DNA from: Corallococcus macrosporus DSM 14697
GTDB taxonomy: Bacteria; Myxococcota; Myxococcia; Myxococcales; Myxococcaceae
Direction of reading: 5' to 3'
Length of the DNA stretch: 64,000 bases
Assembly (NCBI RefSeq): GCF_002305895.1
Contig: NZ_CP022203.1
Span: 310,001 to 374,000 of the forward strand
Below the pieces are notes generated by a model that was given only the letters and a program-made list of their open reading frames with translations, had not been told where the DNA came from and searched no databases. Shown here one piece after another: positions 1 to 64,000 of this stretch. A program made the translations under genes and the position numbers. Numbering within the stretch: the stretch's first letter is position 1; each line of letters opens with the position of its first letter.

Positions 1-699
1 AAGCGAGACGTAGTTCTGCGCGGCGCCGTCGTTGAGGATGACGTTGGACGTGGTGACGAAGAGCCCGAGCGGAGGCGCGGCGCTGCCCCCCGTGTTGACG
101 AGGTCCAGGGCCTTGGTGGCCTCCAGGGCGTACTTGTCGCCGTGGCCGTGAATCAAGACGCGGCCGGTGTCATCGGTGGGCGCGAAGCGCACGAACTTCA
201 GCGTGTCTCCCTCCTCCTTGGCGTCATTCCAGGAGAACTTCACGACGCCCGGGCGCGTCCCCGCCGTGGTGGTGGCGGCGAGCTTGCGCAGCGCGAGCTG
301 GAACGCCTGCCCAGGCGCCAGCGTCAGCTCCTGGCCTCCCGTGTAGAGCAGGTAGAGGGAGCAGCCCGGGAGCGGATCGCCCTGGGTGTTGGCGTGGTCC
401 TTGCGGGCCAGGCTCCACTGCGGGTTGGCGACGAGCTCAACCTGGCCAAGCTGGGCGAGCGTGTCCGGGTCGAAGTAGAGCTGGAAGTGGAAGTTGGCGT
501 CGCTGGCGGTGGTGTCGGCCGGAGGCAGGAGCGTCAGGGACGTCGCCATGTCCGTCAGGCTGTCCACGGAGATGCTGAGCACGTCCGTGTCGGCCGGCGC
601 GTCGGAGAGGAAGAGCAGGTTCACGAGCGCGTTCTTCGTGTCCTGCGCGTTGGCGCCCAGGGGGCGGTAGAACGTCACGTCGAAGGTCTTCAGTGCCAT
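1..699 (-). CDS. Hypothetical protein, C-terminus beyond window
   Basis: The reverse frame is open for 233 codons from an ATG at 697-699 to the window edge, with no stop reached, so the gene is partial. It starts MALKTFDVTFYRPLGANAQD, has no signal peptide or membrane segment, and reads as a mostly beta, acidic soluble protein. I do not recognise the family. It follows the 1352-codon gene after a 28-nt gap in the same direction, so the two are probably co-transcribed and may work together. No strong ribosome-binding site precedes the ATG. The start is supported by the short gap and by the frame having no other good start nearby. Confidence 0.7.
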   Translation of the reverse strand, partial: MALKTFDVTFYRPLGANAQDTKNALVNLLFLSDAPADTDVLSISVDSLTDMATSLTLLPPADTTASDANFHFQLYFDPDTLAQLGQVELVANPQWSLARKDHANTQGDPLPGCSLYLLYTGGQELTLAPGQAFQLALRKLAATTTAGTRPGVVKFSWNDAKEEGDTLKFVRFAPTDDTGRVLIHGHGDKYALEATKALDLVNTGGSAAPPLGLFVTTSNVILNDGAAQNYVSL

Positions 700-727
700 G
701 GGGTCTTTCGGTCCTGGGTGGGGTGTT

Positions 728-3700
728 TCAGGGCTTCGTGGGCGTGAGCTTCAGCCAGCCTTCGCAGAGCACCTGGGCGCCGGAGAGGCGCGCCGAGGCC
801 TCCACGGGGGCGAACCCGGTGGTCTCCGACCAAGCGCCTTCCCGGCGCGACAGCCAGGACCAGGCGTAGCCAGCCTCCTGGGGCAGGGGGATGCGGAGCT
901 GTGGCGGCGCGTGGGAGTTGTCGTACTCGGCGCGGGGCGTGACCAGCGGTGCTGACAGGAAGGTCACCGAGATGGCCTGGAGCGCCGCCGCGTACTGGTC
1001 CGGCGGGATGGAGAGCGCCTTCGTCGGGAAGATGCCGGATGTCGCGTGCGTCTTGCCACGCGGGTCCACCAGCATCACCAGCGTCCGAGGCCCCGAGCGT
1101 GGCGACAGCTCCAGGTTCACCGGCGTGTCCCGCGCGGTGACGATGCGCCGCGAGGCGGCGTCCTTTCCGGAGAAGCCCTCCAGGTCGCTCTGGGGCGCGT
1201 AGAAGGTCGCGGACTCGTAGCCGCCCCCTTCCAGCTCGCGCCAGTAGCCGGCGACGCCGTCGTTGTACTGGCCGTACTCTCCAATGCGAACGGGGAAGGC
1301 CACCTGGTCGAAGGCCTGGGTCCACCGGTCCGGGCTGTCGGTGATGGGCGTCACTGCCTCAATGCCCTGGCGCTCGTTGTGCGCCAGCTCGGCCACGGTG
1401 GCCGCGAAGGTGCTCCACGACTTGTCCCGCTCGGGCAGCCCCTGGAGCTCCAGGCCCACGGAGGCGCGCACGAGCGCCAGCGGACGGCCGATGAGCAGCG
1501 CCAGCGCCTGGTGCTGGGAGAAGTCCTCGGGGTCGCTGCGCTCGATGGCGTCGTTCAGCGTGTCGAGGAACGCGCGGATGAAGTCGCGCCCTTCCGCTCC
1601 CGCGCCGCGCGTGAGGTGGCTCACCAGTTGTTGCAGGTGGGGGTTGGGGAGGCTGCCCACGTCGAGCGGGTACTCGCTGCCAGGCGCGGATTCCCACCGC
1701 CCCTCTTCGTCCACGAGCCCCAGGAGCGTCCCGCTGGCGTCGTAGACCATCAGGCTGCTGTCCAGGTTGTTGGGCAGCACCCAGCCGCACAGGGGCGACG
1801 TCGCGGGATGCGAGTTCATCTCCAGGTCGTCCCGCCCATCCACGGGCGTGGCGGACAGCCACCGGAAGGCGAGCCGGGCCGGCTGCGCCAGCCGGGGCTC
1901 CAGCCGGACGCGCCAGTCGGTGGCGGTGTAGCGCCGCAGGGGCATCAGCTCCGTCGAGCACAGGGTGCTGCCCTGGTCCGGGCGCGTCTCCAGGTCGTTG
2001 TACTGGCCGAAGGTGTCCACCAGGTGGAGGCCGCTGAGCCGCAGCTCGCCACCGCGGATGGGCGTGAAGTCCGCATCGGGCGCGGAGGATTGGAGCAGCG
2101 CGTCCCGCACCGTCCCCGCGACCTGCGTGGCGAGCTGGTCCGAGTCCGAGTCGCCGTTCGGGTCGGTGATGGGGAGCTGCATCACCCGCTGGTGCATCAC
2201 CAGCGCGTCGTTGAAGCCGGACAGCGTCTGGGACAAGCAGGGCATGTCCTTCAGCCGCGCGTAGGACTTCAGGGCGGTGACGATGGGGTCCTGCGCCTGC
2301 GTCGGCGTATAGCGGCCGAGCACGGCGCCCAGGTCCTGCGTGTCCAGCGCGTCGCAGGCCTGCTCCACCGTCAGGCCACGCAGGCCGCTGTCGAGCGGAG
2401 GCGGGAGCTGCGAGGCCTGCTCCACCAGGTATCCGGCAATCCACCGCTGGAGCTGGGTGCCCGCGTGGCCGCTCAGCAGGCTGAAGCCCCGGTAGGGGCG
2501 CGCGCCCTGGGTGAAGTCATCCTCGTGCCCCGCGTCGAGCGCCAGGTCCACGGCGTCTCGCGCGAGCGTGTAGCGCCGGGTGAGGGTGTCGGGCTCGAAG
2601 CGCTGGTCCTTCGCCGCCAGGGGGAAGAACTCCACGTCCCACTCCAGCATGAAGGGGTTCCACGGCTGGCGGGTCCAGTCCGTGAAGCCCACCCGGTCCT
2701 CTCCCTGCGCCGGGGTAATGCCATCCAGGATGGCGCGAACCCGCTGCTGGAGGTCGCTGCGCCGGGGCAGGTCCTGGAGCGCGGCGTCCTCGATGTCCGT
2801 CAGGAGCTGGCACTCGAGCTGGCCGTCCTCGTGATTGCGCCCATCCTGTCCGTGCCTCAGCGTGGGGCGCACGGTGTCGCCCATCATGAGGACGACAGGG
2901 TCATTGGGCTGCCAGTAGCGCGGCTGGGGCGTGACGCCCAGCTCGAAGTCCGTGGAGACGGCTTGCACGGCGTCGCGGAGGGCGTTGATGGCCGTGGCGA
3001 GCTGTGTGGCGAGCTGCGTGGCGAGCGGCGGGATGTAGAGGTTCATCACCCCGTCCTCCACCTTCACCCGGTACGTCACCGAGCCGTCGATGATGCGCCA
3101 CTCCTTGCCTTCGTCGGAGCCGCCAGCCGTCTGCTGCGGCTGCTGCACGCGCACGGAGTCGGAGAGCGTCAGGCCGCAGTTGGTGAACTCACTCTTCCAG
3201 TCCGAGGCCTTCAGCCTGGATTGCTCGAGGGCCCTCTTGTAGTCGTCGTACCATTCGTTGCTGGTGGAGATGATGGAGAGGCCCACCTCCAAGGGGACGC
3301 CGCGCACCTGGCCCGTCGCCGTGTCCCGCTGCCACTGGAGCACGCCCGCCAAGGTGATGGCCGTGCGCAAGGGGGTGAGGGCGCTGTCGATGACCGCGGA
3401 GGACGCGTCATCGATGTCGACATGGATGGGCTCATCCTCCTGGAGCCCCTCCGGGTGCCGGCAGTGCATCCAGATGGACCAGTCGTTGAAGAGCCGCGAG
3501 CTCATGGACGCGATGGCGTCGCGCGCCCGCTGGTAGGCGTCTTGTTGCTCGTTGATCAGGTTGAGCTGGTGGGCCAGCGCGTCCGGGAGCGTGGCCTGCT
3601 CCTGGGGCGGCTGGGACGTGGGGCTGCGCTGACGCACCGTCCACAGCAGGCCGCCGCCCCGGGCGGTGAAGCCCTCCGCGTGGCGGACCTCCCGCAGCTT

Positions 3701-4786
3701 CGCGTGGACGTCCACCGTGTGCTGCTGCAACTGCTCCCGGTATTGGAAGGACGCGAGCTGCTCCTCAAAGAGGGGCTTGCTGTTGGCGTCAGGCGCGAGC
3801 TGGTCCGCGAGGTAGGCCGCGAGCGCCTGCGTCCCCGTGTGGCCCAGGGCCAGCGCGACCTGGTTCGCGCTGGCGGCGGGGTTGGTCTGGGCCGCGTCGC
3901 GGAACGTCAGCCGGCTGTAGCAGAGCGTGCGTTGGGGGAAGTCATTGGCGCCCAGCGTCACCGTCCACGCGAAGTCGTCCTGGAGCGCCGCGAGCCGCTG
4001 CTGCGCATCCGCGGGCGACTGGCCGCAGAGAATGGCCAGGCAGTCCTGGGCCGGGTCGGCGTACCAGCCGGTGACCTCGTATTCGAGACCTCGTGGGTTG
4101 TTCCACGCCGCGGGGTCGGTGTCGCGGAAGCCGAACACGCTGAAGCAGTTGGGATAGAAGGCCGCGAAGGTGCTCTGCACCGGGTCCAGCGTCCGGACCC
4201 ACTCGGAGGCGCCTGTCGCGGTCAGCGCGAGCTGGAACTGGCCCAGGTATTCGGCGCTGGCGTCGCTCGGGCTCCACTGCTCCGCGGGCACCTGACGCCC
4301 CAGGTGACGGAAGGGCTGATAGGGGCCGGTGAAGGGATGCGTCGCGGGGAAGGGGACGGTCACCGCGAGCGGCTTCGCGTCCTGGAGGATGGAGAGGTCC
4401 GGGTACAGGTAGTCACTCTCCACCACCCACTGGCGCTCCACCTGTCCGCCGCGGCGGCGGGTGACGAGCCACCGGTTGGGGACAGGGGGAAAGTGCCGCT
4501 GGCCCGCGTCGTCGTCCTCGCGGCTGTGGGTCAGCGCATCCGGCAGGGCCCAGTGCAGATGGATGCCCGCGGGCAGCCGGAGGAGGCTGCCCGACAGCGG
4601 CGGCGACAGGATGCTGGTGCTGAGGTTGGGACGCGAATCGCTGAGAGGGAAGAAGTGCGCCTCTCCGCTGTCGTCCTTGTAGACGAAGGGCTGCCTTTCG
4701 TAGTCAGCGAGCGCTTCCCGGACGTTCGTGTCCGACGTCAGGCAGAGGGCATCCAGGTGCAGGGGGACCAGAAGTGCATTGGGCAT
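728..4786 (-). CDS. Large hypothetical protein (1352 aa)
   Basis: This is the first gene of a reverse-strand pair. It encodes 1352 residues starting MPNALLVPLHLDALCL, with no signal peptide and no obvious membrane segments. The N-terminal half is rich in Trp and Pro with motifs such as HLHWALPDALTHS near residue 77. A coiled-coil-like, Gln-rich stretch follows around residues 355-435, and beta-rich segments dominate the rest. I recall similar MPNA(L/V)LVP-starting proteins annotated only as hypothetical, so no function is assigned. The frame is intact, and codon third positions are strongly G/C as in neighbouring genes. A very long antisense frame on the plus strand over the same bases is a shadow of the high GC. 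The start at 4786 is the first ATG, with no clear Shine-Dalgarno. Confidence 0.8.
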   Translation of the reverse strand: MPNALLVPLHLDALCLTSDTNVREALADYERQPFVYKDDSGEAHFFPLSDSRPNLSTSILSPPLSGSLLRLPAGIHLHWALPDALTHSREDDDAGQRHFPPVPNRWLVTRRRGGQVERQWVVESDYLYPDLSILQDAKPLAVTVPFPATHPFTGPYQPFRHLGRQVPAEQWSPSDASAEYLGQFQLALTATGASEWVRTLDPVQSTFAAFYPNCFSVFGFRDTDPAAWNNPRGLEYEVTGWYADPAQDCLAILCGQSPADAQQRLAALQDDFAWTVTLGANDFPQRTLCYSRLTFRDAAQTNPAASANQVALALGHTGTQALAAYLADQLAPDANSKPLFEEQLASFQYREQLQQHTVDVHAKLREVRHAEGFTARGGGLLWTVRQRSPTSQPPQEQATLPDALAHQLNLINEQQDAYQRARDAIASMSSRLFNDWSIWMHCRHPEGLQEDEPIHVDIDDASSAVIDSALTPLRTAITLAGVLQWQRDTATGQVRGVPLEVGLSIISTSNEWYDDYKRALEQSRLKASDWKSEFTNCGLTLSDSVRVQQPQQTAGGSDEGKEWRIIDGSVTYRVKVEDGVMNLYIPPLATQLATQLATAINALRDAVQAVSTDFELGVTPQPRYWQPNDPVVLMMGDTVRPTLRHGQDGRNHEDGQLECQLLTDIEDAALQDLPRRSDLQQRVRAILDGITPAQGEDRVGFTDWTRQPWNPFMLEWDVEFFPLAAKDQRFEPDTLTRRYTLARDAVDLALDAGHEDDFTQGARPYRGFSLLSGHAGTQLQRWIAGYLVEQASQLPPPLDSGLRGLTVEQACDALDTQDLGAVLGRYTPTQAQDPIVTALKSYARLKDMPCLSQTLSGFNDALVMHQRVMQLPITDPNGDSDSDQLATQVAGTVRDALLQSSAPDADFTPIRGGELRLSGLHLVDTFGQYNDLETRPDQGSTLCSTELMPLRRYTATDWRVRLEPRLAQPARLAFRWLSATPVDGRDDLEMNSHPATSPLCGWVLPNNLDSSLMVYDASGTLLGLVDEEGRWESAPGSEYPLDVGSLPNPHLQQLVSHLTRGAGAEGRDFIRAFLDTLNDAIERSDPEDFSQHQALALLIGRPLALVRASVGLELQGLPERDKSWSTFAATVAELAHNERQGIEAVTPITDSPDRWTQAFDQVAFPVRIGEYGQYNDGVAGYWRELEGGGYESATFYAPQSDLEGFSGKDAASRRIVTARDTPVNLELSPRSGPRTLVMLVDPRGKTHATSGIFPTKALSIPPDQYAAALQAISVTFLSAPLVTPRAEYDNSHAPPQLRIPLPQEAGYAWSWLSRREGAWSETTGFAPVEASARLSGAQVLCEGWLKLTPTKP

Positions 4787-5108
4787 GGCGTTCCCATCCG
4801 GGGGACACGGCTCACGCCGTGACTCCGGAGGCCCAGAGCAATCCTCGCGCCGTGGTCAGACGACGCACTCGCGAGCGCAAGCGCGCGGAATGAGGCGCCG
4901 TGCGGCGCGGCGTCGCGTGGCCTTGACGCGTCAGCGTGCGGGAGTACGCGTCAATGAACAGTGGAACGCGGTGATGGAGACGCAGCGGCGCCGCACGCCG
5001 GCTGCCATGTCCGCCAAGGCGCCTCTGCAAACAAGCACCGCGGGTGTGGATGGGCCCGCGCGGTGGCGCGGGCGGAGACGCTCGCCACCGCGCGTGGGCG
5101 CGGGACTG
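4787..5108. other. Intergenic region between two reverse-strand genes
   Basis: These 322 bases lie upstream of the 1352-codon gene and downstream of the DUF1990-DUF4126 gene. No convincing coding frame is present: short frames here lack ribosome-binding sites and are rich in Arg and Ala, as expected of GC-rich noise. It contains one notable inverted repeat (listed separately) and should hold the promoter of the large hypothetical gene. Confidence 0.5.
4923..4954. promoter_or_regulatory. Inverted repeat TTGACGCG-N16-CGCGTCAA, possible operator
   Basis: An exact 8-bp inverted repeat separated by 16 bp. The left arm also forms the 10-bp palindrome TGACGCGTCA at 4924-4933. It lies about 140-170 bp upstream of the start of the 1352-codon reverse-strand gene, where a regulator could bind. 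No T-tract follows it, so a terminator is less likely. The role is inferred only from position and symmetry. Confidence 0.3.
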
Positions 5109-6392
5109 TCACACGGGTGACGGGGCGCCCTGTCCGGATGGGTGCTCGGTGATGGGCAGCAGCCGCGAGGCCAGCCCCGCGAGGAGCGCGTCCTCCGTCA
5201 GCGCCACGGCCGCGTCGGGCACGCCCAGCTTCTTCGTGGCGGTGCGCCGCAGTGAATAGAAGGCCCAGCTCGACGCCAGCGCCGCCAGCGCGCCCAGGGC
5301 CGCCGCCGCGAGCCGCCTGCCGCGCTGCTGCTCCGTCGCCACCGCGGCCGCGGCCAGCGCGCCCGTGAGCATCCGGCCCGTCAGGGGCACGACGGTGACG
5401 CGCGAGGGCGTCATGGGCAGCTTGTCGCCGATGAGCTCACCCACGGTGAGCAGGCCCAGCACGCGCGGCGTCCAGGGGTGCGCCAGGATTCTGGCGAGCC
5501 GGTCCTCGCTGCCGGGTTGAGTCCTGTTCAGCCAGCGGCTCGCGAGCGTCGGCGCGCTCATGCTCCGCATCCCCGCCAGGATGCCCAGCCCCAGGGCCGT
5601 CAGACTGTGTCCTCGATTCATGGCCTCTATCTCCTCCTCCAACTGCGTTTCTCGCCGCCCTGGCGCCCGCTGCGCGTAGAACTGGACCGGGGCTGTCTTC
5701 AGCGCGTGGCCCGAGTGCTCCAACTGGCCGCTGCGCACATGTTCTCCGATGAGCTCCGGGTGCTTCAGCACCAGCTCACGCAGCCTCACGTGCGTCAGCC
5801 GGTGCCACGCGCGCTGGTAGCGGGGCGCCACCATCATGAAGCCCAGCCGGCTCCACCAGTTGGGGAACTGGCCGGGGCGCCAGGCCGCCTCGATGTGGAA
5901 GCGCACCGCGCCCGTCTCATGGTCCTTGCGCAGCAGGAACCACTCGCGCCCGGCCTCGATGTGGCCTTGCAGCGTCTCGAAGCTGAAGCCGAAGACGCTG
6001 CACACCTCGCCGTGCTCCTTGCGCGTGCCGCCCACGCGCGCGCCGCACAGGTAGCGGAGCTGCTGCCCCAGCGAGCGCAGCTCCAGCAGCACCGTGCGGC
6101 CGTGCAGCGGCTCCTGGGCGGAGAAGTGCCAGGCGACGATGCGCGGGTCCGAGAAGTCGAAGGTCTCCAGCACCTGCTGGGCGCGCTCGAAGAGGCCACC
6201 CGGCACGGGGCGGCCCGGGGCCTCGTGGCCGAGCACGCTCTGGGAGTGGACCTGGCTCCAGCCCGCGTCCAGCGTCATCTCCCCGGAGACCTCCGGGAAG
6301 TTGCGCTCCAGCGTCCGGGCCCTGGCCAGCCGGGGCACCATTTCCTCATCCGTCCAGCCGGAGAACCAGCGCCACTCAATCATCGTCGTCAT
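5109..6392 (-). CDS. DUF1990-DUF4126 fusion protein
   Basis: The 427-residue product starts MTTMIEWRWFSGWTDEEM. Residues about 1-245 look like DUF1990 (UPF0548), with the typical segment RFHIEAAWRPG and a terminal RYQRAWHRL-like stretch. From residue 258 (MNRGHSLTALGLGILAGMRS) to the end is a small hydrophobic DUF4126-type membrane domain ending in a Pro-rich tail. No stop separates the two parts, so this is one frame, although an internal start at 5621 could also make the DUF4126 part alone. The ATG at 6392 overlaps the upstream gene's stop by 4 nt (ATGA), indicating translational coupling. Extending the frame upstream to 7211 would only run antisense-like out-of-frame through the neighbour, so that start was rejected. 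Function is unknown for both domains. Confidence 0.75.
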   Translation of the reverse strand: MTTMIEWRWFSGWTDEEMVPRLARARTLERNFPEVSGEMTLDAGWSQVHSQSVLGHEAPGRPVPGGLFERAQQVLETFDFSDPRIVAWHFSAQEPLHGRTVLLELRSLGQQLRYLCGARVGGTRKEHGEVCSVFGFSFETLQGHIEAGREWFLLRKDHETGAVRFHIEAAWRPGQFPNWWSRLGFMMVAPRYQRAWHRLTHVRLRELVLKHPELIGEHVRSGQLEHSGHALKTAPVQFYAQRAPGRRETQLEEEIEAMNRGHSLTALGLGILAGMRSMSAPTLASRWLNRTQPGSEDRLARILAHPWTPRVLGLLTVGELIGDKLPMTPSRVTVVPLTGRMLTGALAAAAVATEQQRGRRLAAAALGALAALASSWAFYSLRRTATKKLGVPDAAVALTEDALLAGLASRLLPITEHPSGQGAPSPV

Positions 6393-7030
6393 TCTCCCCG
6401 CGCCACGAAGGTGGGCCCGTGGACGGTGTCGCCCCCGGGCGGTTCGTCCTCCAGCTCGGTGGTGTCCGCGTGGATGACGCCCAGCACCCCGGCGCCGGCC
6501 GTCAGCGCGGCGCGCAGGACGAACTCGGTCCAGGTGTTGGTCTGCATGGCGTCTCCGGCGGTGACGAAGCCGAGGTAGTGGAACGTCGAGCCGGAGCGCG
6601 CCCGGCTGCGGATGTGGAAGATGACATCGCCGCGGCTGTTCCGGTAAGCGCCGAAGGTGATGCGCCCCGCCTCCGGGTGCCCGTGGAGCGTGCCCAGCGT
6701 GAAGCTCTGCGCATCCCGGTGGATGACGCGCACGGCGAAGGTGCCCGCGCCTTGAATCTTCACCGTCAGCTCGTCGTCCAGCTCCAGCGGCTGGCCTTCG
6801 CGGTGCTTGTGCCGGTGCTCGAAGACGCACAGCTCGGTGGGCGCGAACTCGGCGAAGCGCACGGCCACCCAGCGCATGAGCTCCTGGGGGGAGACGCGAC
6901 AGTTTTGGATGACGGCCCAGTAGTCGCGTTGGAGCAGGGGGCCCGCGCCCGCTTCGGGGAGCTGAAGCTCGCCTGATTGGTTGGCGTCTGTGTGCATGGA
7001 CTCGCTCGCCATCTCGCCCTTTGCCTCCAT
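6389..7030 (-). CDS. DUF1990-like protein
   Basis: The product is about 213 residues and resembles the DUF1990 (UPF0548) fold: a beta-rich soluble protein with the segment ITFGAYRNSRGDVIFHIRSR about two-thirds along, followed by DAMQTNTWTEFVLRAAL. It overlaps the following DUF1990-DUF4126 gene by 4 nt, so the two adjacent DUF1990-type proteins probably form a functional pair that arose by duplication. Alternative starts at 7012 (MASES) or slightly later are possible. A GGAGG lies 11 nt before the 7012 ATG, so the true start may be there rather than at 7030. It is divergent from the small membrane protein gene at 7131, with about 100 bp between them for promoters. Confidence 0.7.
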   Translation of the reverse strand: MEAKGEMASESMHTDANQSGELQLPEAGAGPLLQRDYWAVIQNCRVSPQELMRWVAVRFAEFAPTELCVFEHRHKHREGQPLELDDELTVKIQGAGTFAVRVIHRDAQSFTLGTLHGHPEAGRITFGAYRNSRGDVIFHIRSRARSGSTFHYLGFVTAGDAMQTNTWTEFVLRAALTAGAGVLGVIHADTTELEDEPPGGDTVHGPTFVARGE

Positions 7031-7130
7031 CGGTCACACCATGATGGGGACCTCTCCGCCGGGCTGCATGGCGCCGCCCGGGGATGAGCGAGGCATGCGG
7101 CGGGCCTGCCTGCCCGCCCTGGGAGGGAGC

Positions 7131-7424
7131 ATGGAGATGGACGTCAACCCGGCGAGCCGGGCCTCGGAGCAGGACTACATGGACGTGCCCCCGGTGGTGC
7201 GCGCGGAGCACGCCGAGGCGTCACTGACGCGCTTGATTGAACAGCAGACGGCGAAGGTGCCCTCGCACGTGTTCCTGGTGGCGAGCCTCGCCGCGATGGG
7301 CGCTTCCTTCGTCCTGGAGCTGACGGGCCGCTCGCGCCCCAGCCGCTTCATTGGCCAGTGGGTGTCGCCCCTGCTGGTGATGGGCGTCTACAACAAGCTG
7401 GTGAAGATTTTCGGGCCGCGGTGA
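7131..7424 (+). CDS. Small membrane protein (97 aa)
   Basis: A 97-residue protein starting MEMDVNPASRASEQDY. An acidic N-terminal half is followed by two hydrophobic segments, roughly residues 47-62 and 74-90, and a basic C-terminus ending KIFGPR. This start was chosen because GGGAGGGAGC lies directly before the ATG at 7131. The frame is open further upstream to 6981, but that part overlaps the divergent gene and is Arg/Gly/Pro noise. The family is not recognised. Many bacteria have similar short proteins with two membrane helices of unknown role. It is transcribed alone, away from the DUF1990 pair. Confidence 0.65.
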   Translation: MEMDVNPASRASEQDYMDVPPVVRAEHAEASLTRLIEQQTAKVPSHVFLVASLAAMGASFVLELTGRSRPSRFIGQWVSPLLVMGVYNKLVKIFGPR

Positions 7425-7476
7425 AAGGCAACGCGGCTCCGTGCCTCCACTTCAAACAGGGTAGGGTCCGCTGTCG

Positions 7477-8148
7477 ATGCGTGCCCATCCTGGCTTGGCC
7501 CTTTTGCTGCTTGTCGCGTTTGGGTTGGGCTGCGCTACCACCGCAAAAACTCCCATTCAGCGAGGCGTTCACGCTGCGGAAGATGAGTGTTCCGCTCCGC
7601 ATGAGGACGGTTGCGTCAATCTCCTTTGCGACGGAGATGCATGTGGTTTCTACCGCTGCGAGGACCTTCTCGGTGAAGTGGAGTTGGCGCGCTTTCCTCC
7701 CGCGCGGCCGCCCGTGGCCGCGGCAGCACCCGGCCGCGGTCCTCGGAGAAATTGGGGGGCCGGGCAGCAGCTTCCACGCGGGGCTGTCATGGTCTTCCCC
7801 AACCGGAATGGTGGTGCCTCGCGTGTCATCCCACCGTCGCACCGTCTAACGCCCGGACGCTGGGAGAAGCACCACATCTTCCCGCAGGCAGAGGACCTGG
7901 CGCGATGGTTCGAAGGACAGGGCATGAAAATCCACAGCTACACCATGCCCATTCCTCGTGACGTGCACCGGCGGATTCACGGGCCTCACGGCAACGGTGG
8001 CGCGTGGAACAAGGCCTGGCGTGACTTCAGGGACCGGAACCGGAACGCGAGCGCAGAGGAGATTTTCAAGCATGCGGGAGAGTTGATCCACCGCTTCGAC
8101 CTCATCGGAGGGCCCATCCAGCCCCACTATTCGCGCCCAGACGCGTAA
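7477..8148 (+). CDS. sitA6: SitA6-like polymorphic toxin lipoprotein
   Basis: A 223-residue lipoprotein: the signal peptide MRAHPGLALLLLVAFGLGC ends in a lipobox with Cys19. A Cys-rich segment (C38, C46, C51, C56, C61) follows, then a Pro/Ala linker, and a C-terminal domain with EKHHIFPQ (H132, H133) and DVHRRIHGPHG (H164, H168, H171). This looks like a His-dependent nuclease of the HNH/AHH kind. The layout matches the Myxococcus TIGR02269/SitA6 family. SitA lipoproteins are swarm-inhibition toxins passed to sibling cells by TraA/TraB outer membrane exchange. The immunity gene starts 6 nt downstream. Base composition is lower in GC than the neighbours, suggesting transfer. The toxic activity itself is inferred, not shown by the sequence. 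Confidence 0.8.
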   Translation: MRAHPGLALLLLVAFGLGCATTAKTPIQRGVHAAEDECSAPHEDGCVNLLCDGDACGFYRCEDLLGEVELARFPPARPPVAAAAPGRGPRRNWGAGQQLPRGAVMVFPNRNGGASRVIPPSHRLTPGRWEKHHIFPQAEDLARWFEGQGMKIHSYTMPIPRDVHRRIHGPHGNGGAWNKAWRDFRDRNRNASAEEIFKHAGELIHRFDLIGGPIQPHYSRPDA

Positions 8149-8154
8149 GGACCC

Positions 8155-8877
8155 ATGACCCGATTCTTTTGGCTGCATGATGATGATGCGGCGACCGCCG
8201 CTTTCAGTGGGAGCTTCAACGCCACGCACAAGTGGAGTCTGCCCGGCGTGAAGTGCCCCACCTGTGGCGCGACCTGGAGTGCCTGGGGGAATCACTATCC
8301 TCTCGTGGACCTGTCGCGCCTGCCGGAGCATGCGGCATTCGAGCAGGCCCGACCGGAGCCGTTCATCGAGTTCTCCCGCCTTCGAGAACGGGTACGCCCC
8401 TTGGCCCCTCCTGGAGCGGTGCTCCCGCCTGGCGCGGCCTTCGGTCCATTGGTTGGCACCGCGTCAGGCGAATTCGGTCCATTCACATGGCAGGGAACTT
8501 CGCTCCTGCTCGTGCGCCGCGATGCGATGGAGCGCTTGCAAGCCGAAGGCGTGCGCGGGTTGCTCGGTGGCCGGACGGAGTTGCGATTCCGCAAGAAGGC
8601 GCCGCCGGAGTTGCTGGACCTTCAACTGGAGCCACGCGGGCTGCTCCATCCGGATTGCATCCCTGCCGGTACGCCTCCGCCGTGCCCGACCTGTGGACGG
8701 CATGCCTTTGCTCGGCCCGATGAGCCCATCCTCGCAGCGGCTTCGCTCCCGACGGACGTGGACGTGTTCCGGCTCGAGAACTTCGCGACGATGATTGTCG
8801 GGACCGAGCGGTTCGTTGATGCGGTGAAGCGCCTCGAACTGCCGGGAATCGCCTGCCGGGAGCTCCCTACCCGCTGA
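8155..8877 (+). CDS. sitI6: SitI6-like double-CXXCG immunity protein
   Basis: A 240-residue cytoplasmic protein with two CPTCG motifs, C34/C37 and C177/C180, which define the Myxococcus double-CXXCG paralogous family (TIGR02264, SitI6). The four cysteines probably bind one zinc ion. The start is the ATG 6 nt after the toxin stop, with AAGGA just before it. Its expected role is to neutralise the cognate SitA6 toxin delivered from kin cells, and the partnership is supported by gene order. The last 11 bases overlap the 3' end of the convergent AlkC-like gene, which suggests the cassette was inserted against that gene. Confidence 0.82.
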   Translation: MTRFFWLHDDDAATAAFSGSFNATHKWSLPGVKCPTCGATWSAWGNHYPLVDLSRLPEHAAFEQARPEPFIEFSRLRERVRPLAPPGAVLPPGAAFGPLVGTASGEFGPFTWQGTSLLLVRRDAMERLQAEGVRGLLGGRTELRFRKKAPPELLDLQLEPRGLLHPDCIPAGTPPPCPTCGRHAFARPDEPILAAASLPTDVDVFRLENFATMIVGTERFVDAVKRLELPGIACRELPTR

Positions 8878-9976
8878 CCTCGACCACGCCCAGCGGCAAG
8901 CCCTGTCCATTCACCAGGGCTTCGAAGCGGTGCGGTCCGGCGTAGTGCTTGCGCGTGGTGAGCTGCGCGAAGGAGACGCGCTTGCCCACCGTCTCCGCCT
9001 GCCCCGGGCCAAGCAGCAGCTCCTTCACCTTGAACACCTTGGGCTTCGCCTCGCCGTTGGCCTTCTGGAAGTGCACCGCCAGGTCCACCACCAGCGTCTG
9101 CGGCTGCTGGGAGCGGTTGGCCACCTCGAAGTGGACCTCCACGGTGTCACCCAGCGCCGCGCGGCGGGGGAGCTTCGTCACCCGCGCCTCGATGCCCGAC
9201 GGCGGCCGCGCGCCCACCACCGCCAGCGCGGCGGGCTCCCCGCGCTTGATGGCCGAGCGCAGCGCGTGGCGCACCAGCCACTCCCGCTCCGGCGGGGCGC
9301 CCTTCATCCACCGCGTCGCCACCTGCACCAGCAGGGCGGGGTGGTCCTTGCCCATGTCATTCAGGTTGTTGGCCACCGAGCGGCGCACGTACAGCGCCGG
9401 GTCGTCCTTCAGCCGCTCCAGCAGCGCGAGCACCGGCGTGGGGTCCTTCTGGAACGCGCGCAGCCGCGAGGCCCACGGCAGGCGCGTGCGCGTACCCTCC
9501 GACACCAGCCGCCGCACATGCTCGCTCGGGTCCTCCGTCCACTCGCGCAGCCGGCCCAGCGTCTTCGCCGTGTGCCGCTCCAGGTAGGGCCGGATGGAGA
9601 ACTCCGCGGTGAAGCGCTGGGTGAGCGCGTGCTGGGCGCGCATGGACGGCTCGAAGTGCTCCAGCCCGTGCTCCGCCACGTACATCGTGTGGGGCAGGTA
9701 GAAGAAGGAGGCCATGGCGCCGCCCTCCGTGACTTCCGCCCGGGGGCCAAGCGAGCGCAGCAGCACCTCCACCGCCTCCGGGTAGTCCTGGGGCAGCGCG
9801 CGGTGCAGCGCGCCAGCGATATGACGCGCCCGGTCCATCAGCTCATGGCTCTCCAGGCCCTTCGCGGCCTCCCGGACGAAGGCGGCGCGAGGGAAGGAGG
9901 GCGCCGCGGCGTGGAGTGACGCGGCGAGGCGCTCGACGAGCCGCGCGTCGAAGAAACTCTTGAGGTGGTCCGCCAT
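8867..9976 (-). CDS. alkC: AlkC-type DNA alkylation repair glycosylase
   Basis: The 369-residue product starts MADHLKSFFDARLVERL at 9976. Residues about 1-255 form a helical-repeat (HEAT-like) body with segments typical of AlkC, such as ALTQRFTAEFSIRPYLE and YVRRSVANNLNDMGKDHP. Residues about 265-369 form a beta-rich domain matching the Ig-like C-terminal domain known from AlkC proteins. AlkC removes 3-methyladenine and 3-methylcytosine from DNA without flipping the base, starting base excision repair. An upstream extension to 10060 adds a Pro/Gly-rich stretch with no homology and was rejected. The gene is monocistronic, convergent with sitI6 (11-nt overlap) and divergent from the histidine kinase. 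Confidence 0.8.
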   Translation of the reverse strand: MADHLKSFFDARLVERLAASLHAAAPSFPRAAFVREAAKGLESHELMDRARHIAGALHRALPQDYPEAVEVLLRSLGPRAEVTEGGAMASFFYLPHTMYVAEHGLEHFEPSMRAQHALTQRFTAEFSIRPYLERHTAKTLGRLREWTEDPSEHVRRLVSEGTRTRLPWASRLRAFQKDPTPVLALLERLKDDPALYVRRSVANNLNDMGKDHPALLVQVATRWMKGAPPEREWLVRHALRSAIKRGEPAALAVVGARPPSGIEARVTKLPRRAALGDTVEVHFEVANRSQQPQTLVVDLAVHFQKANGEAKPKVFKVKELLLGPGQAETVGKRVSFAQLTTRKHYAGPHRFEALVNGQGLPLGVVEVSG

Positions 9977-10117
9977 GGTGCGTGCATCCTGGCATGGGCT
10001 CCCCGGCGCATCAGCCCCATGTGCGTGCCAGGAGGCGGCGGTGGGCAGGCGGCCGGACAACGGTGGACTGGGCAGTCCGGGGTGGCTCTGCTAGGCCCTC
10101 GGCCCGTGGAGAAGCGA

Positions 10118-12088
10118 ATGGGCCAGCACGGGAGTCCGGACATGCGCGGCAGGCCCGTGGGGACGGAGCCCCGCTCCTTGCGCGAACAGCTCGCGGACGT
10201 GCCGGATTCGCTCGCGCTCCTGGAGGGGCTGTTCACCCATTCACCCGTGCCCTACGCCGTCTTCACCGCGGACGGCCACTGCCTGCTCACCAACCCCGCC
10301 TTCCTGGCGATGTTCGGCGCCGCGCCGCCGCCCGAGTACAGCCTCTTCAAGGACGAGCTGCTCGCGGAGCTGGGCTACGGGAAGCTGCTCCTGCGGGCCG
10401 TGTCGGGCGAGCGCGTCCAGACGCCGGTGTTCTGGTACGACGTGAAGGACTTGGAGCACGTGCGCGCGCCCGCGGAGGCCAGGCGCATCGCCATCTCCTG
10501 CACCGGCTTCCCCCTGGTGTCCGCCAACGGCGGCGTCACGCACATCGCCGTGGCCTACCAGGACATGACGGCGGAGCTGGCGGCCCGCGAGGCGGCGCAG
10601 GCGGAGCGGCGCAACCTGCTCCAGGTCTTCACCCAGGCGCCGGTGGCCATCAGCGTGCTGCGCGGCTACGCGCTGCGCTACGAGTTCGCCAACCCGCTGC
10701 TCCAGAAGCTCATGGGCGGCCGCGAGCTGAACGGGCGCACGCAGGAGGAGGCCATCCCCGACCTGTCACCGGAGCTGCTCAGCCTCCACCGGAGCGTCTT
10801 CGAGACGGGCGAGCGCGCCATCGCGCAGGAGTGCCCCGTCACCATCGACTACGAGGGCGCCGGCCGCGTCGAGACGAAGTTCTGGAACATCATCTTCGAG
10901 CCCCTGCGCGACGAGCGGGGCCAGGTGGATGGCCTGGTGACGTTCGCCTCCGACGTCACCGAGCAGGTGCTCGCGCGGCAGGCCGTGGAGAGCCAGCAGA
11001 AGTGGCTGGAGGCCGTGCTGGACCTGATGCCCATGCCGGTGGTGATGGCGGACCCGGCCAGCGGCGACCTCAACTTCTCCAACGCCGCGGCGGACCGGCT
11101 CTACGGCGGCCACATCCCGAGGGACGTGCCCGCCACCGCGTACGGTGAGCACTTCCACGTCACGGACCTGGCGGGGCGGCGGCTGCGCGTGGACGAAATC
11201 CCCTCCACCCGCGCGGCGCGGGGCGAGCGACTGGACGGCCTGGAGGTCCTCTGGCACACGGCCGCGGGCCAGTTCGCCCTCAGCATCTCCTCGGAGACGC
11301 TGCCCGCCATGCACGGCCACCCGTCCGTGGTGGTGATTCCCTTCCTGGACATCACCCGCCTCAAGACAGTGGAGCAGCACCTCCAGGAGGCCGTGCGCGC
11401 CCGCGACGAGTTCCTGTCCGTCGCCAGCCACGAACTGAAGACGCCGCTGACGTCGTTGGGCCTGCGGCTCCAGTCCTTCGCGCGCGCCATCCAGGCGGAC
11501 CCGGCGTCCGCGCTGGCCCAGCGTCACGGGCGCGAGGTGGAGGTCATGCGCCGGCAGATGACGCGCCTGTCGGAGCTGGTGGACGGGCTGCTCGACGTGT
11601 CCCGCATCAGCACCGGCCGGCTGAAGCTCCAGTACGAGCCGGTGGACCTGTCCGCGCTGGTGAAGGAGGTGGCCGCGCGCTTCGAGCTGGAGGCGGCACG
11701 CGCCGGCTGCACGCTGCACGTGACGCACGCGGAGGGCCTGCGAGGGGCGTGGGACCGGCTCCGGCTGGAGCAGGTGGTGTCGAACCTGTTGTCCAACGCG
11801 CTCAAGTACGGCGCGGGCGCGCCCGTGCACGTCGAGGTGGCGCCCGGGGGCCTCGGCGCCCGGCTGTGGGTGAGGGACAGGGGCATCGGCATCGACCCGG
11901 AGGCCCACGCGCGCATCTTCCAGAAGTTCGAGCGCGCCGTGTCCGAGCGGAACTATGGCGGCATGGGCCTGGGGCTGTACGTGACGCGCACGCTGGTGGA
12001 GGCCCTGGGCGGCACCATCCAGGTGGACAGCCGGCCCGGCGAGGGCGCCACCTTCCGGGTGGAGCTGCCGCTCCAGCCCGCGAGATAG
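10118..12088 (+). CDS. PAS-domain sensor histidine kinase
   Basis: A 656-residue soluble histidine kinase. Three PAS-like regions are seen at roughly residues 35-155, 170-295 and 310-425. A HisKA domain follows with the phospho-acceptor His438 in SVASHELKTPLTSL, then a HATPase_c domain with N-box (LLSNALKYG), DRGIGID and GLGLYVTRTL. No membrane segment is present, so it probably senses a cytoplasmic or redox signal. The start at 10118 (MGQHGSPD) was chosen because GGAG lies about 7 nt upstream; the frame is open back to 9965 but that part is Gly/Arg-rich noise. No response regulator is adjacent, so its partner is elsewhere. It is divergent from the AlkC gene. Confidence 0.85.
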   Translation: MGQHGSPDMRGRPVGTEPRSLREQLADVPDSLALLEGLFTHSPVPYAVFTADGHCLLTNPAFLAMFGAAPPPEYSLFKDELLAELGYGKLLLRAVSGERVQTPVFWYDVKDLEHVRAPAEARRIAISCTGFPLVSANGGVTHIAVAYQDMTAELAAREAAQAERRNLLQVFTQAPVAISVLRGYALRYEFANPLLQKLMGGRELNGRTQEEAIPDLSPELLSLHRSVFETGERAIAQECPVTIDYEGAGRVETKFWNIIFEPLRDERGQVDGLVTFASDVTEQVLARQAVESQQKWLEAVLDLMPMPVVMADPASGDLNFSNAAADRLYGGHIPRDVPATAYGEHFHVTDLAGRRLRVDEIPSTRAARGERLDGLEVLWHTAAGQFALSISSETLPAMHGHPSVVVIPFLDITRLKTVEQHLQEAVRARDEFLSVASHELKTPLTSLGLRLQSFARAIQADPASALAQRHGREVEVMRRQMTRLSELVDGLLDVSRISTGRLKLQYEPVDLSALVKEVAARFELEAARAGCTLHVTHAEGLRGAWDRLRLEQVVSNLLSNALKYGAGAPVHVEVAPGGLGARLWVRDRGIGIDPEAHARIFQKFERAVSERNYGGMGLGLYVTRTLVEALGGTIQVDSRPGEGATFRVELPLQPAR

Positions 12089-12129
12089 GTCCCCCGCCCA
12101 AAGGGCGGAGAGGTTATACGGAGGGGGCC

Positions 12130-13272
12130 GTGCGCCTCCTCGCGCTTCACGTCCACGACTTCCGCAACCTCCCCCAGGTCCAGCTTTCGCCCAGCGCCCA
12201 CGCCACCATCGCGGTGGGGCAGAACGGGCAGGGCAAGACGAACCTGCTGGAGGCCCTCTACTTCCTGGCCACGCTCAAGCCCCTGCGCGCCGGGCGCCTG
12301 TCGGAGCTCGTTCGCTGGGGCTCGCAGGGCGCGCGGGTGACGGGGCGCTTCCTCCTCAAGGGCGCCGAGCGCGAAATCGCCGTGGAGGTGGGTGGCGGCA
12401 CGCGCCAGGCCTTCGTGGATGGGAAGAAGGCCGCCAGCCTGGAGGACTACTTCGGCGGCGTGTCCGTGGTGGCCTTCACGCCGGATGATTTGGAGGTGGT
12501 GAAGGGCGGGCCGGACTCGCGGCGCGGCTTCCTGGACCGGGCGGTGTTCAACCGCTTCCCCGCCTTCCTGCGCGAGAGCCGCGAGTACGCGCGGGCCCTG
12601 AAGAACCGCAACCGCCTGCTGCGCGAAGGCCACGCCGTGGACGCGGCGTACCTGGAGGCCTACGACGAGACGCTGGCGAAGGCTGGCGCGCGCATCTACT
12701 CGCGGCGGCGCGCGCTGATGGCGGAGCTGGCGCCCAGGGCCCAGGCGACCTTCGCCTCCATTGGCCGCACGGTGGACCCCGCGAACTATGGCTACCGTCC
12801 CGCGCACCTGGAGGGGGACTTCGCCGCGGCGGATGAGGCGGCGCTGGCCGCCATGCTGCGCGAGGGCCTCTCCGCGCGGCTGCGCCGGGACACGGAGCGG
12901 GGCTTCACCTCCGTGGGGCCGCACGCGGACGACGTGTCGGTGACGCTGGGTGGCCGCAGCGCGCGGGCCTACGCGAGCCAGGGACAGCAGCGGGCGCTGG
13001 TGCTCGGCTGGAAGATTGCCGAAATCGAGAACCTGGAGGCCGCCATGGGCTTCCTGCCGCTCTTGCTGCTGGACGACGTGTCGAGCGAGCTGGACCCCGA
13101 GCGCAACGCGTACCTCATGGGCTACCTGGCCAGGAGCGGCGCGCAGGTGGTGCTCACCACGACGGACGGCTCGCTGGTGCGGGGCGCGGCGGCGGACGAC
13201 ACGCTGTGGCTGGACGTGCACGGCGGACAGGTGGCGGTGCGCGCGGACGCCGGGCCGCCCCCCGCCCCCTGA
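12130..13272 (+). CDS. recF: DNA replication and repair protein RecF
   Basis: A 380-residue SMC-like ATPase. Walker A is GQNGQGKT (residues 30-37), the ABC signature is SQGQQRAL, and Walker B is LLLLDDVSSELD near the C-terminus. The RecF hallmark N-terminus (L.L.DFRNL) is also present. RecF binds gapped DNA and, with RecO and RecR, loads RecA at stalled forks. Start choice: GTG at 12130, preceded by GGAGGGGG. The frame extends far upstream through the kinase gene, but that part is a shadow. In many bacteria recF sits between dnaN and gyrB; here it is about 21 kb from gyrB, following a kinase. It ends 1 nt before the convergent membrane protein gene. Confidence 0.95.
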   Translation: MRLLALHVHDFRNLPQVQLSPSAHATIAVGQNGQGKTNLLEALYFLATLKPLRAGRLSELVRWGSQGARVTGRFLLKGAEREIAVEVGGGTRQAFVDGKKAASLEDYFGGVSVVAFTPDDLEVVKGGPDSRRGFLDRAVFNRFPAFLRESREYARALKNRNRLLREGHAVDAAYLEAYDETLAKAGARIYSRRRALMAELAPRAQATFASIGRTVDPANYGYRPAHLEGDFAAADEAALAAMLREGLSARLRRDTERGFTSVGPHADDVSVTLGGRSARAYASQGQQRALVLGWKIAEIENLEAAMGFLPLLLLDDVSSELDPERNAYLMGYLARSGAQVVLTTTDGSLVRGAAADDTLWLDVHGGQVAVRADAGPPPAP

Positions 13273-13273
13273 G

Positions 13274-13663
13274 TCACGGCGTCACGCGCCGGCGGTGCCA
13301 GGGCCAGTGGATGTGGAAGCGCCGCGCCGCGTGGTGCGGCTCGTCGCCCGGTGCCACGTGCTGGAAGAAGGGGAAGCGGTACTCCGCCCAGAGCACGCCA
13401 TACGCCACGGCGAAGAGGAAGGTGGCGACGGGCAGCCACCACGGCGTTCCCACGGCGAGCGCGATGATGGTGAGCACCAGCAGCGCGGCGCCGATGCCCA
13501 GCGACACCTCGCGCAGCCGCTTGGATTCGCTGAAGGCCAGCCCCATGGACACCACCGACAGGAGCAGAACGGGGACGGCCAGCCAGTAGCTGTGCCGCGT
13601 GTACAGGTTGGCGATTCCCAGCAGGAAGAGGCCGAGGCCGAATATCGCGAGTCCTCCGTCCAT
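13274..13663 (-). CDS. Small multi-pass membrane protein
   Basis: A 129-residue protein with about four hydrophobic helices (approximately residues 4-20, 27-43, 54-70, 73-91) and a His- and Arg-rich cytoplasmic tail (HHAARRFHIHWPWHRRR). A strong ribosome-binding site, AAGGAGGAACCC, precedes the ATG at 13663. I do not recognise the family. The His-rich tail could bind metal, but this is speculation. It is convergent with recF, with one base between their stops, and it is the only gene in its transcript as far as can be seen. Confidence 0.7.
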   Translation of the reverse strand: MDGGLAIFGLGLFLLGIANLYTRHSYWLAVPVLLLSVVSMGLAFSESKRLREVSLGIGAALLVLTIIALAVGTPWWLPVATFLFAVAYGVLWAEYRFPFFQHVAPGDEPHHAARRFHIHWPWHRRRVTP

Positions 13664-13954
13664 GGGTTCCTCCTTGTCCTTGATGCCGGGCGGCGTGCGT
13701 GTGTCGGGACAAAGCTGGGGCCGTGCGGTGTGGCTGGGGACTGCCCACGGAGGGATGCCCGCGTGAACCGGCTGGTGCCGTGGCGGACGGACGGCGCCTC
13801 CCGCATGGCGGGAATGTGACGCGCCCGGGGGGACTCAGAGGTGTGACAGTGGACGTTTCCCCCCTACCGCGCGGCGTGGAATTCCTTGCAGGTGCGCCAC
13901 TTGTGACGCATGACTCGGGCGCAGGGCCGGAAGAGAGCCACGAAGAACGGTGCC

Positions 13955-14458
13955 ATGCCGCGGATGACGTTGCTGTGCCTGCTGGTGGTCATGCCCCTGC
14001 TGGGCTGTCACCGGACGACGTTCGAGGATTCGGTCCTCTCCAAGCCCGCCGTGCGCTACCGCATCGGCACGCTCCCCGCGTATTGGAAGCAGGTGTGGCT
14101 GGAGGACAACGACCTCGCCTTCGCCGAGGAGGGCACCGGCCGCGCGCTCTCCGTCAACGCCACGTGCAAGGGACATGACGACCCGTCGCTGGAGGTGCTC
14201 ACCCGGCACCTGCTGGCGGGCTTCACGGACCGGCAGGCGCTGGCCGAACAGCGCATCCCCATGGACGGCCGCGAGGCCCTGCGCAGCCGCTACCTGGCGA
14301 GGATGGACGGCGTGCCCGTGCGCTTGGAGCTCGTGGTGTTGAAGAAGGACAACTGCGTGTTCGACTTCACCTACGTGTCACCGCCGGGGCTCGCGGACGC
14401 GCGCATGGCGGACTTCGACGCGCTGCTGGCCGGCTTCCACCTGGAGCGCAAGGGATGA
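13955..14458 (+). CDS. Lipoprotein heading the mla-like operon
   Basis: A 167-residue putative lipoprotein. The signal peptide MPRMTLLCLLVVMPLLGC ends in a lipobox at Cys18. The mature part is alpha/beta, 150 residues, of unrecognised family. The frame opens at 13910, adding 15 mostly basic residues; no ribosome-binding site decides between the two ATGs. The stop overlaps the permease ATG by 4 nt, so it is co-translated with the MlaE-type gene and may act as an envelope partner of the lipid transporter. This link is inferred from gene order. About 290 bp of apparently noncoding DNA precede it and should contain the operon promoter. Confidence 0.65.
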   Translation: MPRMTLLCLLVVMPLLGCHRTTFEDSVLSKPAVRYRIGTLPAYWKQVWLEDNDLAFAEEGTGRALSVNATCKGHDDPSLEVLTRHLLAGFTDRQALAEQRIPMDGREALRSRYLARMDGVPVRLELVVLKKDNCVFDFTYVSPPGLADARMADFDALLAGFHLERKG

Positions 14459-15288
14459 CGACGCGGCAGCCCGAGGTGGGCTCGGAGGTGGGCTCGGAGG
14501 CTGGCTTGGAGGCGGCCTCCGGAGCGCCGAGCCTGATGGACCGCCTGAAGGAGCGGCTGGAGTCGCTGGGCGCGCTGTCGCGGATGACGGGGCAGGTGTT
14601 CAGCCGCGCGGTGCGTCCGCCCTATGACTGGCGGGGGCTCGTGTACCACACGGAGTCGCTGGGCGTGCGCTCGCTGCCCATCGCGCTGCTCACCGCGATG
14701 TTCGCGGGGCTCGTCATCTCATTGCAGTTCGGCTACTTCCTGGCGCGCTTCGGCGTGCAGTACACCGTGGGCCGCGTGGTCATCCTCACGCTGTTCCGCG
14801 AGCTGGCGCCGGTGCTCACCGCGCTCACCGTGGGCGCGCGCATCGGCAGCGGCATCGCCGCGGAGCTGGGCGCCATGACGGTGACGGAGCAGGTGGACGC
14901 CATCCGCGCGCTGGGCGCGGACCCGCTGCGCAAGCTGGTGGTGCCCCGGGTGCTGGCGTGCCTGATTGTGCTGCCGGTGCTCACCGTGTTCGCGGACGTG
15001 GTGGGGCTGGTGGCGGGCGCGCTGGTGGTGAACGTCCAGTACGCCATTACCCTGAACCTCTTCTTCCAGGGCGCGCTGGACGCGGTGCTGATGCAGGACT
15101 TCGCCTCCGGCGTGTTCAAGGGCGCGGTGTTCGGGCTCATCGTCGGCCTGGTGGGCTGCTTCCGCGGGCTCACCGTGGAGGGCGGCACGGAGGGCGTGGG
15201 CCGCGCCACCACCCAGACGGTGGCGACCACGTCCGTGTCCGTGTGCCTGGCCGACTTCTTCATCACCCAGCTCACGCTGGTCCTGTGA
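14455..15288 (+). CDS. mlaE: MlaE-family lipid ABC transporter permease
   Basis: A 277-residue inner membrane protein with five to six hydrophobic segments and the MlaE/YrbE signature region: LTVGARIGSGIAAELGAMTV, then EQVDAIRALGADPLRKLVVPR. It is the transmembrane part of an Mla-type ABC transporter that moves phospholipids between inner and outer membranes. The N-terminal 30 residues contain a small repeat (EVGSEVGSEAG) not seen in typical MlaE and are probably a disordered leader. It overlaps the preceding lipoprotein by 4 nt and is followed 6 nt later by the ATPase gene, consistent with a single operon. Confidence 0.88.
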   Translation: MTTRQPEVGSEVGSEAGLEAASGAPSLMDRLKERLESLGALSRMTGQVFSRAVRPPYDWRGLVYHTESLGVRSLPIALLTAMFAGLVISLQFGYFLARFGVQYTVGRVVILTLFRELAPVLTALTVGARIGSGIAAELGAMTVTEQVDAIRALGADPLRKLVVPRVLACLIVLPVLTVFADVVGLVAGALVVNVQYAITLNLFFQGALDAVLMQDFASGVFKGAVFGLIVGLVGCFRGLTVEGGTEGVGRATTQTVATTSVSVCLADFFITQLTLVL

Positions 15289-15294
15289 CGCGCC

Positions 15295-16113
15295 ATGCGC
15301 TCCTCGTCCCAGACACCTGCTGAGTTCCAGTTCCAGCCGCCCCGGCCGGGCGAGCAGCTCATCTCCTTCGAGCACCTGACCAAGGCGTTCGGCGCCAAGC
15401 GCGTCTACGACGACATGGATTTGGACGTGCGCGCGGGGGAGACGCTGGTGGTGATGGGCGGCTCGGGCACGGGCAAGAGCGTGCTGCTCAAGTGCCTCAT
15501 CGGCCTGCTGACGCCGGACACCGGCCGCATCCTCTTCCAGGGGCATGATTTGACGCGCTTCTCGGAGGAGGCGTTCATCCCGGTGCGCCGCCACGTGGCC
15601 ATGGTGTTCCAGGGCGCGGCGCTCTTCGACTCGCTCAACGTGGGGGAGAACGTGGCCTATCCGCTGCGCGAGCACTTCCCGGACATGCCCGCCGACCAGG
15701 TGCGCGCGCGCGTGGCGGAGAAGCTGACGCTGGTGGACCTGCCCGACACCGAGCACCTGATGCCGTCGGACCTGTCGGGCGGCATGCGCAAGCGGGTGGG
15801 GCTGGCGCGCGCCATCGCCACCGAGCCGGAAGTCATCCTCTGGGACGAGCCCACCACGGGCCTGGACCCCGTCACCACGCAGTCCATCAACGTGTTGATC
15901 AACTCGATGAAGACGCGGCTGGGTTGTACCTCCATCGTCGTGACTCACGACATGGTGAGCGCGTTCACCGTGGGAGACCGCATCGCCATGCTGGCCAATC
16001 GGAGAATCGTGCAGGTGGGCACGCCGCGGGAGATGCTGCGCTCCACCGTGCCGGAGGTGCGGGCCTTCCTGGACGCGCGCCGCGTGGAGCTCTATCCGGA
16101 GGGCACGCGATGA
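15295..16113 (+). CDS. mlaF: MlaF-family lipid ABC transporter ATPase
   Basis: A 272-residue ABC ATPase. Walker A is GGSGTGKSV (near residue 55), Q-loop VFQGAALFDSL, signature LSGGMRKRVGLARA, Walker B VILWDEPTTGLD and H-loop VVTHD. The signature with GGMRKR and the Q-loop are characteristic of MlaF. It powers phospholipid movement through the MlaE permease together with the MCE protein encoded next. The stop overlaps the ATG of the next gene by 4 nt (ATGA). The first 20 residues are a Gln/Pro-rich extension. ATG at 15295 is the first start after the permease stop. Confidence 0.9.
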   Translation: MRSSSQTPAEFQFQPPRPGEQLISFEHLTKAFGAKRVYDDMDLDVRAGETLVVMGGSGTGKSVLLKCLIGLLTPDTGRILFQGHDLTRFSEEAFIPVRRHVAMVFQGAALFDSLNVGENVAYPLREHFPDMPADQVRARVAEKLTLVDLPDTEHLMPSDLSGGMRKRVGLARAIATEPEVILWDEPTTGLDPVTTQSINVLINSMKTRLGCTSIVVTHDMVSAFTVGDRIAMLANRRIVQVGTPREMLRSTVPEVRAFLDARRVELYPEGTR

Positions 16114-17321
16114 GCCCGTTCTCTCCCGCTGGGACGGAGCGCCGCCTGGCCCTTCGCGCGGGGCTCTTCGTCGCCATCGGCCTGGCGGTGGCCCTGGTGG
16201 TCGTCATGGTCATCGGGCAGCAGTCGCGCCTCTTCCAGCGCAAGACGACGTACCGCGCCTACTTCAGCAACGTGCAGGGCCTGAGTGACGAGTCGCCTGT
16301 CTGGCTCGGCGGCCTCAACGTGGGGCGGGTGACGGGCATCGTCTTCTCGCCGGACCCGAAGGACCCGCGGCTGGAGGTCCAGTTCCAGGTGTCCACCCGC
16401 TACACGGACCGCGTGCGGCAGGACTCGGTGGCGCAGCTCTCCAGCATGGGGGTGCTGGGGGACAAGGCCGTGGACATCTCCCTGGGCAGCCCCACGGCGC
16501 CGCTGGTGGAGCCGGGTGGGGTGCTGAAGTCCTCCTCGAGCGGAGACCTGGGGGCGCTGCTCAACGGGGCCTCGCAGGTGATGGAGAACTCGGTGGCCAT
16601 CAGCAAGTCGCTGCGGGCGGCGGTGGAGACGTACGCCAACCCGGAGATGGCCGAGGACGTCACGCGCGGCGTGGCGGCGCTGCGGGCGCTGCTGGAGGAG
16701 GTGGAGAAGGGCGACGGCGTGCTGCACGCGCTCATCTACGACAAGGAGGCCGGCCGCGAGGTGCGGGGCCTGCTGGCCAACGCGTCCAACGCGGCGGCGC
16801 GGGTGGATGGCGCGGTGGGGGAGCTGGAGGGGATTCTGCGCGAGGTGCGCGCGGGGGACGGCACGGCGCACGCGCTCATCTACGGCCAGGATGGCGCGAA
16901 GGCGCTGACGGAGCTGGGCTCGGCGGCGGGGCAGCTCGCGGGGCTCATCGAGGACGCGAAGAAGAGCCCCAACGGGGCGGTGCACCAGTTGGTGTACGGC
17001 GACGCGAGTGGCATGTTCGCGGACCTGGGCGCGGCGGCGGCGGACCTGAAGCAGATTACGGCGACGGTGGCCAAGGGCGACGGCACCGTGGGCGGGCTCA
17101 TCAGCGACCCGACGGTGTACGAGGACCTGCGGGAGGTGCTCGGCAACGTGAAGCGCAACCGCATCCTCCGGGCGCTGGTGCGCTTCTCGCTGAGCAACCG
17201 GGAGGACCTGGACCAGGTGGGCAAGGTGGAGGGCGGGGCGCCGCGCTCCGAGGCGCCCGCCGCGGCTCCGGCGCAGGCGGCTCCCTCTGGGATGGAAGGA
17301 GCTACGTCCCCATCGAAGTGA
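16110..17321 (+). CDS. mlaD: MlaD/MCE-family lipid-binding protein
   Basis: A 403-residue protein with one N-terminal membrane anchor (residues about 14-36, ending VVMVIGQQSR). An MCE domain follows around residues 45-125 (TYRAYFSNVQGLSDESPVWL), then a long helical region with repeated GDGxxHALIY-like motifs (residues about 200-360) and a Pro/Ala-rich tail. MlaD proteins form a periplasmic ring that collects lipids for MlaEF. The C-terminal helical repeat makes it longer than the compact E. coli MlaD and resembles the extended MCE proteins (Mce/TGD2-like). Start at 16110 overlaps the ATPase stop by 4 nt. The open frame before it lies inside the ATPase gene and was not used. Confidence 0.88.
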   Translation: MSPFSPAGTERRLALRAGLFVAIGLAVALVVVMVIGQQSRLFQRKTTYRAYFSNVQGLSDESPVWLGGLNVGRVTGIVFSPDPKDPRLEVQFQVSTRYTDRVRQDSVAQLSSMGVLGDKAVDISLGSPTAPLVEPGGVLKSSSSGDLGALLNGASQVMENSVAISKSLRAAVETYANPEMAEDVTRGVAALRALLEEVEKGDGVLHALIYDKEAGREVRGLLANASNAAARVDGAVGELEGILREVRAGDGTAHALIYGQDGAKALTELGSAAGQLAGLIEDAKKSPNGAVHQLVYGDASGMFADLGAAAADLKQITATVAKGDGTVGGLISDPTVYEDLREVLGNVKRNRILRALVRFSLSNREDLDQVGKVEGGAPRSEAPAAAPAQAAPSGMEGATSPSK

Positions 17322-17344
17322 CGCTGGGGGGGAGCGCTCGCGGT

Positions 17345-18445
17345 TCAGTCCGCGCGCCTGCCTTCACCGCGTGTCAGGAGGATGGCGGCGGGTTGCCCCG
17401 CATCCGAGAGCGAGCCCAGCAACGTGCGCTCGCCGCTCGCATGGCCCCTGAAGAATCCCCAGGCCGCCGCCGCGAGCGACACCGGCGCGGAGGCCGTGCC
17501 CGTCTCTCCCAGCGAACTCGCGAGATGCAGGACGCGGCAGCGTGAAGGGTCCAACTGCTCGGCGAGCAGCACCTGGGCATGGCCCCAGGCCTGCGCCCTC
17601 CAGGCTTCTCCGTTGAGGTCGAGGTAGAGGTCTCCCTGGAAGCGCTGCGTGGCCGCGGGGAGGACGCGCTGGATGGACTCCGCGAGCGCGCGTCCAACCT
17701 GAGCGAGCGTCGCGCCCACGGCTGGTAGGCCGCTCAGCGCCACGGCATCCACCTGCACGGCCGATGCGCTGCCCCGCTCGCGGGCCGTTACGGGACGCTC
17801 CACCAGGATGGCGGCTCCGGCTTCACCCGGCATGAGGCCCACCTGCCGCTGGGGAGACTTGAGCCGCCGGTGGTGGGCGAGCCACGCGAGGCTCTCCGGG
17901 TCCACGTAGGAGTCCGCGGCCAGCACGAGCACCCGGTCGACATCCCTGGAGGTCAGCATGGCCTCCGCCTGTTGGAGCGCCGCCGCCAGGCCGCAGTGCC
18001 CCAGCGCGAGCGCCCGCGTCGTGTCCTCTCTGAGGGGGACGTCCATGAGGGACACGAGGGGGTGCAGGTAGAATGTCTCGAGCGCACCGGGCAGCGTCTG
18101 GAGCGACCAGCCGAACCGCGCCTCGTCGATGAGCGGCGCCAGGGCGATGAGCCCGGTGCGGTGCCAGAAGCGGGCGTCCGTGGAGGAAGGCATCGCGGCG
18201 GCGTCGCGGAGGTCGTCGAAGGCGCCTGACGCCAGCCGCACCCAGGCACCCGTCTGGTAGAACCCATCCGCGAAGGGTGCGGCGGGAAAGCCGGTGACGG
18301 GGACGGCTTCGCCCGGCTCGTCCTCGACGGTGAAGGCCGGGAGGGGCCTGGGCTGGGAGAGGCCCGCGCGCAGCGCGGTGCAGGTCCCCACGACGCCATG
18401 CCCCACGGAGGTGACGAGCCCGAGCCCCGTGACAGCGAGCTTCAC
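17345..18445 (-). CDS. Ketosynthase-like (thiolase fold) protein of a T6SS cassette
   Basis: A 366-residue protein of the beta-ketoacyl synthase fold, starting MKLAVTGLGLVTSVGHG. The segments VDRVLVLAADSYVDPESL and LMPGEAGAAILVERP match the fold. A cysteine in LGHCGLAAALQQAEAML sits where the catalytic Cys is expected. The two active-site His motifs (EAHGT and GHT..AAG) appear as NGEAWRA and LGETGTAS, so the enzyme is likely not a normal condensing enzyme. Similar proteins occur beside DUF4150/PAAR-like genes in type VI secretion effector islands, where their role is unclear, and that is the context here. Its ATG overlaps the stop of the Imm49-like gene by 4 nt. Confidence 0.75.
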   Translation of the reverse strand: MKLAVTGLGLVTSVGHGVVGTCTALRAGLSQPRPLPAFTVEDEPGEAVPVTGFPAAPFADGFYQTGAWVRLASGAFDDLRDAAAMPSSTDARFWHRTGLIALAPLIDEARFGWSLQTLPGALETFYLHPLVSLMDVPLREDTTRALALGHCGLAAALQQAEAMLTSRDVDRVLVLAADSYVDPESLAWLAHHRRLKSPQRQVGLMPGEAGAAILVERPVTARERGSASAVQVDAVALSGLPAVGATLAQVGRALAESIQRVLPAATQRFQGDLYLDLNGEAWRAQAWGHAQVLLAEQLDPSRCRVLHLASSLGETGTASAPVSLAAAAWGFFRGHASGERTLLGSLSDAGQPAAILLTRGEGRRAD

Positions 18446-19254
18446 GGATTCCTCCCTGGGACGTCCGTCGCGCCGTGGATGGAGGTGACGCGCTGCCGCC
18501 AGGACGCTGGAGGCGGCAGCCGGGCGCGGTCGAGGCGGCGGGCCACGGAGGGGGCCAGCGGGTAGTGCTGCTCGGTGGGCAGGCGCGCGCGCCCGGCCAG
18601 CCGCAGCAGCGCGAGGACCTCCACGGAGAGGTGGGCCGTGGTGGCGGCGTCGTCAGGGGAGAGGCGCTCGGCTTCGATTCGCTTGCGCAGCTCGCGGGTG
18701 CGGACGTCCAGCAGGAGGCTCAGGCCCTCCTCGAAGCGCTGGGCGTCCGCGGCGACGAGCGCCTGACAGAGTGGGAGCCGCGCGTCGTCGCGTGCTGTCG
18801 GCAGGCCCTCGTAGCGGCTCATGGCCGCGTCGAGCCGGGCGGTGGGGGCCGCGAGGGTGAAGCGCTCCATGAGGATGCGGACGTAGAGGAAGTCGTCCTC
18901 GTATTCCTCGCCCGGGTTCCAGGTGGCGCGGGAGTGCTGGGCAATCTCACGCTCTGCCTCGGTGTCTCCGCAGGCGATGGCATCGAAGTAGGGCTCGGAG
19001 CGGCTCGTCGTCTTGGTGGAGTCGTCAGCGCCCTGGAGGAAGAAGAGGAAGGCGCGCGCCGAGCGGGAGAGCTCCTCGAAGAGGCCGTCTGGCAGGCCGG
19101 AGAGGAAGAGCTGGGCGATGCCCATGCGCCGGTAGAGGGCGCAGACGCTCATCATCTGGGCCTGGGTGACTTGCCGGGTGAGGACTCTCGGCAGGACCAT
19201 TTGGAGCTGGAGGAGGCTGTTCTTCTCGATGAGGGGCAGGGGCGTTCGCACCAT
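18442..19254 (-). CDS. Imm49-like immunity protein
   Basis: A 270-residue, largely helical cytoplasmic protein resembling the immunity 49 family (long alpha-helical repeats; segment YEDDFLYVRILMERFTLA and DAQRFEEGLSLLLDVRTREL). Imm49 proteins are linked with nuclease toxins in polymorphic toxin systems. It lies two genes downstream of an AHH-type nuclease and directly after an Imm11-like gene, so the cassette appears to carry two immunity types. The second may protect against a toxin from other strains (an orphan immunity gene). The start is the ATG at 19254, and the frame ends in a 4-nt overlap with the ketosynthase-like gene. Confidence 0.7.
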   Translation of the reverse strand: MVRTPLPLIEKNSLLQLQMVLPRVLTRQVTQAQMMSVCALYRRMGIAQLFLSGLPDGLFEELSRSARAFLFFLQGADDSTKTTSRSEPYFDAIACGDTEAEREIAQHSRATWNPGEEYEDDFLYVRILMERFTLAAPTARLDAAMSRYEGLPTARDDARLPLCQALVAADAQRFEEGLSLLLDVRTRELRKRIEAERLSPDDAATTAHLSVEVLALLRLAGRARLPTEQHYPLAPSVARRLDRARLPPPASWRQRVTSIHGATDVPGRNP

Positions 19255-19281
19255 GGCGGGGCGGGCGTTCGTCGGAGCAGC

Positions 19282-19851
19282 TCAGGCCTGTTCCAGCCTG
19301 GTGAGGTAGACGTTGGTGGGGTTGAGCTGTTGCAGTTCGTCCACCAGCTTGTGGCTCAGGACGTAGACGTAGGGGTCCTCCTTGATGCGGAAGAAGTCCG
19401 GCGCCGAGCGGAGCTTCTCCGTGGAGAGGACGTGGTTGTCGATGCCAATGATTTCTCCTGGCATCTCTTTGGAATACTCGATGTCGCTTTTTTCGAGATG
19501 CAGGCAGTCGAAGGTACCCAGAGGGTTGATGATGAAGTAGTCCCGGCTGGCGACCTGCCCCTTGTGGTCGAGCAGGGTGAAGTTGAGGCACTCCATGGGG
19601 ACTCCGGTGCGCTCGAAGACTTCCTTCAGGGCTCGCTCCACCACGACATAGTGAGAGGCAATGAGCGAGGCCAGCTTGCCTCCACCATACTTGCTGCTCA
19701 TCTGCCACACTGCATCTGGGGGATATTTGTCCCCCATGGGGTAGCCCTCTGCGAGGCGGTGGCTGAACATCCTCAAGCCCTTGGGCTCGCGCTCGAGCAT
19801 GCAGAGGCTGCGGTCAACGGTGGGGCCTCGGGTGAGACTGAAGTAGTCCAT
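19282..19851 (-). CDS. Imm11/DUF1629-like immunity protein
   Basis: A 189-residue soluble protein of the imm11 (DUF1629) type. Supporting segments are FTLLDHKGQVASRDYFIINP in the centre and FRIKEDPYVYVLSHKLVDEL near the C-terminus, the latter typical of the family. Imm11 proteins are immunity partners of secreted toxins, often in type VI islands of Myxococcales. The toxin gene ends 6 nt upstream, so this is the best candidate for its cognate immunity protein. Base composition here is clearly lower in GC than the flanking genes, with runs such as CTTTTTTCGAG, supporting acquisition by transfer. Start ATG at 19851. Confidence 0.78.
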   Translation of the reverse strand: MDYFSLTRGPTVDRSLCMLEREPKGLRMFSHRLAEGYPMGDKYPPDAVWQMSSKYGGGKLASLIASHYVVVERALKEVFERTGVPMECLNFTLLDHKGQVASRDYFIINPLGTFDCLHLEKSDIEYSKEMPGEIIGIDNHVLSTEKLRSAPDFFRIKEDPYVYVLSHKLVDELQQLNPTNVYLTRLEQA

Positions 19852-19857
19852 GGCGTT

Positions 19858-20745
19858 CTAGCGGCGAGGGAGCTTGGGCATGTCGGAAATAGGTTCGCCG
19901 GGGTTTGTTTTTCCGAATGACGTGACACTGCGGTAGCAGGTTCTTGAGAGCTTCTCGAGTTCCTCTTTGGAGAGCTTGAATTCTGACGTGTCGCAGTTCT
20001 TGCGGAGTTCCGCGTCGCAGGCTTTCGCGTAGCGGTTGATGATGGGCTCAAGCCTGTCCTGGACGTTCCAGTTGTAGCCCAGATGGTCGAACTTGGGACT
20101 GCCCTCAACCATCCAGGAGCCATCTTCCAGGATGAGGTGCCGGGGGAGTCCCAGGACACGGGCGACCTCCAGGTCCTGGGGCAGGATGATGACGTTGATG
20201 TGGTGGTTGATGTTGTAGCCGGCGCGCAGGAGCGCCAGTCGAATCAACGTCTGGCAGTCAGCATCTTCAATCTCCGCGATGGTCTCATTGAAGAGCCCCT
20301 TGGGAATCAAGTGGTGCGAGTTGTGCCAGTACGGCCACGTATGCTTCGAGAAGTTCTGTCCACGGGGAATGGGCCTGCCCGCGGCATCCTCCATGTTGTC
20401 GCGGGTGGGGCCGTCCAGGTGCCAGTCGCCCGGCTCCGGCAGACGGATGACCGCGCCATACTGTCCTGGATAAAGGTTCCCCCGGTTGCTCAGGTACGCC
20501 GACGTGGCCAGCAGCCCCATGGGGGCGGGCTTCTGCCGGGCTCCCGCGGTGGGGGTCTTGTTGTAGAGCGCCGTCCGGTTCTGCTTCGACTCCGTGAGCG
20601 CCTGCCAGCGGTATGAGCAGGTGCTGGGGTCGAGGCTGGAGTCATGCCCCGTCAGGCACGCGCCACCCTCGGTGTTCTCCTTCACCACCACGTGAGGGCA
20701 GGTGCCGTCTGGGTTGATGACGTGTTCGTCGGTGCTCTTCCCCAT
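19858..20745 (-). CDS. AHH-type nuclease effector (T6SS cassette)
   Basis: A 295-residue protein with an AHH/HNH-like motif NSHHLIPKGLF (His144, His145) followed by INHHINVIILPQD, as in AHH-type nucleases of polymorphic toxins. The N-terminal 130 residues hold Cys-rich stretches (C16, C30, C43) of unknown role. No signal peptide is visible, and the PAAR-like DUF4150 gene starts 24 nt upstream, so delivery by a type VI spike is the likely route, as a separate cargo protein rather than as a C-terminal extension of the spike. An immunity gene of the Imm11 type follows 6 nt downstream. DNA cleavage is inferred from the motif. Confidence 0.72.
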   Translation of the reverse strand: MGKSTDEHVINPDGTCPHVVVKENTEGGACLTGHDSSLDPSTCSYRWQALTESKQNRTALYNKTPTAGARQKPAPMGLLATSAYLSNRGNLYPGQYGAVIRLPEPGDWHLDGPTRDNMEDAAGRPIPRGQNFSKHTWPYWHNSHHLIPKGLFNETIAEIEDADCQTLIRLALLRAGYNINHHINVIILPQDLEVARVLGLPRHLILEDGSWMVEGSPKFDHLGYNWNVQDRLEPIINRYAKACDAELRKNCDTSEFKLSKEELEKLSRTCYRSVTSFGKTNPGEPISDMPKLPRR

Positions 20746-20769
20746 GGCGCTCCTCCGTGCCGTGCCTTG

Positions 20770-21237
20770 CTACTCCACCTTCTCCTTGCAGATGAGGCAG
20801 CACGGCTCACCCGCTTCTTTCCCCACCGCCACCACGGGAGGCTGGATGAGTGGAAAGGGCGGCGTGTTCTTGTCGTTGTGCAGCATCAAGTCGAAGGCCC
20901 GCGCCACGTTCTTCCCTTCGAACTTCACGTCGAAGGAGTAGTTGACGAACTCCGCCTTGCCCTTCGTCTTCCCGGAGGCCACGCCGCCACCGGCCGTGCC
21001 GGCTTCATCTCCGGTGCTCGTGCTGAAGTTCGAGTCCTTCAGGCACGCGGGATTGCCCTCCACGGACACGGTGCTGCTGCCCTGCGCCGTGTCCGCCGAG
21101 CGCGCGACATTGGGATAGGGAATGGGGACGGGCCCCGCCGGGCTGGGCGTCTTGCACACGTCGGGGAAGGCCACCGTGGTGCCGTTGCTGCCCTTCGTCA
21201 CCACGGACATCTTGTTCACGCCAACGGTGTTGCCCAT
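20770..21237 (-). CDS. DUF4150 PAAR-like protein
   Basis: A 155-residue PAAR-like protein of the DUF4150 family. It has the typical features of this group: VAFPDVCKTPSPAGPVPIPY near residue 30, PYPNVARSADTAQGS, and a conserved Gly-rich middle (STGDEAGTAGGGV). DUF4150 proteins cap the VgrG spike of type VI secretion systems and carry effectors encoded beside them. It starts MGNTVGVNKMS at 21237. It follows the TIGR02270 gene by 21 nt and is upstream of the toxin, so the order is spike, toxin, immunity. No VgrG or core T6SS genes are in the window, so this is an orphan effector island. Confidence 0.88.
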   Translation of the reverse strand: MGNTVGVNKMSVVTKGSNGTTVAFPDVCKTPSPAGPVPIPYPNVARSADTAQGSSTVSVEGNPACLKDSNFSTSTGDEAGTAGGGVASGKTKGKAEFVNYSFDVKFEGKNVARAFDLMLHNDKNTPPFPLIQPPVVAVGKEAGEPCCLICKEKVE

Positions 21238-21258
21238 CTCCAGCCTCCCGTCCGTTGC

Positions 21259-22590
21259 TCAGCGGCTCATCCAGGTCGCGAAGGGCCTCAAGGAGGCTCC
21301 ACCGCTCCAGCCTCGAGCCTCCGCTGCCTGCCGGCGTTGCACATGCAACCATCCGTGATGCTCTACCGCGTATTGGCCTCCGGTGCGGATGGCCAGCTCC
21401 AGCGCCAGCGGAGGCCGGCGTCGCATGGGCAGCGTCTCCAGTGCCTCAACGAGGCTCGTGGCCGTGAAGAGCCGGCCGCCGAGGACGCGTGACTCCGGCC
21501 GGAGGTGCTTGCGCGCCTCGCTCCACCAGCGCTCCACCGCGGCGGTGCGGGCAAGCGGGAGCGCATCGTCGGGTCCGGGCGTCAGGGGCGTGCGGAGGTC
21601 CTCCTCCAAGGGGGACAGTGGGTCGTCCTCCGCCTCGCGCTCCCGGAGCAGGTCGTCCTTCAGCACCAGCCCGGTGATGGCGCAGAACGCCTCCGCGGCC
21701 CGGCCTCCCAGCACCGGGTCCTCCAGCCACGGGATGCAGGCCTCGGCGGCTGCGGGCCGTCCGGAGAAGCCCAGCGCCCACAGGACGTCGGCCCTCAGGG
21801 CCGGTGTGTCCAGGCGCTTCACCAGTCGGGAGATGTCCTCATCATCTCCTCCCAGCGCGAGCAGCAGCCGCGCGGTACGGCCCATCGCATCCGGAGCCTC
21901 CGCCGCCGCCTGACAGGCCCCCCAGACCGGGCGCTGCGCCTGGACCAGCCCTGCCTCCAACGCCGCCGCGCGGAGCTCGGGCGCACCTGACGCAACCCCC
22001 TGCCGCACGAGCCCTGTTTCCGCGTCTTGTGGCCAGCGTCGCGCCGCTCGCAGCGCCGCCAGCCGGACCACGTGCGCTGGATGGGCCAGCGCCCGCGTCA
22101 GCAAGTCACCTCCGGGAGGTTGCCCTTGGAGGCGCAGGGACTCCATCGCCGCCGCCTGGACCTCAGGCGGCCCTTTGGGGCCGAGCAGCGAGACGAGCGC
22201 GCTGGCCAGCCCCGGTCGTTCACTGAGCGACACGGCTTCGGCCACCCAGACCTGTCGCTCTGGCGCGCCTTCCCGCAGCTCCTTCAGCACCGCTGTCAGG
22301 CCTTGAGGCGCTTCGCTCGTAAGCAGGGCCATGGCCGCCACGCCCACGCGCTCCCGGTCATCTTCCTGGAGGCTGGGGAGCAGCAGCCTTTCGGCCACCC
22401 GCGAGGAGCCGTGCGCCAGCATGTCGACGAAGGCGCGCAGCCGCTCTTCGTGAAGCTCCGCGACCTGTCCAGGCAGGAGCGTCGCCGACTGGAAGAAGAA
22501 CGCGCGCTGCTGCCACTGATAGCGCGCTTCGTCGAACGCCTCCTCCAGGAGGTCCCATCGGGGGCTCGGGTCCGGACGGAAGGCCCACAT
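21259..22590 (-). CDS. TIGR02270-like HEAT-repeat protein, T6SS island
   Basis: A 443-residue helical protein built of HEAT-like repeats (about ten; for example HPAHVVRLAALRAARRWPQD and APELRAAALEAGLVQ). It matches the TIGR02270 family, often present in type VI secretion islands of Myxococcales and other Proteobacteria, with unknown biochemical role. It heads a reverse-strand group of six genes ending with the ketosynthase-like gene. The ATG at 22590 (MWAFRPDPSPRW) is chosen because the frame upstream is Arg/Gly/Pro-rich noise overlapping the divergent gene at 22945. Gap to the PAAR-like gene is 21 nt, so it is co-transcribed. Confidence 0.78.
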   Translation of the reverse strand: MWAFRPDPSPRWDLLEEAFDEARYQWQQRAFFFQSATLLPGQVAELHEERLRAFVDMLAHGSSRVAERLLLPSLQEDDRERVGVAAMALLTSEAPQGLTAVLKELREGAPERQVWVAEAVSLSERPGLASALVSLLGPKGPPEVQAAAMESLRLQGQPPGGDLLTRALAHPAHVVRLAALRAARRWPQDAETGLVRQGVASGAPELRAAALEAGLVQAQRPVWGACQAAAEAPDAMGRTARLLLALGGDDEDISRLVKRLDTPALRADVLWALGFSGRPAAAEACIPWLEDPVLGGRAAEAFCAITGLVLKDDLLREREAEDDPLSPLEEDLRTPLTPGPDDALPLARTAAVERWWSEARKHLRPESRVLGGRLFTATSLVEALETLPMRRRPPLALELAIRTGGQYAVEHHGWLHVQRRQAAEARGWSGGASLRPFATWMSR

Positions 22591-22944
22591 GATCAGCCGC
22601 GGTCCTTCGCGTGCTCGTGGGTGGACCGGGCGTTGTCGCCCGCCAGCCGGACCGTCCGGCCACTCAGCTTCCACGGGATACGCCAGAGGTCCGGCGTGGA
22701 TTCCGCGCGGGTTTCGATGAGGGTTTGCCTCACACCTCTCTCCGAAGGGGCGCCCCCCCTGGCTGCTCGTCCCGAAGAAGTGTGCCTGTCGCCTCACTCC
22801 CTGTCGAGCGGCCCTCGTGTAGGAAAGGCCGGGGATTCTGTTCGGGGTCGCGGGGGCCAGCCGCTGGCCTTCATGCGCTCCAGGCACTAAGACGGCGGCC
22901 CTCCACCGCGCCGCTGCCGGAGCGCGCGAGGTGGGCCCGCCGCC
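22591..22944. other. Divergent intergenic region
   Basis: About 354 bp between the divergently transcribed T6SS cassette and the GT-C membrane protein gene. No frame with a plausible start and normal codon use is seen in either direction, and no hairpin of note. It should contain promoters for both sides, but I cannot point to clear -35/-10 boxes. Confidence 0.4.
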
Positions 22945-24309
22945 ATGCGCTCTCCCGCCGTCTCTCCCCCTCTGGCCTCCACGCCCGCGCGCTCCGCGTC
23001 TCGCCTCTGGGCGGGGCGGGTGCTGCTCTTCGTGGGCTTCTTCGCGGCCCTGGCGGCGTTCCCCGTCTACACCCCCTTCGACTCCAAGCTGACGCTCCCC
23101 ACCACGCTGTCGTTGCTGCGTGAGGGGAACATCGACCTGGACGAATACGCGCCCACCTTCGCGTCGTACCGCCACGGCCTCTACGAGCGCGACGGCCACC
23201 TCTACAACTACTTCCCCCTGGGGCCCTCCCTGGCCGCCGTGCCCATGGTGGTGCTGGTGGATGGCTTCGTGCGCCTCGCCACGCCAGCGGGCAATCTGCA
23301 TCCCGCCCTGGCGCACTGGCGCCACATCTACGACGCCACCGGCAGCGTCGACCTGGATGCGTGGAACGGCCCGCAGCGCCTCTTCGCCTCCGCGCTGGTC
23401 GCGCTCGCGGGCGTCGTCATGTTCGTGCTGGGCACCGCGCTGCACCTGTCCCGCCAGCGCGCGCTCCTGCTCGCCGCGCTCTTCGTCTTCTGCACGCCGC
23501 TGCTCTCCACCGCCAGCCGCGCACTGTGGCAACACGGCCCCTCGCTGTTGTGCCTCACCTGGGTGCTCCTCTGCCTCGTCCGCGCGCGCGAGGCGCCACG
23601 TCACGCGGCCTGGGCCGGCCTCCCCCTGGCGCTCGCCTACGTCATGCGGCCCACCAACAGCCTCTCCGTGCTGGTGCTGTCGCTCTACGTGCTGTGGACC
23701 TGGCCCCGTCAGGCCTGGAAGTTCTTCGCGGGCGCGCTCGTCGTGGCCATCCCGTGGGTGACGGTGAACCTCGTCCACTACGGCTCCTTCCTGGCGCCGT
23801 ACTACGAACCGCAGCGCCTGGAGTTGTCCGCCTCGCGCGTGGCCGAGGCCCTCGCCGGCAACCTCGTGTCCCCCGCGCGCGGGCTGCTCGTCTTCACCCC
23901 CGTGCTCCTCATGAGCGCCTGGGGCCTGTGGATGGACCTGCGCGCCCGGACCTTCACCCGGCTGCATGCCGCGCTGGTGACGGTGGTGGTGCTGCACTGG
24001 GCCGCCATCTCCACCTTCCCGCATTGGTGGGCGGGGCACTCGTATGGTCCGCGCTTCTTCTCGGACATGGTGCCGTACCTCGTCTTCTTCCTCGTCCCCG
24101 TGGTGCGCGCGCTCCAGTGGAAGGGCCCCGAGGCCCGCCGCGGCCTGACGGCCACCTTCACGGTGCTCGCCGTGCTGAGCCTCGTGCTCCACATCCACGG
24201 CGCCAGCTCGCGCGCGGTGTACCGGTGGAACAGCCTCCCGCTCGACGTGGATACGCACCCGGAGCGGCTCTGGGACTGGTCCGACCCGCAGTTCCTCGGC
24301 CGACGCTGA
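22945..24309 (+). CDS. Multi-pass membrane protein, GT-C/GT39-like
   Basis: A 454-residue integral membrane protein with roughly ten hydrophobic helices, resembling GT-C glycosyltransferases (the PMT/GT39 type). Seen are an N-terminal helix (RVLLFVGFFAALAAFPVYTP), a first loop after helix 1 with acidic residues (NIDLDEYAPTFASYRHG), and a loop near the C-terminus with FPHWWAGHSYGPRFFSDM. Acidic and Trp residues in the first large loop are typical of the family. The likely job is transfer of a sugar from a lipid-linked donor at the periplasmic face; the substrate is unknown. Start ATG at 22945. It ends 6 nt before the convergent ligase stop. Confidence 0.72.
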   Translation: MRSPAVSPPLASTPARSASRLWAGRVLLFVGFFAALAAFPVYTPFDSKLTLPTTLSLLREGNIDLDEYAPTFASYRHGLYERDGHLYNYFPLGPSLAAVPMVVLVDGFVRLATPAGNLHPALAHWRHIYDATGSVDLDAWNGPQRLFASALVALAGVVMFVLGTALHLSRQRALLLAALFVFCTPLLSTASRALWQHGPSLLCLTWVLLCLVRAREAPRHAAWAGLPLALAYVMRPTNSLSVLVLSLYVLWTWPRQAWKFFAGALVVAIPWVTVNLVHYGSFLAPYYEPQRLELSASRVAEALAGNLVSPARGLLVFTPVLLMSAWGLWMDLRARTFTRLHAALVTVVVLHWAAISTFPHWWAGHSYGPRFFSDMVPYLVFFLVPVVRALQWKGPEARRGLTATFTVLAVLSLVLHIHGASSRAVYRWNSLPLDVDTHPERLWDWSDPQFLGRR

Positions 24310-24315
24310 GCGGCG

Positions 24316-25266
24316 CTACCCGCCGCGCGCGTGCCTCACCAGCGCGCGCGTCAGGTGCCCCGCCACGTCCGTCCCGCCGCGCGCGTCGAAGCCCAGGAAC
24401 ATCGCCGAGCCGTTCAGCTCCAGGAAGCGCGGCACGCCGTCCGCGTCCCGCTTCAGGTCCATCCCCGTCCAGCGCAGGCCCAGCACCTCGCAGGCCTTCA
24501 CGCAGTCGCGGGTCAGCTCGGGTGGCGGCGTCACCGGCTCGATGACGGCTTCCCGCTGCCGGAAGTCCAGCGACGGCGAGGTGATGCGCAGGCTCGCGAT
24601 GACTTCGCCGTCCAGCACGTACACGCGCAGGTTCTCCCCCGGCAGCAGCTCCTGGAAGGTGACGGGCGCGGCGGCCAGCGCCGCGAGTCGTTCATCCGCG
24701 AGGTCGGCTTCACGCAGCTCCCGCGTCGCCGCGCCGCCGGTGACGGGCTTGTAGACGGTGCGTCCTTCCCGCGCGAAGCGGCGCACCGCCTCCGCGTCGT
24801 TCGTCCAGAGCGTCCGGGGCACCGGGAGCCCCGCGGCCTGGAGCGCGGCGAGCTGCGCGGGCTTGTGCAGACTCCAATCCGAGGACGGCGGGTTGTAGAG
24901 CGGCACGCCCATCCGCTCCCAGCGTCCGAGCAGGCCCGACAGCAGCGCGCTCTTCTCGCGGAACGCGGTGAGCGTGGTGCGCCAGTCCGCGTCCATGTGC
25001 TCCCGGGCGTCCACCCCGAAGGCCAGCGGATGGCCGTGCAGGCCGCGCACATATACGGCCGCGGGGCGCCCCACCTCGCGCCCGTCCACGACGATGCCGT
25101 CCAGCGTCTCCGTGAGCGACAGCCGCGTCCGTTCGGGAAAGGCCCGTGTGTCCACCACCACCGTGTCCACGGTCTCGGCGCGAAGCCGGCGCGCGACCTC
25201 CTGGACATGGGCGTCGTCACGCGCGCCCAGCAGCACCACCGCGCCTGTTCGTGTCACGGGCATCAT
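24316..25266 (-). CDS. RimK-like ATP-grasp ligase, putative graspetide macrocyclase
   Basis: A 316-residue ATP-grasp protein (starts MMPVTRTGAVVLLG; two ATGs are adjacent, the second at 25263). Features of the fold are RTVYKPVTGG (ATP-binding Lys region), VTFQELLPGENLRVYVLDGE, GMDLKRDADGVPRFLELNGS (metal-binding Asp/Glu/Asn) and an N-terminal DDAHVQEV-like domain. These match RimK-type ligases including the plesiocin ligase PsnB group. It lies 105 nt downstream of a 50-codon gene with a TTxxxxEE core, so it probably forms omega-ester (or amide) links between Thr and Glu side chains in that peptide. GGAG sits 3 nt before the second ATG. RimK-like peptide or protein ligase of another kind remains possible. 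Confidence 0.8.
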   Translation of the reverse strand: MMPVTRTGAVVLLGARDDAHVQEVARRLRAETVDTVVVDTRAFPERTRLSLTETLDGIVVDGREVGRPAAVYVRGLHGHPLAFGVDAREHMDADWRTTLTAFREKSALLSGLLGRWERMGVPLYNPPSSDWSLHKPAQLAALQAAGLPVPRTLWTNDAEAVRRFAREGRTVYKPVTGGAATRELREADLADERLAALAAAPVTFQELLPGENLRVYVLDGEVIASLRITSPSLDFRQREAVIEPVTPPPELTRDCVKACEVLGLRWTGMDLKRDADGVPRFLELNGSAMFLGFDARGGTDVAGHLTRALVRHARGG

Positions 25267-25272
25267 CTCCAA

Positions 25273-25431
25273 CGGTGGTCCGAGGGGACGCGCCAACGTC
25301 GGGGCTCACCACCGCCGCCCGTCTCTTCGTCGGCCTGCAGCGTGGTCACCAGCGGTGGTCCAAGGAGGGCGCTAACGTTGGAGCTCGCCGCCGTCGCCCG
25401 TCTCTTCCCCAACCTGCATCGTGGTCACCTG
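25273..25431 (-). repeat. Imperfect tandem duplication (about 80 bp x2) of the precursor core
   Basis: Two direct copies of 80 bp (25273-25352) and 79 bp (25353-25431) are about 80 percent identical by hand alignment, with one indel. The upstream copy on the coding strand (25431 to 25353) encodes the C-terminal core of the precursor peptide, including its stop. The second copy carries the same TTxxxxEE motif, as VTTLQADEETGGGG, but in the +1 frame after the stop, ending at a TGA that overlaps the ligase start. The longest identical blocks cover the Thr-Thr and Glu-Glu codons. No separate start with a ribosome-binding site precedes the second copy. Confidence 0.75.
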
Positions 25432-25524
25432 ACCTGTCTCTTCCCGACTCGGCTCAGGGGGCGTGGGGCCCCAGTCCTGGATGAACAGCGCGGGCGGCGG
25501 TCTGGGCGGAGCGTTCTCTGGCAT
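25372..25524 (-). CDS. Graspetide (plesiocin-type) precursor peptide
   Basis: A 50-residue peptide gene. A strong ribosome-binding site (GGAGG, 4-nt gap) precedes the ATG at 25524. The N-terminal leader is Pro-rich and contains LFIQDWG (residues 13-19), similar to the short hydrophobic leader motif that graspetide ligases recognise. The C-terminal core holds TTMQVGEE (residues 34-41), an exact fit to the TTxxxxEE motif of plesiocin-like omega-ester-containing peptides, where Thr hydroxyls are linked to Glu carboxylates. The ligase gene follows 105 nt downstream on the same strand. Only one in-frame core is present, unlike plesiocin with several. Identification rests on motif and context; product structure is not known. 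Confidence 0.72.
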   Translation of the reverse strand: MPENAPPRPPPALFIQDWGPTPPEPSREETGQVTTMQVGEETGDGGELQR

Positions 25525-25610
25525 GGTGCCTCCAAGATGTGGACGGGCATGTCGCCGCACCAGGGGGCGCTCCCAGGCCCGGGACGCCGCGTCAATGCGG
25601 GGCAGGCCTG

Positions 25611-25624
25611 CGTCGGCGCCGACG
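25611..25624. promoter_or_regulatory. 14-bp perfect palindrome, possible operator
   Basis: CGTCGGCGCCGACG is a perfect 14-bp palindrome in the 221-bp divergent gap between the graspetide precursor (start 25524) and the M20 peptidase gene (start 25746). A dimeric repressor or activator could bind here and control one or both genes. In such GC-rich DNA palindromes can also arise by chance, so this is only a candidate. Confidence 0.3.
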
Positions 25625-25745
25625 GGGGAATCTCGGACCGTTTCGTCCACCGCTCCACGCTGCGCCCTCGCCGGTGCGTGCTCCTGCCACGGCGCCTGTT
25701 CGTTTCCGGTGACTTCCACCGGGCGCCTGGGCTCCAATCCGTTTC

Positions 25746-27041
25746 ATGAAAGCTCTTGCCCTGCGTGAGGACCGCTTCCTTGACGTGCTCCGGCGGCTCA
25801 TCGCCCTGACCCCCAAGCTGCAGAACAACCCTGGCGCCGGGCTGGTGCCCGAGGAGCGGCTCGCCGCGCAGGTGGTGCTGGACACGCTGGCGCCGTACAT
25901 CGAGAGCGGCTTCATCCAGGCGGAGTCCGTGGCCGGCCCGGGCCAGGCGGCGCGCCCGTGCCTGGTGCTCACCGTGCCGGGCGAGGGGGAGGGCGCCATC
26001 GGCTTCGTCGGCGCGCACTTCGACGTGGTCCCCGCCGACCAGAAGGCGGAGGGCTGGGCGCGTGACCCCTTCACGCTGTGGCAGGGCCCCGGCGGCGTGC
26101 TCTACGGGCGCGGCGTCACCGACTGCCTGGGGCACGTCGCCGTGCTCACGGACCTGCTGGCCCAGCTCGCCGAGCGCAAGGTGCGCCCCAGCCGCACGCT
26201 CAAGGTGGTGCTCATCTCCAACGAGGAGTCCTCGGAGCTGCCGGGCCTGGGCCTCAACTACGTGGCCGAGCAGGGCCACCTCAAGCCACTCGACGGCCAG
26301 CCGGTGTACTGGCTGGACAGCGCCAACTTCGGCCCCACCCTGGGCACCGCGGGCGTGTCGCTGTGGGAGCTGAAGGTGACGGGCGTGGGCGGCCACTCCG
26401 GCATGCCGCAGAACTGCGTCAACGCGCTGGAGCTGGGCATGGCCGCCTCGCTGGAGCTGGCCCGCTTCTTCCACGCGCGCTTCCCGCCCACCGAGGACGA
26501 GCAGCGCTGGGGCTTCCTGTCGCCCTCCAGCCTCAAGGCCACCGTGGTGGAGGCGCCCAATACCAAGGAGACGAAGGTGCCCGCCGACGTCGTCCTGCGC
26601 GGCGACATCCGCCTCACGCCCTTCTACGACCTGGCGGAGGTGCAGCAGGCGGTGACGGACTTCATGGCGGCGCTCGACGCCCGCCTGGCGCGCGATGACG
26701 CCCCCGCGCACTTCCCCCGCACCCGCACGGCGGGCGGCAAGCGCGGCGAGCTGGCCTTCCGCTTCCAGGGCACGGGCACCGAGGGCATCGCCTGCCGGCT
26801 GGACTCGGAGGGCCTGCGCGCGCTCAAGGAGGCCATGCAGGTGGTGCGCGGCGTGGCGCCCACGCCCTTCTCGCTCACCGGCTCGCTGCCGCTGGTGAGG
26901 GACCTGCAACGCCAGGGCTGCGACGTCCAGATTACCGGCTTCGGGGACATGCAGTACTACCACGCCCCCAACGAGCAGGCCCGGCTGGAGGACTTCCGGC
27001 AGGGCTTCGCCATCCTCCGCGAGCTGCTCGTCCGCCTCTGA
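25746..27041 (+). CDS. M20-family amidohydrolase, acetylornithine deacetylase-like
   Basis: A 431-residue zinc hydrolase of the M20 family (ArgE/DapE/CPG2 group). Metal-site motifs are GAHFDVVPA (His first ligand), GRGVTDCLGH (Asp bridging) and ISNEESSE (Glu pair). A dimerisation-lid region follows with VGGHSGMP, and FGDMQYYHAPNEQAR near the C-terminus includes a final His ligand. It is the type annotated as acetylornithine deacetylase, which releases acetate from N-acetylornithine in arginine synthesis, but other amide substrates are possible. Start ATG at 25746. It is divergent from the graspetide locus and followed by a large inverted repeat; I see no other arginine genes nearby. Confidence 0.8.
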   Translation: MKALALREDRFLDVLRRLIALTPKLQNNPGAGLVPEERLAAQVVLDTLAPYIESGFIQAESVAGPGQAARPCLVLTVPGEGEGAIGFVGAHFDVVPADQKAEGWARDPFTLWQGPGGVLYGRGVTDCLGHVAVLTDLLAQLAERKVRPSRTLKVVLISNEESSELPGLGLNYVAEQGHLKPLDGQPVYWLDSANFGPTLGTAGVSLWELKVTGVGGHSGMPQNCVNALELGMAASLELARFFHARFPPTEDEQRWGFLSPSSLKATVVEAPNTKETKVPADVVLRGDIRLTPFYDLAEVQQAVTDFMAALDARLARDDAPAHFPRTRTAGGKRGELAFRFQGTGTEGIACRLDSEGLRALKEAMQVVRGVAPTPFSLTGSLPLVRDLQRQGCDVQITGFGDMQYYHAPNEQARLEDFRQGFAILRELLVRL

Positions 27042-27079
27042 GGAGGAGGTCCCGGGCGGCGGGCCGCGGCGCGCTGTTT

Positions 27080-27123
27080 GGAAATGTCGGGGGTTTTCGC
27101 GCCACGAATGTCCCGACATTTCC
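27080..27123. promoter_or_regulatory. 12-bp perfect inverted repeat upstream of aminotransferase
   Basis: GGAAATGTCGGG at 27080-27091 is matched exactly by its reverse complement at 27112-27123, with a 20-bp spacer. The right half also contains AATGTC-CC-GACATT (27107-27120), so AATGTC occurs three times. It is 39 bp after the peptidase stop and about 130 bp before the aminotransferase start. It could be an operator for a dimeric regulator, or a hairpin acting as a terminator, although no T-run follows. The AT-rich arms stand out in this GC-rich DNA. Confidence 0.45.
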
Positions 27124-27251
27124 GGACAGCGAGCTCTGGACACTCGCCCGGAGCATATGTGCGTGGACAGCGCGGCCGGGGGCCGCCACAGTCGGACCGG
27201 GCCGCGGGCACCTCCGTCCGCGCCGGTCCGCGCGAGAGGAGTGGTGACGCC

Positions 27252-28412
27252 GTGAGAGACTTGCTGATGATTCCGGGGCCGGTGGAGTTCGAGCCCGAGG
27301 TGCTCCAGGCCCTGGGCGCGCCCACCCTCAGCCACACGGACCCCGCCTTCATCGCCGTCTTCGGCCGGGCCCTGAAGCGGCTGCGCGACATCAGCCTGGC
27401 GCCCTCCGCGCAGCCCTTCGTGGTGTCCGGCTCCGGCACGCTGGCCATGGAGCTGGCGGTGGCCAACCTGGTGGAGCCCGGGGACGCGGCCCTGGTGGTG
27501 AACACCGGCTATTTCAGCGACCGGATGGCGAAAATCCTCGAGCGCCACGGCGCCCGGGTGACGCACGTGCGCGCCCCGCCAGGGGACGTGCCCTCCCTGG
27601 ACGCGGTGGAGACGCACCTGGCCCAGGGCGGCTTCAAGGTGCTGTCCGTCACCCACGTGGACACCTCCACCGGCGTGCTCGCGCCCGCGGAGGCGCTGGT
27701 GCGGGCCGCGCGCAAGCACGGGGTGCTGTCGGTGGTGGACGGCGTGTGCGCCACCGCGGCGGAGACCTTCCGCCAGGACGCGTGGGAGGCGGACGTGTAC
27801 CTCACCGCCAGCCAGAAGGCGGTGGGCGTGCCGCCGGGGCTGGCGCTGCTCACGGTGGGGCCGCGCGCCATGGAGGCCTGGCGCCAGCGCAAGGCGCCGG
27901 TGGGCAGCGTCTACGCGGACTTCGCGGAGTGGCTGCCCATCATGGAGGCGTACGAGGCGGGCAAGCCGGCCTACTTCGCCACCCCGCCGGTGAACCTGGT
28001 GGCCGCGCTGGACGTGAGCCTGGGGCAGATTCTGGCCGAGGGCCTGGACGCCCGCTTCGCCCGGCACCAGCGCATGGCGCGGGCCTTCCGCGCGGCGTGG
28101 AAGGCCATGGGCCTGCGCCTGCTGCCCACCTCCGCCGCCGTGGCCGCCAACACGCTGAGCGCCGTGTACTACCCGGACGGCGTGGACGCGGCGCTGGTGG
28201 GGGGGGTGAAGGGGCAGGGCGTCGTCGTGGCCGGGGGCCTCCACCCGGACCTCAAGGCGCGCTACTTCCGCGTGGGCCACATGAACCGCGTGGGGCCCGC
28301 GGACGTCCTATCCACGGTGGGCGCCCTGGAGCGCGCGCTCCTCGCCGCGGGCCACCGCTCGGAGCCCGGCGCCGCCGTGGCCGCCGCGCAGGCGTCCCTG
28401 ATCGCGGGCTGA
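27252..28412 (+). CDS. Class V aminotransferase (alanine/serine-glyoxylate type)
   Basis: A 386-residue PLP enzyme of aminotransferase class V. Seen are MIPGPVEFEPEVLQALG at the N-terminus, SGSGTLAMELAVANL (cofactor phosphate region), VVDGVC (Asp for the pyridine nitrogen), YLTASQKAVGVPPGL with the PLP-binding Lys, and a C-terminal substrate-binding domain. This pattern is typical of alanine-glyoxylate and serine-glyoxylate aminotransferases and related enzymes. GTG at 27252 gives the start (VRDLLMIPGPVEF), with GAGAGGAG upstream; ATG at 27267 is an alternative. The frame extends upstream to 27078 but crosses the inverted repeat and is not used. Confidence 0.85.
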   Translation: MRDLLMIPGPVEFEPEVLQALGAPTLSHTDPAFIAVFGRALKRLRDISLAPSAQPFVVSGSGTLAMELAVANLVEPGDAALVVNTGYFSDRMAKILERHGARVTHVRAPPGDVPSLDAVETHLAQGGFKVLSVTHVDTSTGVLAPAEALVRAARKHGVLSVVDGVCATAAETFRQDAWEADVYLTASQKAVGVPPGLALLTVGPRAMEAWRQRKAPVGSVYADFAEWLPIMEAYEAGKPAYFATPPVNLVAALDVSLGQILAEGLDARFARHQRMARAFRAAWKAMGLRLLPTSAAVAANTLSAVYYPDGVDAALVGGVKGQGVVVAGGLHPDLKARYFRVGHMNRVGPADVLSTVGALERALLAAGHRSEPGAAVAAAQASLIAG

Positions 28413-28623
28413 ACCCGCGCCCCGGCGTCCGCCCCATCCGTTGGCTGGCGGATGCTCCTCTCGTCCCGCGGGGCGAACCGGGTTTGATTCGACAGTATCG
28501 GAAAAATATGCGACTGTTGGCTTCCCGGAAGTGGGGGGAATCCTGGGAGCCCGGAAGCATCCGCGAAGTGAGGTGGCGGTGTGTTCCCCGGGCGCCCTGT
28601 GAGGGCCCCTCGGGGAGATGAGC

Positions 28624-29235
28624 ATGTACGCGGGTTACGAATCGAACGCCGGTGGTGGCGCGGCCTGGGAGCTGGAGCTTCGGCGTCTGGCGGCCACCGA
28701 CGACGACATGGCGCGTGGGATGTTCTTCCAGGGCACGCTGGACGTGGTGGGTTTCCTGGGGGGAGAGGGCGCCGTGGCCCGCTGCAAGGGCGTGGCCGGC
28801 ATCTGGGAAATCAACCTCCTCCACATGTACCCCATCACCCGGTTCCTCCGGATGTCGTCCACGGCGGCGCGGCTGCTGGCCCCCCAACTGGATGGCTTCG
28901 AGGGCGTGCTGCGCCGCATGGGGACGCAGGCCACGGTGGACTTCGTGGCGTCCGTCTTCGGGCGGGAGCTGATGCGCACGGCCAGCGGCAAGCCGCGGCT
29001 GCTGTTGCAGTCGCTGGGGGAGGCCTACCTCGAGGCGGTGACGTACGGGGAGCGCTACCCGGTGTGGACGGGGGAGACGAGCGCCCGCTTCATCATGCGG
29101 CGCGACTTCATGCCCGCCGCGTACCACGAGGGCGTGCTGCACGGCGTGCTGGAGGCGGTGGGCGCGCGCGAGGTGCGGGTCCAGGGCCGCCAGGTGGGGC
29201 TGCTCGACAGCGAATACGAGCTGTCCTGGAAGTAG
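28624..29235 (+). CDS. TIGR02265/DUF2378 family protein
   Basis: A roughly 203-residue soluble, helical protein of the DUF2378/TIGR02265 group, a paralogous family expanded in Myxococcus xanthus. Seen are the N-terminal ARGMFFQGTLDVVGFLGGE and the central INLLHMYPITRFLRMSST, which match family patterns. Function is unknown. GGGGAG lies 6 nt before the ATG at 28624, better than the ATG at 28618, which is directly adjacent to the same sequence. It stands alone, with about 200 bp of upstream DNA containing an AT-rich patch (GGAAAAATATG near 28500-28510) as candidate promoter. Confidence 0.82.
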   Translation: MYAGYESNAGGGAAWELELRRLAATDDDMARGMFFQGTLDVVGFLGGEGAVARCKGVAGIWEINLLHMYPITRFLRMSSTAARLLAPQLDGFEGVLRRMGTQATVDFVASVFGRELMRTASGKPRLLLQSLGEAYLEAVTYGERYPVWTGETSARFIMRRDFMPAAYHEGVLHGVLEAVGAREVRVQGRQVGLLDSEYELSWK

Positions 29236-29304
29236 GCCGGCGAGCGCCCGGCGCGCGGGTGGCTGGGGTCTGGGGGCATCGGCGGCGCCGCATGGCCCGT
29301 GCGC

Positions 29305-30027
29305 ATGATGGGAGGTGCCCACCGCGTCGTTCCGGGGACCTTCGCATTGGCCGACTCCGACCCTCAGCGGTACCGGCGCCTGCTGCTGCGCTCCATGGCC
29401 CTGCCGGCCGCCCTGGCGCTGCTGCTCGCCGGGCTGCTCTTCTGGCAGGTGAGCGCGCTGCTCGCCGCGAACAGCGCGGCCGCCAGCTCGGACGCCGTGC
29501 TCGCGGACGCGGTGCGGGTGCGCCAGTTGCTCGTGGACCGCGAGACGGGCGTGCGCGGCTTCCTGCTCACCGGTGAGCCCGTGTTCCTGAGCGCGCTGGC
29601 CCGCGAGGTCGCCGCCGAGCTGGCGCGCGCCGAGCCGGGCCGGGACACCACGTTCGACATCGCCCCGGGAATGACGACGCGCGGCGACGCGCGCCTGCTG
29701 CGTGTCGTCCTGGAAAACCTGCTCGGCAACGCCTGGAAGTTCACCAGCCAGCGCTCGGGCGGCCACATCGCGTTTTTCGTCACCTCGGGTGTGGGGCGTC
29801 CCCGTTACTGTGTGCGGGACAACGGCGTGGGGTTCGACATGGCGTACGCGGGAAAGCTCTTCACCCCCTTCCAGCGGTTGCATCAGGTGGGGGAGTTCCC
29901 CGGCACGGGGATAGGCCTGGCGACAGTGCAGCGCATCATTCATCGCCACGGCGGCGACCTCTCCGTGGAGGCGGCGCCGGGCGTCGGGGCCGCGTCCTGT
30001 TTCGCGCTGGAGGTCGCGCAGCCATGA
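29305..30027 (+). CDS. Histidine kinase remnant lacking the HisKA domain
   Basis: A 240-residue product with a single N-terminal hydrophobic helix (PAALALLLAGLLFWQVSALL) and the start of a CHASE3-like sensor region (RQLLVDRETGVRGFLLTGEP, residues about 74-93). This joins directly to a HATPase_c domain with LLGNAWKFTSQ, VRDNGVGFD and GTGIGLATVQR. The middle of a usual kinase, including the rest of CHASE3 and the whole HisKA domain with the phospho-acceptor His, is missing. The frame is intact, so this looks like an in-frame deletion rather than a frameshift. It cannot autophosphorylate in the usual way. Its stop overlaps the response regulator start by 4 nt, so it still heads the operon. The exact start is uncertain (GTG at 29299 or ATG at 29305/29308). 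Confidence 0.75.
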   Translation: MMGGAHRVVPGTFALADSDPQRYRRLLLRSMALPAALALLLAGLLFWQVSALLAANSAAASSDAVLADAVRVRQLLVDRETGVRGFLLTGEPVFLSALAREVAAELARAEPGRDTTFDIAPGMTTRGDARLLRVVLENLLGNAWKFTSQRSGGHIAFFVTSGVGRPRYCVRDNGVGFDMAYAGKLFTPFQRLHQVGEFPGTGIGLATVQRIIHRHGGDLSVEAAPGVGAASCFALEVAQP

Positions 30028-30491
30028 GCGGCGGCGAGCGGCCCATCCTGTTGGTTGAGGACAACCCGGACGACGTGGACCTCACGCTGCGGGCCTTCAA
30101 GCGGGCCGGTGTGTCGCGGCGGGTGGACGTGGTGACGGACGGGGTCGAGGCGCTCGACTACCTGTTCTGCCGAGCGGGCCACGCGGCGCGCGCGGGCCAG
30201 CCGCCGCCCGCGGTGGTGCTGCTGGACCTGAAGCTGCCCCGGCTGGACGGACATGAGGTGCTGCGCCACATCCGCGCGGACCCGCGCACGCGGCTGTTGC
30301 CGGTGGTCATCCTCTCCTCGTCGGTGGAGGAGGAGGACGTGGTGCGGGGCTACGGCGGCGGCGCCAACAGCTACGTGCGCAAGCCGGTGAGCTACACGGA
30401 GTTCGTGGAGGCCGCGCGCCAGCTCGGCTTGTACTGGCTGGCGCTGGACCACGGCGCGCCCGTGGAGCCCTTCCCCGGAGCACGGGGATGA
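30024..30491 (+). CDS. Response regulator, Rcp1-like single REC domain
   Basis: A 155-residue receiver domain protein with no output domain. Motifs are LLVEDNPDD (acidic pocket), LLDLKLPRLDG with the phospho-acceptor Asp, VILSSS (Thr/Ser switch) and YVRKPVSY (Lys). The DNPDD form and the extended helix region with EALDYLFCRAG are typical of Rcp1-type regulators that work with phytochrome-like or hybrid kinases. It overlaps the truncated kinase gene (4 nt upstream) and the hybrid kinase (4 nt downstream), showing tight coupling in a four-gene operon. Confidence 0.88.
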   Translation: MSGGERPILLVEDNPDDVDLTLRAFKRAGVSRRVDVVTDGVEALDYLFCRAGHAARAGQPPPAVVLLDLKLPRLDGHEVLRHIRADPRTRLLPVVILSSSVEEEDVVRGYGGGANSYVRKPVSYTEFVEAARQLGLYWLALDHGAPVEPFPGARG

Positions 30492-32125
30492 GGCCGGTGC
30501 GGGTGCTGGTGGTGGAGGACAACCCGGACGACGAAGTGCTCATGCTGCGCGAGCTGCGCCGCGCCGGCTTCCTGCCGGAGACCCGCCGGGTGCAGTCCGC
30601 GGAGTCGCTGCGGGCGGCGCTCGTGGAGCAGGACTGGGACATCATCCTCTCCGACTTCTGCATGCCGCGCTTCACCGCGCTGGAGGTGCTGAAGGTGCTG
30701 AAGGCGACGGGGCTGGACATCCCCGTCATCGTCGTGTCCGGCAGCATTGGTGAAGACGAGGCCGTGGAGGCGATGAAGGCGGGGGCGCGGGACTACTTCG
30801 CCAAGGGCCGGCTGACGCGGCTGGCCGCGGCGGTGGAGCGGGAGCTGGCGGAGGCGCGGGCCCGCCGGGAGCGCGCCCGGGCGGAGCTGGACCGCGGGCT
30901 GCTGGCGCAGGCCAGCGAGGTGCTCGTCGAGCCGCTGGATTTGGAGGAGCGCCTGTCGCGGCTGGCCTGGGTGCCGGTGCCCCGGGTGGCGGACCTGTGC
31001 GTCATCTTCCTGCACGAGGAGCGGCGCGGCGGCCTGCGCATCAGCGCGGTGGCGCACCGGGACGAGGCCATCCGGTCCCACCTCTGGGAGATGGACCGGC
31101 GCTTCCCGCTCACGTCCGCCGTGGAGGCCGGGCCACTGCGCGTGCTGTCCACCGCCGAGCCGGAGCTGGTGGTGGACCTCCAAGCGGCCCGGGTGTCCGT
31201 CACCTCCAGCCCGGAGCACCAGCGGGCGTTGGACGCGCTGGGGCTCCGTTCGGCGCTGAGCGTGCCGCTGCGAGGCCGCTCCGGCCTGCTGGGCGTGCTG
31301 TCGCTGGCCACGCAGGGCGCGCGCACCCTGGGGCCGGTGGACCTGTCGCTGGCGCAGGAGCTGGCGCGCCGGGCGGGCCTGTCCCTGGAGAACGCCCGCC
31401 TGCTGCGCGAGGTGCAGGACGCGGTGCGGCTGCGCGACGAGTTCCTCGTCGTGGCCGCGCACGAGCTGCGCACGCCCTTGACGACGCTGCGCCTGCAGCT
31501 CGGCTCGCTGCTGAGCCCCGCCACCCGCGAGCGCCTGGGGGCGATGCCGCCCGAGGTGGAGACGCGGCTGGAGCGGAGCATGCGCCAGGTGCTGCGGCTG
31601 GGCACGCTGGTGGAGGGCCTGCTGGACGTGTCCCGGCTGGGCGCCGGGGACGTGGTGTTGTCCCTGGAGCGTTTCGAGCTGGCGGAGCTGGTGTCGGAGG
31701 TGGTGGAGCGCTACGGCGCGGAGGCGGCGGCGGCGGGCAGCCCGGTGCGCCTGACGTGCGAAGCCGGCCTGTGGGGCCGCTGGGACCGGCTGCGGGTGGA
31801 GCAGGCGGTGGCGGCGCTGGTGTCCAACGCGCTGAAGTTCGCGCCGGGACACCCGGTGGAGGTGGCGGTGACGCGCGTGGGGCGCATGGGCCGGGTTCAA
31901 GTGGATGACAGAGGGATTGGAATCACCGAGGACCAGGTGAAGCACATCTTCGAGCGCTTCGGGCGGGCGGTAAGCTCCCGCTCCTACGGGGGCCTGGGCC
32001 TGGGCCTGTACCTGGTCCGGCGCTCCGCGGAGGCGCACGGGGGCCGGGCCTGGGCAGGGCCTCGCGAAGGGGGTGGAGCGCGCTTCACCCTGGACTTGCC
32101 GTTGGAAAAGGAGAGGCGTGAGTGA
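30488..32125 (+). CDS. REC-GAF-HisKA-HATPase hybrid kinase
   Basis: A 545-residue cytoplasmic protein. An N-terminal receiver (residues about 4-125; VLVVEDNPDDE, IILSDFCMP, VVSGSIGEDEAVEAMKAGAR) is followed by a linker, a GAF-like domain (residues about 155-300) and a HisKA domain with phospho-acceptor His325 (VVAAHELRTPLTTLRLQL). The HATPase_c domain ends it (LVSNALKFAPG, DDRGIG, GLGLYLVRRSAEAHGG). It likely receives a phosphate or signal through its receiver and passes it on via its own kinase core. With the adjacent truncated kinase, this is probably the functional kinase of the operon. Its ATG overlaps the upstream stop, and its stop overlaps the next GTG. Confidence 0.88.
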   Translation: MRPVRVLVVEDNPDDEVLMLRELRRAGFLPETRRVQSAESLRAALVEQDWDIILSDFCMPRFTALEVLKVLKATGLDIPVIVVSGSIGEDEAVEAMKAGARDYFAKGRLTRLAAAVERELAEARARRERARAELDRGLLAQASEVLVEPLDLEERLSRLAWVPVPRVADLCVIFLHEERRGGLRISAVAHRDEAIRSHLWEMDRRFPLTSAVEAGPLRVLSTAEPELVVDLQAARVSVTSSPEHQRALDALGLRSALSVPLRGRSGLLGVLSLATQGARTLGPVDLSLAQELARRAGLSLENARLLREVQDAVRLRDEFLVVAAHELRTPLTTLRLQLGSLLSPATRERLGAMPPEVETRLERSMRQVLRLGTLVEGLLDVSRLGAGDVVLSLERFELAELVSEVVERYGAEAAAAGSPVRLTCEAGLWGRWDRLRVEQAVAALVSNALKFAPGHPVEVAVTRVGRMGRVQVDDRGIGITEDQVKHIFERFGRAVSSRSYGGLGLGLYLVRRSAEAHGGRAWAGPREGGGARFTLDLPLEKERRE

Positions 32126-32490
32126 GCCGGCCGTTGCTGGTGGTGGATGACGACGCGGACCTGCGCGAAGCCCTGGAGGAGGTGCTTCGGGACGCGGGCT
32201 ATACGGTGCTGGGGGCCAGCAACGGCAAGCATGCCCTGGAGGTGCTGGGGGCCGCGGCGGAGCTGCCGGGGCTCGTCCTCCTGGACATGATGATGCCCGT
32301 CATGGACGGCGGTGCCTTCGCCCGGGCCATGCGGCAGGTGCAGGCCTGGCGCGACATCCCGGTGCTCGTCTTCTCCGCGTCCGCCAACGCGCGCCAGGTC
32401 GCCGATGAAATCGGCGCCTGCGGACACCTGCGCAAACCCGTGGACGTGGAGACGCTGCTGGACGCCGTCGGCCGCCACCTGACGCTGTAG
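32122..32490 (+). CDS. Single-domain response regulator (CheY-like)
   Basis: A 122-residue receiver with LLVVDDDADLREALEE, LVLLDMMMPVMDGG (phospho-acceptor Asp), VLVFSASAN (switch Ser) and HLRKPVD (Lys). No output domain. It starts with GTG at 32122, overlapping the hybrid kinase stop by 4 nt (GTGA), so it is the final member of the operon and the likely phosphorylation target. AAAAGGAGAGG lies just upstream of the GTG. Confidence 0.88.
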   Translation: MSRPLLVVDDDADLREALEEVLRDAGYTVLGASNGKHALEVLGAAAELPGLVLLDMMMPVMDGGAFARAMRQVQAWRDIPVLVFSASANARQVADEIGACGHLRKPVDVETLLDAVGRHLTL

Positions 32491-32703
32491 CGCGAGCAGG
32501 CGGAGCCTGGTTGACGCCCCGGACGGCGAGCCCCCGCGCGGGGTGGTGGCCCTCCTGGACGGCGAGCGCGGCAGCTCCCGGCTGGCGCCTGCTGGCGCTC
32601 CTGGCGCGGCTGGCCTCCCACGGGCGGGTGGACCGGCCGCTGGAGCGCCGCCAGGCCGCCCAGGCGCCCTGCGTCCTGGAGGCGTTGGGAGCGGTGCGCT
32701 GAG

Positions 32704-33458
32704 TCAGGCGCCGGCGCGGCCCCAGGTCTCCCACGCGCCCAGGTCCCGGTAGCCCAGGCGCTGGTACAGGGGCCGGGCCTCCGGCGTCGCCTGGAGCACC
32801 GCGGCCGCCATGCCCCGGGCCCGCGCCTGGTGGTGCAGCCCGCGCATCACCTGCGCGGCCAGCCCCCGGCCCCGGGCCTCCGGCACCGTGGCCACCATGT
32901 AGATGCCGGCCGTGTCCCCGACGTCCAGCGCCGTGCCGCACGCGAGGGGCGCGCCCGCCTCCTTCGCGACCAGCGTGTGCACCGGCAGCCGCGGCGGCCG
33001 CAGCCACACGTCGAGCTGCCCGCCCAGCGCGCTCCAGGTCCGCTTGTTGATGGCGACCAGGTCGTCCTGCGTCTCGGAGGACTCCAGGGCGAGCCCGGGC
33101 GGGGCGTCCGGCGCGTCGCCCAGCGTAAGGCCCATGGCGTCCAGCTGGACCGCGTCCGGGCGGAAGCCGGCGTCCGCCAGCACCCGCGGCCCTCGGTGTC
33201 CCCCGGCAGCACCACGACGCGCCAGGTGGCGATGCCCAGGCCCCGGAAGAAGGCCTCCAGGGCCGGGAGGGCGGCGCCGAGCGCCCCCGCGTCCTGGAAG
33301 AAGGCCTGCTGGGCCCGCGGGTGCTCCGGGTGCTCCGGCAGGCAGAAGGCGTCCACGCCGGGCAGCCCCAGGTGGCGCAGCGGGCCCCGCGTCCGCTGCA
33401 GGTGCCTGAAGGCGATGACGTTGGTCCGCAGGCGCGCGCTCAGCTCGGCATTCGTCAT
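32704..33458 (-). pseudogene. GNAT-family acetyltransferase broken by a frameshift
   Basis: The N-terminal part (starts MTNAELSARLRTNVIAF at 33458) and the C-terminal part lie in two different frames that join near 33181-33190. The C-terminal frame runs from there to 32704 and contains the acetyl-CoA binding region VPEARGRGLAAQVMRGLH and YQRLGYRDLG, typical of GNAT N-acetyltransferases. The joined protein would be about 250 residues, a normal length for a two-part GNAT. The shift lies in CCGCGGGTG, where one base missing or two added would restore the frame. This could be a true inactivating mutation or a sequence error. The substrate is unknown. Confidence 0.78.
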
Positions 33459-33559
33459 GGGCGCGCCGGAGCGTAGGCGCGCTCCGCCCGGCGGAGAACA
33501 GACGCCGCGCTCAAAACCGCGCACCCGCGCGCGGGGAGGATTAGGGTGCGGGGGCACTC

Positions 33560-34018
33560 ATGAGCAGCCCGCGCTTCTACGCCTTCGACCCTCGCGCCAC
33601 CCGCATCGCCCTGTTCGTGGGGGCCTGCGTGCTGGCCGTCCTCACCGCCTGGGCCCTGGCGGATGCCCGCGCCGAGGGCGGCGTCCAGTCCATGGCCCGC
33701 GCGGGCGTCTCCGCGGGCCTGATGTTGACCTTCCTGGTGTCCTTCCAGCGCCTGCGGCCCCGCACGGGCTGGGGCGTCACGGTGGACGCGCGGGGCGTGC
33801 GGGTGGCCCGGCCCTTCAGCCAGCGGGCGCTGGACCTGCACTGGGGGCAGATTGACCACGTGCGCCGGATTGGCCGCAAGGGGAGCGTGCTCGCCCTGTT
33901 CCTCAAGGAGGAAGGCCGGGTGCTCGTCACCCGGCATCTCTTCGCCCGGAAGGCTGTTTTCGAGGAGTTGATCTCGGCGCTGGAGGACCGCCTCCCGCCG
34001 CCCCGTTTCGACGCCTGA
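33560..34018 (+). CDS. Hypothetical membrane protein with PH-like tail
   Basis: A 152-residue protein with two N-terminal hydrophobic helices (roughly residues 16-34 and 47-62) followed by a basic cytoplasmic domain of about 90 residues with alternating beta strands (WGVTVDARGVRVARPFSQRA, IDHVRRIGRKGSVLALFLKEE), suggesting a PH-like fold as in small bacterial PH-domain membrane proteins. Function is unknown. Start ATG at 33560. It is divergent from the broken GNAT gene and lies 157 bp upstream of gyrB. Confidence 0.65.
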   Translation: MSSPRFYAFDPRATRIALFVGACVLAVLTAWALADARAEGGVQSMARAGVSAGLMLTFLVSFQRLRPRTGWGVTVDARGVRVARPFSQRALDLHWGQIDHVRRIGRKGSVLALFLKEEGRVLVTRHLFARKAVFEELISALEDRLPPPRFDA

Positions 34019-34103
34019 ACACCCCGCTTCCCGGGGCGGCCTCCCAGGCAGGCGGCCAGGCGGATTTCACGAATGTTTACGCAGCCTTGCGAGTCCTCGT
34101 TAA

Positions 34104-36623
<2,520 letters not shown>

Positions 36624-36702
36624 TCCGGCCCGCGTGAAAGACGCGTGGGCCCGGTGCCCCCTCGGCCCCGCGCCCACGTGCCCTTCCCGTCCTTGTCGAG
36701 CC

Positions 36703-36723
36703 GGGCCCCGTACCGCGGGGCCC
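36703..36723. terminator. Hairpin between gyrB and kinase gene
   Basis: GGGCCCCG-TACCG-CGGGGCCC, an 8-bp perfect stem with a 5-base loop, lies in the 158-bp gap between the convergent gyrB and kinase genes. It has no T-run, as is common in high-GC genomes. A bidirectional terminator is a reasonable reading from position. Confidence 0.4.
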
Positions 36724-36781
36724 TCGTTGGCCCTTACGTCAGGAAGCCGCGCTCCCGCCGCCCGCGCCGCGCGTGGGGCCC

Positions 36782-39538
36782 CTACCGCGCCGAGCGGCGT
36801 GAGCCCTTCAGGGCCTCCGCGCGCTCCTTGCCGGGCAGGTCCGTCACGTCGACGATGTCCACCTCCAAGGCGCCCTCGTTGTCACCGAGCTGCATGTCGG
36901 GGAAGGTGCAGTGCAGGTCCTCGGTGCCCGTCACCTGGTAGCGCTTGCCCGTCTCCAGGATGCGGTGGGTGGCGCGCACGGACTCGGGCCTGGGCCCGCG
37001 CTCCACGCACAGCACCTGGCGGATGCGGCCGGTGGGGCCGGAGCGCAGCTCCGCGAGGTCGTCGCGCACGGTGAGCAGGTAGGTGGATTTCGGGTTGAGG
37101 CCGCGCAGCACCAGTTGGTGCTCCGGCTTGAGCTGCACCGCGTGCTCCCTGGCGTCGAAGGTGAAGGAGCGCGGCGGCACGTAGGCGGACTGGCGGACGT
37201 TGACGCGGACGGTGCCGCTGTTGTCGTCCGGGCCGCCGACATCCAGCGCGAAGACGTGGAGCTTGCGGGCCCCCTTGATGGAGCGCGGGGACGCGCCGAG
37301 CAGGCCGAAGCTGGTGTCCACCGGCCCGTCGCCCTCGATGAAGAAGGCCAGCGTGCTGGAGGCGGTGCCCCGGCCCTCGGCCAGGGCCGCGTTGCCCTTC
37401 GTCCACACGGAGTACGTCGCGCCGGGGTTCAGCTCGATGCTGGCGGTGGGGTACTCGGGCAGCGGGGCGGCGTTGTACCGGGGGCGCAGCACCAGCACGC
37501 GCGTGGGGTAGTCCACCTCGGTCATCGTCCGCTGCGGCGCCTCCGTCGCCACGGGCCCGCCCTGGGCGACCGCCACCTCCTCGGGGCCGGCGCCCGCGTC
37601 CTCCAGCGCGCCAGGGCCCCCGTCCTCCGGCGCGGCGCCCACGGCCTCCGCCGCGCCCGCGTCCTCGGGCGCCGCCACGGCCACTGGCGCTGGCGGCGGT
37701 GGGGGCGGGGCCGGCTCGGCGATGGGCTTCAGCTCCGCCGTCAGGGGCTCCACCAGGGTCGACGTGGGCGTGAAGCGCTTCGTCCAGGGCAGGTGCCCCG
37801 ACAGCGTCAGGGCCAGCGTGTTGGCCTCGCCAATCTTGACCTCCACCATCAGCGGCGTGACGCCCTTGAGCACCTGGTCGTTGAGCCGCACGGTGGCGCC
37901 CGCGGGCTTGGAGGCGAGCCACAGCGTGGTGGTGGACGCGCCCGCGTATTCAGAGGTGGACTCGCGCGCGATGACGAGCTTGTAGAACACGCCGACGAGG
38001 AACAGCGCGGCGGCGGCATAGATGATGCCCATTGTCAGGACGCGCGCCTTCTCCTTCCCCTTGGCCACGCGCGCCGCCTCTTCCCGCGCCAGCCTGTCCC
38101 GGGCCTCGTCCACGGAGGTGCGGTAGCCCTTGCCGCCCGGGAGGGGCATGGGGCGCGCCTCGGTGGCGGGCTCCGCGCCCGCCACGAGCGCGGGCACTTC
38201 GATGGGCGTGTCGTGGGGCACCGCCTGCATGGGGACGGCCGCTTCGGTGCGAGGCTCGTCGTCCAGCTCCGGCACGGGGGGGCCGGGGCGCTCGGCGGTG
38301 TACGTCCGGCGGACGCCGCCCTCGGCGCGAGGAAGCTGGGAGTGCGTCACCCGCCGCACGCCGCTGCTCGTGGGCCGGCGCATCCCCGCGTTGCTCGCCG
38401 GGGGGCGGCGGCCTCCCTCGCTGCCGGGGCGCCCGCTGTCACTGCCAGGCCGGCCGCGAAGGCCCGGGCTGGAGCCTCGCGGCCCGCTGCTGGACGGGAG
38501 CCGCGCGCGGCCCTGGGAGGTCTCCGTGCTGCCGGACTGCCAGGCGGCGAGCTGCTCCTGGAAGGCGGGGGACACCTCCACCCGGCGGCCCTCGGCGGTC
38601 AGCTCCTCCTGGAAGAGGTGCGCCATGAGCTGCGACAGCAGGGTGGGGGTGAAGCGCGGGTTGTCGCGGTAGAGCAGCTCCACCAGCGACTCGCTCAAAT
38701 CCTTCGCCGTCTGGTAGCGCGCCTCGCGGTCCAGCGCCATGGCGTGGGAGATGACCGTCTCCACGTCCGGGTTGACGGTGGGGTTGAGCACGGACGGGGG
38801 CAGGCAGTCGCCCGTGAGGATGCGGGGCAGGACGGTGACGAACTCCCCTTCATAGGGGCGCTTGCCGCACACCATCTCGTAGAGGACGACGCCCGCGGCG
38901 TACACGTCGGTGCGCGCGTCCAGGTCCTGCCGGCCCTGGGCCTGCTCGGGGGCGAAGTACGGGTACTTGCCCTTGAGGGTGCCGGGAGACGTCTTCGCCT
39001 CCACCGCGCTCGTCGCCTTGGCGATGCCGAAGTCGATGACCTTGACCTCGCCCTCATAGGAGATGAGGACGTTGTCCGGAGACACGTCGCGGTGCACCAG
39101 CCCCAGCGCCTGCCCGTCCTCGCCCACGTGCCGGTGCGCGTAGTCCAGGCCGTCACACAGCTTGCTGGCGATGTGCAGCGCCAGGGGCTCCGGGAACAAG
39201 CCCATGCCCATCCGCTGGGCGCGGCGCAGCACCTTCGACAGGGGCTGGCCCTGCACCAGCTCCATGGCGATGAAGTACTGCCCGTCCACCTCGCCGAAGT
39301 CGAAGACCTGCGCGATGTTGCTGTGGCTCATGCTGGCCACCACGCGCGCCTCGCCGATGAACATCTCGACGAAGTCCGCATCGTCGACGAAGTGCGGGAG
39401 GATCTGCTTGATGACGCAGGGCTTGGTGACGCCCGCCGCTCCCGTCATCCGGGCGCGGTAGGTGACAGCCATACCTCCCGCGGCGATCTTCGAGAGAAGG
39501 ACGTATTTGCCAAAGGGCTGAGGGCTGTTTTCCGCCAC
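36782..39538 (-). CDS. PEGA-domain Ser/Thr protein kinase, membrane-anchored
   Basis: A 918-residue kinase. Residues about 10-280 are an active-looking kinase domain: Gly loop KIAAGGMAVTYRA, Lys44 (PCVIKQIL), HRDVSPDN, VIDFGIAKA and YFAPEQAQG. A disordered Arg/Gly/Pro region follows (about 330-480), a single membrane helix near residue 510-535 (YAAAALFLVGVFYKLVI), a PEGA domain (ASKPAGATVRLNDQ), a Pro/Ala/Glu-rich linker and a beta-rich C-terminal sensor region. Such kinases are numerous in myxobacteria and control development and envelope functions. Start: GTG at 39538 (VAENSPQPFGKYVLL) fits the family pattern; a TTG at 39598 would add 20 residues with no homology. The gene is convergent with gyrB. 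Confidence 0.88.
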   Translation of the reverse strand: MAENSPQPFGKYVLLSKIAAGGMAVTYRARMTGAAGVTKPCVIKQILPHFVDDADFVEMFIGEARVVASMSHSNIAQVFDFGEVDGQYFIAMELVQGQPLSKVLRRAQRMGMGLFPEPLALHIASKLCDGLDYAHRHVGEDGQALGLVHRDVSPDNVLISYEGEVKVIDFGIAKATSAVEAKTSPGTLKGKYPYFAPEQAQGRQDLDARTDVYAAGVVLYEMVCGKRPYEGEFVTVLPRILTGDCLPPSVLNPTVNPDVETVISHAMALDREARYQTAKDLSESLVELLYRDNPRFTPTLLSQLMAHLFQEELTAEGRRVEVSPAFQEQLAAWQSGSTETSQGRARLPSSSGPRGSSPGLRGRPGSDSGRPGSEGGRRPPASNAGMRRPTSSGVRRVTHSQLPRAEGGVRRTYTAERPGPPVPELDDEPRTEAAVPMQAVPHDTPIEVPALVAGAEPATEARPMPLPGGKGYRTSVDEARDRLAREEAARVAKGKEKARVLTMGIIYAAAALFLVGVFYKLVIARESTSEYAGASTTTLWLASKPAGATVRLNDQVLKGVTPLMVEVKIGEANTLALTLSGHLPWTKRFTPTSTLVEPLTAELKPIAEPAPPPPPPAPVAVAAPEDAGAAEAVGAAPEDGGPGALEDAGAGPEEVAVAQGGPVATEAPQRTMTEVDYPTRVLVLRPRYNAAPLPEYPTASIELNPGATYSVWTKGNAALAEGRGTASSTLAFFIEGDGPVDTSFGLLGASPRSIKGARKLHVFALDVGGPDDNSGTVRVNVRQSAYVPPRSFTFDAREHAVQLKPEHQLVLRGLNPKSTYLLTVRDDLAELRSGPTGRIRQVLCVERGPRPESVRATHRILETGKRYQVTGTEDLHCTFPDMQLGDNEGALEVDIVDVTDLPGKERAEALKGSRRSAR

Positions 39539-39749
39539 GAAGGGGGAGCATACCCTCCTTCCAGGGAAAGTCCCGGTTCCGGATTGCGCCCGGTGCAAAG
39601 TTTTTCAGGGCCACCAATGTAGGGGGCTTCACAATTCTTCACGCACGGCGCCTGCCCCGCGGCGCCCTGGCGCGGTTATCTAGCGAGCCCGCTCGGCCGC
39701 GCCGGCGGAGGGGGGCGGCCGGTCCCCCGCTGAGAAAGAGGCGAAGCTG

Positions 39750-40931
39750 ATGGTGTCCGAGCTCCCCCGTCGCTCGCGATGGGGCGCCTTGTGCCTGGGT
39801 GGGGTGCTGCTGTCGTCGACGCCGGGCCTGGCCCGCGCCACCGGGCTGGAGGCGCCGACGGACGCGCCCCTCCAGGCGCGCCCCGCCCTCACGGAGACAG
39901 CCCTGGAGCAGGCGCCCCCGCCTCCCCCGGAGCGCCCCGGCTTCAAGCCGTGGGCGGTGCCGCTGGCGGTGGTGCCGGGGCTGCTCTTCCATGGGCTGGC
40001 GCCCCTGGCCGCGGGGGATGGGCAGACGGCGAAGCGGCTCTTCGCGCTGGAGGGCACGGGCCTGGGGCTCATCGCGCTGGGCGGGGTGCCCATCGCGCTC
40101 ACGGGCGCGTCCCGGCGCACCATTGGCCCGCTGTACGCGGTGACGCTGGCGGGCTTCAGCGTGCTGGGCATCTCCGCGCTGGCCAACCTCTACGCGGTGA
40201 CGGCGCCGGCCGTCGGCCCGGGCGTGGCGCCGCCCCTGCTGCCGCCGCTGGAGCTGGAGGTGGGCTACCAGTACGTGAAGGACACGGCCTTCGACTACCG
40301 CCACTTCGTCACGGTGGGGGCGCAGGCCCGCTTCGAGTCGCTGCGCCTCATTGGCACCGCGCGGGTGGACCCGTCGGAGGGCAACACGCAGGTGCGCCTG
40401 GGCGGCGCGTGGCGGCTCCTCGGCGCGCCGGAGCGCACCCTGGCGGGGACGGACGGCAGCGCGCTGGACGTGGAGGCCTTTGGCCAGTTTCACCGCTACC
40501 CCACGGAGGGCTTCGCGCTCGTCAGCGGGGAGGTGGGGCTGCGCGGCCGCCTGGCCATGGCGCGCATCAGCCCGGCCCTGGCGGGCTCCTTCGCGGAGGT
40601 CGCCGTGGGCACGGCGGCGGAGGCCCACACGTACCCGGGCGCGGTGAGCGACGGGAACCTGCACAGCCAGCTCCTCTTCACCTTCGGCTACGGCGTGTGG
40701 CTGGGCCGGGGAAGCGGGCCGTTCCGCGGCGACGCGATGCTCTATTACGACCACCGGAAGGACTCCTTCGCCGGGGGCATCCGCTCGCGCGGCGGTGGAA
40801 TCGTGGGGGCCTTCGGCCTGCGGGGCCGGGCGCTGCTGACGGACGATTGGGGCGTGGCCGCCGAGGTGCAGGCCGGTGGCGCGCTCGTGGGCCGGGTGTC
40901 GTTGATTCATGCGCTGGGAGGTGAGCGGTGA
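39750..40931 (+). CDS. Envelope protein, probable outer-membrane beta-barrel
   Basis: A 393-residue protein with a signal peptide (residues about 1-30, SRWGALCLGGVLLSSTPGLA). A Pro-rich linker and a hydrophobic region (residues 73-150) follow, then from about residue 170 a series of amphipathic beta strands (ELEVGYQYVKD, FVTVGAQARFESLRL and later), suggesting a membrane-spanning beta domain. I do not recognise the family. The stop overlaps the ATG of the following phosphoesterase gene by one base, so they are co-transcribed. Start ATG at 39750 has AGAGG upstream. Confidence 0.65.
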   Translation: MVSELPRRSRWGALCLGGVLLSSTPGLARATGLEAPTDAPLQARPALTETALEQAPPPPPERPGFKPWAVPLAVVPGLLFHGLAPLAAGDGQTAKRLFALEGTGLGLIALGGVPIALTGASRRTIGPLYAVTLAGFSVLGISALANLYAVTAPAVGPGVAPPLLPPLELEVGYQYVKDTAFDYRHFVTVGAQARFESLRLIGTARVDPSEGNTQVRLGGAWRLLGAPERTLAGTDGSALDVEAFGQFHRYPTEGFALVSGEVGLRGRLAMARISPALAGSFAEVAVGTAAEAHTYPGAVSDGNLHSQLLFTFGYGVWLGRGSGPFRGDAMLYYDHRKDSFAGGIRSRGGGIVGAFGLRGRALLTDDWGVAAEVQAGGALVGRVSLIHALGGER

Positions 40932-42043
40932 TGCGCGCGGGTGTGACGGTGGGCGTGCTGGCGGCGCTGGTGTCGTCGGGCTGCGGCATGCGGCCCGCGG
41001 AGAACCGCGCGGTCGCTGACTCCAAGGTGGGCCAGGCCCAGCAGGGCGGCCTGACGCTGGCGGTGGCGGACGGGCTGGCGTCGGTGCGCGAGCTGGCGCC
41101 GGGCTCGCTGGTGCTGTGGGGCAACGCGCCGGCCTTCACCGCGCGCGTCGAGGTGGGCGCGCAGGCGCCGGCGGACTGGCTGCTGACGGTGCGCAACGCG
41201 ATGCCGGGCGCGGTGCTGGTGGCGGAGGAGGAGGGCGGCGCGCCGCTGGCGCAGGAGGCCCTTCCGCAGGCGCTGCCCACGGTGAAGGTGTGGCGCGTGG
41301 CGCTGCGCCCGGGCGCCACGGTGCGGCTGTCGGTGGCGCCGCCGGACTCGGAGTCGCGCGAGCCCTTCCGCTTCCTCGCGCTGGCGGACGTGCAGGAGGC
41401 CCTGCCGCGCGTGGGCGACATCTACGCGCGCATGCGGCGCGAAGACGCGGCGCGCTTCATCCTCTTCGCGGGGGACCTCACGGAGTCCGGCACGCGCGAC
41501 GAGCTGACGGAGTTCCAGGAGCGCCTGGAGGCCGGCTCGCGCATCCCGCTGTACGCCACCCTGGGCAACCACGAGACGTTCACCCGCGACGCGGCCGAGT
41601 ACCACGCGCTGGTGGGGCGCGGCAGCCAGAGCTTCGTCTTCAAGGGCGTGCGCTTCTCGGTGGTGGACTCCAGCAACGGCACGCTGGACCCGGGCGTGGA
41701 GGCGCAGCTCGACGGGTGGCTGGCGTCCTCGCGGGACGGCACGCACGTGGTGGCCATGCACGTGCCGCCGCAGGACCCGGTGGGCCTGCGCGGCGGCGGC
41801 TTCGCCAGCCGGGGCGAGGCCGCGGGGCTGGTGGGGAAGATGGCGCGCGCCGGCGTGGACCTCACGCTCTACGGGCACATCCACTCCTACTATTCGTTCG
41901 TCAACGCGGGCATCCCCGCCTTCATCTCCGGCGGCGGCGGCGCCATCCCGGAGACGTTCGACGGGGTGGGCCGGCACTACCTGTCCGTGGAGGTGAGCGC
42001 GGACGGCGGCTTGCATCAGGCGGCGCTGGTGCGGGTGGATTGA
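40931..42043 (+). CDS. Metallophosphoesterase lipoprotein
   Basis: A 370-residue lipoprotein (signal peptide MRAGVTVGVLAALVSSGC) with a calcineurin-like metallophosphoesterase domain. Metal-binding motifs are LALADVQ (Asp), FAGDLTESG, LGNHETF, MHVPPQDP and GHIHSYYSF, in the expected order from about residue 138 to 330. It probably cleaves a phosphoester at the outer face of the envelope; the substrate is unknown. GGAGGTGA lies just before the ATG at 40931, which overlaps the previous stop. The first motif has D-V-Q rather than the usual D-x-H, which may alter metal use. Confidence 0.78.
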   Translation: MRAGVTVGVLAALVSSGCGMRPAENRAVADSKVGQAQQGGLTLAVADGLASVRELAPGSLVLWGNAPAFTARVEVGAQAPADWLLTVRNAMPGAVLVAEEEGGAPLAQEALPQALPTVKVWRVALRPGATVRLSVAPPDSESREPFRFLALADVQEALPRVGDIYARMRREDAARFILFAGDLTESGTRDELTEFQERLEAGSRIPLYATLGNHETFTRDAAEYHALVGRGSQSFVFKGVRFSVVDSSNGTLDPGVEAQLDGWLASSRDGTHVVAMHVPPQDPVGLRGGGFASRGEAAGLVGKMARAGVDLTLYGHIHSYYSFVNAGIPAFISGGGGAIPETFDGVGRHYLSVEVSADGGLHQAALVRVD

Positions 42044-42140
42044 TCCGCGCGGGTGCTGTTTTAGCCTACCCTCTTGATCTGACACTGAACATCTGGGCAG
42101 ATAGGGACCACCTTCCCGCAAGGAGCCAGGAGGCCCGCCC

Positions 42141-42662
42141 ATGTTCGACTCGAACGAGAACGACCCCATTTCCCCGGCGCTGCGCGCGCTGCTCGAGCTG
42201 TTCACCACGGAGCTGGCGGAGGTCCGCTTCCCGGACATGAACGGCGAGGTGCTGGACGCCGCGGCCGAGCAGGTGCGGGAGCAGGCGGAGGCCGTGGCGC
42301 GCGCGCAGGCGGCGCTGGAGGCCGCGCGGCAGGCGCTGCAGGAGAGCCAGGAGGCGCTGCTCCAGAAGGGCCAGCGGGCGCTGGCGTACGCGCGCGTCTT
42401 CTCCGAGGAGAACGTGGAGCTGAGCGCGAAGCTGGACGGCATCCACCTGCCGCGCGCGGCGCGCAAGGGCGCCCGGGCCGACGGCGCGGTGGACCCGGGA
42501 AGCGCGGCGCAGGGCAACGAGGAGAACGCGCCTCGCCGCCGGGGCCGTCCGCCCAAGGCCCGCGCCGCCCCTGGCGCGTCGCTGTTCGCGGAGGGGTCCA
42601 CGCCGGAGGCGCTCGCGGCGTCCGCGCACCACACCGGCAACGGCATGCTGTCCGAGGCCTGA
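42141..42662 (+). CDS. Conserved hypothetical, coiled coil with AT-hook-like motif
   Basis: A 173-residue soluble protein. Residues about 43-95 form a clear coiled coil rich in Ala, Glu and Gln (EQAEAVARAQAALEAARQAL). After a flexible region, RRRGRPPKARA near residue 131 matches the GRP core of AT-hook DNA-binding motifs, although the flanking basic stretch also fits nuclear-like basic tails. The C-terminus is disordered. The start at 42141 has AAGGAGCCAGGAGG upstream. Role is unknown; a DNA-associated function is a possibility only. A possible weak promoter (TTGATC at 42074) lies upstream. Confidence 0.7.
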   Translation: MFDSNENDPISPALRALLELFTTELAEVRFPDMNGEVLDAAAEQVREQAEAVARAQAALEAARQALQESQEALLQKGQRALAYARVFSEENVELSAKLDGIHLPRAARKGARADGAVDPGSAAQGNEENAPRRRGRPPKARAAPGASLFAEGSTPEALAASAHHTGNGMLSEA

Positions 42663-42732
42663 GCGCCCGGACGGAAACGAAGCCGCCCGGTGTGTCGCCA
42701 GCACCGGACGGCCGCGTGAGGACAGGCTGGCG

Positions 42733-43905
42733 TCAGTTGGGCAGGAACACCGCCCGCACGCAGCCGTCCTGCTTCTTCTTGAAGAGCTCGTACCCCCTGG
42801 GCGCGTCCTCCAGGGAGAAGCGGTGCGTGGCGAGGAAGGACGGGTCCAGCTCGCCCTTCACCACGTGCTCCAGCAGGCGCGGCAGGTACTTCTGGCCGTG
42901 CTGCTGCGCGGAGCGCACCGTGAGGCCCTTGTTCATGATGACGCCCATGGGGAACGCGTCCATGACGCCGTAGACGCCCAGCACGGACAGCGTCCCGCCC
43001 TTGCGGCACGCGAGGATGGCCTGGCGCAGCGCCTGGCCCCGGTCCGACTGGAGGTGCAGCGCCTGCCTGGCGCGGTCCACGGCGGCGACCACGCCGGTGC
43101 CGTGGGCCTCCATGCCCACCGCGTCGATGCACGCGTCCGGGCCCCGGCCGCCGGTGAGCTCCTTCAGCACGTCCAGGACGCTGTCCACCTCCTCGTAGCT
43201 GATGGTCTCCGCGCCCACCTGCTCCCGCGCCAGCTTCAGCCGTTCGGGGTAGCGGTCGATGCCCACCACGCGCTCGGCGCCGAGGAGGAAGGCGGCCTTT
43301 TGCGCCATCAACCCCACGCCGCCGCAGCCCCACACGGCCACCGTCTGGCCGGGCTGGATGCCGCAGAAGTCCGCGCCCATGTAGCCGGTGGGCACGGCGT
43401 CGGAGAGGAACAGGGCCTGTTCATCCGTCACGCCTTCGGGGACCTGGAAGCAGTCGGTGTCCGCGTGGGGCACGCGGACGAACTGCGCGTGCGCGCCCGC
43501 GTAGCCGCCGAAGGCGTGGGTGTAGCCGTAGATGCCGGCTGTCTGGTAGCCGAACAGCGGCTCCTGCAATTCCCCCTTGGGGTTGGTGTTGTCGCAGAGG
43601 GACCAGAGGTCGTGCTGACAGTACCAGCAGCTCCCGCAGCAGATGAAGGACGGGACGACGACGCGGTCGCCCACGTGGACCTTCTTCACCTCGGGGCCCG
43701 TCTCCACGACGGTGCCCATGAACTCGTGGCCGATGACGTCGCCCTTGCGCATCGACGGGATGTAGCCGTCGATGAAGTGGAGGTCGGAGCCGCAGGTGGT
43801 GGACATCTTCACCTGGAGGATGACGTCGCGCGGGTTGACGATGCGGGGGTCCCCCACCGTCTCCACGCCCAAATCGTTGATGCCATTCCAGCAGAGCGCG
43901 CGCAT
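42733..43905 (-). CDS. Zinc-dependent alcohol dehydrogenase (formaldehyde dehydrogenase-like)
   Basis: A 390-residue medium-chain dehydrogenase. The catalytic zinc site is TTCGSDLHF and GHEFMG. The structural zinc Cys cluster is CCGSCWYCQHDLWSLC. The NAD-binding GxGxxG is GCGGVGLMAQ, preceding a conserved VVGIDRYPERL. The overall pattern resembles glutathione-independent formaldehyde dehydrogenase or zinc alcohol dehydrogenases of that branch. An insert near residues 275-290 (HLQSDRGQALRQ) is typical of this group. Start ATG at 43905. It is 11 nt downstream of the SRPBCC gene in the same direction, so the two are likely co-transcribed. Confidence 0.85.
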   Translation of the reverse strand: MRALCWNGINDLGVETVGDPRIVNPRDVILQVKMSTTCGSDLHFIDGYIPSMRKGDVIGHEFMGTVVETGPEVKKVHVGDRVVVPSFICCGSCWYCQHDLWSLCDNTNPKGELQEPLFGYQTAGIYGYTHAFGGYAGAHAQFVRVPHADTDCFQVPEGVTDEQALFLSDAVPTGYMGADFCGIQPGQTVAVWGCGGVGLMAQKAAFLLGAERVVGIDRYPERLKLAREQVGAETISYEEVDSVLDVLKELTGGRGPDACIDAVGMEAHGTGVVAAVDRARQALHLQSDRGQALRQAILACRKGGTLSVLGVYGVMDAFPMGVIMNKGLTVRSAQQHGQKYLPRLLEHVVKGELDPSFLATHRFSLEDAPRGYELFKKKQDGCVRAVFLPN

Positions 43906-43916
43906 GGGCCAGGTCC

Positions 43917-44705
43917 TCAGGAGGAGTAGCCGCCCTCGCGGGCGGCGGGGTTGGGCCGGGTGGTGGGAATCTCGCCGGCTTCGACGAGGCTCTTGAATCG
44001 CTTGAGCGCCTTGAGCGCGAGCAGCGAGGGCAGGGCGCCCAGCAGCTTCACGGCCTTCTCGCCCACCACGCCGCCCGGCGGGTCGAAGACGAAGCGGAGC
44101 GTCACCGACGTGCCCCAGTCCGCGGGCGCGCGGCGGAAGCGCACCCAGCCTTCATTGGGCAGCGCCGTGTCGCCCACGGAGCGCCAGCGCAGCAGCTCGC
44201 CGGGGTGCTCCTCCACCACCTCCGCGTCCCATTCCAGCGCCTTGCCGAACACGCCCGGCACCTTCCAGTGCTGCAGGCCGTCGCCGGAGGCGGTGACTTC
44301 GGCGAAGTGTCCCATGACCTGGTTGAGCGTCTCCGGGTCGCGCCAGCGGCGGTACAGCGCGTCCGGCGTGCCCTGGAGGGTGATGGAGCGCTGGAGCACC
44401 GTCAGCTCCACGGTGGTGTCCCGGCCCCGCTGCCGGCGGAGCGTGCGGACCACGACGCCGTGCTTGCGGACGTGAGGTTCCTGGTCGGTCCGGGTGCCGC
44501 GGAAGAGCAGGCCGCCACCGGCCAGGGCCATGGCCACGCCGCCCAGCCTGCCGCGCCGCAGTCCCAGCGTGAGCAGCGTGCCGCCGACCAGCGCCGAGGC
44601 CAGTTGGGGCAGGAGGGCCTCCGAATCGAAGCGCCGGCCGCGCTCCAGCAAGCGTCTGCCCCGGTCTCCGAGGCGGGCTCCTGGCGGCTGAATCGTGTCG
44701 CGCAT
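43917..44705 (-). CDS. SRPBCC-family membrane-associated protein
   Basis: A 262-residue protein. The N-terminal 85 residues have a short hydrophobic region (ALVGGTLLTLGLRRGRLGGVAMALAGGGLLF), perhaps two membrane helices, resembling DUF2892-like segments. Residues about 100-240 form a SRPBCC/cyclase-like domain (START-like pocket; VLQRSITLQGTPDALYRRWR, LPNEGWVRFRRAP). Such proteins bind hydrophobic ligands. GGAGGAG lies 8 nt before the ATG at 44705; the frame runs upstream but without homology. It is followed 11 nt later by the dehydrogenase gene. Confidence 0.75.
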   Translation of the reverse strand: MRDTIQPPGARLGDRGRRLLERGRRFDSEALLPQLASALVGGTLLTLGLRRGRLGGVAMALAGGGLLFRGTRTDQEPHVRKHGVVVRTLRRQRGRDTTVELTVLQRSITLQGTPDALYRRWRDPETLNQVMGHFAEVTASGDGLQHWKVPGVFGKALEWDAEVVEEHPGELLRWRSVGDTALPNEGWVRFRRAPADWGTSVTLRFVFDPPGGVVGEKAVKLLGALPSLLALKALKRFKSLVEAGEIPTTRPNPAAREGGYSS

Positions 44706-44972
44706 GGCGGGGGCTCCTCCAGGGCGGGCATCCGTCCCGCCACCGGAGAAACGTTGGGGGAGCCCGGGGGGATGACAACCCCGGGGAGGCGGGCCTCGCG
44801 AGGCGGGAGGCCCCGGGACGCCAGGAGGCTCATGGCCTCCCCAAAGGCCACGGCCCGGCCGGGTGCCGTCGCCGGAGCCCCCCTCCGCGCGCCGCACTCG
44901 ACCGGGCCATGGGACCGGGACCTCCGCGCTCGCGTGCGGCGGAGGCGCCCGGCTCAGCTCAGCGAAGGAACG

Positions 44973-46355
<1,383 letters not shown>

Positions 46356-46376
46356 GGGTGTTCTTCCTTCTGCGGG

Positions 46377-49300
46377 TTAGAGGGACCAGCCCAGCGACGC
46401 GCTGAAGGCGACGCCGGGCTTGTACGACTGCACGACCACCGAGTCCTGGCGGAGCGTGACGGAGGAGTTGAGCAGGTTGGCCGCGGTGAGCTTGAGCTGC
46501 GCGGAGCCGAGCTGCTGGGCCACGGAGATGTCCAGGCGGTGGAAGGGGCGCTCGTAGACGTCGGGGAGCCGCTGGACGCCGACCTCGCTGATGCGCGGGC
46601 CGTAGACGTTGTAGAGGACGGTGAACTCGGTGCCGCTTCCGGGCCGCTGGTAGCCGACGTTGAGGTTGATGACGTAGGGCGACTGGCCCTGGAGCGGCCG
46701 GCGCCGGTTCGTCTGCGCGCCGACGACGTTGTCGCCCAGGTCCACCTCGGACTGGATGAGCGTGAGGTTGGCGCCCACGCGCACGTCACGCAGGGACTCG
46801 GTGAGGCGCCCCAGGGAGGCGCGGGCCTCCAGCTCCAGGCCGTAGGTGTCCGCGCCGGCGGCGTTCCGGTAGGTGAGGTCCTGCGCCTCCGGGTTGTTGA
46901 TGACGCGCTCGATGGGGTTGACGAAGCGCTTGTAGAAGGCGCTGGCGGCCAGCACCTCGTTCTCACCCGCGAACCACTCGACGCGCGCGTCCACGTTGTG
47001 GATGCGCGTCTGCTCCAGGTCCGGGTTGCCGGACACGTTCCGGCGGCGCACGAAGTCGAAGTAGATGAAGGGCGCCAGCTCGCGGAAGGTGGGCCGCGCC
47101 AGCGTGTAGCTGTAGCCGGCGCGCAGGTTCACCGTGGGGGTGAGCGCGTAGATGGCGTTGAGGGCCGGCAGCAGGTTCGCGTAGTCGGCGCGGTTCTCCG
47201 TGTCAGCGGCGCCGGTGAACGGGTCCTTGAGCGTCAGCACCTGGTGGGAGGACTCCAGGCGCAGGCCGCCCACCAGGCGCAGGGCCTCCAGGGGCTGGGT
47301 GTCCGCGGAGACGTAACCGGAGAAGACGCCCAGGTACGCGTCATACGCGTCATCGGCGCGGGTGGAGTCGCGCACGGTGATACCGGTGCCCAGGTTCTCC
47401 GGCGCGAAGAGCTGCTCGGGCGGGAGCGTGCGGTCCACGGGCGTGTTGCCCAGGATGTAGCGGAAGCGGCGCGCGTTGAAGTCGCGGAAGGACACCTGGG
47501 CCAGGCCACCGGCCTTCAGCTTCACGGCGGACAGGGGCAGGGTGAGGTTGACGGTGCCGCCCGTGGACGTCTCCCCCAGCTCGGCGAAGAAGCGCTCGCC
47601 GCTGTTGGGCTGGTTGGGGAAGGTGGGGAGCGCGCCGGGGACGTTGAAGTTGCTGCTGTAGAGCGTGTCGCGGGTGTCCGGCTCGTCACGGTCGACGCGG
47701 GACACGTTGGCCTGCCAGTCCAGCTCCGCGTCGCCCAGCAGCCCCAGGCGGTGGAAGCCGCGGAGCTGGTTGAAGAAGAGCTGGCGGCTGACGAACTGGA
47801 GCCGCGTGCTCTCGTAGCGCTCGGTCCGGACGAGGTTGTTGGCCGTCGCCGTGTGCGTGCGCGTGTCGGTGCCGCGGGTGTAGAGGCCGAACCAGGTCAG
47901 CTCGTTGTCGCGGTCCAACTGGAAGCCCACGCTGCCCAGGCCGCTGAGGCTGGCCGTCTCGAAGCCCTGCGTGTTGTTGGCCGACTCGAAGGCGTAGAGG
48001 GTGTCCGTCTCGTCGCGGGAGGCGCGGGCGAAGGTGCCCTCCTGGACGCCGTCGCGGTGGCCGTAGTTGGCGCTGGCCAGGTAGCCCAGGCGGCTGTTGC
48101 CGAAGCGCAGGGTGTCACCCACCGACACGCCCAGGCCCATGTTGGGCAGCGCCGTGGTGCGGCGGGCCTGCCAGATGTTGGGGAAGCTGCGGTACTGCTG
48201 CGCGAGCACCTCGCTGGACTCGCCGGAGGCGCCGAGCTGGCTGTCGCGCGGAATCGCATTGGGGAGCTGGCGGCTGCTGCTGGGGAAGCCCAGCGCCTCG
48301 CCGAAGCCGCCCTGGCGCTGGCTGTTGCGCTCGCGGAACGTCGTCACGGAGTCGCCGCCCAGGCTGATGCGCGGCTTGAACTCGAACTCGCTGGGGTAGG
48401 AGTTGGTCTCGATGAGCAGCGTGCCGCCGCCGAAGGTGCCGGGCAGGTCCGGCGTGTAGCTCTTCACCACGTTGAGGTTGGCGAGCAGGTTGGTGGGGAA
48501 GATGTCCAGCGGGACGCTGGGCTCGTCCGGCTCCGGGCTGGGCAGGAGCGCGCCGTTGAGCAGCGTGGTGCTGTAGCGGCCACCCAGGCCGCGCAGCAGC
48601 ACGTAGCGGCCGTCCACCACCGTGGCGCTCACCACGCGCTTCACCGCGTCGCCGGCGCTGGAGTCCGGCGTGCGCGCGATTTCCTGCGCGCTGATGGCGT
48701 CCGACACGGCGGCGGCCTTCCTGCGCTCCTGGAGCAGCGCGCCCTCGGCCCGGCGGTCCGCGCGGGCCTCGACGACGACCTCCTGCACCGCGCCTTCGTC
48801 CGCGCCCAGCGCGACGTCCAGCCTGGTGGCCTTGCCCTTGTTCACGATGACGCCGGTGATGCGGCGGCCCTGGTACACGTCATAGAAGACGCGCAGGTCG
48901 TACTTCCCGGGCGGCAGCGCCACCCGGTAGAAGCCGTCCAGGTCCGTGAGCACCTGCTTCTGCGCGCCGGTGACGACCTTCACGGTGGCCTCGATGAGGC
49001 CCTCGCCGTTGGCCTCGTCCGTCACGCGGCCGTGGATGCCGGTGAAGCCCGGGGGCGGCACGGCGGACTCGGCCAGCATCGCCTCGTCGCCCATGTCTTC
49101 CATGGATGCGTCGGCGGGCGCCGCGGGCTGCTGCGCGGTCGGGTCGGCCTCGGTGCCGGGCTGCGCGGCCGTCGGCGCGGGAGTGGCACCCGGCTGCTGC
49201 GCGGTGGGCGCCGTTTCGGTGCCAGGCTGCTGCGCGGTGGGCGCCGTTTCGGTGCCAGGCTGCTGCGCGGTGGGCGCGGTCTCCGTGCCCGGCTGCTGCG

Positions 49301-49664
49301 CAGTAGGAGCAGGAGCAACGCCCGGCTGCTGCGCAGTAGGCGCAGGCGCAACGCCCGGCTGCTGCGCGGTAGGAGCAGGCGCGACGCCCGGCTGCTGCGC
49401 GGTGGGCGCTGCGGGCTGCTGCGTGGACGGATCAGTCGCGGCGGGCGTCTGCTGCGTGGACGGCGGTTGGGATTCCTCGGGTTCAGGAAGCGGTTGCGTG
49501 ACGGGGTCGACCGCGGGAGCGGGAGCCGAGCCCGGAACGCCGGGCGCCTGCGCGAAAACAGGCGTAGCTGTCATGACAAGCGCGGCCAGGAAGGCGCGCA
49601 AGGGGGCGGTGCGAGACAACACGACACTCCTTGCCGAGGTGCGCGTAGAGAACGCGACACGCAT
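46377..49664 (-). CDS. TonB-dependent receptor
   Basis: A 1095-residue outer membrane receptor. The signal peptide ends near residue 40 (LVMTATPVFAQA). A Pro/Gln/Thr repeat linker follows (residues 87-185). A carboxypeptidase-like regulatory domain (residues about 205-285; FTGIHGRVTDEANGEG and DLDGFYRVALPPGKYDLR) is next, then a plug domain (residues about 310-430; RVVSATVVDGRYVLLRGLGGRYS) and a beta-barrel to a C-terminal ASLGWSL. It moves a substrate across the outer membrane using energy from the TonB-ExbBD complex encoded upstream. The substrate is unknown. It has the long N-terminal form common in myxobacteria and Bacteroidetes. ATG at 49664 is the first start after the ExbD gene. Confidence 0.9.
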   Translation of the reverse strand: MRVAFSTRTSARSVVLSRTAPLRAFLAALVMTATPVFAQAPGVPGSAPAPAVDPVTQPLPEPEESQPPSTQQTPAATDPSTQQPAAPTAQQPGVAPAPTAQQPGVAPAPTAQQPGVAPAPTAQQPGTETAPTAQQPGTETAPTAQQPGTETAPTAQQPGATPAPTAAQPGTEADPTAQQPAAPADASMEDMGDEAMLAESAVPPPGFTGIHGRVTDEANGEGLIEATVKVVTGAQKQVLTDLDGFYRVALPPGKYDLRVFYDVYQGRRITGVIVNKGKATRLDVALGADEGAVQEVVVEARADRRAEGALLQERRKAAAVSDAISAQEIARTPDSSAGDAVKRVVSATVVDGRYVLLRGLGGRYSTTLLNGALLPSPEPDEPSVPLDIFPTNLLANLNVVKSYTPDLPGTFGGGTLLIETNSYPSEFEFKPRISLGGDSVTTFRERNSQRQGGFGEALGFPSSSRQLPNAIPRDSQLGASGESSEVLAQQYRSFPNIWQARRTTALPNMGLGVSVGDTLRFGNSRLGYLASANYGHRDGVQEGTFARASRDETDTLYAFESANNTQGFETASLSGLGSVGFQLDRDNELTWFGLYTRGTDTRTHTATANNLVRTERYESTRLQFVSRQLFFNQLRGFHRLGLLGDAELDWQANVSRVDRDEPDTRDTLYSSNFNVPGALPTFPNQPNSGERFFAELGETSTGGTVNLTLPLSAVKLKAGGLAQVSFRDFNARRFRYILGNTPVDRTLPPEQLFAPENLGTGITVRDSTRADDAYDAYLGVFSGYVSADTQPLEALRLVGGLRLESSHQVLTLKDPFTGAADTENRADYANLLPALNAIYALTPTVNLRAGYSYTLARPTFRELAPFIYFDFVRRRNVSGNPDLEQTRIHNVDARVEWFAGENEVLAASAFYKRFVNPIERVINNPEAQDLTYRNAAGADTYGLELEARASLGRLTESLRDVRVGANLTLIQSEVDLGDNVVGAQTNRRRPLQGQSPYVINLNVGYQRPGSGTEFTVLYNVYGPRISEVGVQRLPDVYERPFHRLDISVAQQLGSAQLKLTAANLLNSSVTLRQDSVVVQSYKPGVAFSASLGWSL
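49110..49406 (-). repeat. 33-bp in-frame tandem repeat (about nine units) in receptor gene
   Basis: On the reverse strand the receptor gene has about nine 11-codon units of the form PTAQQPGVAPA or PTAQQPGTETA, spanning residues 87 to about 185. The period is 33 bp and the copies vary mainly in the second half of the unit. It makes an extended disordered linker between signal peptide and the first folded domain. Copy number may vary among strains by slippage. Confidence 0.8.
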
Positions 49665-49741
49665 GGCATCTGGATGAAGGGGCTGTGACGATTCAGGCGG
49701 CGGACCGCAAACTCGGCGTCACGGTCCGCCGCGGCGCTGCA

Positions 49742-50170
49742 TCAATTCGCGAGCTTGTCCGGCAGCACGCCAATGGTGATGTCCCCGCCTCGCGCGAGGT
49801 CCAGCACATCCATGGCGGCGCCGTACGGCACGTCATCACTGGCGTCGAAGAACACAATCTTGTCCGGGCGCGCGTTGAGCATGCGCTGCAGCCGGGCCAC
49901 GACCTGGTCGCGGGGCACCTCTTCCCGGTTGATGCGCAGCACGCCGGACCTGTCCACCGTGAGGACCACCGGTGGCAGTGCATCGGGAGGAGGCGGCGGG
50001 GCCTCCTTGTCATCACCCTTGGCGGGCACCGTCATCCACATCTGCTTCGTCATCAGCGGGGTGACGACCATGAAGATGATGAGGAGGACGAGCACCACGT
50101 CCACCAGGGGCGTCACGTTCATCGCGGGGCGGATGCCGCCTTTGCCGCCGCCTCCGAGGTCGAATGCCAT
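49742..50170 (-). CDS. exbD: ExbD/TolR-family biopolymer transport protein
   Basis: A 142-residue protein with one membrane helix (VDVVLVLLIIFMVVTPLM, residues about 23-40, with the conserved Asp24 needed for proton flow) and a periplasmic beta/alpha domain with an unusually long PPPPP stretch. It is the second ExbD of the operon, following the first by 11 nt. Two ExbD copies are common in myxobacterial TonB clusters. It works with ExbB to power TonB using the proton gradient. Confidence 0.88.
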   Translation of the reverse strand: MAFDLGGGGKGGIRPAMNVTPLVDVVLVLLIIFMVVTPLMTKQMWMTVPAKGDDKEAPPPPPDALPPVVLTVDRSGVLRINREEVPRDQVVARLQRMLNARPDKIVFFDASDDVPYGAAMDVLDLARGGDITIGVLPDKLAN

Positions 50171-50181
50171 GGCGAGTGCTC

Positions 50182-50589
50182 CTAGTTCTTCTTCTTGTCG
50201 ACGACCTGCAGGTTGATGCCGGGGAAGCCCAGCTCCTGCATGGCCTTGAAGAGGCCGCGCACCTCGGCGTAGCGCACGCCGCGGTCCGCCTTGAGCACCA
50301 CCGGCGAGTCCGGGTCCTTGGCGCGCACGGCCTTCAGCTCGGCCATGAGCGCGTCGCGCTGGAGCTCCTTGCGGTCCAGGTAGAAGGCGCCCGTCGCGGA
50401 GAGGCTCACCGTGGTGGGCGTCAGCTCCTTGTTCTCCTGGTCCGGGTTCGTCGCGGTGGGCAGGTCCACCGCGGCGCCGGACTCAATCTGGGGCGTGACG
50501 ACCATGAAGATGATGAGGAGGACGAGCACGACGTCCACCAGGGGCGTCACGTTCATCTCCGGCGTCAGGCTCCTACGCGGGGTGGACAT
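50182..50589 (-). CDS. exbD: ExbD/TolR-family biopolymer transport protein
   Basis: A 135-residue ExbD with the membrane helix and conserved Asp in NVTPLVDVVLVLLIIFMVVT, followed by a periplasmic domain with LKADRGVRYAEVRGLFKAMQ. It overlaps the ExbB gene upstream by 17 nt (50573-50589), showing co-translation. It forms the channel stator unit with ExbB. Confidence 0.9.
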   Translation of the reverse strand: MSTPRRSLTPEMNVTPLVDVVLVLLIIFMVVTPQIESGAAVDLPTATNPDQENKELTPTTVSLSATGAFYLDRKELQRDALMAELKAVRAKDPDSPVVLKADRGVRYAEVRGLFKAMQELGFPGINLQVVDKKKN

Positions 50590-51325
50590 CGCGGGACTCC
50601 TTGCGAGCGGCCAGCTCCGGCCCCGTGGCCACCGCGGCGCCGTGGGTGGCGGCCGTCTTCTGGGGCCCCAGGTCCTCCAGGTAGTCCATGAACTCGCTCC
50701 GCGCGGTGTCCAGGGAGAGCTGGAGCGCGTCGGCGCGGGTGGAGAGGAAGTTGAACATCAGCACCGCGGGGATGGCGACGAGCAGCCCCAGCGCCGTGAC
50801 GACGAGCGCCTCGGCGATGCCGGCGGACACCGCGCCCAGGCCGCCCGAGCCCTCCTTGGCGATGCCGGAGAAGGCCTCGATGATGCCCACCACCGTGCCG
50901 AGCAGACCGACGAAGGGCGCCACCGAGCCGACGGTGGCCAGCACGGACATGCCGCGGCGCACGTCCGCGCTGACGCGCTCGTTGATGCGGACCAGCTCAC
51001 GGCGGGTGAGCTCCACCGGGCCCAGCTTGCCGGCCGGCGCGCGGGACTTGTTGAGGAAGTGCTTCATGCCACCACCCAGCAGCATGGCCAGGTGGCTGCC
51101 CTGGGTGGCCTCCGCCTCCTGCACCAGCGCCTCGTGCTGGTGCTGGGTGAGCAGGGGGCCGGCGCGGGACGCGAAGCGCTTGGAGATGGAGCGCGAGCGG
51201 AAGAAGACGAAGAGGCGTTCGAAGAACACCGCGAGGGACGCGACGGCGAAGAGGATGAGCGTCCACGCGATACCCAGCGCGAACACACCCATGTGGTTGT
51301 AGATGTCCCTGAGATTGAAATTCAT
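50573..51325 (-). CDS. exbB: ExbB/TolQ-family proton channel protein
   Basis: A 250-residue MotA/TolQ/ExbB family protein. Three hydrophobic segments are seen: residues about 13-32, 120-145 (VLATVGSVAPFVGLLGTVVG) and 160-185 (ALVVTALGLLVAIPAVL). The typical GLLGTVVGIIEAF motif is included. The C-terminal tail is cytoplasmic. With ExbD it forms a proton channel that energises TonB. It lies between tonB and exbD in a single operon. Confidence 0.92.
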   Translation of the reverse strand: MNFNLRDIYNHMGVFALGIAWTLILFAVASLAVFFERLFVFFRSRSISKRFASRAGPLLTQHQHEALVQEAEATQGSHLAMLLGGGMKHFLNKSRAPAGKLGPVELTRRELVRINERVSADVRRGMSVLATVGSVAPFVGLLGTVVGIIEAFSGIAKEGSGGLGAVSAGIAEALVVTALGLLVAIPAVLMFNFLSTRADALQLSLDTARSEFMDYLEDLGPQKTAATHGAAVATGPELAARKESRDVHPA

Positions 51326-51370
51326 GACGGGTTGCTCCTGGGGGGCAGGTGCGAGTGAGGCGGTGACGGC

Positions 51371-52153
51371 CTACGACTTGAGACGGAACGGAACCTTGAA
51401 GATGCGGAACACGGCGGTGGGCTGACCGGCGACGATGGCGGGCTTGAAGCGCCACGTCTTCGCGGCGGCCATGGCGGCGCTGGCGAAGGGCTCGTCGCCG
51501 CGCATCACCCGGAGCTGACTGACGCGGCCGTCCACGCCCACCACGCCCTTGAGGATGACCATGCCTTCCAGGCCCTTGGAGCGGGCCTCGGCGGGGTACT
51601 CGGGCGTGAGGTTGGAGGACAGCGGCTGCGGCGGCGTGCCGGACTCCGGGAGGTTGATGGGCGCGGCGCGGCCACCACCGCCCGCGAGCGTGTCACCGCC
51701 GGGGACGCCACCCACCACGCCACCCGGGACGAGCGCGCCGGTGCCGCCCACGGCGATGGGCGCGGCGGCCACCGCCTCCGTCGCGGCCTCGGGCGGCTTC
51801 TCCAGCGGCACTTCCTTGGGAACGACGATGTTGGCGGGCGCCACGGTGGGCGCGGCCGGAGGCGGTGCCTTCGCCGCCGCGGGCGGCGCGGGCCTGGGCG
51901 CGAGCTTCGGCTTGGGGGCCGGAGGCGGAGGAGGCGGTGGTTTGACTTCAACCACCGGCGGTGGAGGAGGCGGGGGCGGAGGACGGAACACCACGTCCAT
52001 GCCCTTCTTCTCCTTGATGACTTCCGTCACCTTGCCGGCCGCGGTGACGGCGGCAATGCCCATCAGCGCGAAGACGGCAACGGACGCCGTGGTGGAGAGC
52101 GCGAACCGCCGCGCCGAGTGGACGTCCGGGCCGCTGTCGAAGGTGTCGAACAT
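51371..52153 (-). CDS. tonB: Energy transducer TonB
   Basis: A 260-residue TonB. An N-terminal membrane helix (FALSTTASVAVFALMGIAAV) follows about 16 residues. A long periplasmic Pro-rich spacer (PPPPPPPPPVVEVKPPPPPP; many PPxPKPK-like repeats) leads to a C-terminal TonB domain of about 80 residues with LTPEYPAEARSKGLEGMVIL and WRFKPAIVAGQPTA, both typical. It transfers energy from ExbBD to outer membrane receptors. Start MFDTFDSG at 52153 is typical; an ATG at 52180 would add nine residues. It is the first gene of the six-gene operon. Confidence 0.88.
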   Translation of the reverse strand: MFDTFDSGPDVHSARRFALSTTASVAVFALMGIAAVTAAGKVTEVIKEKKGMDVVFRPPPPPPPPPVVEVKPPPPPPPAPKPKLAPRPAPPAAAKAPPPAAPTVAPANIVVPKEVPLEKPPEAATEAVAAAPIAVGGTGALVPGGVVGGVPGGDTLAGGGGRAAPINLPESGTPPQPLSSNLTPEYPAEARSKGLEGMVILKGVVGVDGRVSQLRVMRGDEPFASAAMAAAKTWRFKPAIVAGQPTAVFRIFKVPFRLKS

Positions 52154-52236
52154 GACTGGACGCGCATATAGCGACGCCATGTGTCGGGCCTGTCCGGTCC
52201 CCGTGACACTTTGCTTCCATCACCTTGACGGACGCG

Positions 52237-53511
52237 TCACGGCGCGAGCCCGCCACCCGAGCAACGTGGCAGGCGTGACACGGCGTCAGCGTCCACTGCC
52301 GCGCGCGGTGCGCCCAGGCGGCGCATCTGCGGCAGCAGGGCGATGAGCAGCACCGTGTAGACGAGCGGGAAGGGACGCCACTGGAGCACCTGGCGGCTCC
52401 ACTCCAGCCCCATCACCGTGTCCGAGACGAGCGCGCCCGTGAGGGCGATGAGCGCCACCAGCGCCAGGTTGCCGCGGTGGCGGCTCTCCACCGCGGCGTG
52501 GAGCAACGGCCAGGCGAGGACGTAGTTCGCGCGCCACGCCAGCGGTGACAGCAGGGTGACACCCAGGCAACACACCGCGAGGAGGTGCGCTGGCCCGGGT
52601 CTTGCCCACACCACGGCGGCGACGAAGAGGATCAGCGCCAAGGCCTGCGCCAGCGACATGTCGCCGGGAGCCACCACGGTGTCGGGCGGGTACACCAGCG
52701 CCAGCAGCAGGGTGGGCAGGCCCTGCGTGTTGTGCTGGAGCGCCCAGGGCGGCGTGGTGCGGGCCAGCGTGTCGCTCCAGAGCTGGAACTGCGTCAGCGT
52801 GCCGTCCCAGCCATAGCGGGCGAAGGTGGGCAGGGTGAGCGCCAGGCCCACCACCGCGGTGGCGCCGATGACGCGCCAGTGCCGGCGCCACAGGAAGAAG
52901 AGGCCGACGAGGGCGGCGGGCGGCTTGAGCAGGAAGGCGACGGCGAAGGCGGCGCCGGGACGCCACACCTGTCCGCGCTCGGCGCCCCACGCGGACAGGA
53001 GGATGAGCAGCAGGATGACGGCGTCCACCTGCCCGTAGAACAGCTCCAGGGTGAAGGCGGGCAGCAGGGTCAGCGTCGTCAGGACCGGCGCCCAGGCCCA
53101 GGGGGCGGCGCCTCGCGTCGGACGCGTGGCGCGCAGGGTGAGCCGGGCCACGGCGACCAGCGCGGCGATGGAGCCCAGGTTCCACAGGGCCACGGCGGCG
53201 CGCGCGGGGAGCAGCGTGAAGGGAAGGAAGAGCGGCGCGGTGATGGGCGCGTACTTGAACGGCATGTGGCCGTCGGACAGGCGGTAGATGTCCGAGGCCT
53301 CCCAGAAGCGCTCCGCCGCCATGAGGTAGACGCGGAAGTCCACGCCTCTGCGGGGATGCTGGCCCACGGCGACGGCGGCCACCGCCAGCACGGCCAGCAC
53401 GAGCCACCAGGCCTGGCGCGCCCAGGGCGCCCCCCCTCCAGGAATTGTCCCCTCACCCGCGGCCGGTGGGGGGGATTCGGAGCCAGGCGGCTCCGGAGCG
53501 ACGGCGGTCAT
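52237..53511 (-). CDS. GT87-like (DUF2029) polytopic membrane protein
   Basis: A 424-residue protein with about ten membrane helices and the segment VDFRVYLMAAERFWEASDIY after the first helix, where an Asp-Phe pattern is typical of the DUF2029 (GT87) glycosyltransferase family. These use polyprenyl-linked mannose or similar donors to extend lipid-linked glycans. The substrate here is unknown. The ATG at 53511 (MTAVAPEPPGSES) was chosen; the frame before it continues over the upstream gene. It is just upstream of, and may be unrelated to, the TonB operon (gap of 83 bp). Confidence 0.78.
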   Translation of the reverse strand: MTAVAPEPPGSESPPPAAGEGTIPGGGAPWARQAWWLVLAVLAVAAVAVGQHPRRGVDFRVYLMAAERFWEASDIYRLSDGHMPFKYAPITAPLFLPFTLLPARAAVALWNLGSIAALVAVARLTLRATRPTRGAAPWAWAPVLTTLTLLPAFTLELFYGQVDAVILLLILLSAWGAERGQVWRPGAAFAVAFLLKPPAALVGLFFLWRRHWRVIGATAVVGLALTLPTFARYGWDGTLTQFQLWSDTLARTTPPWALQHNTQGLPTLLLALVYPPDTVVAPGDMSLAQALALILFVAAVVWARPGPAHLLAVCCLGVTLLSPLAWRANYVLAWPLLHAAVESRHRGNLALVALIALTGALVSDTVMGLEWSRQVLQWRPFPLVYTVLLIALLPQMRRLGAPRAAVDADAVSRLPRCSGGGLAP

Positions 53512-53585
53512 CGGAAGGGAGGGGTGGGGTGGGCAGCGGCACCATTTCACGCCCGGCCCCACGCACGCAACGGAGGGGCCCGCGC

Positions 53586-54977
53586 CTACAGGCCGTATGC
53601 CTCCAGGAGCTTCAGCCACACCTCGCTCATGGTGGGGAACGACGGCACCGCGTGCCAGAGCGTGTCGAGCGGCACCTCGCCCGCCACGGCGATGGTGGCC
53701 GCATGAAGCATCTCTCCCACCTCTGGCCCGGTGAAGGTGGCGCCCACCAGGACGCGGCGCTGCTCGTCCACCACCCACTTCACGGTGCCCGTGAGGCCCT
53801 TGCCCACCAGCGCGGTGCCGGACACGTCCTGGAGGTTCTTCTCCACCGTGCGCACCGGCAGCCCGGCTTCCCGCGCCTTGGCTTCCGTCAGGCCCACGCT
53901 GGCCACCTGCGGGTGGGTGAAGATGACTTGCGGGGTGGCCTTCGCGTCCGCCCAGGCCCTTGCCTGCCTGCCCGCGATGACGTCGCCCACCTGGCGCGCC
54001 TGGTACTTGCCCATGTGGGTGAGGAGGTTGCGGCCGTTGACGTCGCCGCAGGCGTAGAGCCAGCCGCCTTCCACGCCCTTCGCGCGGAGCTGGTCATCCA
54101 CCTCCACGGGCTTGCCGCCTTCCAGCCCCACCGCCTCCAGGCCGACTCCCTCCGTGCGGGGGATGCGGCCCATGGCCACCAGGATTTCGTCCGCGACGAC
54201 CTGCTCGCCATTCGACAGCGTCACCGTCACCTCGCCCTTGCCGCCAGGCCGCTGCACGCCCTTCACCGTCGCCCCCAGCAGCACGCGCGCGCCGGCGTCC
54301 CGCAGCGCCTGGGCCACCTGCTCGCCCGCGAAGGGCTCCGCGCGGGACAGCAGGCCCTTCCCGCGCTGCACCAGCGTCACCTCGGAGCCCAGCGAGCGCC
54401 ACGCCTGGGCCAGCTCCACCGCCACGGCGCCCCCGCCCAGCACCACCAGCCGCCTGGGCACGCTCCTGGCCGCGGTGCCCTGGCGGTTGTCCCAGGGCTG
54501 GGCGTCCTTCAGCCCGGGGATGTCCGGGATGCGCGGGCGGCTGCCGGTGGCCAGCACCACGGCCTTGCGGGCTTCCAGCTCGCGCACGGTGCCGTCCTTG
54601 CTCTCCACGCGCACCTTGCGCGGGCCGGTGAGCTTGCCGGTGCCCCGCACCACCTTCAGCTTCGCCTCCTCGGCCCACTTCACCTGGGAGTCGTCGTCGT
54701 AGTTGCTGACCATTGAATCCCGGTGGGCCAGCACCGCGCGCGCGTCGATGCCGCCTTGCAGCTTCTCGCGCACGCCCACGGCATGCTCCGCCAGGGACCG
54801 GACCTCCCCCGGGCGCAGCAGGGCCTTGCTGGGGATGCAGGCCCAGTACGAGCACTCGCCGCCGAGCAGCTCATGCTCCACCAGCGCCACGGACAGCCCG
54901 GCCTCCGCCGCGCGCGCACCGGCGACCTCTCCCGCGGGCCCCGCCCCAATCACCACCACGTCGAACGCTTCCGCCAT
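53586..54977 (-). CDS. FAD/NAD-dependent disulfide oxidoreductase
   Basis: A 463-residue flavoprotein of the pyridine nucleotide-disulfide oxidoreductase family. The FAD motif is VVVIGAGPAGEVAGARAAE. The redox-active cysteines lie in GGECSYWACIPSKALLRP (C-x4-C, one residue longer in character than typical lipoamide dehydrogenase GGTCLNVGCIPSK). The NAD motif is GGGAVAVELAQAW, and YACGDVNG precedes the C-terminal dimer domain ending HAVPSFPTMSEVW, which includes the His and Glu of the active-site base. It is of the lipoamide dehydrogenase/mercuric reductase-like group, but the substrate is not evident. Start ATG at 54977. Confidence 0.85.
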   Translation of the reverse strand: MAEAFDVVVIGAGPAGEVAGARAAEAGLSVALVEHELLGGECSYWACIPSKALLRPGEVRSLAEHAVGVREKLQGGIDARAVLAHRDSMVSNYDDDSQVKWAEEAKLKVVRGTGKLTGPRKVRVESKDGTVRELEARKAVVLATGSRPRIPDIPGLKDAQPWDNRQGTAARSVPRRLVVLGGGAVAVELAQAWRSLGSEVTLVQRGKGLLSRAEPFAGEQVAQALRDAGARVLLGATVKGVQRPGGKGEVTVTLSNGEQVVADEILVAMGRIPRTEGVGLEAVGLEGGKPVEVDDQLRAKGVEGGWLYACGDVNGRNLLTHMGKYQARQVGDVIAGRQARAWADAKATPQVIFTHPQVASVGLTEAKAREAGLPVRTVEKNLQDVSGTALVGKGLTGTVKWVVDEQRRVLVGATFTGPEVGEMLHAATIAVAGEVPLDTLWHAVPSFPTMSEVWLKLLEAYGL

Positions 54978-55478
54978 GTGCCTTCACCTCCTGCCCGCTG
55001 CGTAGCGCGGCGGCGGGCGGTGCCCACGGCCGCGTTGAGACGCACGTCCGCTGCTGGAAAGTGAGGGTGGCCACCCTCCGACACCGGACACAGGGCCTGG
55101 GCCCGGAGGGTGGCTGGCTGTCAGGCCTGCCCGCGTCCGGCCGTCCCGGCCCGGCGCTTGACGCGGGCAAGGAGGCGGTCGCATCTTGTTCGCGCAGCAT
55201 CACGGTCCGCGCGGGAGTCACGCACGCGGCGGGAGGTGTGCCATGGGACGTGTCTTGAATGGAGTCTCGGGTCGCTCCGCGCTGAACGTGCTGAACCCGG
55301 TGGGCCGCCTCCCTCGCTGAGCGGGACGGAGCGCGTCTCCAGAGCCTCGGGTACGGCCTGCGCGCGGAGCCTGCGTCTGCGTGCAATGGGCCGGCGTGTG
55401 CCTCGTGGACCGCTGACGGCGTGAAGCCGGGAGCGCACGAGGCGCACGCGCGGCCTTCTGGGAACCGTTCGTCCTCTC
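54978..55478. other. Intergenic region with one possible small ORF
   Basis: About 500 bp between the divergent oxidoreductase and rbfA genes. No annotated-quality gene is seen. The only notable item is a short frame at 55243-55320, listed separately. The region otherwise has no strong hairpin, and should contain promoters for both flanks. Confidence 0.4.
55243..55320 (+). CDS. Possible 25-residue small ORF
   Basis: An ATG at 55243 with a good ribosome-binding site (GGGAGGTG, about 4-nt gap) opens a 25-codon frame (MGRVLNGVSGRSALNVLNPV and so on, ending PR). No similarity is recognised. It lies in the intergenic region before rbfA. It may be a chance frame; support is limited to the ribosome-binding site. 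Confidence 0.25.
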   Translation: MGRVLNGVSGRSALNVLNPVGRLPR

Positions 55479-55841
55479 ATGTCCTCTTCCAGCAATCGCC
55501 GTACCCCGTCGTCGCGCCACCTGCGCGTGCAGTCCCATCTGTCCCAGGAAGTCTCCCGGACCTTCCGGGGTGAGCTGTCCGACCCGCGGCTGGAGGGCGT
55601 CGCGCTGGCGTCCTTCGAGCTGTCGCCGGATGGCCGCCTCGTCCGCATCGGCTACACCGTCACGCCCGAAGCCGCGGCGGGCGGCCTTCGGCCCCTGCAG
55701 GTGGCGCTCGAGGGCGCCAGCGGCTACCTGCGCTCACAGCTCGCGGAGCACCTGAACCTCAAGCGGGTGCCGCAGCTTCGCTTCATCTACATCGGCGTCG
55801 CGGAGCCCTCGCCCGGGGCGCCGGAGGAGGGCGAGTCATGA
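55479..55841 (+). CDS. rbfA: 30S ribosome-binding factor RbfA-like
   Basis: A 120-residue RbfA-family protein with SHLSQEVSRTFRGELSDPRL near the start and ALEGASGYLRSQLAEHLNL and VPQLRFIYIGVAE near the end, as in RbfA. RbfA binds the 16S rRNA 5' region and helps mature the 30S subunit, especially in the cold. The usual nusA-infB context is absent. The gene instead overlaps rtcB by 4 nt (ATGA). ATG at 55479. Confidence 0.78.
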   Translation: MSSSSNRRTPSSRHLRVQSHLSQEVSRTFRGELSDPRLEGVALASFELSPDGRLVRIGYTVTPEAAAGGLRPLQVALEGASGYLRSQLAEHLNLKRVPQLRFIYIGVAEPSPGAPEEGES

Positions 55842-56998
55842 CGCTGCCCCGCCTCCTCCCAGCCGCGCCGGGCGGCCGTCCCATCCTCGTCTGGGCGCGC
55901 GCGCTGCCTCCCGGCGCGGAGAAGCAGCTCCGTCACCTCGCCGCCCAGCCCTATGTCGTGGAGCACGTGGCCGCCATGCCGGACCTCCACGTCGCCTCCG
56001 GCATCGCCGTGGGCACCGTCTTCGCCACCGAGCACCACGTCGTGCCCGGGGCGCTGGGCGGGGACCTGGGCTGCGGCGTGAGCGCCTGGCGCTTCCCGCT
56101 CACCACGGGCCTCCCCGGCCGGGACGTGCTGGAGCGCGTGCTGTCCCGGCTGGCCGAGCGCATCCCCGTGGGCGACGCCGTCCACCGGGGCCGGGGGCTG
56201 CCCCTGCCCGACGCGCTGGCGTCACCGCCCCTGTCCACCGGAAAGCTGAGCCATGCCTGGGAGCGGCTGGCGCCCAGGCACCTGGGGACGCTCGGTGGCG
56301 GCAACCACTTCCTCGAACTGGACCGGGACGCGGAAGGGGCGCTCTGGTTGCTGTTGCACACCGGCTCGCGCGGCGTCGGCGCGGCCATCGCGGACCACCA
56401 TGTGCGGGTGGCCCGGGCGCTCGGGGAAGGCAGCCTGCCGGGCCTGAGCACGCGCACCCCCGAGGGCGCGGCCTGTGTCGCTGACACGCGGTGGGCCTGC
56501 CGCTTCGCGCTCGCCAACCGGGAGGCCATCGCCGCCCGCGCGCTGGACGTCCTGGAGGAAGCCCTGGGCGTGGCCGCCGACGCCGCGTCCCGCGTGGACG
56601 TGCACCACAACCACGTCGCACAGGAGGAACACGGCGGCCGCCTGCTGTGGGTCCACCGCAAGGGCGCGGTGGGGCTCGAGGCCGGGCAGCGCGGGCTCAT
56701 CCCCGGCTCCATGGGCACGGCGTCCTACGTGGTGGAGGGCCGGGGCGAGCCGCGCGCCTTCCGCTCCTGCTCACACGGGGCGGGCCGCGTCCTCTCGCGC
56801 TCGGAGGCGCGGGCGCGCATCCGCCCGGCGGCGCTGGAGCACCTGCTGCGCCGCGTGGTGTACGCGCGCGAACGCGCCGCCACGCTGGTGGAGGAGGCCC
56901 CCGCCGCCTACCGGGACATCACCGAGGTGCTGGAGGACGAGGCCGACCTCGTCCGCCCCTTGACGCGCCTCACGCCGCTCGCCGTCCTCAAGGGCTGA
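55838..56998 (+). CDS. rtcB: RtcB-family RNA ligase
   Basis: A 386-residue RtcB. Metal and active-site motifs are GGDLGCGVSAWR, GGGNHFLEL, LLLHTGSRGVG, VDVHHNHVAQEEH, PGSMGTASYV and SCSHGAGRVLSRSEA, with the His of the last motif being the site of guanylylation. RtcB joins 2',3'-cyclic phosphate and 5'-OH RNA ends, repairing tRNA and 16S rRNA damage. It is co-translated with the RbfA-like gene (4-nt overlap), which hints at a joint role in rRNA repair or maturation. A hairpin with a short T-run follows the stop. Confidence 0.93.
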   Translation: MTLPRLLPAAPGGRPILVWARALPPGAEKQLRHLAAQPYVVEHVAAMPDLHVASGIAVGTVFATEHHVVPGALGGDLGCGVSAWRFPLTTGLPGRDVLERVLSRLAERIPVGDAVHRGRGLPLPDALASPPLSTGKLSHAWERLAPRHLGTLGGGNHFLELDRDAEGALWLLLHTGSRGVGAAIADHHVRVARALGEGSLPGLSTRTPEGAACVADTRWACRFALANREAIAARALDVLEEALGVAADAASRVDVHHNHVAQEEHGGRLLWVHRKGAVGLEAGQRGLIPGSMGTASYVVEGRGEPRAFRSCSHGAGRVLSRSEARARIRPAALEHLLRRVVYARERAATLVEEAPAAYRDITEVLEDEADLVRPLTRLTPLAVLKG

Positions 56999-57008
56999 CC
57001 GGGCGCGG

Positions 57009-57040
57009 GCCGCCCCTGGCGGAAATCCGGGGGCGGCTTT
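57009..57040 (+). terminator. Hairpin with T-run after rtcB
   Basis: GCCGCCCC is complementary to GGGGCGGC (stem of 8 bp, extended by inner CGG/CCG pairs, small loop AAAT), followed by TTT. It starts 10 bp after the rtcB stop and should act as a Rho-independent terminator. Confidence 0.65.
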
Positions 57041-57205
57041 ACCTGGGGTGTAATGGGAGCACCACAATGCGCCCGGCTCCAGCCACCTTCGGAGCCCGGG
57101 CGAGGGGTCCAGTGGCTGACATTGCAGGGAACCGCGTCAGGGGAGTTCCCCGCACCCGCCGGGATGCCGTACACTCGGCCACCAGAAGTACACGAGAGAA
57201 CCTGC

Positions 57206-57279
57206 TGGGGCGTCGTCTAATGGCAGGACATCAGACTTTGACTCTGAGTATCAAGGTTCGAATCCTTGCGCCCCAGCCA
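57206..57279 (+). tRNA. tRNA-Gln (anticodon TTG)
   Basis: A complete cloverleaf: acceptor TGGGGCG/CGCCCCA, D-arm with GTCTAATGGCAGGAC, anticodon stem TCAGA/TCTGA with anticodon TTG at 57238-57240, T-arm AAGG-TTCGAAT-CCTT. The discriminator base is G and the 3' CCA is encoded. It reads CAA and, by wobble, possibly CAG codons of glutamine. It lies between the rtcB terminator and the archaemetzincin-like gene. Confidence 0.97.
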
Positions 57280-57340
57280 CTCCGCTCCGGGGGGACGCGG
57301 TAGCCAAGCGTCCGTCCCGTGCATGAAGGACGGTGGGCCG

Positions 57341-57868
57341 ATGCCGCAAAAGACACTCCTTCTGGTCTCCGTGGGTAGCCCGCCCGTTTCTCTGTTGAGG
57401 GACCTGCAGGACCCGCTGGCGGCGCACGTGGGTGTCGCGGCCGTGGTGTCGAAGACGGTGCTCCCGACGCCCGCCTACGCCTTCAACAAGGACCGCGGCC
57501 AGTACCACTGCAACGCCATCATGCGGCGGCTCACGCCCATGATGGAGCCCGGCCAGTTCGCGGTGCTGGGCATCACCGACGTGGACCTCTTCGTCCCGGA
57601 CTCCCCCTTCGTCTTCGGGGAGGCGGACCGCGAGTCGAAGACGGCGGTGATGAGCCTCCACCGCCTGGCCCAGGGCGCCACCAGCGATACGCTGCGGCGC
57701 CGCGCGCAGGTGGAGGTGGTGCACCAGGCGGGGCACCTGCTCGGGTTGTCCTACTGCGAGGACCCGCGGTGCGTGATGTTCTTCGCGCAGACGCCGCAGG
57801 ACTGCGACCGCAAGCAGCTCTCGCTCTGCAACCTCTGCCGCAACGAGCTCCAGAAGCTCAACCGCTGA
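57341..57868 (+). CDS. Archaemetzincin-like protein with altered active site
   Basis: A 175-residue protein of the archaemetzincin fold (starts MPQKTLLLVSVGSPPV; an ATG at 57323 would add six residues). The family has HExxHxxGxxHC; here the motif reads HQAGHLLGLSYC, so the catalytic Glu is Gln and the third zinc-binding His is Tyr. The following zinc-finger cysteines are kept (C-x4-C in CEDPRC, then QDCDRKQLSLCNLC). The family-typical ITDVDLFVP region is also kept. It is therefore likely catalytically impaired, or uses a different chemistry, while the structural zinc remains. AAGGA lies about 9 nt upstream. Confidence 0.85.
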   Translation: MPQKTLLLVSVGSPPVSLLRDLQDPLAAHVGVAAVVSKTVLPTPAYAFNKDRGQYHCNAIMRRLTPMMEPGQFAVLGITDVDLFVPDSPFVFGEADRESKTAVMSLHRLAQGATSDTLRRRAQVEVVHQAGHLLGLSYCEDPRCVMFFAQTPQDCDRKQLSLCNLCRNELQKLNR

Positions 57869-57967
57869 CGTTCTCCGTGCGTTGAATCACCCGTGGCGCG
57901 TTGACGTCGGTCCCGGTGCGCCCTGTAGTACGGGGCTCTCTTACGGCCGGGACGCGGAGTGACGACG

Positions 57968-58927
57968 ATGACGGGCAAGCGGAGGTTCCTCGGAGCAGCG
58001 GTATTGGCGGTGGGGATGCTGGGGGGCTGCGAGCCCCTGGACGACGGCGGTGGCGGCACCATCGGGGACGTCGAATTCACCCGCGGCTTCGCCTTCGTGC
58101 GCGAGGATGACCGCAACGTCTACGTGGTGGACGACGACGGCGACGCCAACAGCCCGCAGCGGCTCACCAGCGTGGGCGGCGCCTACTGGCCCTCCGTGTC
58201 GCGTGACGGCCGCGGCGTGGTGTTCGTCCAGCGCAGCGGCGGCGCCACCTCGCTGCTGACGGTGCCCACCACCGGCGGGACGCCGGCCACCCTGTTCCGG
58301 GCGAACGACCCGGCGTGCGCGCGCGGCTGCGCCAACTTCCGCACGCCCACCTTCAGCCCGGACGGCCGCAGCGTCGTCTTCGTCTTTTCGCCGGCCAACA
58401 GCTCGCAGACGGCGTTGGCGCGCATCAACACGGATGGCAGCGGCTTCCAGGACCTCACGCCCAACAACGTCATCGCCTACGGCGCGCCGTCCTTCGTGCC
58501 CAATGGCAGCGCGGTGGTGGCGGGCGCGGGCAGCGGCCTGAACCAACTGGACCAGCTTGCCTACGTGCCGCTCAACGGCGGCGCCATCACCTACTCCTCC
58601 CTGAGCGCCGGGGTGCAGTTCGTGGAGAACCGCGTGGCGGTGTCGCCCAACGGCTCGCAGGTGGCGGTGGACGGGAGGCTCTCCTCCGGGGGCACGCGCG
58701 TCTTCGTGGCGCCGCTGTCGGGCTCCAACGTGGGCGGGCTCCAGCGCGTCACCAGCAGCGGGGCGGGCTCCGAGGAGTCGTGGCCGAGCTGGACGGGGAA
58801 CAGCCAGCTCGGCTTCCTCATCACCTCCGGCGGCGGTGACCCGGCCATCTACCGGGCGAACCTGGGCACGGGCTCGGTGTCGCTGGCGGTGCCCAGCGCC
58901 ACGGAGCCGTCCTACGGGCCCATCTGA
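57968..58927 (+). CDS. TolB-like beta-propeller lipoprotein
   Basis: A 319-residue lipoprotein: MTGKRRFLGAAVLAVGMLGGC with Cys21. The rest is a beta-propeller with WD40/TolB-like blades; PTFSPDGRSVVFVFS and AVSPNGSQVAVDG are diagnostic. Function is unknown; such proteins sense or scaffold in the periplasm or at the surface. GGAG is 8 nt before the ATG at 57968; the in-frame GTG at 57959 is less likely. Confidence 0.8.
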   Translation: MTGKRRFLGAAVLAVGMLGGCEPLDDGGGGTIGDVEFTRGFAFVREDDRNVYVVDDDGDANSPQRLTSVGGAYWPSVSRDGRGVVFVQRSGGATSLLTVPTTGGTPATLFRANDPACARGCANFRTPTFSPDGRSVVFVFSPANSSQTALARINTDGSGFQDLTPNNVIAYGAPSFVPNGSAVVAGAGSGLNQLDQLAYVPLNGGAITYSSLSAGVQFVENRVAVSPNGSQVAVDGRLSSGGTRVFVAPLSGSNVGGLQRVTSSGAGSEESWPSWTGNSQLGFLITSGGGDPAIYRANLGTGSVSLAVPSATEPSYGPI

Positions 58928-59078
58928 CGTAGGCCGTCGAGGGCGTCCCCCGCGTGGCCAGGCTCGGGCCATGCGGGGTGGCGCCGGTGCCGCCCGCCGG
59001 GCATTCAAGGGCGGCGCTTCGGGCCTGATTCGCGCCGCGGGGGGCGCCTGCGGTAGCCTGACGCATGGAGATGCAGGC

Positions 59079-59603
59079 ATGAGCGTGTCACCCGACAGCA
59101 AGTCCCTTGCCTCTGGCTCGCCGTCCCAGGAGCCCATCCTGGGGAGCCGGGCGGGCCACCTGGCCGGCTTCAATGCCAGCGGCGCGGTGCTGGTGGACTT
59201 CCCGGGGAGCGCCTCGGGCCCGGTGCCCGCGCGGCTCGCCGTCGTCGTGGAGCCCAAGGCGCTCCAGGCCGCCGTCGCCCAGCGGCAGAAGGTGGTGCTC
59301 CTCTTCGAGAACGGCGACGCCCGGCTGCCCTTCGTCATGGGGCTCATCCAGGAGCCCAGCGCCACGCCGCTGCTGGACGCGCTGCTGGAGGCGCCGCCCC
59401 AGGAGGCCGCGCCGCGGCCCACGGAGGCCCACGTCGACGGCAAGCGCGTCGTCATCGAGGGCCAGGACGAGGTCGTCCTCAAGTGCGGCGAGGCCAGCAT
59501 CACCCTGCGCCGCAACGGCAAGGTCATCGTGAAGGGCACCTACCTGGAGTCGCGCGCCACCGGCACCCACCGCATCAAGGGCGGCACGGTGGAAATCAAC
59601 TGA
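59079..59603 (+). CDS. DUF6484-like protein (T6SS-associated family)
   Basis: A 174-residue protein with an N-terminal domain resembling DUF6484 (GAVLVDFPGSASGPVPARL), a family found near type VI secretion genes, followed by a beta-strand-rich C-terminal part (VVIEGQDEVVLKCGEASITL and RRNGKVIVKGTYLESRATG) like the OB/VgrG-type gp5 repeat region. It has no core T6SS neighbours in the window. GGAG lies 8 nt before the ATG at 59079; the frame runs upstream, but without homology. Confidence 0.72.
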   Translation: MSVSPDSKSLASGSPSQEPILGSRAGHLAGFNASGAVLVDFPGSASGPVPARLAVVVEPKALQAAVAQRQKVVLLFENGDARLPFVMGLIQEPSATPLLDALLEAPPQEAAPRPTEAHVDGKRVVIEGQDEVVLKCGEASITLRRNGKVIVKGTYLESRATGTHRIKGGTVEIN

Positions 59604-59802
59604 AGCGCCGGGCGTAGGGTGACGTGGGCTGGCTGGCCCGCGCCGGGTCGGCGAGCCGGCCTCGCCTCGGACGGGGCCATGCGGCGTGTGCCGCCTTGGG
59701 GCCCCGACGTGAGGCCGGGAGGCGGCCAGGGCACGGGGCGTCCCCGCGGCGACTGGCGCCCCGGTGCCCCAAGGCGCGATGCTGCCGCGCGGAGGTCTGA
59801 CG

Positions 59803-60273
59803 ATGTCCCTCTTCGATGCCGTGCTCGCGGGCGACCGTGACGCCGTGGAGTCCCACCTGTCCGCTGGCGCGGACCCGAACCCCTTTGATGAAGAGGGGCG
59901 CACGCCGCTGATGGCCGCGGCCCGCGCGGGACGGGCGGACCTGGTGCGGCTCCTGCTGGAGGCGGGCGCGGAGCCCGACCTGACGGATTCCATCGGCGAG
60001 TCCGCGCTCATCATGGCCGCCGCGCACGGCCACGCCGAGGTCTGCCAGTGGCTGATGCCCCACGCGCGTGACGACGAGCAGGACCTGGCGCGCACGCTAC
60101 TCTCCGGCCTGGGCATCACGGACCTGCGCCTGGACGCGCCGCCCCCGCCGGACAACAGCTTCCGCCGCAAGCTCGCCTCGGCGGGGGCCTACGTCTCCGG
60201 CAAGCTGGGGGACGCCGGCGCCACGAAGCGGCTGGAGCGCGTGTTCCGCTCGGAGAAGCAGCGCAAGCCCTAG
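59803..60273 (+). CDS. Ankyrin-repeat protein
   Basis: A 156-residue protein with three ankyrin-like repeats (SLFDAVLAGDRDAVESHL, EEGRTPLMAAARAGRADLVR, ESALIMAAAHGHAEVCQWL), and a helical basic C-terminal part. It probably mediates protein contacts. It follows the DUF6484 gene by 199 bp. GGAGGT lies 6 nt before the ATG at 59803. Confidence 0.82.
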   Translation: MSLFDAVLAGDRDAVESHLSAGADPNPFDEEGRTPLMAAARAGRADLVRLLLEAGAEPDLTDSIGESALIMAAAHGHAEVCQWLMPHARDDEQDLARTLLSGLGITDLRLDAPPPPDNSFRRKLASAGAYVSGKLGDAGATKRLERVFRSEKQRKP

Positions 60274-60370
60274 AAGCGGCGAAGGCCCGGGGCTTCGCGG
60301 TGGAAGCCTCCGGGCCCTCGTGCGTGCCGCGAAGCGGGCGGGCCCTTTGCGCGGGCCCGCCACACCGGCG

Positions 60371-62587
60371 CTACTCCGGCTTGGCGCTCACCGTGGCGCC
60401 GGGGGCCACGGTGCCCACCGCGCCGCTCTTCGTCTCCAGCGCGTCGGCCACCAGCTCGGTGATGTCCTTGATTTTGATGTTCTCCTCGCGGCCGGTGTCG
60501 TTCACCGCGTCGGAGAGCATCGTGGAGCAGAACGGGCACGCCACCGCGACGATGCCGCTGCCGCCCTTGTCCTTGTAGTCGCCCACCTGGCCCGGCTTCT
60601 TCTTGTCCGCGGCGTTGGGGAAGGGCGTGCTCGGGTCCTCGGCGTGCTTCAGCGTCAGCGCGGCCTCGTTCAACCGGTTGTGGTTGATGCGCGTGCCAAG
60701 GTGCTCCTCCATCCACATGCGGCCGCCGCCGGCGCCGCAGCAGAAGCCCTCGCGCTTGCTGCGCTGCATCTCCACCACCTCGAGCCCGGGGATGGCGTTG
60801 AGCACCTCGCGGGGGGCGTCATAGACGCCGTTGTGGCGGCCCAGGTAGCAGGGGTCGTGGTAGGTGAGCTTGCTGTTCATCACCGCGGAGAGCTTGATGC
60901 GCTTCTCCTTCAGCAGCTCGTTGATGAGCTGCGTGTGGTTGATGACGCGGTACTCGCCGCCGAACTCCGGGTACTCGTTCTTGATGGTGTTGAAGCAGTG
61001 CGGGCACTGGGTGATGACGGCCTTCACGCCCATCGAGTTCCACGACTCGACGTTCGTCTTCGCCATCGTCTGGAACAGGTACTCGTTGCCCATGCGGCGC
61101 GCGGAGTCGCCGTTGCACATCTCCTGCTTGGACAACGTGGCGAAGCTCACGCCCGCCTCGCGCAGAATCTTCACCAGCGCGCGGCTGACCTTCTTCTGCT
61201 TGTCGTCGTAGCTGCCCGCGCAGCCCACGAAGAAGAGGTACTCGTAGGGGCCGCCGTCGTCACCCCACGTGGGCAGCGCCAGGTCCTCCGCCCACTCGTC
61301 GCGCCTGTCCTGTCCCAGGCCCCAGGGGTTGCCCTGGCGCTCGATGCCCTCGAACACGCGCTGGATTTCCGGCGGGAACTCCGCCTTCACCTGCACCTGG
61401 TAGCGGCGCATGTCGATGAGGCGCGGCACGTTCTCGATGAACACCGGGCAGGCCTGCTCGCACCAGCCGCAGCTCGTGCACGCCCACACCGTCTCCGCGG
61501 ACAGCGCGCTGCCCACGATTTCCGGCAGCGGCTCCTTGATGCCGTTGGGGCCGTAGCCTTCCTCCACCCACTGCTCGTTGTCCCAGATCCAGTGCTTCAG
61601 GTCCTGGTTGACGCCCTTGTGCGTGAGGGGCTTGCCGGTGATGTACGTGGGACAGTGCGTCTGGCAGCGGCCGCACTCCGTACAGGAGTACAGGTCCATG
61701 CCCTGCTTCCACGTCAGGTCCTTCACCGTGGCCGCGCCGAACTCCTCCTTCTCCAGGTCCGGCGTGGGCAGCTTGCCGGTGGAGTGCGTGCGCTGGAAGA
61801 AGACGGTCGGCAGGCCGGTGATGATGTGGAAGTGCTTGCCAATGGGCAGGAAGTTCAGGAACGCCAGGATGATGACCAGGTGGGTCCAGAAGCCGGCCAC
61901 GCCCACCACGTGCGCGGCCGTGGCGCCCAGCGGCATCATCGCCAGGCCCGTCAGGCTGGTGAACGGCTCCCACCACACCAGCGCGGCCGGGGACTGGGGC
62001 ACCTGCGTGGCGCCCATCTGCACCTGCTGCGCGGCGGCGGCGTGCTGGGCCACCATGTGGCTGCCACCGAAGAGGAACTCGGAGACCATCAGGCCGCCGA
62101 TGAAGCCCAGGATGAGGTACGCCTCCCACGACGGCGTCATGCGGTCCGGCTTCACCTTCCAGCGCACCCAGACGTAGTAGGCCACGCCCAGCAGGGCCAG
62201 CGCGGCGACCACGTCCTTGGCCAGCAGGTAGACCTTGTACAGGCCGAGCAGCAGCGTCTGATCCACCCAGAACGGGTGGCTCAGGTCCGTCAGCACCTCC
62301 AGCGCCGTGGACGAGAAGCCCATGGCGAAGAGCATGACGGTGCGCACCGCCAGCACCATGAAGGCCGCGTAGATGAGCACGTGGAACAGGCCCGGGGTGA
62401 ACTCCTCCGGATCCACCAGGCGCTTCTGGCCAAGGCCGAAGCGCACCAGCTGCGCCACGCGGAAGGGGATGTTGTCGAGCCGGTTCTCCTTCTTCATCGC
62501 GAGCAGGACGCCCACGCGACCGGACATGGTCATCACGAAGATGGGAACGGCGAGGGCTAGCAACAGGCCGGTGATGATGGGACTCAT
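60371..62587 (-). CDS. Membrane (Fe-S) oxidoreductase, HdrD/GlpC-like
   Basis: A 738-residue protein. The N-terminal 270 residues have about six membrane helices, resembling nitrate reductase gamma (NarI)-type domains. Two 4Fe-4S motifs follow, CTECGRCQTHCP and CTSCGWCEQACP. Two cysteine-rich (CCG-type) domains come later, including HDPCYLGRHNG and GFCCGAGGGRMW, and then ACPFCSTM. This is the layout of (Fe-S) oxidoreductases related to heterodisulfide reductase, often linked to electron transfer flavoproteins. It probably passes electrons from a soluble donor to quinone. ATG at 62587 is chosen; the frame extends upstream to 62797 but as low-complexity sequence. Confidence 0.85.
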   Translation of the reverse strand: MSPIITGLLLALAVPIFVMTMSGRVGVLLAMKKENRLDNIPFRVAQLVRFGLGQKRLVDPEEFTPGLFHVLIYAAFMVLAVRTVMLFAMGFSSTALEVLTDLSHPFWVDQTLLLGLYKVYLLAKDVVAALALLGVAYYVWVRWKVKPDRMTPSWEAYLILGFIGGLMVSEFLFGGSHMVAQHAAAAQQVQMGATQVPQSPAALVWWEPFTSLTGLAMMPLGATAAHVVGVAGFWTHLVIILAFLNFLPIGKHFHIITGLPTVFFQRTHSTGKLPTPDLEKEEFGAATVKDLTWKQGMDLYSCTECGRCQTHCPTYITGKPLTHKGVNQDLKHWIWDNEQWVEEGYGPNGIKEPLPEIVGSALSAETVWACTSCGWCEQACPVFIENVPRLIDMRRYQVQVKAEFPPEIQRVFEGIERQGNPWGLGQDRRDEWAEDLALPTWGDDGGPYEYLFFVGCAGSYDDKQKKVSRALVKILREAGVSFATLSKQEMCNGDSARRMGNEYLFQTMAKTNVESWNSMGVKAVITQCPHCFNTIKNEYPEFGGEYRVINHTQLINELLKEKRIKLSAVMNSKLTYHDPCYLGRHNGVYDAPREVLNAIPGLEVVEMQRSKREGFCCGAGGGRMWMEEHLGTRINHNRLNEAALTLKHAEDPSTPFPNAADKKKPGQVGDYKDKGGSGIVAVACPFCSTMLSDAVNDTGREENIKIKDITELVADALETKSGAVGTVAPGATVSAKPE

Positions 62588-63132
62588 GGGACTCTGAGGA
62601 CCTCTAGGGCGCGGCGGATGGGCCCGGGCTGCCGCGGCGCGGCAAATTCTTGAGTACGCTTCAACCCTAACAGGGGTGATTCGCGAATCAAGCACCCTGC
62701 TGCCCCAGGCGTCCTTCACTGGAGAACCCCGGGCGGGTCCGCCGGGGGGAGGGCGGCCATCGCACGGATTTACCGGTGTGAAGCCGCCGCCGGGCACCTG
62801 CTGAAAATGCGCGCCGGTAAACCGCGGAGGGCTTCCCTGCCGGGTCCCCAGGACTTACCTTGTGCGATTGCCACGGGCTCTGTCCGACGTCTGACGGTTC
62901 GTAACTGCCTGGAAGTACAAGCTCTCACTGCTGGAGAGCGGGCAGGTAGGCGGACGGGCTCCACGGCGCCTGGAACTTTGAGACCCCAAGGGCTTTACAA
63001 CGCGGGGCGACATCCCCAACATGGTCGGTAAATCGGTCAACGCCTGCTTGAGCGGGCCTCGCATGGGGCGAGCCCGGGTCGACCGAAGCGGGATGCCCCC
63101 CTCCACCAGGGTGGCCTCCAGAGGAGCCGACG
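62588..63132. other. Divergent intergenic region
   Basis: About 545 bp between the divergent Fe-S oxidoreductase and the small acidic gene. No normal gene is seen. A small hairpin GCTCTC-N7-GAGAGC lies at 62921-62939. Promoters for both sides are expected here, and the region around 62655-62695 is relatively AT-rich (TTCTTGAGTACGCTTCAACC), which suits a promoter, but no clear consensus is seen. Confidence 0.4.
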
Positions 63133-63294
63133 ATGGTTCACGACGACACCACGTACATGGACGATGAAGGGTTGCCTTATGTGGATCCGCGGCAGGACGC
63201 CGACGCGGAGTCTTCGGGGGCCGACGAGGGCGCGCCCGGCCGCCGTTGGGGCTACGCCGAGGAGTCCTGGGGCGGCTGGAGCGCGGCTGAGTAG
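63133..63294 (+). CDS. Small acidic protein (53 aa)
   Basis: A 53-codon gene. A good ribosome-binding site (GAGGAGCCGACG) precedes the ATG at 63133. The product begins MVHDDTTYMDDEG and ends with a Trp- and Gly-rich RRWGYAEESWGGWSAAE. It is acidic overall and has no signal peptide. Third-position GC is high as in real genes. It is not a family I recognise. A hairpin terminator follows within 10 bp of the stop, strengthening the case for expression. Candidate roles include a small regulator or a peptide substrate. Confidence 0.6.
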   Translation: MVHDDTTYMDDEGLPYVDPRQDADAESSGADEGAPGRRWGYAEESWGGWSAAE

Positions 63295-63300
63295 TTCGCG

Positions 63301-63329
63301 GCCCCCGCGGCCGGTGGAAGCGCGGGGGC
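63301..63329 (+). terminator. Hairpin after small acidic gene
   Basis: GCCCCCGCG paired with CGCGGGGGC (9-bp perfect stem, 11-base loop) starts 7 nt after the stop of the 53-codon gene. No T-run, but its position suggests a terminator. Confidence 0.45.
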
Positions 63330-63562
63330 ACTCGCGGTAACCGGGGCGACGGATGCCCGCGTGGTGGCTCCCGCGACGGTGAGCCCCCGGGCCCCCCCTT
63401 GCTCCAAAGCACGACTCCCGACATTCTCAGACCCCGCAGCCTGCCCGTGGGCGTCCCCCGCTCCCGTGCGTTGTGGCCCATGAGACTTCCGGCATCGGGG
63501 GCGCTCCGCCCTCGCAGATTGATTCGCGGCACAATGCCTCGTGCGACCACGGGGGAGTACGT

Positions 63563-64000
63563 ATGAAGCAGACGGCCTGGGCAGTGGAGCGTGACGGCGA
63601 GCACGGCCGCGAGGTGCTCCTCCTCGTCACCCTGGAGGCCGACGCCGACGCCCCGCGCGCCCCCGTGGCCATCAACCTGGCGTTGGATCGCAGCGCCTCC
63701 ATGCGCGGCGTGCCGCTGCTCGCCGCGGTGCAGGCCGCCCAGGCGCTCGTCGAGCGCGCCAGCCCCCGGGACTACCTGGGCCTGCTCACCTTCGACGCGG
63801 AGCCCGAGCAGGTCCTCCCCATGCGCGCCATGGACGCCAGCGCCCGCGCGCAGCTCCTCAAGGTGCTCGCGCGCCTGGAGTCCGGCGAGGGGACCGCCCT
63901 GCACGAGGCCGTGGAGCGCGCCTCGGAGGCCGCCCGCCGCGTGCTCGTGCCCGGCGCCCGGCCCCAGGTGCTGATGCTCACCGACGGCGAGCCCTCCGTG
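63563..64000 (+). CDS. VWA-domain protein, C-terminus beyond window
   Basis: An open frame of 146 codons to the window end, starting MKQTAWAVERDGEHGREVLL. The MIDAS motif of a von Willebrand factor A domain is seen as NLALDRSASMRG (D-x-S-x-S), and VLMLTDGEP near the window end supplies the later metal-binding Asp. It has no signal peptide. VWA proteins bind metal and partners, often with MoxR ATPases. GGGGGAG lies 5 nt before the ATG at 63563. Confidence 0.85.
   Translation, partial: MKQTAWAVERDGEHGREVLLLVTLEADADAPRAPVAINLALDRSASMRGVPLLAAVQAAQALVERASPRDYLGLLTFDAEPEQVLPMRAMDASARAQLLKVLARLESGEGTALHEAVERASEAARRVLVPGARPQVLMLTDGEPSV

Follow-up and report, generated by a model that had tools for sequence, protein, structure and literature searches.

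A predicted minimal, single-core graspetide locus of the plesiocin type in Corallococcus macrosporus DSM 14697

A 64,000-nucleotide stretch of the Corallococcus macrosporus DSM 14697 genome (hereafter the window; G000:C1:310001-374000 of a single-contig genome of 8,973,512 bp) contains a two-gene locus which, judging by its sequence, is very likely a minimal, single-core graspetide cassette of the plesiocin type (group 2). Three sequence features characteristic of this group were found, namely a ligase of the PsnB clade, an adjoining precursor with an LFIxD-type leader, and a conserved TTxxxxEE core. A preliminary description of the sequence had proposed a graspetide locus, and this reading is now supported by the match of the enzyme to PsnB, the match of the peptide to PsnA2, and the conservation of the gene pair. 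The 50-residue reading frame with LFIQDWG and TTMQVGEE, the ribosome-binding site in front of it and the ATP-grasp ligase gene following on the same strand, all listed in that description, are present in the window (Table 1).

Table 1. Features of the predicted graspetide locus and its surroundings (window coordinates).
Feature	Position	Strand	Details
Graspetide precursor	25372..25524	(-)	50 aa, MPENAPPRPPPALFIQDWGPTPPEPSREETGQVTTMQVGEETGDGGELQR; ATG 25524-25522, TAG 25374-25372
Precursor ribosome-binding site	25529..25533	(-)	GGAGG, 4 nt 5' of the ATG
Relic core copy	25290..25350	(-)	between precursor stop and ligase start; +1 frame reads TTLQADEETGGGGEPRR
ATGA overlap	25263..25266	(-)	relic-frame stop TGA 25265-25263 overlaps the ligase start ATGATG
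PsnB-like ATP-grasp ligase (predicted macrocyclase)	24316..25263	(-)	315 aa; alternative start 25266; stop TAG 24316; downstream of the precursor
Palindrome	25611-25624		CGTCGGCGCCGACG; upstream of the precursor
M20 peptidase	25746-27041	(+)	neighbour of the cassette

The precursor is composed of a short, proline-rich leader (residues 1-32, with LFIQDWG at 13-19), a lysine-free core with TTMQVGEE at residues 34-41, and the tail TGDGGELQR. The GGAGG preceding its start codon is kept as an exact or near copy in the relatives L002 and L003. The combined pattern LF[ILV]x[DEG][LW]...TTxxxxEE has a single occurrence in the window and none in 200 Markov windows of equal size. The TTxxxxEE motif by itself was rejected as evidence, since the corresponding DNA pattern, in any frame, was counted 319 times in the whole genome versus 190 times in a reversed control. 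No convincing further precursors were found elsewhere in the genome. In a family alignment of 18 precursors only M1, L13, F14, T34, T35, E40, and E41 are invariant, and these columns appear to represent the leader anchor and the four predicted ring residues. The dN/dS values between the window and four close relatives were in the range of 0.03-0.15 for the core and 0.29-0.51 for the leader; the core is thus under strong purifying selection.

The preliminary description suggested a comparison of the peptide with known precursors. A profile built from the 18 precursors, with no PsnA sequence included, was matched best in the PDB by the PsnA2 fragment co-crystallised with PsnB (LFIEDLGKVTGGKGGPYTTLAIGEE, E 0.011), in which the corresponding motifs are LFIEDLG...TTLAIGEE. 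The E-value is modest because the PsnA2 chain is only 25 residues long. The profile singles out the one peptide known to bind PsnB, the best-matching enzyme of the ligase.

Among the two possible starts of the ligase in ATGATG (25266 and 25263), the ATGCCCGTG start at 25263 is conserved in the sister species. The search of the ligase against the PDB revealed PsnB (7DRM-7DRP) as the best match with an E-value of 5e-95, followed by MdnC (1e-8), 9BOU (PruB, 2e-8), and RimK-type enzymes (5e-6 or worse). The score against the NCBIfam model TIGR04187 (GRASP_SAV_5884, ATP-grasp ribosomal peptide maturase) was 84.8 bits, under the curated cut-off of 350. On the maximum likelihood tree, a 95/99 branch separates the window ligase, its orthologues, relatives from Sorangium and Chromatiales, and PsnB from MdnC, PruB, and other myxobacterial grasp ligases; the window ligase sits in a myxobacterial clade of its own, next to PsnB and a sequence from Chromatiales. 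It therefore groups within the peptide macrocyclases, as anticipated in the preliminary description. The top 15 Foldseek hits of the ligase model were all PsnB chains, and the model (pLDDT 70), with a TM-score of about 0.5 to PsnB, adds little beyond sequence and is too weak for pocket mapping. The named relatives of the ligase belong mostly to Myxococcus and Pyxidicoccus species, and only distant ones, with at most 37% identity, are located on plasmids.

A full-length orthologous ligase was found in 17 of the 27 same-genus genomes sampled, with 71-89% identity in those other than the window genome. The TTMxVGEE precursor, also carrying LF, lies directly upstream of the ligase in 15 of these 17. 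No local precursor beside the ligase was found in the remaining two, G012 and G020, which carry an unlinked precursor, MKTNKVKTIKELFVKDMARIQGG...NTTLACCEEADDGCCSVE, with the ligase absent within the roughly 6-kb stretches examined; genome G021 carries precursors of both kinds, linked and unlinked. In other genera, the precursor either lies on the downstream side of the ligase or is encoded on the opposite strand about 3 kb off. The association of a TTxxxxEE peptide with orthologous ligases in relatives, expected from the preliminary description, is thus borne out both within the genus and beyond it. In the sister species the stop codon of the precursor directly adjoins the start of the ligase or overlaps it (TGAGGATG, TGATG), which fits the expectation for co-translated partners.

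Unlinked plesiocin-type precursors ending in TTLACCEEADDGCC(S/V)VE, were observed in L108 (2776-3015), L109 (2837-3145), and L110 (3148-3495), with no ligase in the approximately 6 kb inspected; the cysteine pairs adjoining their ring residues are unusual. A precursor of this type sits about 3 kb from the ligase in G033 and G053. The same myxobacterial locus, with synteny kept (ligase 83%, M20 peptidase 93%), is also present in L054, a record titled Comamonas sp. KCTC 72670, whose organism name looks wrong.

In four close relatives (G001, G007, G019, and G023), only fragments of the ligase remain between the same two flanking genes, comprising residues around 133-164 and 259-316 in G001 and G007, 287-316 in G019, and 294-316 in G023; the start region of the precursor is also retained in G001 and G007. 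These remnants are scars left where the cassette was deleted. The differences between their endpoints point to three or more separate deletion histories, and the repeated loss among close relatives indicates that the cassette is dispensable. No trace of the cassette was detected within reach of the searches in six further genomes of the 27.

A feature of the window genome is a second copy of the core between the two genes, an 82% repeat of positions 25369-25429 at a spacing of 79. This 79/80-bp tandem duplication was found only in the window genome among the genomes aligned, and the sister species are without the copy. The ligase start is displaced about 105 nt from the precursor stop. One could hypothesise that the core duplication parted the genes and broke their translational coupling, leaving a degenerate, non-functional cassette, as the displaced start and the presence of nothing but deletion scars at this site in four close relatives might imply. 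However, we consider this unlikely, since the reading frames of both the precursor and the ligase are intact, a GGAG precedes the ligase ATG, the core differs from that of L002 by six synonymous and only one non-synonymous change, and the dN/dS of the ligase is about 0.3.

The second copy lies in frame +1 with respect to the precursor and has no leader of its own. Of 54 sites compared with the two nearest relatives, 6-7 differ in copy 1 and 12-13 in copy 2, and the dN/dS of copy 2, 0.61 on few sites, gives no clear sign of purifying selection. The second core is therefore most likely a dead out-of-frame duplicate; in the simplest reading it was out of frame initially or soon after and is now drifting. 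Plesiocin precursors are multi-core, and a +1 shift at CGT TAG would read through ALLGPPLVTTLQADEETGGGGEPRRWRVPSDHRWR up to the TGA overlapping the ligase ATG; recoding at the TAG would then add a second core, TTLQADEE, and one gene could yield graspetides with one core alongside others with two, the longer frame terminating at the ligase start. Both the recoding and such a product mix appear highly improbable, given that no known shift-prone motif is evident, the 79/80 spacing of the repeats is not divisible by three, and copy 2 is diverged and missing from the aligned relatives.

A RimK or LysX-type amino-acid ligase accompanied by a spurious small ORF is scarcely credible and largely refuted by the PDB matches and the conserved precursor: although Pfam assigns the ligase to RimK (E 2e-7) and RimK structures also match weakly, the E-value for PsnB is better than that for RimK by some 90 orders of magnitude, the small ORF has been conserved, with its ring residues invariant, and it matches PsnA2, and another gene in the genome (G000:C1:447803-448447) is RimK-like. 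The RimK-like sequence of the same genome falls on the PsnB side of the tree, but its branch is very long, truncated, and unsupported, so that the placement of RimK there is uninformative.

The palindrome reported upstream of the precursor in the preliminary description does exist, but it is not conserved: the two nearest relatives lack the stretch that bears it. The palindrome is therefore not part of the system, and its role as a regulatory site was rejected. All 27 same-genus genomes have the neighbouring M20 peptidase gene, which remains at the site, with 95-97% identity, in genomes that lost the cassette. Since it persists after cassette loss, it is a neighbour and probably not a partner of the cassette, and it was rejected as the leader protease. 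No transporter or dedicated protease gene was found among the seven neighbours scanned, and two C39 peptidases encoded elsewhere in the genome were set aside because the leader is without a double-glycine site. Farther off in the window (19858-21237, minus strand), a Tox-PAAR-like gene adjoins an AHH nuclease-like gene, the two probably forming an effector pair.

By analogy with known systems, the ligase would bind the leader through LFIQDWG and phosphorylate the core glutamates in an ATP-dependent manner. Two nested ester bonds would then form within TTMQVGEE, with a mass change of -36 Da, resulting in a single bicyclic ring-within-ring hairpin; the predicted rings are Thr35-Glu40 (inner) and Thr34-Glu41 (outer). 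The leader would be cut off by a protease encoded elsewhere, and export would likewise depend on genes located elsewhere. Catalysis by PsnB has been described as distributive (PMC5934393). All graspetides characterised as of 2022 were reported to be protease inhibitors (PMC8939145), which makes protease inhibition the best guess for the product of this locus, a function that we regard as slightly favoured. Plesiocin has a hairpin connectivity and inhibits serine proteases, with potency rising with the number of motifs (PMC13097080); having one core versus four in plesiocin, the product of this locus may inhibit more weakly.

The closest known system is plesiocin PsnA2/PsnB of Plesiocystis pacifica (group 2, PDB 7DRM-7DRP), whose ligase is about 50% identical over its length. 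Both systems have an LFIxD leader, a TTxxxxEE core, and a single ligase, with no second grasp enzyme. However, plesiocin has four cores, whereas the locus described here has one in-frame core, its second copy being out of frame and thus not a tandem core; it also differs in its short proline-rich LFIQDWG leader and in the position of its ligase in a separate myxobacterial clade. Gra-5, a product of group 2 in which the set of ring residues is reduced, was made earlier (PMC9576775), so departures from the plesiocin pattern are not new in themselves. With the microviridin system (MdnA with MdnB/MdnC) the locus shares leader-guided ester formation by an ATP-grasp enzyme, predicted in the present case. 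Microviridin is characterised by two ligases, a PFFARFL leader, a TxKxPSD core, and a lactam along with esters, in contrast to the one ligase, LFIQDWG leader, and absence of core lysine found here, where the E-value to MdnC is only 1e-8.

A second myxobacterial graspetide family (L023, L025, L026, and L067) has up to about 17 TTMAVGEE-type cores in genes divergent from the ligase; the precursors of L023, L026, and L067 carry a PFTRYE(V/L)P leader. The PFTRYE-leader family shares with the present locus cores of this type beside an ATP-grasp ligase, but it differs in having about ten or more cores, another leader, and divergent transcription, and the ligases of L023 and L026 fall in a clade separate from PsnB. 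In L024, L027, L028, and L029, long precursors with many repeats (KVMMDDPTRGSK or KVIADEPTNPVKGGGD) precede ATP-grasp ligases, an arrangement suggestive of one more group of multi-core graspetides in Myxococcus and its relatives. In L041 and L042 (genomes G033 and G053), about 4 kb separate a plesiocin-type ligase from two ATP-grasp genes lying next to each other, one of them grouping with MdnC, and two kinds of graspetide system thus occur side by side.

The locus appears to be an ordinary family member and leaves general knowledge of graspetides unchanged, while adding to the known family a well-supported, apparently uncharacterised single-core pair of the plesiocin type. This pair is retained in a large part of a predatory bacterial genus, yet has been repeatedly deleted in close relatives. 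The pattern of gain and loss, together with the relic core and the unlinked precursors, illustrates the duplication, loss, and relocation of cores. Since one core is the minimal unit, the cassette would offer a clean substrate for testing the function of a single hairpin.

Follow-up and report, generated by a model that had tools for sequence, protein, structure and literature searches.

Among the graspetides closest to the system described here, plesiocin is tetravalent and consists of four repeat units (PMC12291112), while loci of the chryseoviridin type carry tandem duplications of whole graspetide precursors (PMC8939145). We analyzed a plesiocin-type locus from Corallococcus macrosporus DSM 14697, contained in a stretch of 64,000 nucleotides (the window), in which the precursor has a single core and is followed by a second, out-of-frame copy of that core. 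On the minus strand, a GGAGG ribosome-binding site (25533–25529) lies ahead of the precursor open reading frame (ORF), which is followed by repeat copy 2 and then by the ligase from about 25263. In that order, the features are:

25372–25524, minus strand: gene for a plesiocin-type graspetide precursor of 50 aa; leader motif ALFIQDW, single core VTTMQVGEET (translation; the same arrangement upstream of the ligase in 14 orthologues; apparent purifying selection on the core relative to L003 and L004, its two nearest orthologues).
25350–25428, minus strand: repeat copy 1, 79 nt, comprising the core, its TAG stop and a further 22 nt of spacer (repeat search, Tandem Repeats Finder, copy alignment).
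25270–25349, minus strand: repeat copy 2, 80 nt, an out-of-frame relic of the core (VTTLQADEETGGGGEPRRW...) with TGG at the TAG-equivalent position and no stop there (repeat search, copy alignment, codon comparison; no match continuing into copy 2 at orthologous loci in other family genomes).
25263–25349, minus strand: 28-codon open frame running through copy 2, with a GTG start lacking a Shine-Dalgarno sequence, no leader motif and a TGA that overlaps the ligase ATG; judged not to be a gene.
24316–25263, minus strand: PsnB-like ATP-grasp ligase (graspetide synthetase), 315 aa (match to a PDB 7drm chain; RimK Pfam and TIGR04187 partial scores).

Both genes have the hallmarks of the plesiocin type. 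The ligase, whose candidate starts are ATG 25266, ATG 25263 and GTG 25257, matches the 7drm chain, which we take to be the plesiocin macrocyclase PsnB, over residues 8–311 (E 5.4e-95); its domain is a RimK-type ATP-grasp according to Pfam, TIGR04187 gives a partial score, and its orthologues in the family are 65–89% identical. The adjoining ORF, translated as MPENAPPRPPPALFIQDWGPTPPEPSREETGQVTTMQVGEETGDGGELQR and ending at TAG 25374–25372, contains TTMQVGEE, a TT-x4-EE core that appears as TTMxVGEE in the 14 orthologues. Its leader carries ALFIQDW, a segment of the LFI/LFV type, presumably the recognition segment, and the orthologues have LFIRDW, LFVRDL, LFVKDL, LFITEL, LFVRGL and the like. 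The ligase is intact, and relative-rate tests (for which the PMT rows, misaligned by an indel, were ignored) give it a rate equal to that of its relatives; the precursor–ligase locus is therefore probably still being used. A longer tree branch had suggested relaxed selection on the ligase in the window lineage, an idea that was discarded because the same tests gave it no support. The pair is flanked by a PMT_2-like membrane protein (22945–24309, plus strand) and by a divergent M20-family peptidase (25746–27041, plus strand), both of which are kept in L003–L006.

Two other loci were noted elsewhere in the window. A polymorphic-toxin cassette on the minus strand (18442–21237) encodes a Tox-PAAR-like protein (20770–21237), an AHH-family nuclease (19858–20745) and Imm11 (19282–19851), all identified with Pfam, together with an Imm49-like protein (18442–19254) that has a sub-threshold Pfam score. 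A 33-bp tandem repeat of 8.6 copies (49117–49409) encodes an APTAQQPG-type linker near the N-terminus of the product of an ORF at 46377–49664 (minus strand), which looks like a TonB-dependent receptor; this region is likely to vary in length.

At the graspetide locus, Tandem Repeats Finder reported a repeat at 25269–25429 with a period of 79, 2.0 copies, 80% matches and a score of 210, and a second repeat search of the window recovered the same repeat. The two minus-strand copies are arranged head to tail and align with 15 mismatches and one gap, that is, with differences at 16 of 80 columns. Their local score is 47, compared with at most 21 for randomly chosen pairs of segments of the surrounding 2 kb; the repeat is confirmed as real, far beyond chance. 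A first-pass annotation, made from the letters alone, had described adjoining 80-bp and 79-bp copies, and this description stands apart from a shift of 3 nt in the limits, whose phase is arbitrary. It had also correctly placed the core and stop in frame in the first copy, which is in frame within the 50-aa ORF, and VTTLQADEE, with its Thr and Glu pairs, after the stop in a different frame. Read in frame +1 after the precursor stop, copy 2 spells VTTLQADEETGGGGEPRRWRVPSDHRWR, which includes this motif, and the reading frame ends in the TGA that overlaps the ligase ATG. A translated second ORF was considered and rejected, since neither GTG 25349 nor TTG 25412 has a convincing ribosome-binding site or leader motif, and no promoter-like sites were found between the copies.

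We consider it very likely that the repeat has an ordinary origin: a tandem duplication of the tail and spacer of a single-core precursor, seen only in this lineage and now decaying. This explanation draws on the repeat itself, the reading frames, the comparison with orthologues and the derived changes in copy 2. About 80 bp of a single-core plesiocin-type precursor gene would have been duplicated, probably by replication slippage or unequal recombination, with a unit that begins at the first core codon (GTG ACC ACG), takes in the stop codon and ends immediately short of the ligase start. The second copy would have been untranslated as a core from the outset and would now be a spacer between precursor and ligase that drifts without coding constraint, and the precursor and its ligase would still yield one two-ring (TTxxxxEE) graspetide, presumably cross-linked by Thr-to-Glu esters. 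The period, whether 79 or 80, is not divisible by three and the repeat unit contains a stop codon; therefore, copy 2 was out of frame from birth. It follows that the single-base difference between the copies is not the cause of the frame of copy 2, which was never in the product of the precursor unless further indels were gained and then lost.

We sought the ligase in 96 genomes of the family and found 14 loci of the window's genus (L003–L008 and L011–L018; window excluded) with a recognizable precursor just upstream of it. All 14 upstream precursors have a single TTMxVGEE core and none has the repeat, which answers in the negative whether the second core is in frame in some relatives, as the first-pass annotation had asked. 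Core-like sequence was likewise absent from the spacers of these 14 orthologues, with local scores of 5–13 compared with 32 in the window. In the four nearest loci (L003–L006), the core ends in LQR followed by a stop whose codon position matches that of the window. When the whole precursor-to-ligase stretch was used as a DNA query against the 96 family genomes (position 1 being the precursor start), only the precursor part (query 1–149) had a match at the orthologous locus in each of the four nearest species, and copy 2 had none there. Five loci have a single-core precursor elsewhere in the locus (L021, L024, L026, L027 and the Sorangium locus L040). Two loci of the same genus, L009 and L010, encode ligases 75–76% identical and have no recognizable TT-x4-EE precursor in the locus sequence examined; they may have lost the precursor, or it may have diverged or be encoded at another site. 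A further record, titled 'Comamonas sp. KCTC 72670' (L033), carries this myxobacterial locus with a ligase identity of 83%, and its name looks wrong.

The distance between precursor stop and ligase start is 2–12 nt in L003–L006 and 108 nt in the window, as would be seen if copy 2 were an untranslated spacer that alters the translational coupling of the two genes, yielding more precursor per ligase, and had been kept for that. However, more distant members of the genus have spacers of 55–154 nt and unrelated sequence, which argues that length is tolerated rather than selected. The repeat region also has no special RNA structure, its folding being no stronger than that of shuffles (z = 1.1), and we regard a selected spacer as very unlikely.

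The direction of change can be read from the nearest relatives. The codon at the stop position is TGA in the relatives, TAG in copy 1 and TGG in copy 2; because the relatives carry a stop there, the stop is ancestral and the TGG of copy 2 is derived. Similarly, M, V, G, D, L and Q of copy 1 are common to L003 and L004, whereas L, A, D, G, P and R at these positions occur only in copy 2. Compared with the nearest relatives, all six amino-acid replacements and the TGG are thus derived, on the copy 2 side. The first-pass annotation had proposed the reverse, a precursor with two or more cores that was cut to one by a frameshift and a TGG-to-TAG change. Such an ancestor would account for the Thr-Thr and Glu-Glu retained in copy 2 and would resemble plesiocin with its four repeat units (PMC12291112), but it has no multi-core orthologue, L003–L006 share the position of the stop and the derived states sit in copy 2. 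A one-base change from 80 to 79 cannot explain the loss of frame either, as neither length is a multiple of three and neither could have put copy 2 in frame. Cores of a multi-core precursor share one reading frame, whereas copy 2 lies after the TAG in frame +1. With 14 of 14 orthologous upstream precursors single-core, the tetravalence of plesiocin does not make a multi-core state ancestral in this subfamily, and we give a two-core ancestor slightly less credence than a selected spacer.

Substitution patterns differ between the copies. Between copies 1 and 2, pN is 0.163 and pS 0.247 (pN/pS about 0.66), compared with 0.024 and 0.462 for copy 1 versus L003 and 0.049 and 0.300 versus L004 (pN/pS 0.05–0.16). 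Nonsynonymous and synonymous changes stand at about 6.5:3.5 between the copies, 1:6 versus L003 and 2:4 versus L004. With about 10 changes in 18 codons, and hence little power, these values suggest purifying selection on copy 1 and, for copy 2, evolution free of constraint. In copy 2, the codons of both Thr and both Glu residues have escaped change (chance P = 0.05 for 16 differences placed randomly on 80 columns). The longest identical runs (13, 9 and 9 nt) do cover Thr-Thr and Glu-Glu, as had been claimed at first pass, but one 9-nt run falls in the spacer, and a run of at least 13 nt is expected in 60% of random placements. Preservation of the motif, which was chosen after the fact, is at best marginal and too weak an argument for function. 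Selection on the motif in copy 2 was therefore rejected, with no support beyond P = 0.05. Of the alternative first-pass suggestion, a decaying second core, the decay stands, but copy 2 at no time served this precursor as a working core.

These patterns also bear on a +1 ribosomal frameshift near the TAG, by which copy 2 would be fused to the precursor in a minor two-core product. In frame +1 no stop occurs between 25424 and the TGA at 25263, which gives an overlap of about 50 nt with the precursor end, and the sequence CGT TAG C bears a superficial likeness to sites where a +1 shift takes place at a stop. Going by general knowledge of prfB-type shifts, however, CGT-to-GTT offers no slippery re-pairing, and the RNA fold (z = 1.1) is unexceptional. 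A programmed shift would have a conserved and constrained downstream frame, whereas no relative has a downstream core and copy 2 lacks coding constraint, leaving this explanation with a very slim chance. Equally slim is the chance that a second, minor peptide, two-core or leaderless, is produced by rare +1 frameshifting at the precursor stop or from a separate start inside copy 1 and is likewise cross-linked by the ligase, in which case the out-of-frame duplicate would be an evolutionary half-step to a multi-core precursor. An assembly or sequencing artefact is the least probable of all: although only the finished sequence of a single strain lies behind the repeat, there are differences between the copies at 16 of 80 columns, which a duplicated-read or assembly error would not produce, and the assembly is a single contig of 8.97 Mb with 100% completeness.

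Returning to a lineage-specific duplication of the precursor tail, its age can be roughly bracketed. L003 and L004 are nearer to each other than to the window, so the duplication occurred either on the window's branch or before the split with one subsequent loss; with one strain of the window species compared, either a gain in the window lineage or a loss in the L003/L004 branch fits. Synonymous divergence is 0.25 between the copies and, between the window and its nearest species, 0.21–0.23 in the ligase and 0.30–0.46 in the core. On these rough figures, from 14 synonymous sites, the duplication is not very recent; it may be about as old as the split, or younger.

Overall, the locus reveals no new system and corrects the direction of change suggested by the raw sequence. 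On a small scale, it illustrates cleanly how tandem duplications the size of a core come about in a graspetide precursor and what makes most of them fail: the length of the duplicated unit has to be divisible by three, and the stop codon has to be absent from it. Like plesiocin (PsnA2/PsnB), the system has a single ligase, which matches the 7drm chain over its whole length, and a TT-x4-EE core, but it has one core where plesiocin has four repeat units, and its repeat lies outside the reading frame. It shares gene order, the LF[IV] leader, one core and a same-strand downstream ligase with the single-core TTMxVGEE precursors of Myxococcus and Pyxidicoccus (L003–L008 and L011–L018), which lack the duplicated 79/80-nt unit present in the window. 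As in chryseoviridin-type loci, precursor sequence has been duplicated; there the duplications comprise whole precursors, whereas here the unit comprises the end of the core and the spacer, out of frame.
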